Part shown: positions 1 through 51,050 of the stretch, one piece after another
How positions within the stretch are numbered: the first letter of the stretch is position 1
Layout of the letters: each line of letters starts with the position of its first letter
Source of the DNA: an uncultured Clostridia bacterium
Lineage (GTDB): Bacteria; Bacillota; Dehalobacteriia; UBA4068
Assembly (NCBI GenBank): GCA_944390945.1
Contig: CALXRV010000025.1
Span: 1 to 51,050, forward strand
Length of the DNA stretch: 51,050 nt
Reading direction: 5' to 3'
The notes under the pieces: model-generated
Told to the model about the DNA's origin: nothing
The model's input: the letters and a program-made list of their open reading frames with translations, nothing else
Databases searched by the model: none
Program-made: the position numbers and the translations under genes

Positions 1-240
1 CCGCCCAGGCCGCAGCCGCCCGGGCCGCACCCGCCCAGGCCGCAGCCGCCCGGGCCACAGCCGCCCAGGCCGCAACCGCCCAGGCCACAGCCGCCCAGGC
101 CGCAGCCGCCCAGGCCGCAGCCGCCCCGGCCACAGCCGCCCAGGCCGCAGCCGCCCAGGCCGCAACCGCCCAGGCCGCAACCGCCCAGGCCGCAACCGCC
201 CAGGCCGCAGCCGTCCAGGCCGCAGCCGCCCAGGCCGCAA
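1..240 (+). repeat. Sixteen tandem 15-nt repeats coding PPRPQ
   Basis: Unit CCGCCCAGGCCGCAG is repeated without spacers and is in phase with the codon frame. Variation is confined to a few sites: G/A at unit position 15, G/A at position 12, A/G or A/C at position 7, one C/T at position 4 and one C at position 15. Several units are identical, which indicates recent unit duplication. The array touches the left edge, so the true copy number is unknown. Confidence 0.95.
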
Positions 241-453
241 ATGCCGGGTATGCCAGCAAAGCCCACTAATGTTGCGGATCTGCAGAATTTACTCACACAA
301 TATGGCGCCTTGCTCAATCCGGAAAACAAACAGTTCATTCAGGAATTGATCGAGAATTTACAGCAAGGCGGTGACCAAAAAAGCCTGGTCGATCTGGCCG
401 CGCGCATGCAACAGGCAGCGGCCAAACAACAAAATAAAGGACAGCAAAGCTGA
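1..453 (+). CDS. Proline-rich pentapeptide-repeat protein, 3' part (5' end outside window)
   Basis: The frame is open from the first base and ends with TGA at 451-453, so the start lies upstream of the window. The first 80 residues are sixteen pentapeptides, mostly PPRPQ with PPGPQ, PPGPH and PSRPQ variants. The last 70 residues (from Met at 241) look like a soluble alpha-helical domain with a periodic Leu/Ile pattern (NLLTQYGALLNPENKQF and following) and a Gln/Lys-rich tail. I do not recognise the family. The architecture, an extended Pro-rich stalk followed by a small helical tail, suits a surface or spore-layer protein, but that is inference. The same repeat is also open in other frames (AQAAA on plus, CGLGG on minus). 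Only the plus frame 1 leads into a protein-like non-repeat sequence with a natural stop. A shorter gene starting at ATG 241 is possible but has no ribosome site, because the repeat lies directly upstream. Confidence 0.7.
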   Translation, partial: PPRPQPPGPHPPRPQPPGPQPPRPQPPRPQPPRPQPPRPQPPRPQPPRPQPPRPQPPRPQPPRPQPPRPQPSRPQPPRPQMPGMPAKPTNVADLQNLLTQYGALLNPENKQFIQELIENLQQGGDQKSLVDLAARMQQAAAKQQNKGQQS

Positions 454-478
454 CATCCGCAGCCTGCTGCCAAAAGCA

Positions 479-519
479 AGCGCCGTAGTATTTGTTTCTT
501 GCAAACTGTCTACGGCGCT
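479..519 (+). terminator. 10-bp hairpin behind the repeat gene, terminator-like
   Basis: AGCGCCGTAG at 479-488 pairs perfectly with CTACGGCGCT at 510-519 across a 21-nt loop. GCAAG at 476-480 can alternatively pair with CTTGC at 520-524. It lies 25 nt after the stop of the repeat gene and directly before the pyrR promoter. It has no T-run, so efficient intrinsic termination is uncertain. Confidence 0.45.
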
Positions 520-520
520 C

Positions 521-549
521 TTGCATGGTCGGGAAAAAAGGGTTATAAT
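521..549 (+). promoter_or_regulatory. SigA-type promoter for pyrR operon
   Basis: TTGCAT at 521-526, a 17-nt spacer and a perfect TATAAT at 544-549. The transcript would start near 556 and leave a leader of about 35 nt before pyrR. This is too short for a PyrR attenuator of the kind seen in pyr operons. Confidence 0.8.
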
Positions 550-590
550 TGTTAAATACGCTGAAGAACATACGCAGAAAGGAGCTGCCT

Positions 591-1169
591 ATGTCGCGGG
601 TGAAAGCGAAACTGATGGATGAAACCGCTGTACAGCGCGCATGGCTGCGTGTTGCACATCAGATTTCGGAGCGCAACCCGCAGCTGGACAAGCTATGTCT
701 GGTCGGCATAAGACGCCGTGGCATTCCGTTGGCAAAACAACTTTGCCAGAATCTTGCACAGATTGCGGGATTTTATCCGCCTTGCGGCGAGCTGGATATC
801 CATTTTTATCGCGACGATCTAACACAGGCCGCCAGCGACCCGGTATGCAAGGGTGCTGTGCTGCCTTTTCCTGTCGAAGGGAAAACCATCATCCTGGTGG
901 ACGACGTACTCTATACCGGTCGTACGGTACGCGCTGCAATGGAAGCTGTCTTTTCACTTGGTCGGCCGGCAGCAATACAGCTGGCCATTCTCATCGATCG
1001 TGGTCACCGCGAGCTTCCCTTTCGCGCAGATTATGTTGGCAAAAACATCCCTACTTCTCATCGTGAGAGCATCGCGGTGCGTATCCCGCCTTATGACCCG
1101 GAGACCGGCGTTTATATTCTTGAAGCCAGCGCCTATCGTACTGATGGGAACTGCACAAATGGAGGGTGA
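591..1169 (+). CDS. pyrR: Bifunctional pyr regulator / uracil phosphoribosyltransferase PyrR
   Basis: PyrR proteins bind pyr mRNA leaders in response to UMP/UTP and also convert uracil plus PRPP to UMP. The 192-residue product has the type I phosphoribosyltransferase PRPP loop IILVDDVLYTGRTVRAA and the family pattern GIRRRGIPLA near the N terminus, and its length is close to the family norm (about 180). I start it at ATG 591 because AAAGGAG at 578-584 sits just upstream. The in-frame ATG at 549 falls on the -10 box and would add a non-conserved N terminus. Its own promoter is at 521-549. No pyrimidine biosynthesis gene follows. Instead the stop codon touches the formiminotransferase gene, so it is co-transcribed with folate-linked genes here. 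Confidence 0.93.
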   Translation: MSRVKAKLMDETAVQRAWLRVAHQISERNPQLDKLCLVGIRRRGIPLAKQLCQNLAQIAGFYPPCGELDIHFYRDDLTQAASDPVCKGAVLPFPVEGKTIILVDDVLYTGRTVRAAMEAVFSLGRPAAIQLAILIDRGHRELPFRADYVGKNIPTSHRESIAVRIPPYDPETGVYILEASAYRTDGNCTNGG

Positions 1170-1171
1170 TG

Positions 1172-2065
1172 ATGGAAAAAATCATGGAATGCGTGGCCAA
1201 CTTCAGTGAAGGCCGCGATCAGGAAAAGATCGAACAAATCGCAGACGCTTTCCGCAACCGGCACGGCGTTAAGCTGTTAGATTACAGCAGCGATCTAGAC
1301 CATAACCGCACAGTGATCACCGCGATCGGCGAGCCGGCTGCATTGCGTGATGCGGCAGTAGATGCGATCGGGGCCGCGGTTCGCCTGATTGACCTGCGCC
1401 AGCAGCATGGCCTGCATCCGCGCATTGGCGCAGCAGACGTTGTTCCCTTTATTCCGCTGCGCGGTTGCGATACTGCGGAAGCAGTGGCGCTGGCAAGGGA
1501 AACCGCTGCGCTGGTTGCTTCGCGTTATCAGCTGCCAATCTATTTATATGAGCAGGCGGCCAGCGCTCCGCACCGGCAAAATCTGGCGGATGTGCGGCGC
1601 GGGCAGTTTGAAGGGCTGGCAGAAAAAATGCGTGATCCGCTTTGGCAGCCGGATTTTGGCCCAGCCGAACCGCATCCATCTGCAGGCGCGACTGCCATCG
1701 GCGCGCGGCTGCCCCTGATTGCCTTCAATATCGAGCTGACGACAAACGATGTAGAGATTGCACGTGCCATCGCCCGCACGATCCGCCACAGTAATGGCGG
1801 CTACCGCTGCGTCAAGGCGCTTGGCCTTTATCTGGCGCAGCACGACAGCGCACAGGTCTCGATCAATCTTACCGATTATACGCAGACTGCGCTTTACCGC
1901 GTAGTCGAGGCGGTTCGAACAGAAGCGCGGCGCTATGGCGTGGGCATTCGTTGCAGTGAGCTGATCGGCCTTATCCCCCTGCAGGCCGTTGCAGACACAG
2001 CGGCTTACTATCTGCAGTTGCCATCACTTTCCGCCGCCTCGGTTCTGGAAACGCATTTTGAATAA
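1172..2065 (+). CDS. ftcD: Glutamate formimidoyltransferase (FTCD N-terminal type)
   Basis: Transfers the formimino group from N-formimino-L-glutamate to tetrahydrofolate, the last step of one histidine degradation route. The 298-residue protein begins MEKIMECVANFSEGRD, the hallmark N terminus of the family, and contains the conserved segment HPRIGAADVVPFIPL and the later FNIELTTNDVEIA region. It lacks a fused cyclodeaminase domain; that activity is in the next gene. GGAGGG at 1161-1166 is 5 nt before ATG 1172. ATG 1169 and GTG 1166 are in frame but too close to the ribosome site. The start nearly overlaps the pyrR stop (1167-1169), so translation is probably coupled. No hutH or hutU is present in the window. 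Confidence 0.92.
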   Translation: MEKIMECVANFSEGRDQEKIEQIADAFRNRHGVKLLDYSSDLDHNRTVITAIGEPAALRDAAVDAIGAAVRLIDLRQQHGLHPRIGAADVVPFIPLRGCDTAEAVALARETAALVASRYQLPIYLYEQAASAPHRQNLADVRRGQFEGLAEKMRDPLWQPDFGPAEPHPSAGATAIGARLPLIAFNIELTTNDVEIARAIARTIRHSNGGYRCVKALGLYLAQHDSAQVSINLTDYTQTALYRVVEAVRTEARRYGVGIRCSELIGLIPLQAVADTAAYYLQLPSLSAASVLETHFE

Positions 2066-2098
2066 CAGCGCCGCAGACGGCGCGGATAGGAGGTTATG

Positions 2099-2725
2099 AT
2101 GGAACCAAAACAACAGACGCTTGCTGCTTTCTGCGCAGCTACGGCGTCGGATGCCCCGACGCCAGGCGGTGGCGGCGTAGCTGCAGCAGTGGCGGCACTC
2201 GCAGCCGCACTTTCCGCCATGGTTGCTCGGTTGACCATCGGCAAAAAGGGATACCAGGAACAGGAAGCAGCCATGCAGCTGCTGGCAGAAAAGGCGGATG
2301 CGCTGCGTATCCAGCTGCTGGATGATATCCAGCGCGACGGCGATTCTTTCGATGCCTTCATGGCAGCGCTGGCGCTGCCCAAAGAGAATGAAGCACAAAA
2401 GACCGCTCGCCGTGATGCCATGCAGACCGCATTAAAGGAAGCCGCTCGGGTACCGCTGGCCATCGCGGAACGCGCTGCCCAGGTGATGCCCCTGGCAGAG
2501 CAAGCGGTGCGCGACGGCAACCGTAACCTGGTCACCGATGGGCTGATCTCCGCGGTTTTGGCACGCGCTGCCTGCGTCAGCGCACTATATAATGTCAAGA
2601 TCAACCTGGCCTCCATCCAGGATCAAGAGTTGACGGATAGCCTATGGCAGCAGGTGCGCAGTCTGCAGCAGGAAGTCACTGTTGCAGAAGCGCGTATTCT
2701 TGCCCTGCAGCCGGATCTGATTTGA
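2099..2725 (+). CDS. fchA: Formimidoyltetrahydrofolate cyclodeaminase
   Basis: Converts 5-formimino-THF to 5,10-methenyl-THF plus ammonia, the partner reaction of the preceding gene. The 208-residue all-helical protein has the family's glycine-rich N-terminal signature TPGGGGVAAAVAALAAAL, followed by a GKKGY element, as in FTCD C-terminal domains and clostridial FchA. AGGAGG at 2088-2093 is placed 5 nt before ATG 2099; ATG 2096 is the alternative. The gap from the formiminotransferase is about 33 nt, so the two form one functional pair encoded separately rather than as a fused FTCD. Confidence 0.9.
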   Translation: MEPKQQTLAAFCAATASDAPTPGGGGVAAAVAALAAALSAMVARLTIGKKGYQEQEAAMQLLAEKADALRIQLLDDIQRDGDSFDAFMAALALPKENEAQKTARRDAMQTALKEAARVPLAIAERAAQVMPLAEQAVRDGNRNLVTDGLISAVLARAACVSALYNVKINLASIQDQELTDSLWQQVRSLQQEVTVAEARILALQPDLI

Positions 2726-2760
2726 GAAGCGGATAAATGAGATAGATAGAAATGGAGTAA

Positions 2761-4143
2761 ATGTTTGGCATGAGCAGTAAAAATATCCTTGGACATGACA
2801 AGATCGAGCGCCTGCTGATCCGTTTTGCCATTCCCAGCATCGTCGCCATGCTGGTCAGTGCGCTGTATAATATTGTCGATCAGTTTTTTATTGGCCGCAG
2901 CGTTGGCATGCTGGGCAATGCCGCAACCAATGTCTCCTTCCCGTTGACGATCACCTGTACGGCGCTCGCCCTGCTGGGCGGAATCGGCGGCGCAGCAAAC
3001 TTCAACCTCGCCATGGGCCGCGGCGAGCCGGAAAAAGCGCAGCAATATGCCGGTAATACCTTATCTTTGCTGGTATTTCTCTCTGTTCTGCTCGCTCTGG
3101 TCGCGCGAATCTTTTTGGAGCCGTTGATGTTGCTCTTTGCTGCTACGGATGATGTGCTGGAGCATGCGATGACCTATACCGGGATTACTGCGCTGGGCTT
3201 TCCTTTTCTGATCTTTTCCGTTGGCGGTGCAAATCTGATCCGTGCCGACGGCAGCCCGCGCTTTTCCATGATCTGCACGCTGGTTGGCGCGATCATCAAT
3301 ACCATTCTGGATGCGCTTTTCGTGCTTGGCTTTAATTGGGGCATGGCTGGCGCCGCCTGGGCAACGGTGATCGGACAGATCGTCTCCGCGGCGATGGTCA
3401 TTGGCTATCTGCCGCATTTCAAAACGCTGCCTTTGCGCCGCTCTGCCCTGCGGCCGCGCTGGTCCTGTTGGCGGGATATCATCTCGCTCGGCATGTCGCC
3501 GTTCCTCAACCAGATGGCGATGATGGTCGTGCAGGTGGTGATGAATAATACGCTGACCTTTTATGGTGCAAGCTCTGTTTATGGCAAAGATATTCCGCTT
3601 GCCTGCGCCGGCATCATTTCCAAAGTCGGCATGGTTTTCTTTTCCGTGATCATCGGCCTTTCACAAGGCCTGCAGCCGATCATCAGCTTTAACTACGGTG
3701 CGCAGCAATATGGACGCGTGCGCGAAGCTTATCTGAAAACCCTGCGTATTGCGGTTGCTTTTTCCTGCATCGCCTTTCTCTGTTTCCAGATTCTGCCGCG
3801 TCAGATTATTGGCCTCTTTAGCACCGGTACGGAAAGTGAGGAATACTTCCGTTTTGCAGAGGAATATTTCCGCATTTATTTCTTCTTCACCTTTATCAAC
3901 TGCATCCAGCCGCTGACGGCGAATTTCTTTACCGCCATTGGCAAGGCAAGCCGCGGGATCTTTATTTCCCTGACCAGGCAAATCATCTTCCTGCTTCCCT
4001 TACTGTTGCTGTTGCCTGCCATGTTCGGTATCGACGGTGTCATGTTCGCCGGCCCGGTCGCAGATATGGCGGCAGCCACCATGGCCGCGCTTTTCATGCG
4101 CGCCGAATTCCGCCGGATGAAAGCGGTGCAGCCGGCTGCTTAA
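2761..4143 (+). CDS. MATE family efflux transporter
   Basis: A 460-residue integral membrane protein with about twelve hydrophobic segments. The N-terminal pattern KIERLLIRFAIPSIVAMLVS, then YNIVDQFFIGR, is typical of MepA-like MATE (NorM/MepA) sodium- or proton-coupled exporters, and the repeat-half motif is seen again around SLGMSPFLNQMAMM. GGAG at 2754-2757 precedes ATG 2761; ATG 2770 is a possible alternative. Only 35 nt separate it from the cyclodeaminase, so it is probably the last gene of the pyrR-ftcD-fchA operon. The substrate cannot be inferred. The context hints at a metabolite as well as a drug. Confidence 0.9.
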   Translation: MFGMSSKNILGHDKIERLLIRFAIPSIVAMLVSALYNIVDQFFIGRSVGMLGNAATNVSFPLTITCTALALLGGIGGAANFNLAMGRGEPEKAQQYAGNTLSLLVFLSVLLALVARIFLEPLMLLFAATDDVLEHAMTYTGITALGFPFLIFSVGGANLIRADGSPRFSMICTLVGAIINTILDALFVLGFNWGMAGAAWATVIGQIVSAAMVIGYLPHFKTLPLRRSALRPRWSCWRDIISLGMSPFLNQMAMMVVQVVMNNTLTFYGASSVYGKDIPLACAGIISKVGMVFFSVIIGLSQGLQPIISFNYGAQQYGRVREAYLKTLRIAVAFSCIAFLCFQILPRQIIGLFSTGTESEEYFRFAEEYFRIYFFFTFINCIQPLTANFFTAIGKASRGIFISLTRQIIFLLPLLLLLPAMFGIDGVMFAGPVADMAAATMAALFMRAEFRRMKAVQPAA

Positions 4144-4161
4144 AGCGCCTGCCGGAGCTGC

Positions 4162-4190
4162 CGGTTGCCAGGCCATAATCCTGGCAACCG
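4162..4190 (+). terminator. 11-bp hairpin after MATE gene
   Basis: CGGTTGCCAGG at 4162-4172 pairs with CCTGGCAACCG at 4180-4190 over a 7-nt loop, 19 nt after the stop. There is no T-run, so it may be an mRNA 3' stabiliser upstream of the stronger hairpin at 4304-4344. Confidence 0.5.
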
Positions 4191-4303
4191 CCGAAACTGT
4201 TTATAAAATGCAAGCAACTTTGACTTGTCATCAAATCCGTATAAGCACCTGCGGCCGGACCGTGTTCGACGGCAGCCATCCGCGGTTTGCTGACCGCAGA
4301 GGA

Positions 4304-4344
4304 AAAAGGATCGCAGCTCCAAAAAGTGGAGCTGCGATCCTTTT
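4304..4344. terminator. Bidirectional intrinsic terminator (17-bp perfect stem)
   Basis: Bases 4304-4320 pair perfectly with 4328-4344 around the loop AAAAAGT. The stem starts with AAAA and ends with TTTT, so a U-run follows the stem in either direction. It sits between the convergent MATE and rocD genes and can stop both transcripts. The rest of 4191-4478 shows no credible gene. Confidence 0.9.
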
Positions 4345-4478
4345 ACGATAATTCCTGTAACAGCAATACCTGCTGTGCTTATTTAGCCAATGCCTGCCGA
4401 AAACTGCGGCTGCCGCCACCAGGGCATGAAGCACAGTCACACCGTCTGCCTGGCCGGCAGATTTTGCCACAGCAGCGA

Positions 4479-5678
4479 TTATTTGCTGAACACCTGGGCG
4501 ATCCGGTTGCAGGCATCGTCCATCTGTTCATAACTGATCACGATCGGCGGCGCGAAGCGGATTGTATTTTCATGGGTTTCCTTGGCCAACACGCCATGAG
4601 CGATCAATTCCTTGACATAGCCCACTGCCGAATGCTTAAATTCCACACCGATCAGCAGACCGCGACCGCGTACTTCCAGGATATCCTCATTATTGATCTC
4701 GCGCAATTTGGCCATAAAATATTCACCCTTTTCGCGCGCCATCTGTGGATAATTATCGCGCACGAGCAGCTCCAATGCTTTGATCGCACAAGCGCAGGCC
4801 AATGGGTTGCCACCAAAGGTAGAGCCGTGGCTGCCTGGCGTATAGATACCCAGAATATCCCGGTTTGCCACCACTGCGGAAAGAGGCATCACACCGCCGC
4901 CCAGCGCTTTACCCAAGATATAGATATCCGGCACTACGCCTTCATGATCACAGGCGAACATATCGCCGGTACGGGCGAAACCGGTCTGTACTTCATCCGC
5001 CATCATTAATACATTATGCCGTGTGCAGATCTCACGCACCTGCTGCAGATAGCCTTCTGGCGGCATCAGAATGCCGGCTTCGCCCTGGATTGGCTCCACG
5101 AGAAAAGCGACTGTATTGGGTGTGATCGCCGCTTCCAGCGCTGCTGCATCGCCATAGGGGATCACATGGAAGCCCGGGGCATATGGACCGTAATTGATGC
5201 GCGCATCCGGGTCTGTACTGAAGCTGATGATGGCGATTGTCCGGCCATGGAAATTGTTCTCGCAAACGATGATTTCCTGTTCACCATTGGCCACACCCTT
5301 GACTTCTACACCCCAGCGCCGCGCGGTTTTCAAAGCGGTTTCCACCGCTTCAGCACCGGTATTCATCGGCAGCACCATATCTTTTCCCGTCACCTGGCAC
5401 AGCTTTTCAAAAAATTCGCCAAGCACCGCATTATGGAAAGCACGGCTGGTCAGCGTTACCTTATCCAGCTGTTCCTTGGCAGCCGCGATGATCTCCGGAT
5501 GGCGGTGACCAAAATTCAACGCCGAATAGGCGGACAGCATATCATAATACTGACGGCCCTCCGGATCCCAGACCAACGCGCCCTCTGCCGATTCGATCAC
5601 TACATCTTTTGGGTGATAATTATGCGCGCCAAAATGATTCGTTTTTTCGATGATCTGTTGGCTGTTTTCCTGCATCAT
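4479..5678 (-). CDS. rocD: Ornithine aminotransferase
   Basis: PLP-dependent conversion of ornithine plus 2-oxoglutarate to glutamate semialdehyde and glutamate, linking arginine/ornithine use to proline and glutamate. The 399-residue protein has the class III aminotransferase features: [11 protein letters not shown] near residue 107, the PLP-ring aspartate in [12 protein letters not shown] (about 227-238), the Schiff-base lysine K257 in [12 protein letters not shown], and the substrate-side FGGNPLACA. Closest in character to RocD rather than ArgD because of the [11 protein letters not shown]-terminal pattern. GGAGGG lies 4 nt before ATG 5678 (ATG 5675 also possible). It has its own promoter, whose -35 box overlaps the end of trmO, and a palindrome resembling an ARG box in the leader. 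Confidence 0.93.
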
Positions 5679-5708
5679 TCAGCCCTCCTTCAAGGCTCGG
5701 ATATATTT

Positions 5709-5722
5709 TGCATAAATATGCA
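5709..5722 (-). promoter_or_regulatory. Possible ARG box (ArgR/AhrC operator) in rocD leader
   Basis: TGCATAAATATGCA is a 6-bp-arm palindrome around AA and follows the ARG-box pattern TGNATAWWTATNCA. It lies about 17-30 nt downstream of the predicted rocD start point, where bound ArgR/AhrC could block transcription. A looser second copy may overlap the -10 region (GCATAATTACTTATAAG on the minus strand). Confidence 0.5.
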
Positions 5723-5745
5723 GTTCATTAGAAAACTTATAAGTA

Positions 5746-5774
5746 ATTATGCACCCATAAAAATCATTTGTCAA
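5746..5774 (-). promoter_or_regulatory. SigA-type promoter of rocD
   Basis: Read on the minus strand, TTGACA (5774-5769) and CATAAT (5751-5746) are separated by 17 nt. The -35 box lies within the last codons of trmO, which gives rocD separate expression from the helicase-trmO transcript. Confidence 0.8.
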
Positions 5775-6495
5775 GCCCATTCTTCAGAATTTCACAAACC
5801 GTCAATTGCTGGCCGCTAACCGTAAAACGGATGGTCATGCCTGCAAACTCCATACCGTATATGCGTGCCGGATCGTCCTGATAAGCTGGCCGTGGATCCA
5901 GTGCCAGCAATGCGCGCAGCGCTTCCAGCCGTGCGGGTGGAATGGCCGGCAACAACTCCGGCGGGATTTCCACCTCCAAAAGATGCCCACGGGCAGCATC
6001 GGCAAAGCCACCGCAGGCATCCGGCCGGCTATCGGTAAACGGCAAATAGGGTTTGATATCATAAATCGGCGTACCGTCCATCAGATCTGCACCGGAAACG
6101 CGCAAGCGCGGCCCCGTAGGCCCCTGCAGCCGGACTTCTTCCAGCCGCACGCAGGAAAGACCGATCGGATTCGGGCGAAAAGGCGAACGTGTGGCGAATA
6201 CGCCGCGCCGCGCATTGCCACCCAAACGCGGCGGACGTACTGTCGGTGACCATTGGCCGGGCGGTATGGCAGAAAACCCCCACAGCAGCCAGATATGCGA
6301 AAACTCCGTCAGGCCGCGCAAGAGATCCACGTTACGAAAATCTTCACAAAAAAGGATCTCTGCCTGCAGCTCTTCAACCATACCGCTCTGCCGCGGCAAA
6401 CCGAATTTGGCCGGAAATTCGCTGTGCATATATGCGACCGGCCGTAATATCAGCCGGTCCGCTCCGCTCTGGCACATTTCATTATCCTTTGGCAT
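5764..6495 (-). CDS. trmO: tRNA (t6A37) methyltransferase TrmO (TsaA family)
   Basis: TrmO uses S-adenosylmethionine to methylate N6-threonylcarbamoyladenosine at position 37 of tRNAs reading ACY codons. The 243-residue product carries the family signature ATRSPFRPNPIGLSCVRL and the segment GADLMDGTPIYDIKPYLPF that lines the SAM pocket. I choose ATG 6495, preceded by a run of G bases 6 nt upstream. The frame stays open further upstream, but that part has no family similarity and lies inside the helicase gene. The start overlaps the last 14 nt of the helicase gene, so the two are translationally coupled. The C-terminal third is longer than the minimal VirR-like core but matches two-domain TrmO proteins. 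Confidence 0.9.
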   Translation of the reverse strand: MPKDNEMCQSGADRLILRPVAYMHSEFPAKFGLPRQSGMVEELQAEILFCEDFRNVDLLRGLTEFSHIWLLWGFSAIPPGQWSPTVRPPRLGGNARRGVFATRSPFRPNPIGLSCVRLEEVRLQGPTGPRLRVSGADLMDGTPIYDIKPYLPFTDSRPDACGGFADAARGHLLEVEIPPELLPAIPPARLEALRALLALDPRPAYQDDPARIYGMEFAGMTIRFTVSGQQLTVCEILKNGLDK

Positions 6496-9223
6496 CGGTT
6501 GCCCCCCTTTTCTCTGCTCCGGCTTGCGTATAAAGTGCCATTTCCGCAGCAGACGCCGCATGTCGGCAAAGCGTTTGCGGCGGAATATCGGCAAGATATG
6601 GGCTTTCCGCCTGCGGATAGGCGTGGCCGCGCAAGCTGATGCCATTGCGGCTGCAGGTCAGAATCAGCTTTTCCCTGGCGCGAGAAAGCGCCACATAGAA
6701 GAGATGCTGCTCGTCTTTCTCCCCGCCGGCTGATTTTTGCGAAGCATAGCTGGGAAAATTCATCTCGTCTACCCCAGCCACGAATACCGTGCGAAACTCA
6801 CAACCCTTTGCCTGATGCACGGTGATCATCGGTATCTTATGTGTTTCCCGCAGCAGCAGATCCAATTCTCCGCCGGATAAAGAGGCACCCAGCAGCAGAT
6901 CATACAATGCAGCCAGCTGGTTCTGCGCTGTCTTCGCCCTGACTGCCACAATCTCCAGCAGGTCGTCGATCGCCGCCAGGCGCTCAGGCTCTGCCAGATA
7001 ACGCTCGCGGACTCCGCCCTCCGTCACCGCACAGCTGGTCAGCGCAAACAGCCCCTCCTCGCGCAGCTTACGGCACAGCTCCTGATAGAATGCAAAGAAG
7101 CTGCGAAAACGCGGCAGCAATGCGGTTACAATGGCCTGCCGCTTCTCTGCGGTCCGTGGCAGGTCGTTCTGCAGCAGATGCGCCAATACTGCCGCAGTCG
7201 CCGCGACATCGGAAAAAGCATCATGCGCCCGCACATTGACGATGCCAAAACTCTGGCACAGCGTCTCCAGCCGGTGATTCTCCAGCTCTGGATAAAACAT
7301 CTTTACCAATGGCAAAGTATCATAATGCGCTAGCGCAGCCAGCGGTGGCAAATGATTTTCCCGCAGCGCGCGCTCGATCATCGCCAGATCAAAAGCAGCG
7401 CTGTTATGGCCGACCAAGATTGCGCCTGCACTGAAAGTCCGAAATTCCGCGAGCGCCTCCTGTGCGGCAATGCCATGGTGGCGCAGAAATTCATTCGAAT
7501 AGCCATGCACCTGTTCTGCCCGGCTGGAAACCATACGCGTGGGACGGATAAAGCGGTTCATCTGCGCCAGAATATTTCCTGCCGCATCCACCCGCGCCGC
7601 GGCAATCTGGATCACCTCGTCCCGCGCCAAATCCAGACCAGTCGTTTCCGTATCGAATACGACCAATGGCGCGCCTCCTGCTTCTGCCGCAGCCAACAGC
7701 GGCGCATAGGGGTCGCCCTGGGCATAGCTCGCCTGCTGCAAAAAAGAGCAGATGGAAAGGCCGCAAGCACCGGCCTCGCGCAGCTTGCGTCGTACATAAG
7801 GCGTAACTGCCGGCAGATAGCGGCGAACCGCCCATTCCAGCGATACACCGTCATACGGGTTTGCTACCAAGCGCAGATAGGCGAGGATATCCTTGATCTC
7901 GCTACGCTTAAACAGATTGACATCTTCGCCTGCGGTAAAAAAGCGCAAACGTTCCCCAGCCGGCAACGCGGCATTCCGCTGTCGGAAACAGTCGTAAAGC
8001 AGGCGGATATAGCGGTTAGAACGCGCCAGGATGCAGACGCCTTCACGTTCTTTCGCCGGCATCCGGCGCAGCAGATCAAAAATCAGGTCTGCCTCTGCTT
8101 CAGGATAGGGCAACGTATAGAGATCGATCTTTTCCCCGCTACAGGCCTGTGCTGCCAAGGGCTGTGGGGGATAAAAATGGCTGACCGCATCGCCAAACAT
8201 ATTTTGCAGATAGCCAAAGCAGGCTTTGGTCAGCATCTGCGTCGCGCGGTAATTGCGGGTCAGCATATAACGTTTGGCCTGGTAACGTTGTTCAAAATCG
8301 ACCAGTACCGCATCAGGCGCCGCACCGCGCCAACCATAGATCGACTGGAAATAATCCCCGCACATCATGATGCGGTTCTCCGCAAACAAGCGGCCGAGCA
8401 CCTTGTATTCAAGCAGGCTGGTATCCTGCATCTCATCAACGAACAACAAGCGGCAGCGGGAAAGCCAGCGCTGCCGTACCGGTTCTTCCTGCAGCGCCTC
8501 CCAGGCACCGATGATCAGATCATCATAATCCAGCCGCTCCTCCATCTGCAAATAGCGCTCATACTCTGTGATCAGGGCGTCAATATGCGTCTCCATCTCA
8601 TGCAGCAGGCGGCGATCCACGCTATAGCTCCCTTTATATCGGAAGGCAAACAGCTTTTCAAAGGCAGCTGGCTCGCGCTCACGCAGCAGCCGGAACACGG
8701 TATGCCATACGCCAGGCTGCCGGGGCAGCTCGTAAAGCACGCGGTAACGCTTGATTGCACTCACCAGATGAAACAGATTGACATTGGTCAACGGCCTGTC
8801 GTGCGGTAAACTGCGCGCCAGCACATGCGGCAAGATGATCTCCTGCAGGATCTGTTCACAATCGACCTCGTCACAGACCGGCGGTTCAGCGGCGTGTCCG
8901 CCAGCCAGCCTGGCCTCGTTTCGCAGCAGATGATAGCAAAAGCCATGTATCGTATTACAATAAACCTCCTCTGCACCAGCAAGGCCCTGGGTATAGTCGA
9001 CAATATCATCGGCCATTTCACGGCAGGCCTTGACGGTAAACGTCAGGCAGAGGATCTCCTCTGGCCGATACCTGCCTTCGCGCAATGCACGGGCGATCTT
9101 TTGCGCAACGGTGAAGGTTTTTCCTGTGCCGGCGCTGGCAAAAAGCAGGATATTGTGCGAAAAATCATTGATCACCGCCTGCTGTTCCGCATTCGGCATG
9201 CGTGGCGTCCTTTCCTCTGCCAT
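6482..9223 (-). CDS. UvrD/Rep-type helicase with inserted DnaQ-like 3'-5' exonuclease domain
   Basis: Superfamily 1 DNA helicase of 913 residues. Residue numbers here count from GTG 9229. Walker A ASAGTGKT is at 31-38, motif II FVDEMQDT at 263-270, motif III-like CGDYFQSIYGWRG at 290-302, a motif V-like MITVHQAKGCEFRTVFV at 801-817 and motif VI FYVALSRAREKL at 844-855. Between the helicase halves lies a complete DEDDh exonuclease: ExoI VVFDTETTGL (523-532), ExoII VGHNSAAFD (606-614) and ExoIII HDAFSDVAAT (669-678). All catalytic acidic residues and the histidine are present, so both activities should be intact. This suggests coupled unwinding and 3' trimming in DNA repair, which is inference. 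AGGAGG is 7 nt before ATG 9223; the GTG at 9229 is too close to it. trmO follows with a 14-nt overlap. Confidence 0.92.
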   Translation of the reverse strand: MAEERTPRMPNAEQQAVINDFSHNILLFASAGTGKTFTVAQKIARALREGRYRPEEILCLTFTVKACREMADDIVDYTQGLAGAEEVYCNTIHGFCYHLLRNEARLAGGHAAEPPVCDEVDCEQILQEIILPHVLARSLPHDRPLTNVNLFHLVSAIKRYRVLYELPRQPGVWHTVFRLLREREPAAFEKLFAFRYKGSYSVDRRLLHEMETHIDALITEYERYLQMEERLDYDDLIIGAWEALQEEPVRQRWLSRCRLLFVDEMQDTSLLEYKVLGRLFAENRIMMCGDYFQSIYGWRGAAPDAVLVDFEQRYQAKRYMLTRNYRATQMLTKACFGYLQNMFGDAVSHFYPPQPLAAQACSGEKIDLYTLPYPEAEADLIFDLLRRMPAKEREGVCILARSNRYIRLLYDCFRQRNAALPAGERLRFFTAGEDVNLFKRSEIKDILAYLRLVANPYDGVSLEWAVRRYLPAVTPYVRRKLREAGACGLSICSFLQQASYAQGDPYAPLLAAAEAGGAPLVVFDTETTGLDLARDEVIQIAAARVDAAGNILAQMNRFIRPTRMVSSRAEQVHGYSNEFLRHHGIAAQEALAEFRTFSAGAILVGHNSAAFDLAMIERALRENHLPPLAALAHYDTLPLVKMFYPELENHRLETLCQSFGIVNVRAHDAFSDVAATAAVLAHLLQNDLPRTAEKRQAIVTALLPRFRSFFAFYQELCRKLREEGLFALTSCAVTEGGVRERYLAEPERLAAIDDLLEIVAVRAKTAQNQLAALYDLLLGASLSGGELDLLLRETHKIPMITVHQAKGCEFRTVFVAGVDEMNFPSYASQKSAGGEKDEQHLFYVALSRAREKLILTCSRNGISLRGHAYPQAESPYLADIPPQTLCRHAASAAEMALYTQAGAEKRGATDAKG

Positions 9224-9279
9224 CCGCACACCTCCTTTCCTGGGGTTTCTCGCTTTGCGATCTCTGCTTCCTATTTATT

Positions 9280-9288
9280 ACTATATCA
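9280..9288 (-). promoter_or_regulatory. Possible extended -10 for helicase-trmO
   Basis: On the minus strand TGATATAGT forms an extended -10 (TGnTATAGT) about 57 nt before the helicase start. No good -35 is visible. The rest of 9224-9382 shows no gene. Confidence 0.35.
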
Positions 9289-9382
9289 TATTTCCCGCTA
9301 TTTTACCATGCTGCGGCGCAGGGCTGCCGTCAGGGGCTGTTCCCCAGCCGGATATTCTCCGTTTCGCATCTTGCCGGCGCAA

Positions 9383-9416
9383 TAAAACGGCGGACAGCTT
9401 CTGCTGTCCGCCGTTT
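9383..9416 (-). terminator. Intrinsic terminator of the amidohydrolase operon
   Basis: Bases 9385-9398 and 9403-9416 form a 14-bp perfect stem with a 4-nt loop. On the minus strand the stem ends in TTTTATT. It lies about 37 nt beyond the stop of the last amidohydrolase gene. Confidence 0.85.
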
Positions 9417-9453
9417 CTGTCGCTAACCGGTCAGGATGCCGCCTGCCGCAATG

Positions 9454-10605
9454 CTAACGCTGATAAACGACCCTGCCGTCGATCATTGTCAGCAATACCC
9501 GGGCATCGGTATCCAGCCCCAACCGTCCCTGCACCAAAATCAGGTCCGCATCCTTTCCTGCCTCTAAGCTGCCCAAACGCTGCTCAAGCCCCAGCTGCCG
9601 CACAGGATTGATCGTTACCATACGCAGCGCACGCATATGCGGCACGCCATCGCGCACCACCTCACCGATATGGTGATACAAAGATTCTTCACTATAGAAA
9701 GGAGAATCCGTCACCATTGCCACATTCACGCCAGCGGCATCCAGCGCTTTGACTGCCGTCACATCTACCCGCCGCCGCTCGCCCGGCGCGCGGTAGGTCG
9801 CGATCGGGCCAAAACAGATCGCGCCACCGCTGGCAATGATCTCATCCAGATATTCTTCCGCACCCCAGGCATGCTCTAAAGAAAAACGCAAGCCAAAATG
9901 GTTGGCGAATTCAAGCGCCGTCAGAATATCATGTTGCGTGCAATGGATCTTGCAGGGAATTTCGCCGCGCAAAGCCGGCAACAAGGCTTCCAGGTCTGCA
10001 TCATAGGCAGGCTGTTGTCCAGCTTCCTGCTGCGCCAGGTATTCCTGCGCCCGGCGGAAGGTATCCCATAACAGCTGCGCCACACCCATCCGGGTCACCG
10101 GCAGCCTGCCGTATGCGCCAAAGTTTTTCTTTGGGTTCCCCCCCAGCGCGATCTTGACCGCAGCCGGCGCCTTCACCGTCATATCAAAGATATTATCGCC
10201 ATAGCTTTTCGCCACAAAAGCCAGGCCGCAATACACATTGGAGCTGCCGGGCGTCAGCAGCATATCCGTAATGCCATACTGATACGCTGCACGGAATTCC
10301 CGTGCGCGCGGATTGACGCCATAGCGCGCATCGAGCGCCGCATGCACCGGGTCGGAAGATTCGTTGGCGTCGCTGAAGGTGGTTTCCTGGCTGAAATCAA
10401 ACAGGCCAATATGGGCATGCGCCTCGAACAGCCCTGGCAGAACATACAGCCCGGTCGCATCGATCAGCTCCGCATCGCCGACCGGCAACTCTGTGCCGAT
10501 CTGCCGGATACGGCCATCTTCGATCAGGATATCCCCTAAAAATGGTTCTGTCACACCATCCGCCATCGTGCACAGCATGCCACCCTGGATCAGAATACGG
10601 TTCAT
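9454..10605 (-). CDS. Amidohydrolase (imidazolonepropionase / prolidase-like), metal ligands present
   Basis: A 383-residue member of the metal-dependent amidohydrolase superfamily. The metal-binding HxH is seen in GLFEAHAHIGL, further ligands in IHCTQHD and SLEHAW, and the catalytic aspartate in MVTDSPFY. The C-terminal GSLEAGKDADLILVQG is the usual second half of the composite beta-sandwich. Position and motif order match an active hydrolase of a cyclic amide or N-acyl substrate; the substrate is unknown. The start is ATG 10605, whose A is shared with the stop TGA of the upstream paralogue, so the two are translationally coupled. It is the last gene of an MFS / amidohydrolase / amidohydrolase operon closed by the terminator at 9383-9416. 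Confidence 0.88.
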   Translation of the reverse strand: MNRILIQGGMLCTMADGVTEPFLGDILIEDGRIRQIGTELPVGDAELIDATGLYVLPGLFEAHAHIGLFDFSQETTFSDANESSDPVHAALDARYGVNPRAREFRAAYQYGITDMLLTPGSSNVYCGLAFVAKSYGDNIFDMTVKAPAAVKIALGGNPKKNFGAYGRLPVTRMGVAQLLWDTFRRAQEYLAQQEAGQQPAYDADLEALLPALRGEIPCKIHCTQHDILTALEFANHFGLRFSLEHAWGAEEYLDEIIASGGAICFGPIATYRAPGERRRVDVTAVKALDAAGVNVAMVTDSPFYSEESLYHHIGEVVRDGVPHMRALRMVTINPVRQLGLEQRLGSLEAGKDADLILVQGRLGLDTDARVLLTMIDGRVVYQR

Positions 10606-11720
10606 CAAAATACCACCTTTCCGTCAATGATACTGTGCGCCACTCGCGCCGCATAACTGGTGACCGGATGCCCGGTATAGACCGAAATATCCGCATCCTT
10701 ACCCACTTCCAGGCTACCCAGCCGCCGCTCCACCCCGAGCATACGCGCTGGGTTCAACGTCAGCATCGTCACCACATCCTCTGCTGCCACACCGGCACGG
10801 TAGGCCTCAATCGCATTCCAGAGCAGGGTCTCACGGCCGGAAGGCAGGCCGCCGTTGGATGTGGTAAACGCGATCAAATTGCCCTGCGCCGCCAGATCTA
10901 CCAACTTGGTCAGATCAATATCATGCTTTGTTACCTGCGAATAATCGTTGACATTTCCCAGCACCAGACCGACATGCTGCTGGATCATCTGCGGCAGCGC
11001 GCTGGCGAAGCAGTATCCGTCGACCAGATAAAGCGTCGCGCGCTCATCGCGCATGATATGCAAAAGACCATCCACCTCATTCTGGCTGCCAGCCGCGGCA
11101 AACACCGGCATTTGCAATTCATCAAAGGCAGCGCAGAGTGCCTGTTGGCTGGCACTGCGTTCCGCTGGCGCCGTTGCACGCGCCGCGCGCAATGTCTCTG
11201 CCCAAAGCGCAAAAATCCCCATCTTGGTCCGCAGCCGGGGGTGGTCCCCGCCATATGTCTTCTTCACATGCGCGGTTACGCTGCATTTCAGGCCGGCATG
11301 CTCCTTCACGATCCGCTCGCGCAGCCGTCCGGGCGCGGTTTTGCAGACCGCGATCTGTCCGCCAAACACGTTGTTATGCGTTGGCGCAAGGCCAACCGTC
11401 GTGATACCGCTCTTATAATATGCCTGCGCATCCAGCTCATCCGGATCTACAGCATAGCGGATGTTCATCTGCGGCGTCACCGGGTCCGAATGCTCATCAT
11501 TATCCTGCTGCGTGGTCGGCAATCCGGATGCGCCGATCGCAGCCGCCGGATCGATAAAGCCCGGGAAAACTTCATGGCCGCTCGCATCGATCACTTCAGC
11601 CGATTCCGCCGTCAGCCCTGGCGCGATCGCCTGGATCTTCCCCTCGGCAATCAATATATCGCAGGCGGGAAGTATGCGGCCATCCCCAATATGCAGATTC
11701 CCATTTTTCAACAACATCAT
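10605..11720 (-). CDS. Amidohydrolase-like protein lacking metal ligands (probable pseudoenzyme)
   Basis: A 371-residue paralogue of the next gene with the same fold landmarks: N-terminal beta-sandwich DASGHEVFPGFID, C-terminal GSLEVGKDADISVYTGHP, and similar central blocks (SGITTVGLAPTHNNVFGG against YGITDMLLTPGSSNVYCG). The catalytic positions are altered. The HxH site reads DPAAAIG, the KIHCTQ ligand site reads FAAAGSQ, the LEHAW site reads LVDGY and the catalytic Asp site reads FTTSNGG. It is therefore unlikely to bind the binuclear metal centre, yet it is full length and in frame. A structural or regulatory partner of the active paralogue is a reasonable inference. GGAGGG is 6 nt before ATG 11720; ATG 11726 directly abuts it. 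The MFS gene ends 21 nt upstream. Confidence 0.85.
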   Translation of the reverse strand: MMLLKNGNLHIGDGRILPACDILIAEGKIQAIAPGLTAESAEVIDASGHEVFPGFIDPAAAIGASGLPTTQQDNDEHSDPVTPQMNIRYAVDPDELDAQAYYKSGITTVGLAPTHNNVFGGQIAVCKTAPGRLRERIVKEHAGLKCSVTAHVKKTYGGDHPRLRTKMGIFALWAETLRAARATAPAERSASQQALCAAFDELQMPVFAAAGSQNEVDGLLHIMRDERATLYLVDGYCFASALPQMIQQHVGLVLGNVNDYSQVTKHDIDLTKLVDLAAQGNLIAFTTSNGGLPSGRETLLWNAIEAYRAGVAAEDVVTMLTLNPARMLGVERRLGSLEVGKDADISVYTGHPVTSYAARVAHSIIDGKVVF

Positions 11721-11741
11721 TCTCATCCCTCCATTTATCGT

Positions 11742-12971
11742 TCAGTGTGAAGCCGGTATGCCTTTATGCTTGGTCCATTTGTTTTTACGCGGCGCAGCGC
11801 CGGCACGATTTGGCGCATCCGGCACAGAGAAAGAGCATACGCAGGCCAGCACCGCTACGCCAACCAGCACCCACAGCACCGGCGGCAATCCCTGATGATC
11901 TGCCAACCGCCCCAAGAGCGGCGAAACCATACCGCCAAAACTGTTTGCCAAACCCATCGTAATGCCGGAAGCCAGACCAATATGATTCGGTACCAAAGAC
12001 TGCCCCAACGCCACGGAAGGGCTGAAGGCAAAATTGAGCATCATCGCCAGCGGAATCAGCATCAGCGTGGAGAACCAGACCGTGCGGGAAAGGATGACCA
12101 GGACAAGGCAGGGGATGACAAGCAGCAGTCCTGTCCGGATCACACGATTGAAGCCCAGCCGGTCGGCCAACCGCCCACCGATCAGCGTGGCGATCGCAGC
12201 TGCCACAGCCAGGATCGTCGTCGTGGAGCTGGAAACATTTTCCGGCTGCATAAGGATGTTCAGCCAGAAAAGCGGGATGAAGGTCGTGATGCCGATCGAG
12301 ATCGTCGAACGCATGAACACGACGAAGGTCAGCTTATAGAAAGAATGCCAATCGTCCTTTTGTCCGGCAGCGATTGCCTCAGCGGTAGCCCGCCGGCTCT
12401 CCTGCGCAAAGGAGGCAAGTTCCTTATTTTGCATTTGCAAAAACGCGGCCATTAAAAAGGAAGGGATGGCCAGAATCAGCGTGCCCGGCAGGCCGAACAG
12501 ATTGATGCCAAACACAACCAGCATCGGCCCGATCGCACCGCCCATATTGCCGCCAACGGCAAAATTGCTCATACCGCGTCCCTTGCGTTCGCCGGCCACA
12601 TAGTTTGCCATACGTCCGCCGTCAGGATGGAACAATGCGCTGCCGATCCCGGTCATGGTCACGGCAATGAACATCGCCCAATAGCTGTCAAAAAAGCCCA
12701 GCAAAGAAACGCCGCAACCCGCCATAAATACCCCCAGGCTCATCATCCAGGGGCGTGAATGCTTATCTGCCATATTACCAAATAATGGTTGTACGACAGA
12801 ACCGATACCGCTCAAGGCAAAGGTCAAACCGGCAGCCGCCGAATAGGATATCCCCTTTTCCACCATCAGAAAAGGCAGGATCGCCGGCAGGGCACCGCCA
12901 TTGATATCACAGCATAAATGCCCCAGCGTCATGATCCAGCCATATGTTTCGCGTTTGATTTTGAATGACAT
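11742..12971 (-). CDS. MFS transporter, fosmidomycin-resistance (Fsr)-like
   Basis: A 409-residue major facilitator with about twelve membrane segments. The segment GNMADKHSRPWMMSLG after TM2-3 and TGIGSALFHPDGGRMA are typical of the Fsr-like MFS group (fosmidomycin and related exporters). The C-terminal half repeats the loop pattern as GGRLADRLGFNRVIRTG. I start at ATG 12971 (MSFKIKRETYGW), preceded by GAGGG; the upstream in-frame extension is polar and not conserved. It is the first gene of an operon with two amidohydrolases 21 nt downstream, so uptake or export of the amidohydrolase substrate or product is the likely context. No clear promoter was found upstream. Confidence 0.88.
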   Translation of the reverse strand: MSFKIKRETYGWIMTLGHLCCDINGGALPAILPFLMVEKGISYSAAAGLTFALSGIGSVVQPLFGNMADKHSRPWMMSLGVFMAGCGVSLLGFFDSYWAMFIAVTMTGIGSALFHPDGGRMANYVAGERKGRGMSNFAVGGNMGGAIGPMLVVFGINLFGLPGTLILAIPSFLMAAFLQMQNKELASFAQESRRATAEAIAAGQKDDWHSFYKLTFVVFMRSTISIGITTFIPLFWLNILMQPENVSSSTTTILAVAAAIATLIGGRLADRLGFNRVIRTGLLLVIPCLVLVILSRTVWFSTLMLIPLAMMLNFAFSPSVALGQSLVPNHIGLASGITMGLANSFGGMVSPLLGRLADHQGLPPVLWVLVGVAVLACVCSFSVPDAPNRAGAAPRKNKWTKHKGIPASH

Positions 12972-13371
12972 GCTGTCCCTCGCTCTCCAATTTTTTCGCT
13001 CAATGATATGCCTATTCACATCAGCAAACACCACAAAAAGAAAAGACAACAAAAACCGTCTGCTTACATCCTTTACAAAAAGACTGAAGCGAAACCCTCA
13101 CGGTCCGCTTTCACTGTTTTCGCTTTCCGTTCGCACTATCCTGCTAAAATTTTTATTTTCCGACGAATTTTCTTACACAACAGCCCGACAACATATAAGT
13201 CATGCCTCTCTTAAGCATGTATTCTGTATATTCCATTTTCCGCATGCGCAGCCTTTGCTTTTATCTCCATTAGGAAGGAAAACGGAAACGGCGCTACATC
13301 AGATCATGCAGCAGCCTTTGTCAGCCAGAACCACAAAAATCCGGAAACCGTACGGCCGTCCGGCGGCAGAA
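12972..13371. other. Gene-free AT-rich stretch between MFS gene and tRNA
   Basis: About 400 nt without a supportable gene on either strand. It presumably holds the MFS operon leader and promoter. On the minus strand only weak matches are seen (for example TTGTGT, 17 nt, AATAAA). The open frames here lack ribosome sites and protein-like composition. Confidence 0.5.
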
Positions 13372-13397
13372 AACGCGCATCTTGGGAGATGCGCGTT
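13372..13397 (-). terminator. Terminator of the tRNA(CAT) gene
   Basis: AACGCGCATCT and AGATGCGCGTT form an 11-bp perfect stem with loop TGGG. Read on the minus strand it ends in GTTTTCT, about 20 nt after the tRNA 3' end. Confidence 0.75.
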
Positions 13398-13416
13398 CTG
13401 CAGCAGCAAAGCTGCC

Positions 13417-13492
13417 TGGTGGGCCCTATAGGGTTCGAACCTATGACCAACCGGTTATGAGCCGGGAGCTCTACCAACTGAGCTAAGGGCCC
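13417..13492 (-). tRNA. tRNA with CAT anticodon (Met, or Ile2 after lysidine modification)
   Basis: A complete cloverleaf on the minus strand: acceptor GGGCCCT / AGGGCCC, D arm GCTC-GAGC, anticodon stem with loop CTCATAA, T arm with TTCGAAC, and an encoded CCA end. The GGCTCATAACC core occurs in both elongator tRNA-Met and tRNA-Ile(k2C AU) of Firmicutes, so identity depends on TilS recognition and cannot be settled here. The outermost anticodon-stem pair is C.T. Confidence 0.92.
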
Positions 13493-13508
13493 TGGCTGCG
13501 TGCTTTTT

Positions 13509-13537
13509 ATTATACCGCGAAAGCATAAAATCGTCAA
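13509..13537 (-). promoter_or_regulatory. Promoter of the tRNA(CAT) gene
   Basis: On the minus strand TTGACG (13537-13532), a 17-nt spacer and a perfect TATAAT (13514-13509), 16 nt before the tRNA 5' end. Confidence 0.85.
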
Positions 13538-13655
13538 CCGCTTTCCCTACCGCTTTTTCCCTGTTTTAGCTGCAACTTCATCCGCCGGCTACCATCTCCG
13601 TCCTCCATACAGGCCATACCTGCCGTTCCGCTGCTGCCGCTCTCATAAAAAAAGC

Positions 13656-13684
13656 TTGACAAGCGCAGCATATTTTGCCATAAT
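13656..13684 (+). promoter_or_regulatory. Promoter of tRNA-Val
   Basis: TTGACA at 13656-13661, a 17-nt spacer and CATAAT at 13679-13684. The start point would be a few bases before the tRNA at 13694, so the 5' leader is very short. Confidence 0.85.
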
Positions 13685-13693
13685 ATTCTCGTT

Positions 13694-13770
13694 GGGGCTA
13701 TAGCTCAGTTGGTTAGAGTGCTTGCTTGACATGCAAGAGGTCACTGGTTCGAGCCCAGTTAGCCCCACCA
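13694..13770 (+). tRNA. tRNA-Val (GAC anticodon)
   Basis: A complete 77-nt cloverleaf with encoded CCA: acceptor GGGGCTA / TAGCCCC, D arm with AGTTGGTTAGAG, anticodon stem CTTGC / GCAAG with loop TTGACAT, T arm with GGTTCGAGCC. Anticodon GAC reads GUC and GUU. It is divergent from the CAT tRNA, each with its own promoter and terminator. Confidence 0.95.
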
Positions 13771-13776
13771 TCTTTT

Positions 13777-13812
13777 ATCGCGTATCCCGCAGGGATGCGC
13801 GATTTGTTTTTT
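13777..13812 (+). terminator. Terminator of tRNA-Val
   Basis: ATCGCGTATCCC pairs with GGGATGCGCGAT (one G.U) around GCA, followed by TTGTTTTTTC, 7 nt after the tRNA end. Confidence 0.9.
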
Positions 13813-13836
13813 CGTCTTGCCGCTGCATAGACATGA

Positions 13837-13874
13837 CCGGCCAGGCATGCAAGCCCTGCCGCATGCCTGGCCGG
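13837..13874. repeat. 14-bp perfect inverted repeat, function unknown
   Basis: CCGGCCAGGCATGC (13837-13850) pairs perfectly with GCATGCCTGGCCGG (13861-13874) over a 10-nt loop. It lies between the tRNA-Val terminator and the rpoD terminator. There is no clear U-run on either side, so it may be a secondary stop or a DNA element. Confidence 0.8.
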
Positions 13875-13894
13875 CGCAAAAACGACAGCTTAAC

Positions 13895-13936
13895 CGAAAA
13901 ACAAATCAAGCGGCACCGCCACCAGGCGATGCCGCT
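13895..13936 (-). terminator. Terminator of dnaG-rpoD
   Basis: On the minus strand a 12-bp stem (arms 13936-13925 and 13920-13909, one G.U) with a 4-nt loop is followed by TGATTTGTTTTTC. It begins 38 nt after the rpoD stop. Confidence 0.88.
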
Positions 13937-13974
13937 ATTCTCTTAGCGACCTAAACATTGCGCTGCAGTTCTGT

Positions 13975-15072
13975 TCAGTCGAGATAATCTTTTAATTTTT
14001 TGCTGCGGCTGGGATGACGCAGCTTGCGCAAAGCCTTGGCTTCGATCTGACGGATGCGCTCCCGCGTGACACCGAACACCTGTCCCACTTCCTCCAGCGT
14101 ACGACTGCGACCGTCTTCCAAACCAAAACGCAGCTGCAATACCTTTTTTTCGCGCGGAGTCAGCGTGCCAAGCACGTCTTCCAGCTGCTCGCGCAACAGG
14201 AAAAAGCTGGCCGCCTCCGCCGGTGCAAGCGCGTCTTCATCCTCGATGAAATCACCAAGGTGGCTGTCTTCCTCTTCACCGATCGGCGTTTCCAGGGAAA
14301 CCGGTTCCTGCGAGATCTTCAGAATCTCCCGTACCCGCTCCACCGGAATTTCCATCTCTTCGGCAATCTCTTCCGGCGAAGGATCGCGCCCCAGTTCCTG
14401 AATCAGCTGGCGCTGCACGCGGATCAACTTATTGATCGTTTCCACCATATGCACGGGAATACGGATCGTCCGTGCCTGATCTGCGATGGCACGGGTAATC
14501 GCCTGCCGGATCCACCAGGTGGCATAAGTGCTGAACTTATAGCCCTTATGGTAGTCAAACTTTTCCACCGCCTTGATCAGACCGAGATTCCCCTCCTGGA
14601 TCAAATCGAGGAAAAGCATGCCACGCCCAACATAACGTTTGGCGATGGAAACGACCAGGCGCAGGTTTGCCTCTGCTAGGCGACGCTTTGCCTCCTCGTC
14701 TCCTTCTTCCATCCGCTGTGCGTATTCCACCTCTTCTTCCGCGCTGAGCAAAGGCACGCGGCCGATCTCTTTCAGATACATGCGGACCGGGTCATCAATG
14801 GCAATGCCATCCGGCACGGAAAGGTCAATCTCCAGCGGTTCCACCACCGGAATGGCCTCTGCATCATCCGGGTCTGTGATCGCCTCCAGCACGATATCCC
14901 CCTGGTTGATCTCCACGCCAGCCGCACTCAGCTGGTCATAAACCTCTTCCATCTGCAGGGGATTCATGTCATATTCATTCAACGCATCCATCACTTCATG
15001 AATGGATACGCGACCGCGCGCTTTTGCGGTTTCGATCAGCTTTTTGACTGCATTATCGCGGTTCTGCTCCAC
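13975..15072 (-). CDS. rpoD: RNA polymerase primary sigma factor RpoD (SigA)
   Basis: Housekeeping sigma factor that directs RNA polymerase to promoters such as the TTGACA/TATAAT ones seen here. The 365-residue protein has region 1.1 ([17 protein letters not shown]), region 1.2 ([16 protein letters not shown]), region 2 ([19 protein letters not shown], then [13 protein letters not shown]), region 3 ([14 protein letters not shown]) and region 4 ([20 protein letters not shown]). Length and domain order match SigA of Clostridia and Bacilli. The start is GTG 15072, with AAAGGA 8 nt upstream; no upstream ATG in this frame fits. It lies 33 nt behind dnaG, the usual order in Firmicutes. Confidence 0.97.
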
Positions 15073-15105
15073 GGATAAAATCCTTTCCCCTGCCGGCGCT
15101 GCCGG

Positions 15106-16914
15106 CTATAATTGCTTTGATTCCAGCGTGAGACGGGTGATCTCCTGCAACAGGTTTTGCGTATCCTCATAATTGCGTTCCGCCTGCGTCAGCTGGCTGC
15201 GCAGAGCTTCAATGCGCCCTGTAAGCACATGCCGCCGAATCTCGCGGATATAGGCGTCTGCCAATACGGCGGGATCGCCTGCCGCTGGTTCTGCCTGTAA
15301 TAATTTCAACAAAAATTGCCGTAACCCTTCCTCATCTTTGCCAATATGGTTGAATAAAGATGAAGGATGGAAATCATAGTCGGTTCCCAGCTTTTCAATA
15401 AAGGCGATTAGCTGAGCTTCTTCTTCTGTGGAGGCGAAATCATCGCCCAATATCTGCCGCGCCTGGCAAAAAATATTTTTATCGTTTAAGGCGAGCAATA
15501 ACAACTGCCGGTTGGCCGGCCGGCCGGCAGAAAAACGATATTCCCGCTGCCGTGACACTTGTTGCTCCTCATATTGCCGCGGCGCCGCCGCCGCAGGACG
15601 CGTACCGGCCAGATCTGTCCGAATCGCATCCTCGCTCACCTGCAGCCGCTGCGCCAGGCTGCGGATAAAACCGTCGCGTTCTGTACTGCTGCGCACGCGG
15701 CGCAGGGCAGGAAGCAGCTCTGCCACGACTGCAGCTTTGTCCGCCGCACTTTTGATCTCCCGTTTTTCCAGCGCGCGGTAAAGCAGATAATCCAGCGCCG
15801 GATAACAATAGCGTTCACAGACACGCTGCCAGCCGCGCTGGCCGTATCGGCGCAAAAAATCATCCGGATCCAGCTCTTCCGGAAAAACAAGCACGCGGGC
15901 GTCGATAAAGTCAAAAGGCATCAGCTTTTCCAGCGTGGCCACGGCAGCCCGGGCTCCGGCAGCATCCGGATCAAAGGCGAGCAGCACCTGCAGCCGTTCC
16001 GGCGCTTCCGGTGCATAACGACGCAGCAAACGTGCGTGTTCAGCGGTAAAGGCGGTACCACAAGTGGCAACAGCATTTTCCACGCCATGACGATGTGCCG
16101 TCAGCACATCCATATAGCCTTCCATGATCACCACCTGCCCGCTGCGGCGGATTGCATCGCCAGCCAGGTCTAACGCATATAATACATTTGATTTGTTATA
16201 GATCGGCGTTGTTTGCGAATTGAGGTACTTCGGCTCCTCACCGCGCATTGCACGGCCGCCAAAAGCAACCACGCCGCCACGCTGGTCACGGATGGGAAAG
16301 ATCAGGCGGCCGTGAAATTTATCATAGCAGCGACCGTTTTTTCCGCTGCGGCTGATCAAGCCACAGTCGATCAATGTCTGTTCGCCATAGCCAGCCTCGC
16401 GCAACGTATGATACAGCGCCTGCCAATCTTCCTCTGGCGCGCAACCAAGCCCAAAACGTGTGGCAGCCTGGCTGTCAATTCCCCGTTTTTGCATATAAGC
16501 CTGCGCTGCGGTGGAAAGCGGAAGCTGCGCCGCATAAAAAGCTGCCGCTGCATGATAGGCAGCCAGCATTGCCTGCCGCTCCGCCAGTCTTGCCTGTTCC
16601 GCCGGGTTCATCGCCCGTTCCGGGATCACAATATGATAGCGCTCTGCCAGCTTGCGTACGGCTTCCTGAAAGCTGAGATGCTCAATCTCCTGCACAAAGC
16701 CGATCACATTTCCGCCCTTGCCGCAGCCAAAGCATTTGTAAATTTGCTTTTCGCCATTTACAGAGAAGCTGGGCGTATCCTCGTGGTGAAATGGGCAAAG
16801 GCCAAAATAATTGCGACCGCGACGGCGCAACGCCACATATTCGCCCACAATCTCTACGATATCTGCACGCTGCATGACTTCTTCAATGATTTCCTGCGGA
16901 ATGCGATTTACCAT
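15106..16914 (-). CDS. dnaG: DNA primase
   Basis: Synthesises RNA primers at the replication fork. The 602-residue protein has the CHC2 zinc ribbon (C40, H43, C61, C64 in CPFHHEDTPSF and KCFGCGKGG), the N-terminal catalytic core with KFHGRLIFPIRD, and the TOPRIM motifs IMEGYMDVLTA (about 263-273) and LLAFDPDAAGA (about 311-321). A helicase-binding C-terminal domain follows. I choose ATG 16914 (MVNRIPQEIIEEV), the normal DnaG N terminus; the frame opens with a TTG five codons earlier. The ribosome site is weak (GGTAGG). It forms the dnaG-rpoD macromolecular synthesis unit. Confidence 0.96.
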   Translation of the reverse strand: MVNRIPQEIIEEVMQRADIVEIVGEYVALRRRGRNYFGLCPFHHEDTPSFSVNGEKQIYKCFGCGKGGNVIGFVQEIEHLSFQEAVRKLAERYHIVIPERAMNPAEQARLAERQAMLAAYHAAAAFYAAQLPLSTAAQAYMQKRGIDSQAATRFGLGCAPEEDWQALYHTLREAGYGEQTLIDCGLISRSGKNGRCYDKFHGRLIFPIRDQRGGVVAFGGRAMRGEEPKYLNSQTTPIYNKSNVLYALDLAGDAIRRSGQVVIMEGYMDVLTAHRHGVENAVATCGTAFTAEHARLLRRYAPEAPERLQVLLAFDPDAAGARAAVATLEKLMPFDFIDARVLVFPEELDPDDFLRRYGQRGWQRVCERYCYPALDYLLYRALEKREIKSAADKAAVVAELLPALRRVRSSTERDGFIRSLAQRLQVSEDAIRTDLAGTRPAAAAPRQYEEQQVSRQREYRFSAGRPANRQLLLLALNDKNIFCQARQILGDDFASTEEEAQLIAFIEKLGTDYDFHPSSLFNHIGKDEEGLRQFLLKLLQAEPAAGDPAVLADAYIREIRRHVLTGRIEALRSQLTQAERNYEDTQNLLQEITRLTLESKQL

Positions 16915-16954
16915 AATCTGCCTACCCAATTCGGGCTTGCCAAAATCTGCCTCT

Positions 16955-16982
16955 ATTATAAGTAAAACGACGTAAAATTATA
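16955..16982 (-). promoter_or_regulatory. Two TATAAT boxes upstream of dnaG
   Basis: On the minus strand perfect TATAAT hexamers occur at 16982-16977 and 16960-16955 in the 84-nt gap between the ACT gene and dnaG. Neither has a convincing -35 at 17 nt (TGGTTG is the best for the first), so this is a tentative dnaG promoter region. Confidence 0.4.
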
Positions 16983-16998
16983 CTTGCCTTAACACAAA

Positions 16999-17427
16999 TC
17001 AACCACCGTACACCTCTGCCGCTGTCAACAGACGAACGCCCGCCTGCTGCAGCGCAGCCTCAGCCGCTTCCGGCTGATCGACCTTAATCAAGTTCAATGT
17101 GGTGACCGGCTGATTAAAAAATGCGTAGATATAGTCGACATTGATCCCATGGTCACGCAGTATCTCCAGCACATGATTCAGTCCGCCCGGCTTGTCCTCT
17201 GCCGTGACCGCGATCACATCCGTGACACGTACGGTAAACTCTGCCTCCTTCAGCGCCTGCGCCGCCAGATCCGGCTGATCGACGATCAAGCGCAAAATGC
17301 CGTAATCCGCCGTATCCGAGGCGGAAATCGCACGGATATTCACATTTTTCTTTGCCAGACAGCTGGTAACGGCGATCAGCCGACCGCGCTTGTTCTCGAT
17401 AAATACCGAGACCTGTTTCACGCTCAT
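16999..17427 (-). CDS. Tandem ACT-domain protein
   Basis: A 142-residue protein made of two ACT domains: MSVKQVSVFIENKRGRLIAV opens the first, and IAVTAEDKPGGLNHVLEILR with DHGINVDYIYAF forms the second. ACT domains bind amino acids and regulate enzymes. Free-standing two-ACT proteins of this size are common in Clostridia and are often annotated as acetolactate synthase small-subunit-like, but no partner enzyme is next to it. The start is ATG 17427, with GAGGTG upstream; the frame extends further but without a ribosome site. Ligand and target are unknown. The neighbouring dnaG lies 84 nt downstream and probably has its own promoter. Confidence 0.85.
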   Translation of the reverse strand: MSVKQVSVFIENKRGRLIAVTSCLAKKNVNIRAISASDTADYGILRLIVDQPDLAAQALKEAEFTVRVTDVIAVTAEDKPGGLNHVLEILRDHGINVDYIYAFFNQPVTTLNLIKVDQPEAAEAALQQAGVRLLTAAEVYGG

Positions 17428-17636
17428 ACAGACACCTCGCTTTGATATTAAAGAAGACCCCACCGCGCTGCGACGTAATATCTTTTGCAAATATTCGCTG
17501 ACCGCGCTGCGCTTTCCTGCATAAAACGATGGATGCTGGGTAAAATAGCTTTGTCACAAAGGAAAATAGAGCTAAAAACGCCGCCCGGGCGGCCAAAAAC
17601 TGCAGCGGGCGTATCCGCTGCCAGGAGGGAAAAACA

Positions 17637-17762
17637 ATGAAAAACCAGCAACAGAACAATCAGCGCAAACAGCAAAACAGCCAGCAGGGCAATCAGCAGA
17701 ATCAGCAGAACCAGCAGGGAACCCAACAGAATTGCCCGCAGCATGATCACGAACAGCGCTGA
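17637..17762 (+). CDS. Small Gln/Asn-rich peptide (41 aa)
   Basis: A 41-codon gene with an excellent ribosome site (AGGAGGG at 17623-17629, 7 nt before ATG 17637) and TGA at 17760-17762. Of 41 residues 18 are Gln and 8 are Asn, with QQN/QQG steps and a short polar end CPQHDHEQR. It has no hydrophobic segment. Such composition recalls the Gln/Asn-rich gamma-type small acid-soluble spore proteins, but no family motif is present, so the resemblance is compositional only. It stands alone, divergent from the ACT gene, followed by an 8-bp hairpin at 17768-17788 and then the promoter of the PLP operon. Confidence 0.6.
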   Translation: MKNQQQNNQRKQQNSQQGNQQNQQNQQGTQQNCPQHDHEQR

Positions 17763-17767
17763 CCCTT

Positions 17768-17788
17768 TCCCCCTCTTTGCGAGGGGGA
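17768..17788 (+). terminator. Hairpin behind the Gln/Asn-rich gene
   Basis: TCCCCCTC and GAGGGGGA form an 8-bp perfect stem around TTTGC, 5 nt after the stop codon. The following TACATATTTC is only moderately T-rich. Confidence 0.55.
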
Positions 17789-17831
17789 TACATATTTCGG
17801 GCTGGCTGCGCTGTCAGGTGACTGCGCAGCC

Positions 17832-17860
17832 TTGCATTCCCTTTTCCTTTGCTCTATAAT
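17832..17860 (+). promoter_or_regulatory. SigA-type promoter of the PLP-enzyme operon
   Basis: TTGCAT at 17832-17837, a 17-nt spacer and a perfect TATAAT at 17855-17860. The predicted leader is about 105 nt. It holds an inverted repeat, TTGCCGT (17885-17891) with ACGGCAA (17914-17920), and a direct repeat GGCAACC (17917-17923 and 17935-17941). Confidence 0.8.
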
Positions 17861-17972
17861 GAGATTATGGATTTGTATGAGAAATTGCCGTGACATGGCA
17901 GACATGCAGCGCAACGGCAACCGTACAACATTGGCAACCATATCATCAATATGCTCTGGAGGAGGTCTATCG

Positions 17973-19430
17973 ATGATCGATCTAACGAAAAACGAGGCTT
18001 TGCTGCAACATGCAATCGAGCGGGCTCGCGAACGCGGTATCATCATCCCCACGCTGCGGCAGATGGCGCATCCGGAACTGATCCCGGAAAAGATCCGGCA
18101 GGCGCTGCCGCAGATAGGCCTTTGGGATGTGGATAGCCGCAACTTGTTCCGCATCACCTGGAAAAACGAGCCCAAAGAATCCGGCGGTCTTTACGGCGGC
18201 GTCAACTATATCGTGCTGCCCAGCGAGCTGACCGGCGTCAAAGCGAAGATTATCGCTCTCTGCGGCAAATGGTTCCCCACCGGCTGCCACAAGGTGGGCG
18301 CAAGCTTTGGCTGCCTGGTACCACGCTTGATCACCGGCCAGTTCGATCCTACTTACCATAAAGCGGTCTGGCCTTCTACCGGCAATTATTGCCGCGGCGG
18401 CGCCTACAATTCCCTGCTGCTCGGTTGCGACGCGATCGCCATTCTGCCAGAAGGCATGAGCCAGGAGCGTTTCGATTGGCTCAACAGCATTGCCGGCGAA
18501 GTGATCGCCACCCCCGGCTGCGAAAGCAATGTCAAGGAGATTTTTGATAAAACATGGGAATTGCGCCGCACGCGCGACAATGTCGTCATCTTCAATCAGT
18601 TCGATGAAATGGGTAACCATCTCTGGCATTACAGCGTCACCGGCCCGGCGATCGAAGAAGCGGTTGCTGCAGTTGGCGGCCGGCTGGCAGCGGCCTGTTT
18701 TACCAGCGGCTCTGCCGGTACGCTGGGCGCAGGCGATTATCTGAAAGAGCTGTTCCCGCAGATGAAACTGGCAGTGGGTGAAGCGCTGCAATGCCCCACC
18801 CTGCTCAACAACGGCTACGGCGACCATCGCATTGAAGGCATTGGCGACAAGCATGTGCCATGGATTCATAATGTCAAGAATACCGATATGGTAATCGCCA
18901 TTGATGACGAAGACAGCCAAAGCCTGCTGCGCCTGTTCAACGATGAAACCGGCCGCGCTTATCTTGCACAGGAGGCAGGCGTTGACCGCAGCTTGGTCGA
19001 CCAGCTCGATCTGCTCGGCATCAGCGGCATCGCCAACGTGCTCTGCGCGATCAAACTGGCAAAATACTATGAGCTGGGCGAAAATGATCTTGTAGCGACC
19101 GTGCTCACTGACAGTGCGGAAATGTACCAATCGCGCATCGCAGAACTGAATGAAGAACGCGGCGCTTACAGTGAAAAGGCCGCTGCGGTGGACCATGCGC
19201 TACATATGCTTGGTCTGCGCACGGATTCCATGCTTGAGCTGACCTATCCTGAAAAACGGCGCATCCATAATTTGAAGTATTATACCTGGATCGAGCAGCA
19301 GGGCCGCTCTCTGGAAGAGCTGAATGCGCAATGGTATGACGCTGATCATTACTGGGGTGGCATCCATGCCCAGGCAGCAGAGATCGACGCATTGATCGAT
19401 GAATTCAATGCAGCAGTCGGTCTGCTGTAG
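17973..19430 (+). CDS. Fold-type II PLP-dependent enzyme, cysteine synthase/CBS-like, substrate unknown
   Basis: A 485-residue protein of the tryptophan synthase beta superfamily. The likely Schiff-base lysine is K107 in TGCHKVGASFG, with the substrate-loop STGNYCRGG at 135-143 and the phosphate-binding loop SGSAGTLGAG at 245-254. The segment GDHRIEGIGDKHVPWI corresponds to the HKIQGIG block of cysteine synthases. It is longer than cysteine synthase (about 310), with an N-terminal 60-residue extension and a C-terminal helical tail of about 100 residues. Start ATG 17973 follows GGAGGAGG by 7 nt. Distinct from OrtB and YgeX as I know them. It is first in a three-gene PLP operon with a threonine synthase-like enzyme and alanine racemase, so a beta-replacement or elimination step in amino-acid interconversion is likely; the exact reaction is unknown. 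Confidence 0.82.
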   Translation: MIDLTKNEALLQHAIERARERGIIIPTLRQMAHPELIPEKIRQALPQIGLWDVDSRNLFRITWKNEPKESGGLYGGVNYIVLPSELTGVKAKIIALCGKWFPTGCHKVGASFGCLVPRLITGQFDPTYHKAVWPSTGNYCRGGAYNSLLLGCDAIAILPEGMSQERFDWLNSIAGEVIATPGCESNVKEIFDKTWELRRTRDNVVIFNQFDEMGNHLWHYSVTGPAIEEAVAAVGGRLAAACFTSGSAGTLGAGDYLKELFPQMKLAVGEALQCPTLLNNGYGDHRIEGIGDKHVPWIHNVKNTDMVIAIDDEDSQSLLRLFNDETGRAYLAQEAGVDRSLVDQLDLLGISGIANVLCAIKLAKYYELGENDLVATVLTDSAEMYQSRIAELNEERGAYSEKAAAVDHALHMLGLRTDSMLELTYPEKRRIHNLKYYTWIEQQGRSLEELNAQWYDADHYWGGIHAQAAEIDALIDEFNAAVGLL

Positions 19431-19448
19431 CGCGAAGAGGAGGCGGCG

Positions 19449-20675
19449 ATGAAATTCGTCAGACACGCGGTCTGCATTGACTGCGGGCAAACCGTGGCAG
19501 CCCGGCCGGAAATCACGACCTGCCCGGCCTGCGGTGGGCTGCTTGACATCATTTACGATTACGAGGCGATCAAACGCTCGCTCAGCCGCCGGGTCCTGGC
19601 GGCGCGGCCGGAACCGACGATGTGGCGCTATGCGGAGCTGCTGCCGGTAGAAACGGAGACTGCTGCTCGTATGGCGGCGGAAGGCCTGCGCGTCGGCAAT
19701 AGTCCGCTTTACCCTGCACCCAACCTGGCGGCCGAAACCGGCATCCGAACGCTTTACATCAAGGATGACGGTCAAAACCCGACCGCCAGTCTGAAAGACC
19801 GCGCCTCGGCCATGGCTGTTGCCAAGGCGCTGGAAGCGGGCCGAAACGTGATCGCCTGCTCATCCACCGGCAATGCAGCCAGTTCGCTGGCTGGTAACTG
19901 CGCGCGCGCCGGCATGGAAACATATATTTTCGTCCCAGAGCGCGCACCCAAAGGAAAAGTGGCGCAACTGCTGATCTTCGGCGCGCATGTCTTCAGCGTG
20001 CAGGGAGATTATGGCGCGACCTTCCGCCTATCCGCTGCGGCGATCAAAAAATATGGCTGGTATAACCGTAATGCGGCGATCAATCCCTATCTGCTGGAAG
20101 GGAAAAAGACAGCAGCGCTGGAGATCGCGGAGCAACTGGATTGGCAGGTGCCGGATTATCTTGCACTTTCGGTCGGTGATGGTTGTACGATCGCCGGCGT
20201 CTGGAAAGGCTTTTGCGATCTTTATCATGCCGGCCTGATCGACCGCCTGCCGCGCCTGCTTTCGGTGCAGGCGGCTGGCTGTTGCCCGATCCACAACGCC
20301 CTGCGCAGCGGCGGGCCACTGCAGCCGATGGCGGAAAACACGCTGGCGGACAGCATTGCAGTCGGCATGCCGCGCAATCCGAAGAAAGCGCTGCGCGCAA
20401 TCCGCGAGAGCAATGGCGTAGCCGTGGAGGTCAGCGACGATGAGATCCTGGCCGCAATGCGCCTGCTCGGCAAGAGCTGCGGCGTGTTCGCCGAACCAGC
20501 GGCAGCTACCGCTCTGGCCGGTCTGGTCCGCGCAAGGAAGGAGAACCGCATTCCTGCGGCGTGTAGCGTTGTCTGTCTGATCAGCGGCAACGGATTAAAA
20601 GATGTAGCCAACGGCATCCGCGCTGCCGGCGAGCCACGTTTGGTCGCGCCGTCGCCGGAGGAATTCACGCTTTGA
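19449..20675 (+). CDS. Threonine synthase-like PLP enzyme with N-terminal zinc ribbon
   Basis: A 408-residue fold-type II enzyme. An N-terminal four-cysteine motif (C9, C12, C25, C28) precedes the core, as in many archaeal-type threonine synthases and cysteate synthases. The PLP lysine is K116 in NPTASLKDRASAMAV, followed by SSTGNAASSLAGNCARAG and SVGDGCTIAGVWKGF. A C-terminal allosteric domain is absent. It could be ThrC (O-phosphohomoserine to threonine), but no thrA, thrB or hom gene is nearby, and its pairing with another fold-type II enzyme leaves a specialised function open. Start ATG 19449 has a GAGGAGG ribosome site; the gap from the upstream gene is 18 nt. Confidence 0.85.
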   Translation: MKFVRHAVCIDCGQTVAARPEITTCPACGGLLDIIYDYEAIKRSLSRRVLAARPEPTMWRYAELLPVETETAARMAAEGLRVGNSPLYPAPNLAAETGIRTLYIKDDGQNPTASLKDRASAMAVAKALEAGRNVIACSSTGNAASSLAGNCARAGMETYIFVPERAPKGKVAQLLIFGAHVFSVQGDYGATFRLSAAAIKKYGWYNRNAAINPYLLEGKKTAALEIAEQLDWQVPDYLALSVGDGCTIAGVWKGFCDLYHAGLIDRLPRLLSVQAAGCCPIHNALRSGGPLQPMAENTLADSIAVGMPRNPKKALRAIRESNGVAVEVSDDEILAAMRLLGKSCGVFAEPAAATALAGLVRARKENRIPAACSVVCLISGNGLKDVANGIRAAGEPRLVAPSPEEFTL

Positions 20676-21985
20676 GGGAAAACCGGCTGCAGGCAAACGC
20701 CGGTATTGGTATTCGCATGAAACAGACGTCAAAATCGGATCAGAACGAAACATACCTTACCTGTCAATCGCAAGATACAGCAGATCAGAACCCTCCGAAA
20801 AGAGCGGCTGCGGCCCTGGCGCTAAGCGATGCAGCTGCAACGCGCGCAGCCTGGGTGGAGATCGATCTGCTGGCCGCGCAGCAAAATCTGCGTCTGGTCA
20901 GGCGTCAGGTGGGTGCGGAAAGAAAGATCATCGCTGTCGTCAAAGCCGACGCCTACGGACATGGCGCGCCAGCGATCAGTCGTGCCCTGTTGGCGGCGGG
21001 CGCGGATATGCTGGCAGTCGCCACGGTCGGCGAATTGGCCGCGCTGCGCGCCGCCGGTATCGATGCGCCTGTACTGATTCTTGGCTTTGTCCCAACGCAG
21101 GGCTATGGCGCAGCATTGCGCTATGGCGCCATCCTCACCATTTATAGTCTGGCGCAGGCCATGGCGCTGGATGCGGTGGCGGAGCAGTTGGGCCTGCAGG
21201 CTGCCGTACAGATCAAAGTAGATACCGGGATGCACCGGCTGGGTTTTCCGCCAAGCGCAGAAGCTGTCCGTGACGTGGTGAAGATTGCCGCATTGCCGCA
21301 TCTTCGGCTTGCTGGCGCATTCAGCCATTTTGCCGTTTCCGATATCCTGGATAAACGTTACAGTGTCATGCAGCTCGGGCTGTTCCAGCGCTTTATTGAT
21401 CGCTGCGCAGAAAAAGGAATCGATTTTCCGCTGCGCCATATCGCCAATTCCGCCGCTATCTGCAGTTTTCCGGACTCCTGGTGTAATGCAGTACGGCCCG
21501 GCATCATCCTTTACGGCTGCGACCCTTCGCCAGAAGTACGCTGCCTGCCCGGCATGCAAGCCGTGATGACGGTGCATGCGCAGGTGGTGCGTTTGCATAC
21601 CATCCCGGCTGGCGCATATGTCAGCTATGGCTGCACCTGGCAGGCTGGACAGCCCAGCCGCATCGCCACCCTGCCGCTCGGTTATGCCGACGGCCTGCCA
21701 CGGCTGCTTTCCAACAACGGTTGCGCCGTTTTTGCCGGCGGCCGCGCGCCGCTGGTCGGACGGATCTGCATGGATCAATGTATGGCGGATGTCAGCGCCC
21801 TGCCGGAGATTCGGGAAGGGGATATCGCGACCCTGCTCGGCGACGGTATCCGCGCAGATGACATCGCCGACCAAGCCCAGACGGTCAACTATGAGATCAC
21901 CTGCCGTTTTGGCGCGCGTTTGCCCAAGCTTTACCACGACGATGCAACTATCATGATGGCAAAACCAACAGAGAATGCCACATAA
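20672..21985 (+). CDS. alr: Alanine racemase
   Basis: Fold-type III PLP racemase making D-alanine for the cell wall. The PLP lysine is in IIAVVKADAYGHG (about residue 91), the KVDTGMHRLGF and VRPGIILYG blocks are present, and the second catalytic Tyr lies in AYVSYGCTW. The C-terminal beta domain ends with the expected VNYEITCRFGARLPK. Start choice: TTG 20672 overlaps the upstream stop and has GGAGG at 10 nt; the first ATG (20717) lacks a ribosome site. Either way the protein has an unusual polar N-terminal extension of roughly 40-58 residues before the racemase core. The overlap with the threonine synthase-like gene indicates coupling. A substrate other than alanine is possible. A weak 6-bp hairpin (21993-22010) follows. 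Confidence 0.9.
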   Translation: MRENRLQANAGIGIRMKQTSKSDQNETYLTCQSQDTADQNPPKRAAAALALSDAAATRAAWVEIDLLAAQQNLRLVRRQVGAERKIIAVVKADAYGHGAPAISRALLAAGADMLAVATVGELAALRAAGIDAPVLILGFVPTQGYGAALRYGAILTIYSLAQAMALDAVAEQLGLQAAVQIKVDTGMHRLGFPPSAEAVRDVVKIAALPHLRLAGAFSHFAVSDILDKRYSVMQLGLFQRFIDRCAEKGIDFPLRHIANSAAICSFPDSWCNAVRPGIILYGCDPSPEVRCLPGMQAVMTVHAQVVRLHTIPAGAYVSYGCTWQAGQPSRIATLPLGYADGLPRLLSNNGCAVFAGGRAPLVGRICMDQCMADVSALPEIREGDIATLLGDGIRADDIADQAQTVNYEITCRFGARLPKLYHDDATIMMAKPTENAT

Positions 21986-22240
21986 GAACACAGGATAAAC
22001 AGCGTTATCCCGGCGCCGTTTCTGCAATTCTGGCCAGATGCGCGGGCAGATCTTTGCCCCTATTCTGAAAAATCCCCTTTTAGCAGGCGGACCGACCGGG
22101 AAGGGAAATTATAATATCGCAAGAAAAGTGCAATCGTAATACCAACCACCATTTGCTGCAGCCATTATTCCCGTCTGCAGTAAGCAGAGGCAACGGGTTG
22201 GAAATCAGATACCGCCATAGCGCGGTGGGGAGGAAAAAAC

Positions 22241-22672
22241 ATGACGGATAAGATCATCATTGGTTCGGACCATGCCGGCTTTGCGGCAAAGGAACAGGTA
22301 AAGGCTTACCTGCAAAGTAAAGGTATCGCAGTGGAAGACGCCGGCTGTCACAGCGCGGAAAGCGTGCATTATCCGATCTACGGCAAGGCCGTGGCCGGCG
22401 CTGTTTCACGCGGCGAATATCCGCGCGGCATTCTCATTTGCGGCACTGGTATTGGCATGAGCATCGTGGCCAATAAATTCCCCGGCGTGCGCGCCGCGTT
22501 GTGCCATAATGCATTCACCGCCCAGGCCTGCCGCGAGCATAATGATGCAAATATCCTCGTTATGGGCGCGCGCGTGCTCGAATGGCCGCAAATGAAGGAG
22601 ATCGTCGATCTCTGGCTGAATACGCCCTTTGCCGGCGGTCGTCATGCTGAACGCGTGGCAATGATCGAATAA
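22241..22672 (+). CDS. rpiB: Ribose-5-phosphate isomerase B
   Basis: Interconverts ribose 5-phosphate and ribulose 5-phosphate. The 143-residue protein has the family N terminus IIIGSDHAGFAAKEQVK and the catalytic/phosphate region ICGTGIGMSIVANKFPGVRAALC with the active-site Cys. The GGGGAGG ribosome site is 6 nt before ATG 22241. It opens the rpiB / dCMP deaminase / wecB / atp neighbourhood known from Clostridia; the upp gene often found there is absent. The 255 nt upstream contain a TATAAT at 22110-22115 without a good -35. A CTGCCC/GGGCAG hairpin (22679-22699) separates it from the next gene. Confidence 0.95.
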   Translation: MTDKIIIGSDHAGFAAKEQVKAYLQSKGIAVEDAGCHSAESVHYPIYGKAVAGAVSRGEYPRGILICGTGIGMSIVANKFPGVRAALCHNAFTAQACREHNDANILVMGARVLEWPQMKEIVDLWLNTPFAGGRHAERVAMIE

Positions 22673-22720
22673 ACGCGGCTGCCCACCATAACCGGGCAGA
22701 CGCCCTAAAGGAGGAGGCCT

Positions 22721-23218
22721 ATGCGGCAATCCTGGGATGAATATTTCATGAACATCGCACATCTGGTTAAAACACGCTCCACCTGCCTGCGTCGTCAGGT
22801 TGGCGCGGTGGCGGTAAGCCGCGACCACCGTATCCTCGGCACCGGCTACAATGGACCGCTGCCCGGCGCTCCACACTGCGAAGAAGTAGGCTGCCTGCGG
22901 CAGCAGCTCGGCATCCCTTCCGGTCAAAGACAGGAAATATGCCGCGCGCAGCACGCGGAGGCGAACATCTGCAATTTTGCCGCACGCTATGGCGTGGCAT
23001 TGGAAGGCGCTACGATCTATGTCACGGCGCAACCCTGCACCTTCTGCGTGAAAGCGATGGTTACCAGCGGCATTGCACGCGTGATCTTTGATAGCGACTA
23101 CCCGGATGATCTCGCCTGTACGCTGGCAAAGGAAGCCGGGATGGAACTGCTGCGCTACAGTGACCTGCTCGCAACCAAACCAGGCAACAGCGGAAATGAA
23201 CCCGAAGGGAAAGACTGA
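22721..23218 (+). CDS. comEB: Deoxycytidylate (dCMP) deaminase family protein
   Basis: Zinc-dependent deaminase converting dCMP to dUMP for dTTP synthesis. The 165-residue protein has the zinc motif HAEANIC and the second cysteine pair in TAQPCTFCVKAM, plus the N-terminal GAVAVSRDHRILGTGYNG. The same family is called ComEB in Bacillus late-competence operons. AAAGGAGGAGG precedes ATG 22721. wecB starts 15 nt downstream, so the genes are co-transcribed. Confidence 0.92.
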   Translation: MRQSWDEYFMNIAHLVKTRSTCLRRQVGAVAVSRDHRILGTGYNGPLPGAPHCEEVGCLRQQLGIPSGQRQEICRAQHAEANICNFAARYGVALEGATIYVTAQPCTFCVKAMVTSGIARVIFDSDYPDDLACTLAKEAGMELLRYSDLLATKPGNSGNEPEGKD

Positions 23219-23233
23219 GAAAAGGGGCGGAAG

Positions 23234-24361
23234 ATGAAGATACTATCCGTGTTCGGCACCCGTCCGGAAGCGATCAAGATGGCGCCGCTGCTGCAGGCGC
23301 TGCATGCGCATCCGGAGCTGGAGAGCCATGTCTGCGTCACCGCGCAGCATCGGGAGATGCTCGACCAGGTATTGCAGCTGTTCGATATCGTCCCTGACGA
23401 TGATCTGGATCTGATGCGGCAGGGGCAGACGCTCTCTGATATCACGACGGCAGTCCTGAGCAAACTGGCGCCGGTTTTGGAGCGGGTGCAGCCTGATCTG
23501 CTGCTCGTCCACGGCGACACAACGACGACCTTTGCCGCAGCGCTTGCCGCTTATTACCAGCGTATCCCCTGCGGCCATATCGAAGCCGGCCTGCGCAGCG
23601 GCAATAAATACGCGCCTTACCCGGAGGAGATGAACCGCCGCCTGACCGGCGCCATCTGCGCCGTACACTTTGCCCCCACAGAAAGCGCTGCTGCCAATCT
23701 GCGGCGGGAAGGTGTGGCCGGCCGCAGCATTTTCGTCACCGGCAATACGGTAATCGACGCCTTGCTGCAGGCGGTACAGAAACCGTGCGATCTGAGCGGA
23801 CTGGGACTGGAGCGGGTTGATTGGTCCAAAAAGGTGATTCTGATGACCTGCCATCGTCGTGAAAACTGGGGTGCGCCGATGATGGAGATTTTTTCCGCCG
23901 TGCGCGATGTGCTGCGCGAAAGGCCGGAATGCGAGCTTATCTTCCCCCTGCATAAAAACCCGCTTGTCCGCGAACTGGCAAAACGCGAACTGGGCGGAAT
24001 GGCGCAGGTGCATTTTACCGAGCCGCTTGACTATCTGCCCTTCTGTCATGTCCAACAACGCGCATATCTCATTCTGACGGACAGCGGAGGCCTGCAGGAA
24101 GAGGCGCCAGCGCTTGGCAAACCGGTACTTGTGCTGCGCGAAGTAACGGAACGGCCGGAAGCGATCGCTGCCGGCACAGCGCTGCTTGCCGGTACGCGAT
24201 ACGGCAGCGTGCGCAGTGCAGCGCTGCATCTGCTGACAGACGCCGATGCCTATCAGGCGATGGCGCATGCCGCCAACCCCTATGGCGACGGTCATGCTGC
24301 AGAGCGCATCGCAGCGTTGCTGGCAGCAGATGATATGCGTATTCTGCTCAAACATGACTGA
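23234..24361 (+). CDS. wecB: UDP-N-acetylglucosamine 2-epimerase (non-hydrolysing)
   Basis: Makes UDP-ManNAc from UDP-GlcNAc for teichoic-acid linkage units or other surface polymers; pyruvylated ManNAc-containing polymers are also the usual SLH-domain ligand. The 375-residue GT-B-fold protein has SVFGTRPEAIKMAPLL, VHGDTTTTFAAALAA, CGHIEAGLRSG and DSGGLQEEAPALGKPVLVLR, all typical. The ribosome site is GGGGCGG. Its last 8 nt overlap the following atpZ gene, an arrangement that links it physically to the ATP synthase operon in Clostridia. Confidence 0.95.
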   Translation: MKILSVFGTRPEAIKMAPLLQALHAHPELESHVCVTAQHREMLDQVLQLFDIVPDDDLDLMRQGQTLSDITTAVLSKLAPVLERVQPDLLLVHGDTTTTFAAALAAYYQRIPCGHIEAGLRSGNKYAPYPEEMNRRLTGAICAVHFAPTESAAANLRREGVAGRSIFVTGNTVIDALLQAVQKPCDLSGLGLERVDWSKKVILMTCHRRENWGAPMMEIFSAVRDVLRERPECELIFPLHKNPLVRELAKRELGGMAQVHFTEPLDYLPFCHVQQRAYLILTDSGGLQEEAPALGKPVLVLREVTERPEAIAAGTALLAGTRYGSVRSAALHLLTDADAYQAMAHAANPYGDGHAAERIAALLAADDMRILLKHD

Positions 24362-24626
24362 TCCGCGCGCGGGCAGCGAAGGAAAAATGCGGGCCATGCT
24401 GCGTGTCTGCGGCATTTGCCTCGGTTTCGGTGCAACACTCGGCGCGCAGTGCTATCTGCTCGGCATTCTGCTGGGCGGCTGGCTGGATACGCGCTTCGAT
24501 ACTGCACCGCTCTTTCTGATGCTCGGCGTGGTCGTAGCGCTGATCGCATCCTTTTATGAGCTTTATCAGGCCCTGATCGCTCTGCAACGCGCAGAGCAAC
24601 GGGAAAAGGAGGAAAAACGGAAATGA
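24354..24626 (+). CDS. atpZ: AtpZ-like small membrane protein (ATPase gene 1 family)
   Basis: A 90-residue protein with two membrane helices separated by GGWLDTRFDT, the signature of the F0F1-ATPase gene 1 family (AtpZ). This family precedes atpI in many Firmicutes and has been linked to Mg2+/Ca2+ supply or assembly of Fo. The ATG at 24354 overlaps wecB by 8 nt. ATG 24387 (MRAMLRV), with an AAGGA site, is a plausible alternative start. The last bases (AAATGA) overlap the atpI start. Confidence 0.78.
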   Translation: MTDPRAGSEGKMRAMLRVCGICLGFGATLGAQCYLLGILLGGWLDTRFDTAPLFLMLGVVVALIASFYELYQALIALQRAEQREKEEKRK

Positions 24627-24988
24627 ATCTGTTCCTCGGCATACTGGCCGGCGCAGCGATCGGCGCGCTTGGCGGTACGCTTAAATATCTGCTGCTCTGG
24701 CGGCCTGTTATCAAAGGAGATCCGCAGCATCTGCAGAAAAAAGTAGTCAATGCCCAGATCGGCGGTATGCTGCTCAATGTTGTAGTCCTGATTGGCGCTT
24801 ATTTTCTCAGCGAGCTTTTGCCCTGGTCGCAGGTAGGGCTGCTGATCACTGCTGCCGTTTCGCTATCTGCGACCGGCCGTCTGACCACGTTCAGCAAACT
24901 GCAACGCATGGCGCAAACTCCGGTAGAAGCTTCACCAAATGCAGCGGGCCGGGCGACAGAAAGCCCGCAAGAGGAGCCGGCGGACTAA
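24623..24988 (+). CDS. atpI: ATP synthase subunit I (AtpI-like)
   Basis: A 121-residue protein with about four hydrophobic helices, the first GILAGAAIGALGGTLKYLLL, and a polar C-terminal tail. Size, topology and position between atpZ and atpB fit AtpI, the assembly factor for the c-ring. The sequence alone is not strongly diagnostic. GGAGG is 10 nt before ATG 24623, which overlaps the atpZ stop (ATGA). It is followed by a 226-nt gap with the main atp promoter. Confidence 0.75.
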   Translation: MNLFLGILAGAAIGALGGTLKYLLLWRPVIKGDPQHLQKKVVNAQIGGMLLNVVVLIGAYFLSELLPWSQVGLLITAAVSLSATGRLTTFSKLQRMAQTPVEASPNAAGRATESPQEEPAD

Positions 24989-25090
24989 AGCCAACGCCTT
25001 ATTCCTGCCACCCTGATAAGCGACGGCATTCAGCCCGGAGAAAAGCATCGATAAAACACGATCAGACTATTTTTCTGTGGGTACAATACC

Positions 25091-25119
25091 TTGACAAGCA
25101 GGGGAAAATCATTTATTAT
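25091..25119 (+). promoter_or_regulatory. Strong SigA promoter of the atpBEFHAGDC operon
   Basis: A perfect TTGACA at 25091-25096, a 17-nt spacer and TATTAT at 25114-25119. It gives an AT-rich leader of about 90 nt before atpB, so the structural genes can be expressed apart from rpiB-wecB-atpZ-atpI. Confidence 0.85.
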
Positions 25120-25214
25120 AGATATGCTCAAATACACATATACTAATTTTCATATACTCCAGGCAGTTTTTTCCTAATTAATATGACATATTTATAGTTT
25201 AATGAGGTGAACCT

Positions 25215-25889
25215 GTGGAAAGTCACGGCGGAGCAATTTTTCATATCGGCCCGATTGGTGTCACCAGCGCAATGGTCACGATGAGTGCAATTACGCTGGG
25301 GCTTTGTTTGTTCGCCATCCTCTCTACCCGCCATTTGACGGAACGGCCGGGCAAAGCGCAGAATGTGGCGGAAAAAGTGGTGGAAATGCTGCTCAATTTC
25401 TTGACGGGGATCATTGGCCGGGAAAATGCCCGTGCATTCCTCCCTTTTTTGGGGACGATGTTTCTCTTCATCCTCATCTCCAATTACAGCGGAATCCTGC
25501 CCCTGGCTGGCCGCATTCCCGGACTGGCTGCGCCAACCTCTTCGCTTTCCATCACCGCAGCGCTGGCGACCTGCACTTTCCTTTACACCCATTATGTTGG
25601 CATCAAGCGGCATGGTAAACACTATATCCAGCATTTTACCAAGCCGATCATCTTCATGTTCCCGATTCTGCTGATGGAGGCATTCATCCGCCCCCTTTCT
25701 CTGACCTTACGACTTTACGGCAATATTTATGGCGAAGAGGCCGTGACGATGGAAATTGCTAATCTGGCGCCGATGATCGCACCGCTGGCGCTGAATGCAC
25801 TTTCTCTGTTGCTTGGTTTTGTGCAGGCAATGGTATTCGTCATGCTCTCCTGCGTTTACATCTCAGAGGCAGCCGGCGCCGCGCACTGA
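25215..25889 (+). CDS. atpB: ATP synthase Fo subunit a
   Basis: Membrane stator subunit forming the ion half-channels. The 224-residue protein has five to six helices and the essential arginine in RPLSLTLRLYGNIYGEE, with a conserved polar last helix (GFVQAMVFVMLSCVYI). The start is GTG 25215 with GAGGTGA 4 nt upstream. No in-frame ATG is suitable, since the N terminus MESHGGAIFHIGPIGVT is typical of short clostridial a subunits. A weak hairpin (TCTGACAGG / CCTGCCAGA, 25899-25931) lies in the 117-nt gap to atpE. Confidence 0.94.
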   Translation: MESHGGAIFHIGPIGVTSAMVTMSAITLGLCLFAILSTRHLTERPGKAQNVAEKVVEMLLNFLTGIIGRENARAFLPFLGTMFLFILISNYSGILPLAGRIPGLAAPTSSLSITAALATCTFLYTHYVGIKRHGKHYIQHFTKPIIFMFPILLMEAFIRPLSLTLRLYGNIYGEEAVTMEIANLAPMIAPLALNALSLLLGFVQAMVFVMLSCVYISEAAGAAH

Positions 25890-26006
25890 TGTGCGCTGAT
25901 CTGACAGGATAAGCGGACAAGCCCCTGCCAGATACGTTCATTCAAGGTATTACAGTTTCATTATTATATATAAGCCACTGCAGAACATCTGAAAGGAGAA
26001 AATGAA

Positions 26007-26237
26007 ATGGAGACCACTGGTATCATCGCAATTGCCGCAGCGTTTGCTATCGCAGCCTGCACTGTTTTCCCTGCGCTTTCCCAGGGCAAAACGGCTGTGA
26101 AAGCGCTGGAGAGCATCGCCCGTCAGCCTGAGGCAGGCGGCGACCTGCGTACTGCCATGATCATCGCTCTGGCGATGATGGAAGCGCTGACCATTTACGG
26201 TCTGTTGATCGCCATCATGATCGTCGGCAAGATCTGA
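26007..26237 (+). CDS. atpE: ATP synthase Fo subunit c
   Basis: Rotor ring subunit of 76 residues: two helices joined by the conserved [12 protein letters not shown] loop. The ion-binding carboxylate is E59 in [17 protein letters not shown] matches the proton-type rings of chloroplasts and cyanobacteria, not the sodium-type E-S motif, although Q26 is present. Helix 1 is unusual: where most c subunits read GxGxGxG just before the loop, this one reads F-P-A-L-S-Q-G (residues 21-27), with AxA-rich sequence earlier. GGAG lies 8 nt before ATG 26007. The 14-bp hairpin at 26256-26290 follows the gene. Confidence 0.95.
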
Positions 26238-26255
26238 TTGGATCTGACTGCCTTG

Positions 26256-26290
26256 CGGGAGTATGCGGCCTAGTCCGCCGCATACTCCCG
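26256..26290 (+). promoter_or_regulatory. Strong hairpin between atpE and atpF
   Basis: CGGGAGTATGCGGC (26256-26269) pairs perfectly with GCCGCATACTCCCG (26277-26290) over a 7-nt loop, 18 nt after the atpE stop. There is no U-run, so it is not a classical terminator. A role in protecting or processing the atpE mRNA 3' end, to raise c-subunit output, is inferred. Confidence 0.75.
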
Positions 26291-26322
26291 TACGCAAAGT
26301 GATGGCAAAGGAGGTACGATCC

Positions 26323-26811
26323 TTGCTGCATCTGGAATTAAGCGATATCATCTGGGCATTGGTAAATTTTGCCATCCTTGTATTGATGCTGGGAAAATTT
26401 CTCTATAAGCCCATTATGAAAACATTGGACGGCCGCCGCGCCGGTATTGATCAGGCGCTGCAGGCCGCCGAAGATGCGCGCAAAGAAGTCGCAGGTACGG
26501 AAGAACGCCTGCGTGCCGAAATTTCGGCTTCCCGTGCAGAGGCAGAGGCGATTTTGGCTGATGCCAGAGCGCGCGGAGACGTAGCGCGTGAAGAGATCAT
26601 TACTGCAGCGCGTGCGGAAGCAACACAGCTGGTGCAGGATGCAAAGGCGGAGATTGCCGAAGAAAAGGAACGCGCCATTGCCGAACTGCGGAGCCAGGTG
26701 GCGGATCTTGCCCTGTTGGCGACGGAAAAACTGCTGGCAGGCGGTATTACTGCTGAGCAGCAGAGCCGGCTGATGGATCGCTATATCAAAGAAATCGGGC
26801 GGCTGCAATGA
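26323..26811 (+). CDS. atpF: ATP synthase Fo subunit b
   Basis: Peripheral stalk subunit: one N-terminal membrane helix (DIIWALVNFAILVLMLGKFL) followed by a long charged coiled coil rich in Ala/Glu/Arg. I place the start at TTG 26323, because AAAGGAGGT at 26307-26315 is 7 nt upstream and the resulting N terminus (MLHLELSDIIW) is the usual short b-subunit head. ATG 26302 and the GTG/ATG codons further up would begin before or inside the ribosome site. The product is 162 residues. The end overlaps atpH by four bases (ATGA). Confidence 0.9.
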   Translation: MLHLELSDIIWALVNFAILVLMLGKFLYKPIMKTLDGRRAGIDQALQAAEDARKEVAGTEERLRAEISASRAEAEAILADARARGDVAREEIITAARAEATQLVQDAKAEIAEEKERAIAELRSQVADLALLATEKLLAGGITAEQQSRLMDRYIKEIGRLQ

Positions 26812-27362
26812 AGACGGATGCGCTGACAACGCGCTATGTGGAAGCATTATTTGCGGCTGCCTGTGATTGCGGGGAAAGGGAACGTATCGGCGCAGATTTG
26901 GACCTGGTTCTGCGGGAGCTGCACGAGGATGCTGCTTTTGACGCATTTCTGCGCGACAGATCCATCTCTGCCACGCACAAAAAAAAGCTGCTCCAGACCG
27001 TGTTCGGCGCTACGCTGCACCCCTATACGCTAAATTATCTTTCTCTCCTGCTGGACAAAGGACGCATCGCACTGCTTGCCAGCAGCGCTGCTGCTTATCA
27101 GCAGCGGGCGATGGAAGCGGGAGGACGCCTTGCTGCTGCGCTGACCACAGCTGCTCCCCTGCCGGAAGCGCAGGAAGAAAAGCTGGCTGCAGCCTTGGGC
27201 AAAGTCTATGACAAGCGTGTGGAATTCAGCTGCGCTGTGGATCCGGCTTTGCTTGGCGGAGCGGTTGTGCAAATCGGCGACATCATCATCGATGGCTCCG
27301 TGCGCACACAACTGCAGGCATTGCGCCGCGATTTGCTGCCGAATATCCAGGCAGAGGCATAA
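26808..27362 (+). CDS. atpH: ATP synthase F1 subunit delta
   Basis: Connects the F1 head to the peripheral stalk. The 184-residue protein has the N-terminal helical domain TRYVEALFAAACDCGE and the C-terminal OSCP/delta signature in DPALLGGAVVQIGDIIIDGS. The start overlaps the atpF stop (ATGA), so translation is coupled. Order atpF-atpH-atpA is standard. Confidence 0.94.
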   Translation: MKTDALTTRYVEALFAAACDCGERERIGADLDLVLRELHEDAAFDAFLRDRSISATHKKKLLQTVFGATLHPYTLNYLSLLLDKGRIALLASSAAAYQQRAMEAGGRLAAALTTAAPLPEAQEEKLAAALGKVYDKRVEFSCAVDPALLGGAVVQIGDIIIDGSVRTQLQALRRDLLPNIQAEA

Positions 27363-27431
27363 ACCAGAGAGAATCGGCGCAGCACAAACATGCTGTGCGA
27401 TGACCATACAGGCGAACCATAAACGAGGTGA

Positions 27432-28943
<1,512 letters not shown>

Positions 28944-28956
28944 GACGAGGTAAACT

Positions 28957-29832
28957 ATGGCGTCTGCACGAGATATCAAACGGCGCATCAAAAGCGTCAA
29001 AAACACCCAGCAGATCACCAAAGCGATGAAGATGGTCTCCGCCGCCAAACTGCGCAAAGCGCAGGCGGCGGTGACTGCGGTGCGTCCTTTCATGCATAAA
29101 ATCGATCAGATGATCCTGCAGGTCGGCAGCGCGGTCTCGCATCCTTATTTGCAGGAAAAGGCAGAAGTACGCCATGTCTGCTATGTGGTAATTGGTTCTG
29201 ACCGCGGCCTGTGCGGCGGCTTTAACGGCAACCTGCACCGCTATCTTGACCATGTGCTGCAGGAGGCAGCGGCAGCGGAAGACGCACCGGAATTTTCCCT
29301 GATCGTGCTCGGGCGCAGAGTCCGGGAGCACTGTGAACGGCGTGGATATCCGATCGACGACGGTTATGCGGATATTGGGGACAACCCGGATTTCAATCAG
29401 TCGCGTCAGCTTTCCAAGCTGCTGCTTGCTGCCTTTGATGAACAAAAATATGACGAGATCCACCTCGTCTACAGCGAATTCAAGAGCGCCCTGGTGCAAA
29501 AGCCGGCGATCAAACGGCTGTTACCCATTTTGCAGCCGGTGGCGGCGGAAGGTGAAGAGAACCGGTTTGCCACGACGGAATATATTTTTGAACCGGACCA
29601 GCAGACAGTAGTCTCCGCGCTTCTGCCGCAATACATCGATATCGGCGTTTATAGTGCGCTGCAGGAGGCGAAAGCCTCTGAACACGGCGCGCGGATGACC
29701 GCGATGAATTCGGCGACAGACAATGCGACCGAGATGGTCAACCAGCTGACGCTGTCGCTGAACCGTGCACGCCAAGCGGCGATTACCACGGAAATCAGCG
29801 AAATCGTTGGCGGTGCGGCAGCGTTATCCTGA
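28957..29832 (+). CDS. atpG: ATP synthase F1 subunit gamma
   Basis: Central rotor shaft, 291 residues. The N-terminal helix has RDIKRRIKSVKNTQQITKAM, the middle has IGSDRGLCGGFNGN and the C-terminal helix ends LNRARQAAITTEISEIVGGA. ACGAGGTAAACT precedes ATG 28957; the gap from atpA is 13 nt. Confidence 0.96.
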   Translation: MASARDIKRRIKSVKNTQQITKAMKMVSAAKLRKAQAAVTAVRPFMHKIDQMILQVGSAVSHPYLQEKAEVRHVCYVVIGSDRGLCGGFNGNLHRYLDHVLQEAAAAEDAPEFSLIVLGRRVREHCERRGYPIDDGYADIGDNPDFNQSRQLSKLLLAAFDEQKYDEIHLVYSEFKSALVQKPAIKRLLPILQPVAAEGEENRFATTEYIFEPDQQTVVSALLPQYIDIGVYSALQEAKASEHGARMTAMNSATDNATEMVNQLTLSLNRARQAAITTEISEIVGGAAALS

Positions 29833-31287
<1,455 letters not shown>

Positions 31288-31322
31288 TCGCAACCTGAAA
31301 CGGCTTTTTGGAGGGTAGCAAG

Positions 31323-31727
31323 ATGGCTGATCAGATCAGGCTGGAGGTCGTCACACCGGAACGCGAGGTCTTTCATGCAATGGTGGAAAGCTTTGTTGTA
31401 CCGGCGGAGATCGGCCCCACCGCGATATTATATAATCACGCGCCGCTCGTTACCGTGCTCAAGCAAGGTGTGCTGCGTTATCAGAAAGATGGAGTCGAAG
31501 GCAAGATCGCCCTGGGCAACGGATTTCTGGAAGTGCGGGAAAACGAAGCAGAGCTGCTGGTCAGCTGGGCGCAGCTGGCAGAAGACATCGATGTCGCGCG
31601 GGCGATTGCTGCGCGCGACCGGGCGCGCAAACGGTTGCGCGAGCATGCAGCCGGACTGGACGAAGCGCGCGCGCAGGCAGCATTGGAACGCGCACTGGCC
31701 AGGCTGCAGGTTGTCAACGGCAATTAA
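31323..31727 (+). CDS. atpC: ATP synthase F1 subunit epsilon
   Basis: A 134-residue subunit that couples F1 to the c-ring and can inhibit ATP hydrolysis. N-terminal beta-sandwich (LEVVTPEREVFHAMVESFVV) and a C-terminal two-helix arm rich in Ala/Arg are visible, so the inhibitory arm is present. GGAGGG is 7 nt before ATG 31323; the upstream TTG at 31308 lies on the ribosome site. It ends the operon; the terminator follows 34 nt later. Confidence 0.95.
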   Translation: MADQIRLEVVTPEREVFHAMVESFVVPAEIGPTAILYNHAPLVTVLKQGVLRYQKDGVEGKIALGNGFLEVRENEAELLVSWAQLAEDIDVARAIAARDRARKRLREHAAGLDEARAQAALERALARLQVVNGN

Positions 31728-31760
31728 TTCGACCACACATCATATTTCTATTCCTGTTGG

Positions 31761-31796
31761 GGAAAAGATATGGCGCTTGCCATATCTTTTCCTTTT
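31761..31796 (+). terminator. Terminator of the atp operon
   Basis: Arms 31761-31774 and 31779-31792 form a 14-bp perfect stem with a 4-nt loop, ending in TTTTCC and followed by TTTTCTGC. Confidence 0.92.
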
Positions 31797-31850
31797 CTGC
31801 ATGCTTACTGCTGTTCACCTGGCGGCATGGTTTGCGATACAGCCGTCCTG

Positions 31851-31880
31851 AAAAACAAAAACCGCAGAGCAACACTGCGG
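31851..31880 (-). terminator. Terminator of hpt / GIY-YIG-like operon
   Basis: On the minus strand CCGCAG, loop TGTTGCT, CTGCGG, followed by TTTTTGTTTTT. It lies about 85 nt after the stop of the GIY-YIG-like gene. Confidence 0.88.
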
Positions 31881-31964
31881 AAACGAGCGGAGCAAGGATG
31901 ACCGCTCCCTTCTGCATGCTGTTCTGCGGATGACACTGCTGCGATATGCGATAAATGATCTATT

Positions 31965-32534
31965 TTATGCCAGGGAGCGCGCCGCCTGCTCTGCCAGCTG
32001 CATGCGGTACAGCTTGATCTGCGCGCCATAGCTGTTTTGCGGATTGTTCTGGAAAACGAACATCGGGGCATTATAATCCAGCAATGCCTGGTACCAGGCT
32101 TCGCGTTCACCTGCCGCCGGATCAAAGAAACCGATCCTCAGGTGTTCGCGCATCCAGGCAGTCAGCACCAGTTCGCTGCTTTCATCGAGTTTATAGTTGG
32201 CAAAACGATCCTCATCTTCCGGATCATTGGAACGCGGCACTGCCTGAAGATTTAGGGCAGTGGCCAGCATGGCGGCCAAAGAACGCCGCACAGTAGAAAT
32301 ACCGGTATCATTGCGCCAATGGCGCAGGCTGTCATTGCCGGTATGCCCGACATAGACGATACGCGGGCTGGGTTCCTCCCAAAGGCTGCCGCCCAGCTGA
32401 GTACCGCAGTAGACGAGCACATAAAGGCCGTCCTTGCGCTGAAAATCTTCTTCACTTTGTGCATCAAAGGGTAAGGCGCCGGCGATCAGTTCTCCGCTTT
32501 TCGCTTTGGCGTCTTCCCAGCTGACATTACCCAT
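31965..32534 (-). CDS. GIY-YIG-like domain protein, function unknown
   Basis: A 189-residue soluble protein. The order GLYVLVYCGTQLGG, RIVYVGHTGNDSLRHW, RRSLAAMLATAL and LTAWMREHLRIGFF resembles the GIY-YIG nuclease fold: GLY in the first strand, YVG in the second, and a later arginine and glutamate on helices. The match is distant and the catalytic set is not certain. Start ATG 32534 has a GGGGAG site 9 nt upstream; the longer frame has no ribosome site. It follows hpt by 57 nt and shares its terminator, so it is co-transcribed with purine salvage. A nuclease role in repair or defence is only a possibility. Confidence 0.65.
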   Translation of the reverse strand: MGNVSWEDAKAKSGELIAGALPFDAQSEEDFQRKDGLYVLVYCGTQLGGSLWEEPSPRIVYVGHTGNDSLRHWRNDTGISTVRRSLAAMLATALNLQAVPRSNDPEDEDRFANYKLDESSELVLTAWMREHLRIGFFDPAAGEREAWYQALLDYNAPMFVFQNNPQNSYGAQIKLYRMQLAEQAARSLA

Positions 32535-32591
32535 TTCGATCTGCTCCCCTTTCCTGTTCTGATCAACCGGGCGCACCCGGCTCTGCCGCGC

Positions 32592-33158
32592 TCAGGCATA
32601 AATCTCCGGCTTTAACACGCCGATATAAGGCAACTGGCGGTAATGGTCATTATAGTCAAGGCCGTAACCGATCACAAACTTATCCTCGATCTGAAAACCG
32701 ACATAGTCCACCGGCACTTCAACCCGGCGGCGCAACGGTTTATCCAACAGGGTGCAAATGCGCAGCGATTTCGGCTGTCTGGCACAGAGCAGCTCGCGCA
32801 GGCATTGCAGCGTCAGCCCTGTATCGACGATATCCTCGACAATCATCACATGCTTATCCTGAATCGATTCATTGATATCCTTCAGGATGCGTACCGTACC
32901 GGAACTGCGTGTCCCTTTTGTATAGCTGCTGACAGCCATGAAATCGATCGTTACCGGCAGATCGATATGCCGGATCAGGTCGCTCATAAACAAAACAGAG
33001 CCGCGCAGGATACCGATGATCACCAGCTCGCTGATATTCAGCTGCTGATAATCGGCAGTGATCTCCTTTGCCAGCTCTTTTACACGCTTTGCCAGCGTCT
33101 CTTCATCGAAGAGGATCTCCTCGACGCTTTCCGCCAAATGCTGCTGCCAGGACTGCAA
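32592..33158 (-). CDS. hpt: Hypoxanthine (guanine) phosphoribosyltransferase
   Basis: Purine salvage: hypoxanthine or guanine plus PRPP to IMP or GMP. The 188-residue protein has VIIGILRGSVLFMSDLIRHI, the PRPP loop VMIVEDIVDTGLTLQCL and the DYVGFQIEDKFVIGYGLDYN base-recognition end. The start is probably TTG 33158: GGAGGT lies 7 nt upstream, whereas the in-frame GTG at 33167 overlaps the ribosome site and would leave no spacing. It has its own promoter and leads the GIY-YIG-like gene. Confidence 0.94.
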   Translation of the reverse strand: MQSWQQHLAESVEEILFDEETLAKRVKELAKEITADYQQLNISELVIIGILRGSVLFMSDLIRHIDLPVTIDFMAVSSYTKGTRSSGTVRILKDINESIQDKHVMIVEDIVDTGLTLQCLRELLCARQPKSLRICTLLDKPLRRRVEVPVDYVGFQIEDKFVIGYGLDYNDHYRQLPYIGVLKPEIYA

Positions 33159-33179
33159 GGGAACCACCTCCGGAATATG

Positions 33180-33208
33180 ATATTAATTGTATTCTGGGCA
33201 GAGCGCAA
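33180..33208 (-). promoter_or_regulatory. Probable promoter of hpt
   Basis: On the minus strand TTGCGC (33208-33203), a 17-nt spacer and TAATAT (33185-33180), close to the hpt ribosome site, so the leader would be short. Confidence 0.55.
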
Positions 33209-33308
33209 AATCCCTGCCTTCTGCAAAGATTATTCAGGCAATATCCTTCAATACAGGCCGGCATAAGGATGACAACCCTGGCATATGTATGCTGCAGGGG
33301 GTGTTTGG

Positions 33309-33980
33309 ATGACGAATTCACGCCGTTTCCGCCGTGTATTGCTGCTGCTGGCGCTGTTAACGCTGTTAATCGGGCTTTGGGGCACCTTTTTGCGTACCCA
33401 TGTGCCGGATGCGGCAGAAACAGAACGCCTGCTGGCCGAAACACTGTCGGCAAAAAGTTACTGCTATACCTTGCAGGCGGAAGTCATGGTTGACGGCGCC
33501 AGCCGTGACTATTTCACGCTGCGCGGGGAAAAGAATGGGGACGATGCTCATATCAGCGGCACCGTGCTTGGCTCTCCCCTGGAGCTGTACTGGGTGGAGG
33601 GCATGATTTACCGCCGCAGCGGCGATGAAGACTGGCAGGTACTGCCGGAAGCGCAGATCGAACATGCGGCCGCGCTGTTTGCTGAATTGCTGCCCGCCGC
33701 CTCGTTTGCCTATCACCGCATCACCGATTATCGCAGCGATGGCCTGATCGAAACTGAAGACGGCGAGAAACTGCAGCTGGTGCTGGCGCCCGAGGCCGAC
33801 GGCTGGGTCGCGGAATATTTTACCGCGGTGGAATATATTTTGCTGCTCGATAAACGCGGCCGCCAGCTGCAGGAATTGCAGCTACAAGCGACAAGCCGCA
33901 CAGAGAGCGAAGCCTTGCTCCATCTGCGCGCCAGTTTCAGCGATCTGGGGGAGGAGATACGCATTCTGCCGCCGCTTTGA
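33309..33980 (+). CDS. Membrane-anchored or exported protein of unknown function
   Basis: A 223-residue protein with a positively charged N terminus (MTNSRRFRRV) and one hydrophobic segment (LLLLALLTLLIGLWGTFL), then a mixed alpha/beta exported domain. No lipobox cysteine is present, so it is probably anchored by the uncleaved helix. The domain (YCYTLQAEVMVDGASRD, then LELYWVEGMIYRRSGDEDW) reads like an outer-leaflet beta-sheet protein, with a pattern distantly reminiscent of LolA/RseB-type folds; this is weak inference. Start ATG 33309 follows GGGGGTG; ATG 33285 is in frame upstream. It is divergent from hpt and convergent with rdgB, with only 17 nt between stops. Confidence 0.72.
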   Translation: MTNSRRFRRVLLLLALLTLLIGLWGTFLRTHVPDAAETERLLAETLSAKSYCYTLQAEVMVDGASRDYFTLRGEKNGDDAHISGTVLGSPLELYWVEGMIYRRSGDEDWQVLPEAQIEHAAALFAELLPAASFAYHRITDYRSDGLIETEDGEKLQLVLAPEADGWVAEYFTAVEYILLLDKRGRQLQELQLQATSRTESEALLHLRASFSDLGEEIRILPPL

Positions 33981-33997
33981 TTCCCCAACGTCTTGTC

Positions 33998-34615
33998 TCA
34001 ACCCAGGGTCTGCAGCAGACGAGCGGCCTCGCGCATTGCTGCGCTGCGGTGGCTGATGCGGTTCTTCTCTTCCGGCGGCAGCTCGGCGATTGTCATGCCA
34101 AAAGATGGCAAATAGAAGAGACAATCATAGCCAAAGCCGTTTTCGCCCTGCTCCTGCCGGCTGATTCTGCCACTGCAACTGCCTTCGCAGGAAAGCATCC
34201 GCAGGCTGCCATCTGCCTGTGGGCAGGCGATCGCCACAGCGCAGACAAATGCCGCGTCGCGCGCTTCATCCGGCACGCCGGACAGGGCGGCCAGCAGCTT
34301 TGTCCGATTGGCGGCGTCATCCTGTTGCGGCCCTGCATAGCGTGCAGAATAAATGCCGGGCGCACCAGCGAGGGCTTCGACCGTCAGCCCGCTGTCATCC
34401 GCTAAAGCGATCATCCCACTATAACGCGCTGCAGCTGCGGCTTTAATCGCTGCATTGGCCGCAAAGCTGTCGCCATCCTCTTCCGGCGGCTGATAATCCG
34501 CTTCATCAGCAAGCGTGCGAAACTGCCAGCCGCGCAGGCCGCAATCTGCAAAGATCGCACAGATCTCCTCTACCTTATGCCGGTTAGTGGTTGCGATCAA
34601 AAGCGTTTTTTCCAT
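33998..34615 (-). CDS. rdgB: Non-canonical purine NTP pyrophosphatase (dITP/XTP, RdgB/HAM1)
   Basis: Removes dITP and XTP from the nucleotide pool. The 205-residue protein has the N-terminal ATTNRHKVEEI, the catalytic ADDSGLTVEALAGAPGIYSA, and the FGYDCLFYLP block ending with SHRSAAM, as in HAM1/RdgB. GGAGGAG lies 6 nt before ATG 34615; the longer frame starts inside the neighbouring gene. It follows the homocysteine methyltransferase by 14 nt, so they form a two-gene operon. Confidence 0.95.
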   Translation of the reverse strand: MEKTLLIATTNRHKVEEICAIFADCGLRGWQFRTLADEADYQPPEEDGDSFAANAAIKAAAAARYSGMIALADDSGLTVEALAGAPGIYSARYAGPQQDDAANRTKLLAALSGVPDEARDAAFVCAVAIACPQADGSLRMLSCEGSCSGRISRQEQGENGFGYDCLFYLPSFGMTIAELPPEEKNRISHRSAAMREAARLLQTLG

Positions 34616-34629
34616 TCTTTTCTCCTCCG

Positions 34630-35517
34630 TCAGGCAATCCGTTCCCGCAGCGCCTGGATATGCGCCGGCGTTGTCCCGCAGCAGCCGCCGAGCAGGCTGG
34701 CGCCGGCTGCTCGGCAATCCTGCATCTGAATGGCAAAATCCTGTGGCGAAAGATCATAGTAAACCTGATCTCCCTCCAGCCGCGGTTTGCCTGCATTCGG
34801 CTGGACAAGCAATGGCAGGCGACAGGCTTCACGCATGGAAGTCATCACAACGGCATATTCCGCCGGGCTGAGATCGCCACAATTCCCCCCCACTGCTGCC
34901 GCACCCCATTCCGCTGCACTGGCCGCCGCTTTGGCGGCACGGTCGCCCATGATCGTCGCACCACCGCGTTTAACGGAAGCAAAGGTCAGCGAAAGCAGTA
35001 CCGGCAGCGCTGGCGCAGCCTGCTTTGCCGCGCGCAACATCAGCTCTGCCTCGCGCAGGTCGAATACCGTTTCGATCAGAAATGCGTCGAGCGGATAAGC
35101 CGCCATGATGCTGCATTGCCGCAGACAAGCTGCGAACATGGCATCTGCATCGCCTTCGCCATAAGGCGCGAGCATCTGACCGCTGGGCCCAAGATCGCCA
35201 AGCAGATAAATGCGGCGCCCAGCGCCGGCAGCAGCCTCAGCTGCCAGCTGGCAACCGCGGCGCAGCGCTTCCTCCGCCGCTGCTGCCGTCATCCCCTGCT
35301 GCTGTGCATAAATACCGTTCAAGGCAAAGGTATTGGTCGTCAATGCGTCGCTGCCTGCAGCAAGATAATCACGGTGCGCAGCCAATACCACATCCGGGTG
35401 ATGCAGATTGTTTTCTCCGCTTTTCATGCTGCCGCCATAGGCAGCGAGCAGCGAACCCATACCGCCGTCAAGAAAAAACGGCTTTTCCTCTGCAATACGA
35501 TCCAGAAATTGCGTCAT
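34630..35517 (-). CDS. Homocysteine S-methyltransferase family protein
   Basis: A 295-residue TIM-barrel zinc methyltransferase. The three zinc cysteines are in VGGNCGD and LLGGCCGTTP, and the N-terminal FLDGGMGSLL motif is typical. It corresponds to the N-terminal homocysteine-binding module of MetH or to MmuM/BhmT. No corrinoid or folate domain is fused, so the methyl donor (S-methylmethionine, betaine or a corrinoid partner) is unknown. AAAGGAGAGGAG precedes ATG 35517; the frame extends upstream without support. It leads rdgB. Confidence 0.9.
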   Translation of the reverse strand: MTQFLDRIAEEKPFFLDGGMGSLLAAYGGSMKSGENNLHHPDVVLAAHRDYLAAGSDALTTNTFALNGIYAQQQGMTAAAAEEALRRGCQLAAEAAAGAGRRIYLLGDLGPSGQMLAPYGEGDADAMFAACLRQCSIMAAYPLDAFLIETVFDLREAELMLRAAKQAAPALPVLLSLTFASVKRGGATIMGDRAAKAAASAAEWGAAAVGGNCGDLSPAEYAVVMTSMREACRLPLLVQPNAGKPRLEGDQVYYDLSPQDFAIQMQDCRAAGASLLGGCCGTTPAHIQALRERIA

Positions 35518-35611
35518 GCTCCTCTCCTTTTGCGGTTCTACCGCCAGATTTTTCTGATTGCCAACTAGCTTATACTGCCCCAACCAACGGCAGGCCTAAC
35601 CGGCCGCCTCC

Positions 35612-35640
35612 TTGACAACATCATATCAATATGATATCAT
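35612..35640 (+). promoter_or_regulatory. Promoter of CPBP gene with operator-like inverted repeat
   Basis: TTGACA at 35612-35617, a 17-nt spacer and TATCAT at 35635-35640. The spacer carries ATCATAT (35620-35626) and ATATGAT (35629-35635) as a perfect inverted repeat around CA, plus the palindrome ATGATATCAT (35631-35640) over the -10. A dimeric repressor could occlude the promoter; no such regulator gene is adjacent. Confidence 0.78.
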
Positions 35641-35664
35641 ACAGCCGAAAAGGAGGCCGATTAA

Positions 35665-36573
35665 ATGCGCAATCTCAAATGGTACTTACTCTTTTCCTTT
35701 GTCGGTTGCTGGGGGATCAGCGCCTGGCTTTATTTCAGCGGCGCCTGGTTGCTGTCCACGGCGCAGCTTGGCTTTTCGCTTTGTATGCTGACGCCCGCGC
35801 TGGCTGTCGTGCTGACCAAATGCATCACGCACGAAGGCTGGTCCGATATCGCTTTTCGCCCAAATTTGCGCGGCCATCTCCGCTTCTATCTGCTGGCTTG
35901 GTTCGGCCCTTCCCTGCTCATTCTGGCCGGCAGCGCATTCTATTATCTCTGCCGGCCAGCGGAATATAGCAGCAGCCTGATGATCCCGGCAACAGCCGGC
36001 GCCCTGCTTTTCGCCATGCTGATTGCTCCGCTGCTCAATATCATCTTCTGCACGGGCGAAGAACTGGGTTGGCGCGGCTATCTGTTGCCGAAGCTGCTAC
36101 AGCGCCATGGCATGCCAAAGGCCCTGCTGTTCAGCGGCCTGATCTGGGGCCTATGGCATGCGCCGATCATCGCGATGGGGCATAATTACGGTTTGGGGTA
36201 CCCAGGCTGGCCCTGGCTGGGTATTGTAGCGATGATTCTCTTCTGCATCGTCACCGGGTGCCTGTTCGCTTATGTCACGCTGCGCAGCGGCACTTTCTGG
36301 CCGGCTGCATTAGCACATGGCGCGCTGAACGGCATGGCCTCGTCCGGGCTGATCTTCCACAGCAATCCAACAACAGTCAACCCCTTCATCGGACCGCTGC
36401 CCGTCGGCATCCTGGGCGGCCTGCCGTTGCTCCTCGCCGGAGCGCTCTGCTTCTTCCTGCTTTGCCGCCGGCCTGCCGGCCAGGCGGCAGCCATGCCAGA
36501 CAACGTGGCAGCGGTGGAAGAGGGTGCAGCAGCCGCTGCGGATCGCGTGACCGCTGCTGCAGATCATAGCTGA
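35665..36573 (+). CDS. CPBP family intramembrane metalloprotease
   Basis: A 302-residue membrane protein with about seven to eight helices. The family motif EELGWRGYLLPKLL (EExxxR), then LIWGLWHAP (FxxxH-type) and HGALNGMA (HxxN-type) are present, so the predicted protease site is complete. CPBP (Abi/CAAX-like) proteins act in bacteriocin self-immunity, prenyl-protein-like processing or stress. The C-terminal tail (from about residue 272) is Ala-rich and polar. GGAGG is 10 nt before ATG 35665. No bacteriocin gene is visible beside it. Confidence 0.9.
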   Translation: MRNLKWYLLFSFVGCWGISAWLYFSGAWLLSTAQLGFSLCMLTPALAVVLTKCITHEGWSDIAFRPNLRGHLRFYLLAWFGPSLLILAGSAFYYLCRPAEYSSSLMIPATAGALLFAMLIAPLLNIIFCTGEELGWRGYLLPKLLQRHGMPKALLFSGLIWGLWHAPIIAMGHNYGLGYPGWPWLGIVAMILFCIVTGCLFAYVTLRSGTFWPAALAHGALNGMASSGLIFHSNPTTVNPFIGPLPVGILGGLPLLLAGALCFFLLCRRPAGQAAAMPDNVAAVEEGAAAAADRVTAAADHS

Positions 36574-36597
36574 AAATAGCGGATTGCCGCAAGCGAA

Positions 36598-37803
36598 TCA
36601 GACCAAAGGCAACGGCAAAGAACGTCCCGCCTGATAGACGGCACGCACCTGTTCCAGCGCACCGATTTCCGCTGCCGCATCGCCATCGACGACGAGCAAA
36701 TCTGCCTGCGCGCCAGCAGCCAGTGTGCCGATCTCGCCTTGCATACCCAATACACGTGCACAGTTGCCCGTAGCGGCAGCAATAGCACGCAGCGGGCTCA
36801 ATCCCAGATCTACCATGCAGCGCAGCTCTTCGCTGACCGCAGCGAAGGGAGAATCCGCAAACACAAGATCCGTACCAGCCAGAAGCGTAACGCCGGTTTC
36901 CGCAAAACGCAGGAAATTATCGGCATAACAGCGCAACGAACGATGGTAGAGATGATAGGTCTGCAGATCACGGCCGCTCAGCCCCACCTCGTCCCGCCGG
37001 CCAGTGCGGCGTGCCAACCGGTCGAGCACAAAACGGTGAACAAAGATGGTCGGCGTCCAGGCGATACCGCGCTGGCACATCTGTTCCACCTGCGCCAGCG
37101 TCAATTCCGTGCCATGCTCAATCGTATCAAAACCAGCGTCAATGCACATCTGCAGTGCGGGTTGCAGGCTGGCATGCGCTGCCGCACGCTGCCCCAGGCG
37201 ATGGCATTCGTCCACGATGGCATCCAATTCCTGCTGCGTGAATTCCGCCACCCCCGGGGTACGGTTGCTCGTCATCACCTTGATCCAGGTCGCACCGGTG
37301 CGCAGTTCCCGGCGCACCGCCTTGCGGCATTCCCATTCGCCATCCACCTGTACCGTGCCACCTGTAATCTGCCAATCGATGCCGCCGGTGATGCAAAGCG
37401 CGCGATTGCAATAAATCAGGCGCGGCACAGTAGCCAGCCCCTTTTCGCCAGCGCGAACGATCTGCCGGCAAAGTCCGTCATCGCTATAAACATCGCGCAG
37501 CGTAGTCACGCCGCGCTGCAGCGCTGTCTTTGCATTGTGCAGCGCCAGACAGGCGGTGAGATAGGGATCGAAATCCTTGCCATCCTCGCGTGCCTGCCAG
37601 TAGGCAAGATGCGCATGCATATCGATCAACCCCGGCAAGATGGTCGCCTCGCCATAATCCAGCACCTCTTCCTCCGGGTAGGCATTCTGCAGGCAGGACA
37701 GCGTGTCCACCGCTGCGATGCGACCATCGCGCAGCAGAAGCCCGCTGTTTTGCAATACTGTTTCTCCATCACCTGTAATCAGGCGTTTTGCCGTCAGGAT
37801 CAT
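36598..37803 (-). CDS. Metal-dependent amidohydrolase (imidazolonepropionase-like)
   Basis: A 401-residue amidohydrolase superfamily member with all landmarks: HxH in LPGLIDMHAHLAYW, a likely bridging lysine in WIKVMTSN, histidines in AAAHASLQ and DTIEHGTELT, and the catalytic Asp in LLAGTDLVFADSP. Its C terminus IGTLAAGAQADLLVVDG completes the beta-sandwich. It resembles Xaa-Pro dipeptidase / imidazolonepropionase-like enzymes; the substrate is unknown. It is a more distant relative of the pair at 9454-11720. GGAGAGAGG lies upstream of ATG 37803. On the minus strand an extended -10 (TGCTATACT, 37865-37857) may be its promoter, and the leader has the hairpin GCAGCAGC / GCTGCTGC (37821-37840). 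Confidence 0.88.
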   Translation of the reverse strand: MILTAKRLITGDGETVLQNSGLLLRDGRIAAVDTLSCLQNAYPEEEVLDYGEATILPGLIDMHAHLAYWQAREDGKDFDPYLTACLALHNAKTALQRGVTTLRDVYSDDGLCRQIVRAGEKGLATVPRLIYCNRALCITGGIDWQITGGTVQVDGEWECRKAVRRELRTGATWIKVMTSNRTPGVAEFTQQELDAIVDECHRLGQRAAAHASLQPALQMCIDAGFDTIEHGTELTLAQVEQMCQRGIAWTPTIFVHRFVLDRLARRTGRRDEVGLSGRDLQTYHLYHRSLRCYADNFLRFAETGVTLLAGTDLVFADSPFAAVSEELRCMVDLGLSPLRAIAAATGNCARVLGMQGEIGTLAAGAQADLLVVDGDAAAEIGALEQVRAVYQAGRSLPLPLV

Positions 37804-38027
37804 CTGCCTCTCTCCTTCCCGCAGCAGCATCGGCTGCTGCCTGTTTCTGTCCTTTCAGTATAGCACAATGTTGCACCAGCGGCCAGCCATGCCATGCGAT
37901 GAAGCAAAATATTTTCCAGCGTGCAAAATGCTATGCCCATGCTCCTGCGGCAAACAGCAAGGCCAAAGCGCCGATAATCCAAACTTTGACCGCTGTTGCC
38001 GCATTTTGTGGCGAAAATGGCAATAGG

Positions 38028-38057
38028 TTGGCATTTTGACGCCAGATATGGTATAAT
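38028..38057 (+). promoter_or_regulatory. Promoter of the SLH glycosidase gene
   Basis: TTGGCA at 38028-38033, an 18-nt spacer and TATAAT at 38052-38057 with a TGG extended -10. Just upstream an imperfect inverted repeat (TTGCC at 37996-38000 with GGCAA at 38019-38023, and ATTTT with AAAAT) could be an operator. The remaining gap 37866-37995 holds no gene. Confidence 0.72.
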
Positions 38058-38110
38058 AAACAAAATACCGTCGCAGCATGTGGCGCGGCGGTAAAAATCA
38101 GGAGGCGTTT

Positions 38111-40378
38111 ATGACAAAAACGATCCGCAGCGCAAGCCGTTACCTGCCGGCGCTGCTCTTGATACTGGCGCTGCTGTTTGGCGTCACGCCGGCAGCTTGC
38201 GCTTCTGTGCTGGGCGAAGCGGTGGATGGCTACACGACCGAGGCTGGCGGCAGTCTGGCATTGTCGCGCAATGTATTCTGGACCGGCAGCGATTTCCGCA
38301 CGGAAAACTATATCACCTATCAGCCGGACGGCGAAGTCGTGCCGGTAGTGGTCTACGGTTCCAAGCTGCTCAATTACGGCGATTTCCCCTCCATGGCCGC
38401 TCTGCTGGAAAAGGAAGGCTATACGGTGCTGGGCGGCATCAACGGCGATTTTTACAATACCGCTGATTACCAGCCGCTGGGTATCGTGATCAGTGAAGGG
38501 GAACTGCGTTCTTCTGATGGCGGCTATTGGGCCGTCGGCTTTACTGCGGATGGCGAAACGCGCATCGGCAAACCGGCGCTGAACATGACGGTTGAGATTG
38601 CGGACCAAAGCTATCCGCTGGCCGCGGTCAACAAAGCGCGGAAAGCAAGCGGCCTGACGCTGTTTACCGAGGATCATTCCTACACCACCCAGGCCAATAC
38701 CCCTGGCATCAATGTTGTGCTGGCCATGCCGCGCCGGGAGGCGCTAACCGTGGATTGCCGCCTGAAGCTGGAAGTGCTGGAGGTGATCCGCAGCGCCGAG
38801 CCGCTGGAACTCACAGCGGACGAGCTGGTGCTCAGCCTGGCGGAAACCGGTGACCCGGCCTTATTTGCCGCGCTGGCCAGCCTGCAGGCTGGTGATACGA
38901 TAAAGATTGATATCCGTTGTGCCGACGGTTGGCAAGATATCGAATATGCGGTCGGCGCCATGCGCAAACTGGTCAGCAACGGCCAGGTAGAAAGCGGGTT
39001 GGATGCCAGCGCACAACCGCGCAGCGCAGTCGGTTTGCAGGCGGATGGCAGTCTGATCCTCTATACGGTGGATGGCCGGCAAAGCGGACACAGCATAGGC
39101 GCTTCTCTGCCGCAGGTGGCAGAGCGCCTGATCGAACTGGGCTGCGTAGAAGCTGTCGTGATGGATGGCGGCGGTTCGACAACGCTCAATGCGCTGTATC
39201 TCGGCGACGGCAGCGTATCGCAAATCAACAGCCCTTCTGACGGCAGGCAGCGTTCGGTAACCAATTATATCATGCTGGTCAGCAAGGCAGAAAGCGGTGG
39301 CGCCGCGCGAAAGCTGGCGCTTTCTCCTTTCAGCCTGCACATTCTGTCCGGTGGCAGCGCGCAGTTCACCGCGCAGGCGGCCAATGCAGACGGTCTGCAG
39401 GCTGCCGAACAACCTGCGGTTTATTACAGTGTGCGCGGCGATATCGGCAGCATTGATGCCAATGGTCTGTTCACTGCCGGCAATAGTGGTAGTGGTGAAG
39501 TGGTCGCCGGCGCGGATGGGATCGAACCAGTAAGCGTGCCGGTCACCGTAATCAGCCAGCCGGATGAGATTCTCCTGTTTACGCCGGATGGCGCAGCAGG
39601 CGAAATGGTAGAAGTACCTGCCGGCGGCACGCTCGATCTGCAGGCCACCGCTTATGCAGATCATATCCGGCTTGTCGCGGATGATAGCTGCTTCACCTGG
39701 AATGTGCTGGGAGAGATCGGACAGATCGATGCCAACGGCCTCTTCACCGCAGGGACAACGCGCGCTGAAGGCATGATCGCCGCCAGCGCAGCCGGGGCTT
39801 CCGCTTCCTGTGGGGTTCGGATCGTGCGTGCCGGCAGTTTCGACGACGTTACCCAGGCAGACTGGTATTATCAGGCAGTAGAATTCGTCGCCCGCGAAAA
39901 ACTGCTCAGCGGCACGGCGGAATATATTTTCAGCCCGCAGCTCACGATGAACCGCGCCATGCTTGTCACCGCACTGCACCGCATGGCCGGGCTGCCGGCT
40001 AGCAGCAGCGGTGCGAGCTTCAGTGATGTCGCTGCAGATACCTGGTATACGGCTGCTGTCGGCTGGGCGGCAGAAAACAGGATCGTCACCGGCTACAACG
40101 GTCGCTTTACGCCGCTGGACGCAGTGACGCGCGAGCAGATCGCGGTTATCCTTTACCAATATGCGCAGGCAGCGGGCATGGATATCAGCGCGGCCGGCGA
40201 TCTTAGCCTTTATCCGGATGCCGCAGACATTTCCAGCTGGGCTGTTGAGGCTATGCGTTGGGCGGTGGGCAATGGTCTGATCGGCAACCGCGGCAACGAA
40301 GGGTTGGCGCCGGCAGCAGCTGCCACAAGAGCGGAGGCGGCATTGATCCTGATGCGCTTCCATGCGCTGGCAAACTGA
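38111..40378 (+). CDS. SLH-anchored phosphodiester glycosidase (NAGPA domain)
   Basis: An exported 755-residue protein. A signal peptide (residues 1-31, hydrophobic LPALLLILALLFGVTPA, cleavage near ACA) is followed by a phosphodiester glycosidase domain (about 80-390) with the family signatures GGINGDFYN (108-116) and VMDGGGSTTL (350-359). Two Ig-like linkers follow (about 402-482 and 490-572), each with a near-identical block DIGSIDANGLFTAG / EIGQIDANGLFTAG. Three SLH modules close the protein (about 576-750), with ITRAE-type motifs partly degraded (MNRAM, VTREQ, ATRAE). The family hydrolyses N-acetylglucosamine-1-phosphodiesters, so wall-polymer trimming at the surface is the likely role. 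AGGAGG precedes ATG 38111 by 5 nt. Confidence 0.9.
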   Translation: MTKTIRSASRYLPALLLILALLFGVTPAACASVLGEAVDGYTTEAGGSLALSRNVFWTGSDFRTENYITYQPDGEVVPVVVYGSKLLNYGDFPSMAALLEKEGYTVLGGINGDFYNTADYQPLGIVISEGELRSSDGGYWAVGFTADGETRIGKPALNMTVEIADQSYPLAAVNKARKASGLTLFTEDHSYTTQANTPGINVVLAMPRREALTVDCRLKLEVLEVIRSAEPLELTADELVLSLAETGDPALFAALASLQAGDTIKIDIRCADGWQDIEYAVGAMRKLVSNGQVESGLDASAQPRSAVGLQADGSLILYTVDGRQSGHSIGASLPQVAERLIELGCVEAVVMDGGGSTTLNALYLGDGSVSQINSPSDGRQRSVTNYIMLVSKAESGGAARKLALSPFSLHILSGGSAQFTAQAANADGLQAAEQPAVYYSVRGDIGSIDANGLFTAGNSGSGEVVAGADGIEPVSVPVTVISQPDEILLFTPDGAAGEMVEVPAGGTLDLQATAYADHIRLVADDSCFTWNVLGEIGQIDANGLFTAGTTRAEGMIAASAAGASASCGVRIVRAGSFDDVTQADWYYQAVEFVAREKLLSGTAEYIFSPQLTMNRAMLVTALHRMAGLPASSSGASFSDVAADTWYTAAVGWAAENRIVTGYNGRFTPLDAVTREQIAVILYQYAQAAGMDISAAGDLSLYPDAADISSWAVEAMRWAVGNGLIGNRGNEGLAPAAAATRAEAALILMRFHALAN

Positions 40379-40468
40379 GCAGCGCAGCCCAAGCTGGTCT
40401 CCCGAAATCAACCCCTGCGCGACCAGGCAGAGCTGGACGGCGCAGGCGCCAAAAGGAACAGCGAGATA

Positions 40469-40510
40469 ACAATAACGACCGGATTGCTTTCCGCAACCGG
40501 TCGTTATTGT
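40469..40510. terminator. Hairpin between convergent SLH glycosidase gene and ribH
   Basis: ACAATAACGACCGG (40469-40482) pairs perfectly with CCGGTCGTTATTGT (40497-40510), with an inner TTGC/GCAA extension. It can form in either direction. T-runs outside the stem are poor. It probably separates the two convergent transcripts. Confidence 0.65.
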
Positions 40511-40554
40511 GGTTCATGGCCTCGTTTTCCAGGATAGCAGCAGCTTGCGCAGCG

Positions 40555-41028
40555 TCAGCCTTCAATCTCGCGGATCAGATTCACCATCTCAATCGCACCG
40601 GCAGCACAATCATAGCCTTTATTACCGGCCTTTGTCCCTGCCCGCTCAATCGCCTGCTCAATATTCTCCGTCGTCAGTACGCCAAACATCACCGGCACGC
40701 CGCTTGCCAGCGAAACGGCAGCAATTCCTTTCGACACTTCATTACAGACATAGTCATAATGGCTGGTGGAACCGCGGATTACCGCGCCCAGGCAAATTAC
40801 CGCATCGTATTTGCCGCTGTTTGCCATTTTGGAAGCGATCAACGGGATCTCAAAAGCACCGGGCACCCATGCCACATGGATATCTTCTTCGCGCACATCA
40901 TGCCGCCGCAGGCCGTCAAGCGCGCCTTCTAACAGCTTTGCCGTAATGAACTCATTAAAACGCGCTGCCACAATACCGATTCGGATTTCCCGGGATACCA
41001 GCTTACCCTCAAATGTTTTCATCGCCAT
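40555..41028 (-). CDS. ribH: 6,7-dimethyl-8-ribityllumazine synthase
   Basis: Condenses 5-amino-6-ribitylaminouracil with dihydroxybutanone phosphate, the penultimate riboflavin step. The 157-residue protein has [49 protein letters not shown] and [15 protein letters not shown], all typical. GGGAGAG precedes ATG 41028. Last gene of the rib operon. Confidence 0.96.
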
Positions 41029-41041
41029 ATTCTCTCCCTTT

Positions 41042-42241
41042 TCAATATTTTAATATATGCCCCATGCGCTCCTGCTTGGTTTTCAGGTAAAACAGATCAT
41101 ATGCCGTTGCATCCATCTGGATTGGCACACGCTCGCTGATCTCCAAACCAAATTCAGCAAGCTGGTAAAGCTTATCCGGGTTGTTGGTCAACAAACGCAT
41201 GCTCTTGACCCCCAGCTCACGCAGAATCTGCGCACCGATATAATATTCACGCGCATCAGCAGCAAAGCCCAGCGCCAGATTCGCTTCCAAGGTATCCATG
41301 CCTTGATCCTGCAGCTCATAAGCACGCAACTTGTTGATCAGGCCAATGCCCCGCCCTTCCTGCCGCATATAAAGCAAAATACCGCGCCCTTCCTTTTCGA
41401 TCTGCGTCATGGCGGCGGCAAGCTGCTGGCCGCAATCACAGCGCAGCGAACCGAACGTATCGCCGGTCAGGCATTCGGAATGTACGCGGCACAGCACATT
41501 CTCCCCCTCGCCGATCTCTCCTTTTACCAATGCGATATGATGCTCGCCGCTCAAGCGATCGACAAAACCATAGGCCATAAAATCGCCATATTTGGTCGGC
41601 AGGTGAACAGCCGCCACCTGGTCTACCAGCTTTTCATGGCATTTACGATAATTTTGCAGATCACGGATCGTAATAAATTTCAGATCCCATTTTTTTGCCA
41701 GCTCCATCAGCTCAGGTGCGCGCATCATCGTACCGTCATCGCGCATCACCTCACAACAGAGCCCGCATTCTTTCAGCCCTGCCAGACGGCACAAATCCAC
41801 CGTCGCTTCCGTATGGCCGTCGCGTTCCAATACGCCGTTTTTCTTTGCCAGCAGCGGAAACATATGCCCCGGCCGACGGAAATCCTCCGGCCGCACATCA
41901 TCCGCCACGCAGCGCATGGCTGTAATGGAACGTTCCGCAGCAGATATACCTGTCGAAGTGGAAACATGATCGATCGATACGGTAAACGCCGTTTCATGAT
42001 TATCCGTGTTCTCACGCACCATCTGCGGGATCTTCAGCTTCTGGACATATTCCTTGGACATCGGCATGCAGATCAGCCCTTTGCCATGCGTCGCCATGAA
42101 GTTGACATTCGCCGTGGTAGCAAATTCTGCCGCGCAGATGAAATCACCTTCATTTTCCCGCTCCGGATCATCTGTCACCAGGATGATCCTGCCCTGCCGA
42201 AGTTCTTCCAACGCTTCTTCTACCGTATTGAACTGTAACAT
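41042..42241 (-). CDS. ribBA: Bifunctional DHBP synthase / GTP cyclohydrolase II
   Basis: Supplies both riboflavin precursors. N-terminal RibB domain (about 1-200) with [16 protein letters not shown] and [12 protein letters not shown]-terminal RibA domain (about 205-399) with the zinc cysteines in [19 protein letters not shown] and [16 protein letters not shown]. The 399-residue length matches the fused enzyme. Start ATG 42241 follows AGGAGG. ribH begins 13 nt downstream. Confidence 0.97.
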
Positions 42242-42252
42242 CTTTCTACCTC

Positions 42253-42918
42253 CTAAAACCCATAACGGGATAAAAATTCCCTGCTGATCCGGCTTTCCGT
42301 ACTGCGGCTGTCTTTTGCGCCATCCTGCATGGCCGAACGCAGCAGCTTTTCCACATATTTGCCAAGAATGTCCGTCTCCAGATTAACCATATCCCCTTCC
42401 CTGCGTTCGCAAAGGATCGTCTGCCGGACAGTATGCGGTATGGTGGAAACCGCAAAAGCATCTGGCCATACCCGCGCCACCGTCAGGCTGATCCCATCCA
42501 CTGCAATCGACCCTTTTTCCACAATATAACGCATGATCTCCGGCCCCGCCTGCACCGTATACCAGACTGCCGTATCGTCACGCTGAACCGCCGTGATACG
42601 GCCGACACCATCGACATGCCCGGCCACGATATGCCCGCCAAAGCGGCCGTTGGCCGCCAGCGCCCGCTCCAGATTGACATGGCTGCCACAGCCCAGCCGC
42701 GCCAGAGAAGAACGATCCAGCGTTTCATGCATCACATCCGCGGAAAAACAGCCGGCTGCCAACGTGGATACGGTCAGGCAAATGCCGTTCACCGCGATAC
42801 TATCGCCCAGGGCAACGCCTTCCAACACTTTGGCCGCTCTGATCTGTAATCTGGCGGAATGCGCGCCTCGCTGGATGCGCTCCACAGTGCCTACTTCTTC
42901 AACAATCCCGGTAAACAT
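42253..42918 (-). CDS. ribE: Riboflavin synthase alpha subunit
   Basis: Dismutates lumazine to riboflavin. The 221-residue protein has two homologous barrels, with the N terminus [13 protein letters not shown] and the repeat marks [14 protein letters not shown] and [13 protein letters not shown]. Its ATG at 42918 lies 20 nt inside the 3' end of ribD, so translation is coupled. Confidence 0.96.
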
Positions 42919-44005
42919 GTTGCCTAACCCTGCCTTCCACCAGAAAATCTTCCCCCAGCTTTGTCAGCATACAGTCTTGCAAGCAAAATGCCTCTTGCGG
43001 GCTGGCGACGCCGCGCCCTGCCAGCGGCGTCTTTGCCGTCGCGCCGCCAAACAGCTTTGGCGCGATATATGCCTGCAGCTTGCAGACGATGCCGCTTTCC
43101 AACGCGGACCAGTTCAGCGTCCCGCCGCCTTCCAGCAAAATGCTGTCGACCTGTTCCTGACCCAGCTTTTCCATCAGCTGCTGCAAATCCAGACGCCCCT
43201 CCCTCTGCGGCAGAAGAAGAACGCGACAGCCCGCAGCCTGATAAACAGCCCATTTGGCCGTATCGCTGCAGCAGGTTGCCAGTATTGTTGGCGTCGCGGC
43301 GGCTGTCTTCACCACCTGCGCTGTCGGTGGTGTGCGCAGGCGGCTGTCACAGATGATGCGCAACGGATTGCGCCCACCCGGGATGCGGCAGGTCAGCAGC
43401 GGATCATCCGCCAAAACCGTCCCCACCCCTACCATGATCGCCGTATAACGGTGCCGTTGCTGCTGGACATGCCGACGGGCAGCCTCCCCGCTGATCCAGC
43501 GAGAGGCGCCGGTATATGCCGCAATCTTGCCATCCAGCGTCATCGCGTATTTCATCACCACGAATGGCCGCCGCGTTTGCATATAATACAAAAAGACCTC
43601 GTTTTGCCGCTCGCATGCTGTACGCAGGACATCCTCTACCACCTCTACGCCGGCCGCACGCAGCTGGCGAATGCCTTTGCCGGCCACCAGCGGGTTGGGG
43701 TCCGGCGCACCCACCACCACCCGCCGCAACCCAGCGGCTATGATCGCCTCCACGCAGGGCGGTTGTTTGCCGTAATGGCAGCATGGTTCCAGCGTGACAT
43801 ACATCGTGGCGCCATACGGAGATGCACTGCAGTTTGCCAGAGCATTGCGCTCGGCATGCGGCTGTCCGTATCTTTCATGCCAGCCGCGGCCGATCACCCG
43901 GCCATCCTTCACGATCACGGCGCCCACCATGGGATTGGGCGCCACCCAACCGCAGCCTTTCTCCGCCAGCTGCAGAGCCTCTTGCATATAAACTTCATCC
44001 TGCAT
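42899..44005 (-). CDS. ribD: Bifunctional riboflavin deaminase / reductase
   Basis: N-terminal zinc deaminase (about 1-145) with PHAERNALANC and EPCCHYGKQPPC, and C-terminal reductase (about 146-368) with KYAMTLDGKIAAYTGASRW and LLEGGGTLNWS. It performs the second and third steps of the GTP-to-riboflavin branch. GGAGG is 7 nt before ATG 44005; the frame remains open upstream, but that stretch is riboswitch leader. First gene of the FMN-riboswitch operon ribD-ribE-ribBA-ribH. Confidence 0.96.
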   Translation of the reverse strand: MQDEVYMQEALQLAEKGCGWVAPNPMVGAVIVKDGRVIGRGWHERYGQPHAERNALANCSASPYGATMYVTLEPCCHYGKQPPCVEAIIAAGLRRVVVGAPDPNPLVAGKGIRQLRAAGVEVVEDVLRTACERQNEVFLYYMQTRRPFVVMKYAMTLDGKIAAYTGASRWISGEAARRHVQQQRHRYTAIMVGVGTVLADDPLLTCRIPGGRNPLRIICDSRLRTPPTAQVVKTAAATPTILATCCSDTAKWAVYQAAGCRVLLLPQREGRLDLQQLMEKLGQEQVDSILLEGGGTLNWSALESGIVCKLQAYIAPKLFGGATAKTPLAGRGVASPQEAFCLQDCMLTKLGEDFLVEGRVRQHVYRDC

Positions 44006-44020
44006 CAAACCGCCTCCAAT

Positions 44021-44050
44021 AAAAAAGCCCGGAACACCATGGTTCAGGGC
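44021..44050 (-). terminator. Second leader terminator, next to the ribD ribosome site
   Basis: On the minus strand GCCC-T-GAAC pairs with GTTC-C-GGGC (one mismatch) and is followed by TTTTTTATT, 3 nt before the ribosome site GGAGG. It could stop transcription or influence initiation. Confidence 0.65.
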
Positions 44051-44079
44051 AAAGAACTGAGATCCGCAGCTATTCAATA

Positions 44080-44110
44080 CAAAACTCTGGATCGCCATCG
44101 CTATCCAGAG
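44080..44110 (-). terminator. First leader terminator (expression platform of FMN riboswitch)
   Basis: On the minus strand CTCTGGAT pairs with ATCCAGAG (inner loop AGCGATGGCG) and is followed by TTTTGTATTG. It lies 40 nt after the aptamer 3' end, the position of a riboswitch-controlled terminator. Confidence 0.8.
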
Positions 44111-44149
44111 CAGATCTCCCACACCAGGATATTTTCTATCCCGTGTTTC

Positions 44150-44257
44150 ATCTTCTTCCATCCAGACTATACTGTCGGCTTCGGAATCGCACCGAATCAT
44201 ACCTTGCGGCTCGTGGGCTGTCACCACCGGTAGGGAATCGCACCCTGCCCTGAAGAT
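44150..44257 (-). ncRNA. FMN riboswitch (RFN element)
   Basis: The minus strand holds the RFN consensus: P1 arms ATCTTC and GAAGAT, GGGCAGGGTG with GATTCCCTACCGG, the GACAGCCCACGAGC core, GATTCGGTGCGATTCCG and the 3' part AGTCTGGATGG. FMN binding should promote termination at the downstream hairpins and lower ribD-ribH expression. Confidence 0.96.
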
Positions 44258-44277
44258 TTTATATAATTTATGCTGAC

Positions 44278-44306
44278 ATTATAGCGGCTGCCCCGCTATT
44301 TGTCAA
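44278..44306 (-). promoter_or_regulatory. SigA promoter of the rib operon
   Basis: On the minus strand perfect TTGACA (44306-44301), a 17-nt spacer and perfect TATAAT (44283-44278), about 20 nt before the riboswitch. Confidence 0.92.
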
Positions 44307-44719
44307 GGCTTCTCCCTTTCTGCAGTCAAACATTTTATGGAACAGGCGGCCATGGTTTATGCCATGATTTATCGAACTGATCCATGCTGCACGGTCAGCA
44401 AAAAAAACATTTCCTTGCTTCGGCCTGGGGCTGTAGCAGCTATCCGGGATGGCATGACCTCGCGCTGATGTTCGTCGCTGGCTGTGGTTGCCTTACCGAG
44501 CGCGGCATCGCGCCATCTCATCTGGCTGAAGCGCATCGGTTTGGCCCATCCCCTTAGTATGCCGGCAGAAAACAGGGTCCCCCTGCCGCAGCATGGGGGA
44601 TCGTGCAGAAGCCGCCCCCGCCGAGGAGGATCAGCTGGATTGCTGCTCCTGCACAACGCCGTGCACAGCTTCGCTGGCTGAGAATTGCCGTTTGCCTGAT
44701 ACTGCTTTACATTTTTCGA
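44307..44719. other. Gene-free stretch between rib promoter and marR promoter
   Basis: About 410 nt. Open frames of 60-95 codons exist on both strands (for example 44369-44656 minus and 44484-44681 plus). They have no ribosome sites, and their composition is rich in Arg, Cys and Pro like out-of-frame translation. It may be decayed coding sequence; I see no functional element. Confidence 0.5.
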
Positions 44720-44748
44720 TTGACAAGCAGACGGGAAATCCCTATAAT
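44720..44748 (+). promoter_or_regulatory. SigA promoter of marR-MATE
   Basis: Perfect TTGACA at 44720-44725, a 17-nt spacer and perfect TATAAT at 44743-44748. The strength suggests that control is by repression. Confidence 0.9.
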
Positions 44749-44766
44749 AGTCTTCGAATCGGACTA
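44748..44766 (+). promoter_or_regulatory. Candidate MarR operator at the start point
   Basis: TAGTC (44748-44752) and GACTA (44762-44766) form an inverted repeat around TTCGAATCG, covering the predicted transcription start of marR. Arm length is short, so this is tentative autoregulation. Confidence 0.45.
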
Positions 44767-44789
44767 AATGATAAAGGTGGAACGCTGCG

Positions 44790-45218
44790 ATGAAAGAAAC
44801 CGAAGGGCATCGTTTTGATGAGATCTTCCAAAAAATGGACAGAGCCTATGAACGCTATGCAAAGTCCGTGGGGATGAACTATTCATCTCTGGCATTGCTG
44901 CAGCTGATCTGGGAGCGCCAACCTTGCACGCAAAAAACCATCTGTGCGCTCACCATGCTCCCTAAACAGACCGTCAATACCATTGTCCTTTCTTTTTACC
45001 GACAGGGACTTTTAGAAATGCTGGAACTTGCGGAGGACAGACGGCATAAAACTATCCTGCTCAGCGAAAAAGGGACCGAACTGGCCAACCGTATTCTCCC
45101 CAAAATCAACCGGGCAGAAAACCGCAGTATCCAACAATTTACCGACGAGGAAAAAGTCGCCTTCTTTCGTCTTCTGGAACAATTTGCCGCTGCCTTTTGT
45201 GAAGAACTGAACCGCTGA
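44790..45218 (+). CDS. MarR family transcriptional regulator
   Basis: A 142-residue winged-helix regulator. The helix-turn-helix is in TQKTICALTMLPKQTVNTIV, and the wing carries ELAEDRRHKTILLSEKG, the D-x-R-x-x motif of MarR proteins. C-terminal dimer helices follow. AAAGGTGG precedes ATG 44790. The MATE gene follows 130 nt downstream in the same direction, so repression of a ligand-induced efflux pump (MepR/MepA-like layout) is likely. Confidence 0.92.
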   Translation: MKETEGHRFDEIFQKMDRAYERYAKSVGMNYSSLALLQLIWERQPCTQKTICALTMLPKQTVNTIVLSFYRQGLLEMLELAEDRRHKTILLSEKGTELANRILPKINRAENRSIQQFTDEEKVAFFRLLEQFAAAFCEELNR

Positions 45219-45348
45219 TACCTGCTTCCAGAATCATATGGGAGCAGCCTGGCTCCATATAGTCCGTAATACAGACCAACCGGCAAATGCCGCAACACCG
45301 GAAACTGCGACCGGTCGGAAGCAAGTAAAAACATTCCGGAGAGAAAAA

Positions 45349-46677
45349 ATGCATATCCAACTATCCGATCACTTTACATACCAGAAGTTGCTCCGCCTGA
45401 CCCTGCCTTCCATCATCATGTTGGTGATTACCAGCATCTATAGCGTGGTGGATGGATTCTTTGTTTCCAACTATGTCGGCAAAACGCCTTTTGCCGCCGT
45501 CAATCTGATCATGCCCTTTTTGATGATTATTGGTGCTATTGGCTTTATGATGGGTACCGGCGGTGGAGCGCTCATTGCCAAAACCCTGGGTGAAAATCAT
45601 CAAGAGCAGGCAAACCGCATCTTTTCTCTGGTGGTATATCTTTCCGCTATCTTTGGTATGGTGTTGACTGTGCTGGGGCTCGTCTTTCTACGGCCGGTGG
45701 CCTCGCTTTTGGGGGCCGAAGGCGAGCTGCTGGAAAACTGCGTTCGCTATGGCAATGTAGTTCTGTTGGCCACACCTGCGTTTATTTTGCAGTTTGAATT
45801 CCAATGCCTGTTCGCTACTGCAAACAAGCCCGGTCTGGGGCTGGCCATCACGGTTGCGGCTGGGATGACCAACGTCGTGTTGGATGCTCTGTTTGTCGCT
45901 GTGCTCCCCTGGGGGCTGGAAGGCGCGGCGGCGGCTACTGCCATCGGACAATGCGTAGGCGGTATTCTACCGGTGATTTACTTCGCCCGAAAAAACAGCA
46001 GCCTGCTCAGACTGGGGAAAACTGCCTTTGATGGCCGGACCCTGGCGCAGGTATGCTTAAACGGTTCTTCTGAGATGCTCAGCAATATTGCCGCTTCCCT
46101 GGTCGGAATGCTTTACAACATCCAACTGCTTCACTATATTGGCGAAGACGGTGTCGCTGCCTATGGTGTGCTCATGTATCTGGGTATGGTATTCAACGCC
46201 ATTTTCCTTGGCTTTTCCGTAGGCTCAGCGCCTGTCGTCAGCTACCACTACGGCGCCGGGAACACCACCGAACTAAAAAACATGAAAATAAAGTGCTTTA
46301 CTACCATAACCGCTTTTTCCGTAACCATGTTTGCCCTGGCTCTGCTGCTTGCAGAACCGCTGGCTGCTTTGTTTGTGGGCTACGACCGCGCTCTGTTTGC
46401 GCTGACCAGCCATGCCTTTTTCATCTATTCGCTCTCATTTTTGTTTTTTGGCTTTACCATCTACACCTCCTCTTTTTTTACCGCGCTCAACAACGGGCCG
46501 ATATCCGCAGCAGTTTCTTTTCTCCGCACCCTTGTCTTTCAAGTATCGGCAGTATTCCTGCTTCCGCTGTGCATCGGTATGGAGGGGATTTGGTGGTCCG
46601 TGGCAGCAGCAGAGGCCATGTCGCTGTGTACCTCGCTGTTTTTCCTGAAGTGCCTCCAAAAAAAATACCAGTATTAA
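45349..46677 (+). CDS. MATE family multidrug efflux transporter
   Basis: A 442-residue twelve-helix transporter starting HIQLSDHFTYQKLLRLTLPS, with YSVVDGFFVSNYVGKTPFAA and MGTGGGALIAKTLGE, typical of the MepA-like MATE subgroup. It is distinct from the MATE at 2761-4143. GGAGAG precedes ATG 45349 by 5 nt; the upstream open frame (from 45238) is polar and lacks a ribosome site. It lies under control of the preceding marR. Confidence 0.92.
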   Translation: MHIQLSDHFTYQKLLRLTLPSIIMLVITSIYSVVDGFFVSNYVGKTPFAAVNLIMPFLMIIGAIGFMMGTGGGALIAKTLGENHQEQANRIFSLVVYLSAIFGMVLTVLGLVFLRPVASLLGAEGELLENCVRYGNVVLLATPAFILQFEFQCLFATANKPGLGLAITVAAGMTNVVLDALFVAVLPWGLEGAAAATAIGQCVGGILPVIYFARKNSSLLRLGKTAFDGRTLAQVCLNGSSEMLSNIAASLVGMLYNIQLLHYIGEDGVAAYGVLMYLGMVFNAIFLGFSVGSAPVVSYHYGAGNTTELKNMKIKCFTTITAFSVTMFALALLLAEPLAALFVGYDRALFALTSHAFFIYSLSFLFFGFTIYTSSFFTALNNGPISAAVSFLRTLVFQVSAVFLLPLCIGMEGIWWSVAAAEAMSLCTSLFFLKCLQKKYQY

Positions 46678-46983
46678 GTAGGGCGCATGCGCAGAAATCA
46701 AGCGCTGCAGTCCTAATCTGCCTGTCATCAAACCAAGTCTGGCTTTTGCAAAGCTTATTCATCCCCGGCCAGGAACTTCGCCTCCGGGTGTTTTCGTGGA
46801 TGAAAACGTCTGCCGCCTGTGCCTGATCAGAACGCAGCGGAAGAAATCCCTGTGCTGATCTGCACAACAAATGCCACCGTCTGGCAGGGACCCCAGTCAT
46901 GCCCCTTTAGGCCAGTTTTCCAAAGCCAGGCCGATCATTTCGTCTCCCTTATTTTTGCAGCCGGCGTATGCCAGCAGACAAGG
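46678..46983. other. Gene-free stretch after the MATE gene
   Basis: About 300 nt with short open frames on both strands (for example minus 46487-46900, reaching into the MATE gene) but no ribosome site or recognisable domain. No terminator is visible until the inverted repeat at 46984. Confidence 0.45.
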
Positions 46984-47036
46984 CCACCAATAATAAACGA
47001 CGGCCGTTTCCAAAAGCCGTCGTTTATTATTGGTGG
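46984..47036. repeat. 21-bp perfect inverted repeat between convergent genes
   Basis: Bases 46984-47004 (CCACCAATAATAAACGACGG plus one C) pair without mismatch with 47016-47036 around an 11-nt loop. It lies between the MATE gene (+) and the adhesin (-) and may end both transcripts. The long, exact arms with AT-rich outer half and GC-rich inner half also resemble a small mobile-element remnant. 47037-47154 has no supportable gene. Confidence 0.85.
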
Positions 47037-47154
47037 AAGATGACGCCAATCCTGATTTCCTTCCCCGCTTTGCCATTTCCGCTCAGGAATTAGCGCAATG
47101 CATGCCGGGGGATTCAGCGCGCAGTTCAGCAAAACCAAATCCATCTCCGCTGCT

Positions 47155-49203
47155 TCAATGATCGAGCGCTTCCCAGTCCTGCTCAGGAAGCTTTTGCATC
47201 CAGTATTCTGCATCTCCCGACCATTTGCAGCTGTGGCTGTTCGTTGCCTCCTGTATCTGCGCATAGTACCAGGCGCTGCGGCTATTGTCCGGCCAGACGA
47301 TCATCTCTTCTTCCGGGAGAAGACGGTCGGCCGCCGGCGCCCGGCCAAGGGTGCGGTTAACAATCGTGCAGGCCTCCGCTCTTGTGATATCTGCATCCGG
47401 CTGGAAGACGTTCTCCCCATAACCCTCCACCAGTCCAATCGTTGATGCAGCTGTAATAAAACTTTCATACCAACTCCCGCTGGGCACATCGGTGAAGATA
47501 TTTTCCGCCTGACTATCCTTGTAGTCAAAAAAACTCACCGCTATTTTTGCGAACTCCGCCCTGGTGATGGGTTGATTTGGCCGGAAAGTCCCATCCTGAT
47601 AGCCGCCGAGTATGCCCATATTGCTGAGCGTTGATACGGCATTGTTATACCAGGCTTCCGCCACCACGTCAACATAGTGGTTTGTTTCACACCAGAAGTT
47701 CTCCCTTGCCTCATCAGTGAGCAGACGGAAAAAGATTGTGGCGACCTCCGCACGGGTAATCCTCGCGCTGGGGTGAATGTTGCCATCAGGATAGCCGATA
47801 ATATAGGCATAGTGATCTCTGGTATTCAGCCAAATCGGCGTTGCCGGGTTATCCCCCCTATCCGAGGATGTGGGGCCATCGGGCATACCGGGTTCCTCCC
47901 AGACCAATACAAACGGAGAGAATTTACCTTCGTCCACCGTAAAGCGGATATGTGTGCCATCATTGATAATGGGCACCTCGTCAACAGGACATGTTTGAAT
48001 ATCATCGGCCAACTGTTCTACTGCCATCTCACGATCCAGATTTTCGAAATGCAACAAAACAAACTTGGTATCCTTATCTGTTCCTGCAGGCAGGGGCCAG
48101 TACACTTCGACCGGTCGATCCGCTTTAAGCCAAGCATTGCCATTATAGCGATCAACGAGATCCAAGTATTTGAGTTCGTAATGCCGAACCCCATTTCCCG
48201 TCAGGACTTCAGAGCCGGATAATTCTTCGTTTGCTCTACGCTTCATAAGCAGTGTATTGCTGACGCCGCTTGTGGAATTTGTCTCAATAATATCATCAAA
48301 GAGGAGCGCAACGCCCTCGGTTACCGCCACCTGAACCGGGCTTTCGTTGATGGTGTAGATTGTGCCTTCGGGGGGAATCACACCGGGCTTATCCGCCGGT
48401 ACGCTACTGCCGGGGGCGAACACATCACCATAGAGGGAATTGACATGCGCGCCACGTACGCAGAGTGTGGCATCCTCGCCTACAGTGACAGGGAAGGAAG
48501 CCGTGCCATAACGGAGGGTAAGAAACTTCCCTTCGCTTTCCAAACCATAGATCTGGATTTTAAGATTTTGATTGATATATTTGCTGAGATTAAAGCGGTC
48601 GTTGGTGACGATATTGCCGGCTTCATCGGTGAAAATCATTCCGATCGGCTGCTCTCCCATGCCGTCGAGGGGGTCGATCCGGTAGATGTCGTGCTCGCCG
48701 GGACCGTATTTTGTGATCTTCCATCTATAGCTGATATTGCCATTTTCATAATCCAGGAATAGCTTGCTGATATCTACATCCGCCAATGCATCGGGCAGCT
48801 CAATGATGTAGCCGGGAATCGGCAGGCTTTCCATGGCAATGCTCTCGTTTCCACCGATAGGGCCTTCATAGCCGTCTTCGCCACCCATGTAGATCGTGAT
48901 ATTCATCGGCCGAATCATGACTTTGTCGGTCTTAAGCGTGTTTGTAATGATAACAGAACCCGAATCGACACTGCCGCTCGTGCTGCTGGTATAGCCGGGG
49001 ATGCTGATCTCGCTAATCGTATATTGGCCGCTTTCCGGGATGCCGGTGAAAGTGCAGGTCCAGTTGCCGTCCTCATCGGCAAAGAGCGCCTTGCTGTCCA
49101 CAACCGTGCTGCCGTTTTTGAGCACAATATCAACATGATCCGGACGGAAGCTCTTGTCATCGTCCTGCCATTTCTTTGTGACAATGATGTTCCTGGTGGG
49201 GGG
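47155..49203 (-). CDS. Adhesin C-terminal segment: Cna-B domain and three SLH modules
   Basis: The open frame continues up to 49251, but only the part from about 49203 is in the protein's true frame. It opens with NIIVTKKWQDDDKSFRPDHV, a Cna-B beta-sandwich (to about EISIPGYTSS), then about 350 residues of beta-rich sequence of unknown fold (YIIELPDALADVDISKLF, then a ZU5-like region near VRHYELKYLDLVDRY). Three SLH modules end the protein: IGYPDGNIHPSARITRAEVA, GYQDGTFRPNQPITRAEFAK and GENVFQPDADITRAEA. SLH domains bind pyruvylated wall polymer, so the C terminus anchors the protein. No credible start of its own is seen. Confidence 0.8.
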   Translation of the reverse strand, partial: PPTRNIIVTKKWQDDDKSFRPDHVDIVLKNGSTVVDSKALFADEDGNWTCTFTGIPESGQYTISEISIPGYTSSTSGSVDSGSVIITNTLKTDKVMIRPMNITIYMGGEDGYEGPIGGNESIAMESLPIPGYIIELPDALADVDISKLFLDYENGNISYRWKITKYGPGEHDIYRIDPLDGMGEQPIGMIFTDEAGNIVTNDRFNLSKYINQNLKIQIYGLESEGKFLTLRYGTASFPVTVGEDATLCVRGAHVNSLYGDVFAPGSSVPADKPGVIPPEGTIYTINESPVQVAVTEGVALLFDDIIETNSTSGVSNTLLMKRRANEELSGSEVLTGNGVRHYELKYLDLVDRYNGNAWLKADRPVEVYWPLPAGTDKDTKFVLLHFENLDREMAVEQLADDIQTCPVDEVPIINDGTHIRFTVDEGKFSPFVLVWEEPGMPDGPTSSDRGDNPATPIWLNTRDHYAYIIGYPDGNIHPSARITRAEVATIFFRLLTDEARENFWCETNHYVDVVAEAWYNNAVSTLSNMGILGGYQDGTFRPNQPITRAEFAKIAVSFFDYKDSQAENIFTDVPSGSWYESFITAASTIGLVEGYGENVFQPDADITRAEACTIVNRTLGRAPAADRLLPEEEMIVWPDNSRSAWYYAQIQEATNSHSCKWSGDAEYWMQKLPEQDWEALDH

Positions 49204-49774
49204 CAGCACTGCCCACGATAAGGCCACCATTGGCCGCCACGCCGCCGCCATAAGTCGCGCTGTTGCCGCTGATGACCAGCCGGGTCAGGTTCTGCGCATA
49301 AGCCTTCGCTTCGGCGGAAACCACTGCTTTAAGCGCTAAATTGCTGCTGCTGCCCTTAACCACGACCGGGCGGTTATCCTCGTCTTTTTCGTCATATCTA
49401 GGAACGCTATCGTTCACGCTGGGGTAGAAATCGCCTGAAGCAAGCAGATAGATACCACCATCCTTATACCAGGACACACTACCGCCGCCGGGCATATTGT
49501 TGGCCAGCGTTGCCTGACGCACTTCCTCACTGGAGCTGGTAAAGACGAAATCAGCGCCGGCATCGTTGGCTGTGTTATCAAAGATGGCTGCACCAGCTGT
49601 CTCGTGGACGGTCACAGCGCCTGTGGCGCAGAACCACAGGCCGCCGCCCTGATCAGCTGTGTTGTCAGTAATGAGGGCATTTTCCATAGATAAGGTGCTA
49701 AAGTATTCGCTGTTGCCCTCGCTGTAAACACCACCGCCCAAATTGCCGGCGGTATTGCCAATAATCTTGCCCGC
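49157..49774 (-). CDS. Adhesin middle segment: end of beta-helix region
   Basis: Continues in the same frame after the TAG at 49777-49775 with GKIIGNTAGNLGGGVYSEGN and DNTADQGGGLWF, then LVISGNSATYGGGVAANGG. These are repeats of the polymorphic-membrane-protein / right-handed beta-helix type (GGxI..N.A..GGGV). After the homopolymer this frame runs only 14 codons more, as PHQEHHCHKEMAGR, and stops at 49157, which is clearly out of phase with the conserved domain. Confidence 0.72.
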   Translation of the reverse strand, partial: AGKIIGNTAGNLGGGVYSEGNSEYFSTLSMENALITDNTADQGGGLWFCATGAVTVHETAGAAIFDNTANDAGADFVFTSSSEEVRQATLANNMPGGGSVSWYKDGGIYLLASGDFYPSVNDSVPRYDEKDEDNRPVVVKGSSSNLALKAVVSAEAKAYAQNLTRLVISGNSATYGGGVAANGGLIVGSAAPHQEHHCHKEMAGR

Positions 49775-51050
49775 CTAGAGCACTACATCGTCGGTATACG
49801 AGTAGATCCCACCACCGCTTTGTGCATTGTTGCCGCTGATCGTACCGCCGGTCATCTTAAACGCAGTTTGGTCGGCTTGGCCATCTCTTTGAATGCCTGG
49901 ATCAACCACGCATACGCCGCCGCCCATGCCGCCGATGGCCTGATTCTCACAGATTATGCCGTCTTCTTTCAATTCAAATAAGGCGTAACCCTCCACGTGA
50001 ACGGCGCCGCTGGCCTGATCCACCCCGGAACCGCCGCTACTCGTGTTATTGTGGATGGAGCCGCCTGTCATGATGAATTTGGCAATACTATCCGCCTGAT
50101 CACGGTTATATACCATGACGCCGCTACCGCGGACACCATGGTTATCCTGAATGTCACCGCCGGACATGATGAAGGTACCGCCCTCGTTGACCAGCACACC
50201 GGCGCTAGAAGTGTTGACCAGGCCTATCAAGCTGTTATTTTGAATCTTGCCGCCGGTCATGACAAGCTTTGCCCCGTCACGAATGCGGACAGGGGCGCAG
50301 TAGTCATTAGAAAGTTTGTTGCTTTCAATACTTCCGCCGCGAACAAAGGCGCTGGCTTCTTCTCCATACACATCGATCACAGTGGTATTAAGGCCATCCT
50401 TGATGACCACGGCATCGGCTAAATTAAATGTGCCTTCACAGAGGATCGCAGGGCCGCTTACATAGCGTGCGCTCAATGTGAGGTTGCCCTGAAGGGTGAG
50501 AGATGCATCCTCCCTGATCACAATGAGATTGGAGACCTCCCCGTCTCTGTTGGAGATCAGCGTGCGGGCATCATCAGAAGTAAGTATAACATCCGTTTCA
50601 ATCACCAGCGGCTGGGAAAGCACCACATCCTGTTGGAGGGTGACGCAACCACCCGCTGCGACGGCATCGTGGATGCTGGTAATCCCATCGATCGTCTCAT
50701 CGCCATTCACTGCTAGAATGGTATAGACCGGCACAATGCCCGCCGGGAAGACATTGTCATCCACCACGATCTCGTCTGACGAATTGTCAATAGTGACCCC
50801 TGCTATGTGGGTAGCGAAAAAGGCGTTTTCCTCGATTCTTTCGACGCTGCTGGGAATAAACAGCTCCATGCCCTCAAGCCTGGCACTCGCAAAAGCCGAT
50901 GACTCGATTGTATTCAACGTATTACCGAACAGAATAGCATCGACACCGCTTCCATTAGCGCCGCATTCGGCAAATGCATAAGTGTGGATGCTGCTCAGGC
51001 CGGAGAGGTCAAACGTGCCGGAAAGCATGCTGCAGCGATAAAACGCATAT
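49775..51050 (-). CDS. Adhesin N-proximal segment: LRR and beta-helix repeats, open at right edge
   Basis: The frame is open to the window edge (YAFYRCSMLSGTFDLSGLSS), so the start is outside. First about 100 residues: BspA-type leucine-rich repeats (SSIHTYAFAECG, NTLNTIESSAFASARLEG, SSVERIEENAFFATHIAG). Then a beta-helix region (DGITSIHDAVAAGGCVTLQQ) followed by four clear repeats with MTGG/MSGG starts: MTGGKIQNNS, MSGGDIQDNHGVRGSGV, MTGGSIHNNTSSGGSGV and MTGGTISGNNAQSGGGIY. It ends at TAG 49775-49777 in the middle of a repeat, which is not a natural domain end. Confidence 0.8.
   Translation of the reverse strand, partial: YAFYRCSMLSGTFDLSGLSSIHTYAFAECGANGSGVDAILFGNTLNTIESSAFASARLEGMELFIPSSVERIEENAFFATHIAGVTIDNSSDEIVVDDNVFPAGIVPVYTILAVNGDETIDGITSIHDAVAAGGCVTLQQDVVLSQPLVIETDVILTSDDARTLISNRDGEVSNLIVIREDASLTLQGNLTLSARYVSGPAILCEGTFNLADAVVIKDGLNTTVIDVYGEEASAFVRGGSIESNKLSNDYCAPVRIRDGAKLVMTGGKIQNNSLIGLVNTSSAGVLVNEGGTFIMSGGDIQDNHGVRGSGVMVYNRDQADSIAKFIMTGGSIHNNTSSGGSGVDQASGAVHVEGYALFELKEDGIICENQAIGGMGGGVCVVDPGIQRDGQADQTAFKMTGGTISGNNAQSGGGIYSYTDDVVL

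What the first reader, a model, noticed from the sequence alone, without database searches (positions are those of the whole stretch)
9454..11720. Active amidohydrolase coupled to a metal-less paralogue
Two adjacent, translationally coupled amidohydrolases align over their length, but the upstream one has lost HxH (DPAAAIG), both histidine ligand sites and the catalytic Asp, while keeping the fold and full length. Conserved loss in a stable pair suggests a pseudoenzyme subunit that forms a heteromer with or regulates the active partner. An Fsr-like MFS gene begins the operon, so this may be a small uptake/export and hydrolysis system with an undescribed substrate.
Basis: partly seen in the sequence, partly recalled or inferred. 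Interest (0 to 1): 0.68.

Follow-up and report, generated by a model that had tools for sequence, protein, structure and literature searches.

The report
Dead-enzyme subunit beside its active twin
A bacterium carries a metal-stripped copy of an amide-cutting enzyme directly in front of its working twin; the same couple has been inherited together, usually beside a peptide importer, across distant bacteria, so the dead copy very likely serves the live one instead of decaying.

Summary
Window 10605-11726 (-) encodes a full-length amidohydrolase fold that lacks every His/Asp metal ligand. It overlaps the start of an intact homologue (9454-10605, -).

Homologue searches turned a two-gene observation into a family. 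Eighteen metal-less copies in 13 genomes are all followed within about 20 nt by an active partner. None was found alone, and none is broken.

A tree of 64 proteins puts 17 metal-less copies in one clade (100/100) and their partners in another (100/97). The two subtrees mirror each other and are sister to 25 ordinary family members. The ligands were therefore lost once, after one tandem duplication, and the two genes have travelled together since. The metal-less gene is under purifying selection, and its predicted fold matches the family crystal structure 3ooq (TM 0.83).

Most pairs sit beside dipeptide/oligopeptide ABC-importer genes, some with peptidases; solitary homologues rarely do. The window has an MFS transporter instead.

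Best reading: an obligate pseudoenzyme subunit of a heteromeric amide or peptide hydrolase. Physical contact and the substrate are inferred and untested. The kind is known (prozymes; pseudo-dihydroorotase); this family was not found described in the papers or libraries searched.

The parts
10605..11726 (-). Metal-less amidohydrolase paralogue (pseudoenzyme), 373 aa
   Evidence: predicted fold pLDDT 83, pTM 0.87, TM 0.83 to 3ooq
9454..10605 (-). Active-type amidohydrolase partner, 383 aa (ATG at 10605; TTG at 10608 possible)
   Evidence: all ligands present; pTM 0.86, TM 0.90 to 3ooq
11532..11552 (-). Degenerate HxH site, DPAAAIG (A61, A63)
11094..11096 (-). Lost beta5 His (A211)
11019..11021 (-). 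Lost beta6 His (D236)
10857..10859 (-). Lost beta8 catalytic Asp (S290)
   Evidence: a local alignment shift of a few residues is possible (compare)
10818..10838 (-). Motif of the metal-less clade, G-x-[ED]-x3-W (GRETLLW; Gly 94%, Trp 100% of 17)
10411..10419 (-). Intact HxH metal site of the active partner (H63, H65)
9706..9708 (-). Catalytic Asp of the active partner (D300)
11742..13052 (-). MFS transporter, first gene of the run, 15 nt upstream of the pair
   Evidence: PF07690, E = 6e-43
9386..9416 (-). Hairpin with U-rich end just after the pair, probable intrinsic terminator
   Evidence: -32.9 kcal/mol, z = -8.8; not listed by the consensus scan, probably because the stem runs into the T tract

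Best explanation
The upstream gene encodes a catalytically dead amidohydrolase subunit that is kept because its active paralogue needs it. Overlapping genes make the two chains together, and they assemble into a hetero-oligomer through the shared beta-sandwich/TIM-barrel fold. The dead chain stabilises the active one, activates it, or shapes or gates its substrate pocket. The active chain hydrolyses an amide bond in an imported peptide-like compound. Shown: one origin, strict pairing, retained fold, purifying selection, lost ligands, transporter association. Inferred: physical contact, the regulatory or structural role, and the substrate class.
For: All 18 metal-less copies found in 13 genomes precede an active partner on the same strand at overlaps or gaps of under about 20 nt; six of these pairs were not in the profiles used to find them. 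The metal-less clade has 100/100 support, the partners 100/97, and the two together 100/99 against solitary homologues; the subtrees match group by group. Distance matrices correlate at r = 0.88 over 16 pairs, with 0 of 10000 permutations as high. With seven operons, metal-less/active r = 0.95, against about 0.6 of either with the neighbouring OppD. Purifying selection: dN/dS about 0.16 for L151/L208, and 1 amino-acid change among 4 nucleotide changes for L036/L037. In 399 evenly drawn phylum genomes, all eight genes scoring above 460 bits with the partner profile sit beside a metal-less gene; the next match scores 415 bits. Opp/Dpp binding protein or permease lies beside 9 of 13 pair loci but 2 of 43 solitary loci with full flanks; Opp-type ATPases at contig edges raise the pairs to 11. 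Peptidases M14, M20 and DUF885 lie beside two of the pairs.
Against: No complex was modelled or measured. Co-inheritance as an operon alone could produce mirrored trees. Residues that replace the ligands differ between subclades, so no single new function of the pocket is evident. The profiles were trained on pairs, so the score gap is partly by construction. The search was seeded with the metal-less protein. The sampled genomes are not all genomes.
Confidence: 0.66

Rival explanations
1. The metal-less protein is a free-standing binding or sensor protein: it uses the emptied pocket to hold the imported compound or its product and controls the pathway without joining the active enzyme.
For: The conserved Glu (17 of 17) and beta4 Lys (13 of 17) remain, and a clade-specific Gly...Trp motif lies next to the beta8 site. 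GntR/FCD regulators occur in several operons.
Against: No added domain; the length and fold are those of the enzyme. Overlapping or abutting genes in constant order, and a tighter distance correlation with the partner than with the transporter gene, suit a stoichiometric subunit better.
Confidence: 0.16
2. The metal-less protein is still an enzyme, with another metal site or a metal-independent reaction, acting on a second step of the same pathway.
For: Strong purifying selection on the whole protein; retained Glu and Lys; clade-specific conserved Gln, Glu and Trp.
Against: No invariant His, Cys or Asp set replaces the ligands across 17 sequences; ligand positions are A, N, S, G, L, V, D and others in different subclades.
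Confidence: 0.12
3. Gene decay: a duplicate on its way to loss.
For: It evolves about 1.5 times faster than the partner.
Against: Single old origin, 18 intact copies, dN far below dS, no lone or frameshifted copy.
Confidence: 0.01
4. Operon hitch-hiking: both genes are useful in the same pathway and travel together, but each works alone.
For: Pairs appear scattered in distant genomes, consistent with transfer as cassettes; pairing alone does not prove contact.
Against: Fixed order with overlap or abutment in every case, and distance correlation above that with the co-travelling OppD (only seven operons).
Confidence: 0.05

Closest known systems
Thermotoga maritima amidohydrolase 3ooq (solved structure, named only 'amidohydrolase')
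   Same: Same family over full length: active copy 2.6e-62, metal-less copy 1.7e-34; TM 0.90 and 0.83.
   Different: 3ooq keeps all ligands (AHSH, H, H, D; alignments).
Pseudo-dihydroorotase of Pseudomonas aeruginosa ATCase (PMC7053772)
   Same: Amidohydrolase-superfamily chain that is inactive yet required by, and complexed with, an active enzyme.
   Different: Its partner is a transcarbamoylase, not its own active paralogue; different family and pathway.
Trypanosomatid prozymes: AdoMetDC/prozyme (PMC5201418) and the inactive deoxyhypusine synthase paralogue (PMC3663545)
   Same: Dead paralogue that heteromerises with and strongly activates its active sister: the proposed working principle.
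   Different: Eukaryotic, unrelated folds; activation there is measured, here inferred.
CRMP/DPYSL proteins (metal-less dihydropyrimidinase homologues; role from general knowledge)
   Same: Amidohydrolase fold kept without catalysis.
   Different: Animal proteins without an operon partner; only weak sequence matches here.

Membership tests
3ooq-like amidohydrolase family (amidohydrolase superfamily) | Beta-sandwich plus TIM-barrel fold | tested here: met
   Both models match 3ooq first, TM 0.83 and 0.90.
3ooq-like amidohydrolase family (amidohydrolase superfamily), active member | HxH, His, His, Asp metal/catalytic set in the downstream gene | tested here: met
   All present.
3ooq-like amidohydrolase family (amidohydrolase superfamily), active member | HxH, His, His, Asp metal/catalytic set in the upstream gene | tested here: not met
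   All five replaced; it is a homologue of the family but not filed as an active amidohydrolase.
Enzyme-pseudoenzyme paralogue pair (prozyme type) | Catalytic residues lost, fold and length kept | tested here: met
Enzyme-pseudoenzyme paralogue pair (prozyme type) | Lasting co-inheritance with the active paralogue | tested here: met
Enzyme-pseudoenzyme paralogue pair (prozyme type) | Physical heteromer and change of activity | not testable with these tools
   No multimer prediction or assay available.
Pseudo-dihydroorotase (pDHO) of Pseudomonas-type ATCase | Lies with and binds an ATCase (pyrB) chain | tested here: not met
   Identified neighbours are MFS or Opp/Dpp genes and an active paralogue; binding itself not testable.
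Fosmidomycin-resistance (Fsr) type MFS | Match to a specific family model | tested here: inconclusive
   Only MFS_1 and generic families below cut-off; no PDB match.

The most novel reading that the evidence does not exclude
A bacterial prozyme system in the amidohydrolase superfamily: one ancient duplication made an obligate active/dead heteromer, spread between distant Bacillota-type genomes mostly with peptide importers, in which the dead subunit switches on or retargets the active one toward an undescribed peptide-like substrate.
Probability: 0.5. Interest if true: 0.66.

Novelty: new variant of a known kind. Interest (0 to 1): 0.52.

Why it matters
The measured cases of dead paralogues that activate their active sisters found here come from trypanosomatids. 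This is a compact, single-origin bacterial example with many natural variants, expressible from two overlapping genes, so activation or reshaping by a pseudoenzyme can be tested directly. It also points to an undescribed amide or peptide catabolic route in anaerobic bacteria, and warns that annotation by family models alone would call both genes 'amidohydrolase'.

Tried and rejected
Gene decay was rejected. A contaminant contig was rejected: DnaG on the same contig is 62-65% identical to the same genus and its nearest family member and falls off with kinship. A fused-chain structure prediction as a stand-in for a heterodimer was considered; a script showed that no clean single frame-shift joins the genes of the most suitable pair, and it was dropped. 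Literature searches for an amidohydrolase pseudoenzyme with a paralogous partner found no description. Synteny after rpoD differs in the relatives read and gave no clear empty site. Partly degenerate tandem members (L093, L094) were set apart as independent events because the tree places them among the solitary homologues. A Fisher test used 11 of 13 pair loci and mixed two criteria, so its p-value is not used; the like-for-like counts are 9 of 13 against 2 of 43.

Full report
What is in the sequence. On the minus strand lie an MFS transporter (11742-13052), a 373-aa amidohydrolase homologue (10605-11726) and a 383-aa amidohydrolase (9454-10605). The first two are 15 nt apart and the last two overlap by one base. 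A strong hairpin with a U-rich end follows directly (9386-9416; -32.9 kcal/mol, z = -8.8). Both amidohydrolases have the same best structural relative, the Thermotoga maritima amidohydrolase 3ooq (1.7e-34 and 2.6e-62). The downstream copy has HxH (63, 65), Lys151, His221, His245 and Asp300. The upstream copy has Ala61, Ala63, Ala211, Asp236 and Ser290 at the His/Asp positions but keeps Lys147 and Glu78.

The family. A scan of one genome for each of about 85,000 species and several whole-genome searches gave 160 distinct homologues, of which 144 keep all five His/Asp ligands. Fully degenerate copies occur in the window, a second time in the same genome (contig 34), and in Lachnospiraceae, Halanaerobiales and several unnamed lineages of the phylum: 18 loci in 13 genomes. 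Every one is followed on the same strand, with overlap or less than about 20 nt, by an active-type partner. In L153 the partner is cut by the contig end. Six pairs (L206-L211) were not part of the profiles and obey the same rule. All metal-less copies lack at least four of the five ligands; three keep the first His alone. No metal-less copy was found alone.

Evolution. In a tree of 64 proteins (LG+C20, ultrafast bootstrap/SH-aLRT), 17 metal-less copies form one clade (100/100), their partners another (100/97), and the two together are separated from 25 solitary homologues and the partly degenerate tandems by 100/99. The subgroups match one to one: {L209, L036, L152}, {L210, L153-L155}, {L035 pairs, L031, L151, L208} and {window, L211, L034, L206, L207}. 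Pairwise distances correlate at r = 0.88 for 16 pairs; the best of 10,000 permutations reached 0.55. For seven operons that also hold OppD, metal-less/active r = 0.95, against 0.60 and 0.61 with OppD, so the correlation exceeds simple operon travel, on few data. The metal-less gene evolves about 1.5 times faster but stays constrained: dN 0.18 against dS 1.17 for L151/L208, and one amino-acid change among four nucleotide changes for L036/L037.

Fold. AlphaFold2 on the metal-less family gave pLDDT 83 and pTM 0.87, with best PDB match 3ooq at TM 0.83. The active copy gave pTM 0.86 and TM 0.90. The weak stretches of the metal-less model are residues 68-86 and 162-165. Positions specific to the metal-less clade include an invariant Trp and a near-invariant Gly of a G-x-[ED]-x3-W motif just after the lost Asp. 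Specific changes in the partner clade against solitary enzymes include Trp247 and Cys222 beside metal ligands. These are candidate contact or specificity positions; that is inference.

Context. Dipeptide/oligopeptide ABC-importer genes (SBP_bac_5 binding protein or permease) lie beside 9 of 13 pair loci, and 11 if Opp-type ATPases at contig edges count, but beside only 2 of 43 solitary loci with full flanks (family names). An M14 peptidase accompanies L036, and M20 and DUF885 proteins accompany L031. GntR/FCD regulators accompany L034, L207 and L211. The four closest pairs to the window's (L034, L206, L207, L211) all have the ABC importer or its binding protein, so the MFS gene in the window is the exception. 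This supports an imported peptide-like substrate; which one is unknown.

The genome. The contig is genuine: its DnaG is 65% and 63% identical to the two congeners and declines with kinship. At profile level (E <= 1e-45) neither gene has a relative in the 2 congeners or the other genomes searched in its family, so acquisition by transfer is likely. Two tRNA genes lie just upstream of the cassette.

Verdict. Shown: a single-origin, strictly paired, fold-retaining pseudoenzyme. Inferred: heteromer and regulation, about two in three. Precedents by principle are the trypanosomatid prozymes (PMC5201418, PMC3663545) and, within the superfamily, the pseudo-dihydroorotase of Pseudomonas ATCase (PMC7053772). 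It is not a member of the latter, since no ATCase was seen nearby and its partner is its own paralogue. No description of this pair was found in the papers and libraries searched, which do not cover most subscription journals.

Noticed in passing
L093:5986-7146, L094:5959-7176 and L094:8328-9482: Partly degenerate family members (some of the five ligands lost) in tandem with active copies, placed in the tree among solitary homologues: at least two further, independent starts of the same kind of pairing.
   Followed up: partly
L034:784-2541: An OppC-type permease with RCC1-repeat sequence inserted between its N-terminal OppC domain and its permease domain.
   Followed up: no
window:13420-13767: Two tRNA genes on opposite strands between rpoD and the MFS/amidohydrolase cassette, a possible insertion spot.
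   Followed up: partly
L035 and L211 (one genome), L153-L155 (one genome), window and L031 (one genome): Several genomes carry two or three different metal-less/active pairs, as if each pair served a different substrate.
   Followed up: partly
L051, L091, L043, L080: Tandem copies of the family with both members keeping all ligands are common, a plausible precursor state of the active/dead pair.
   Followed up: no
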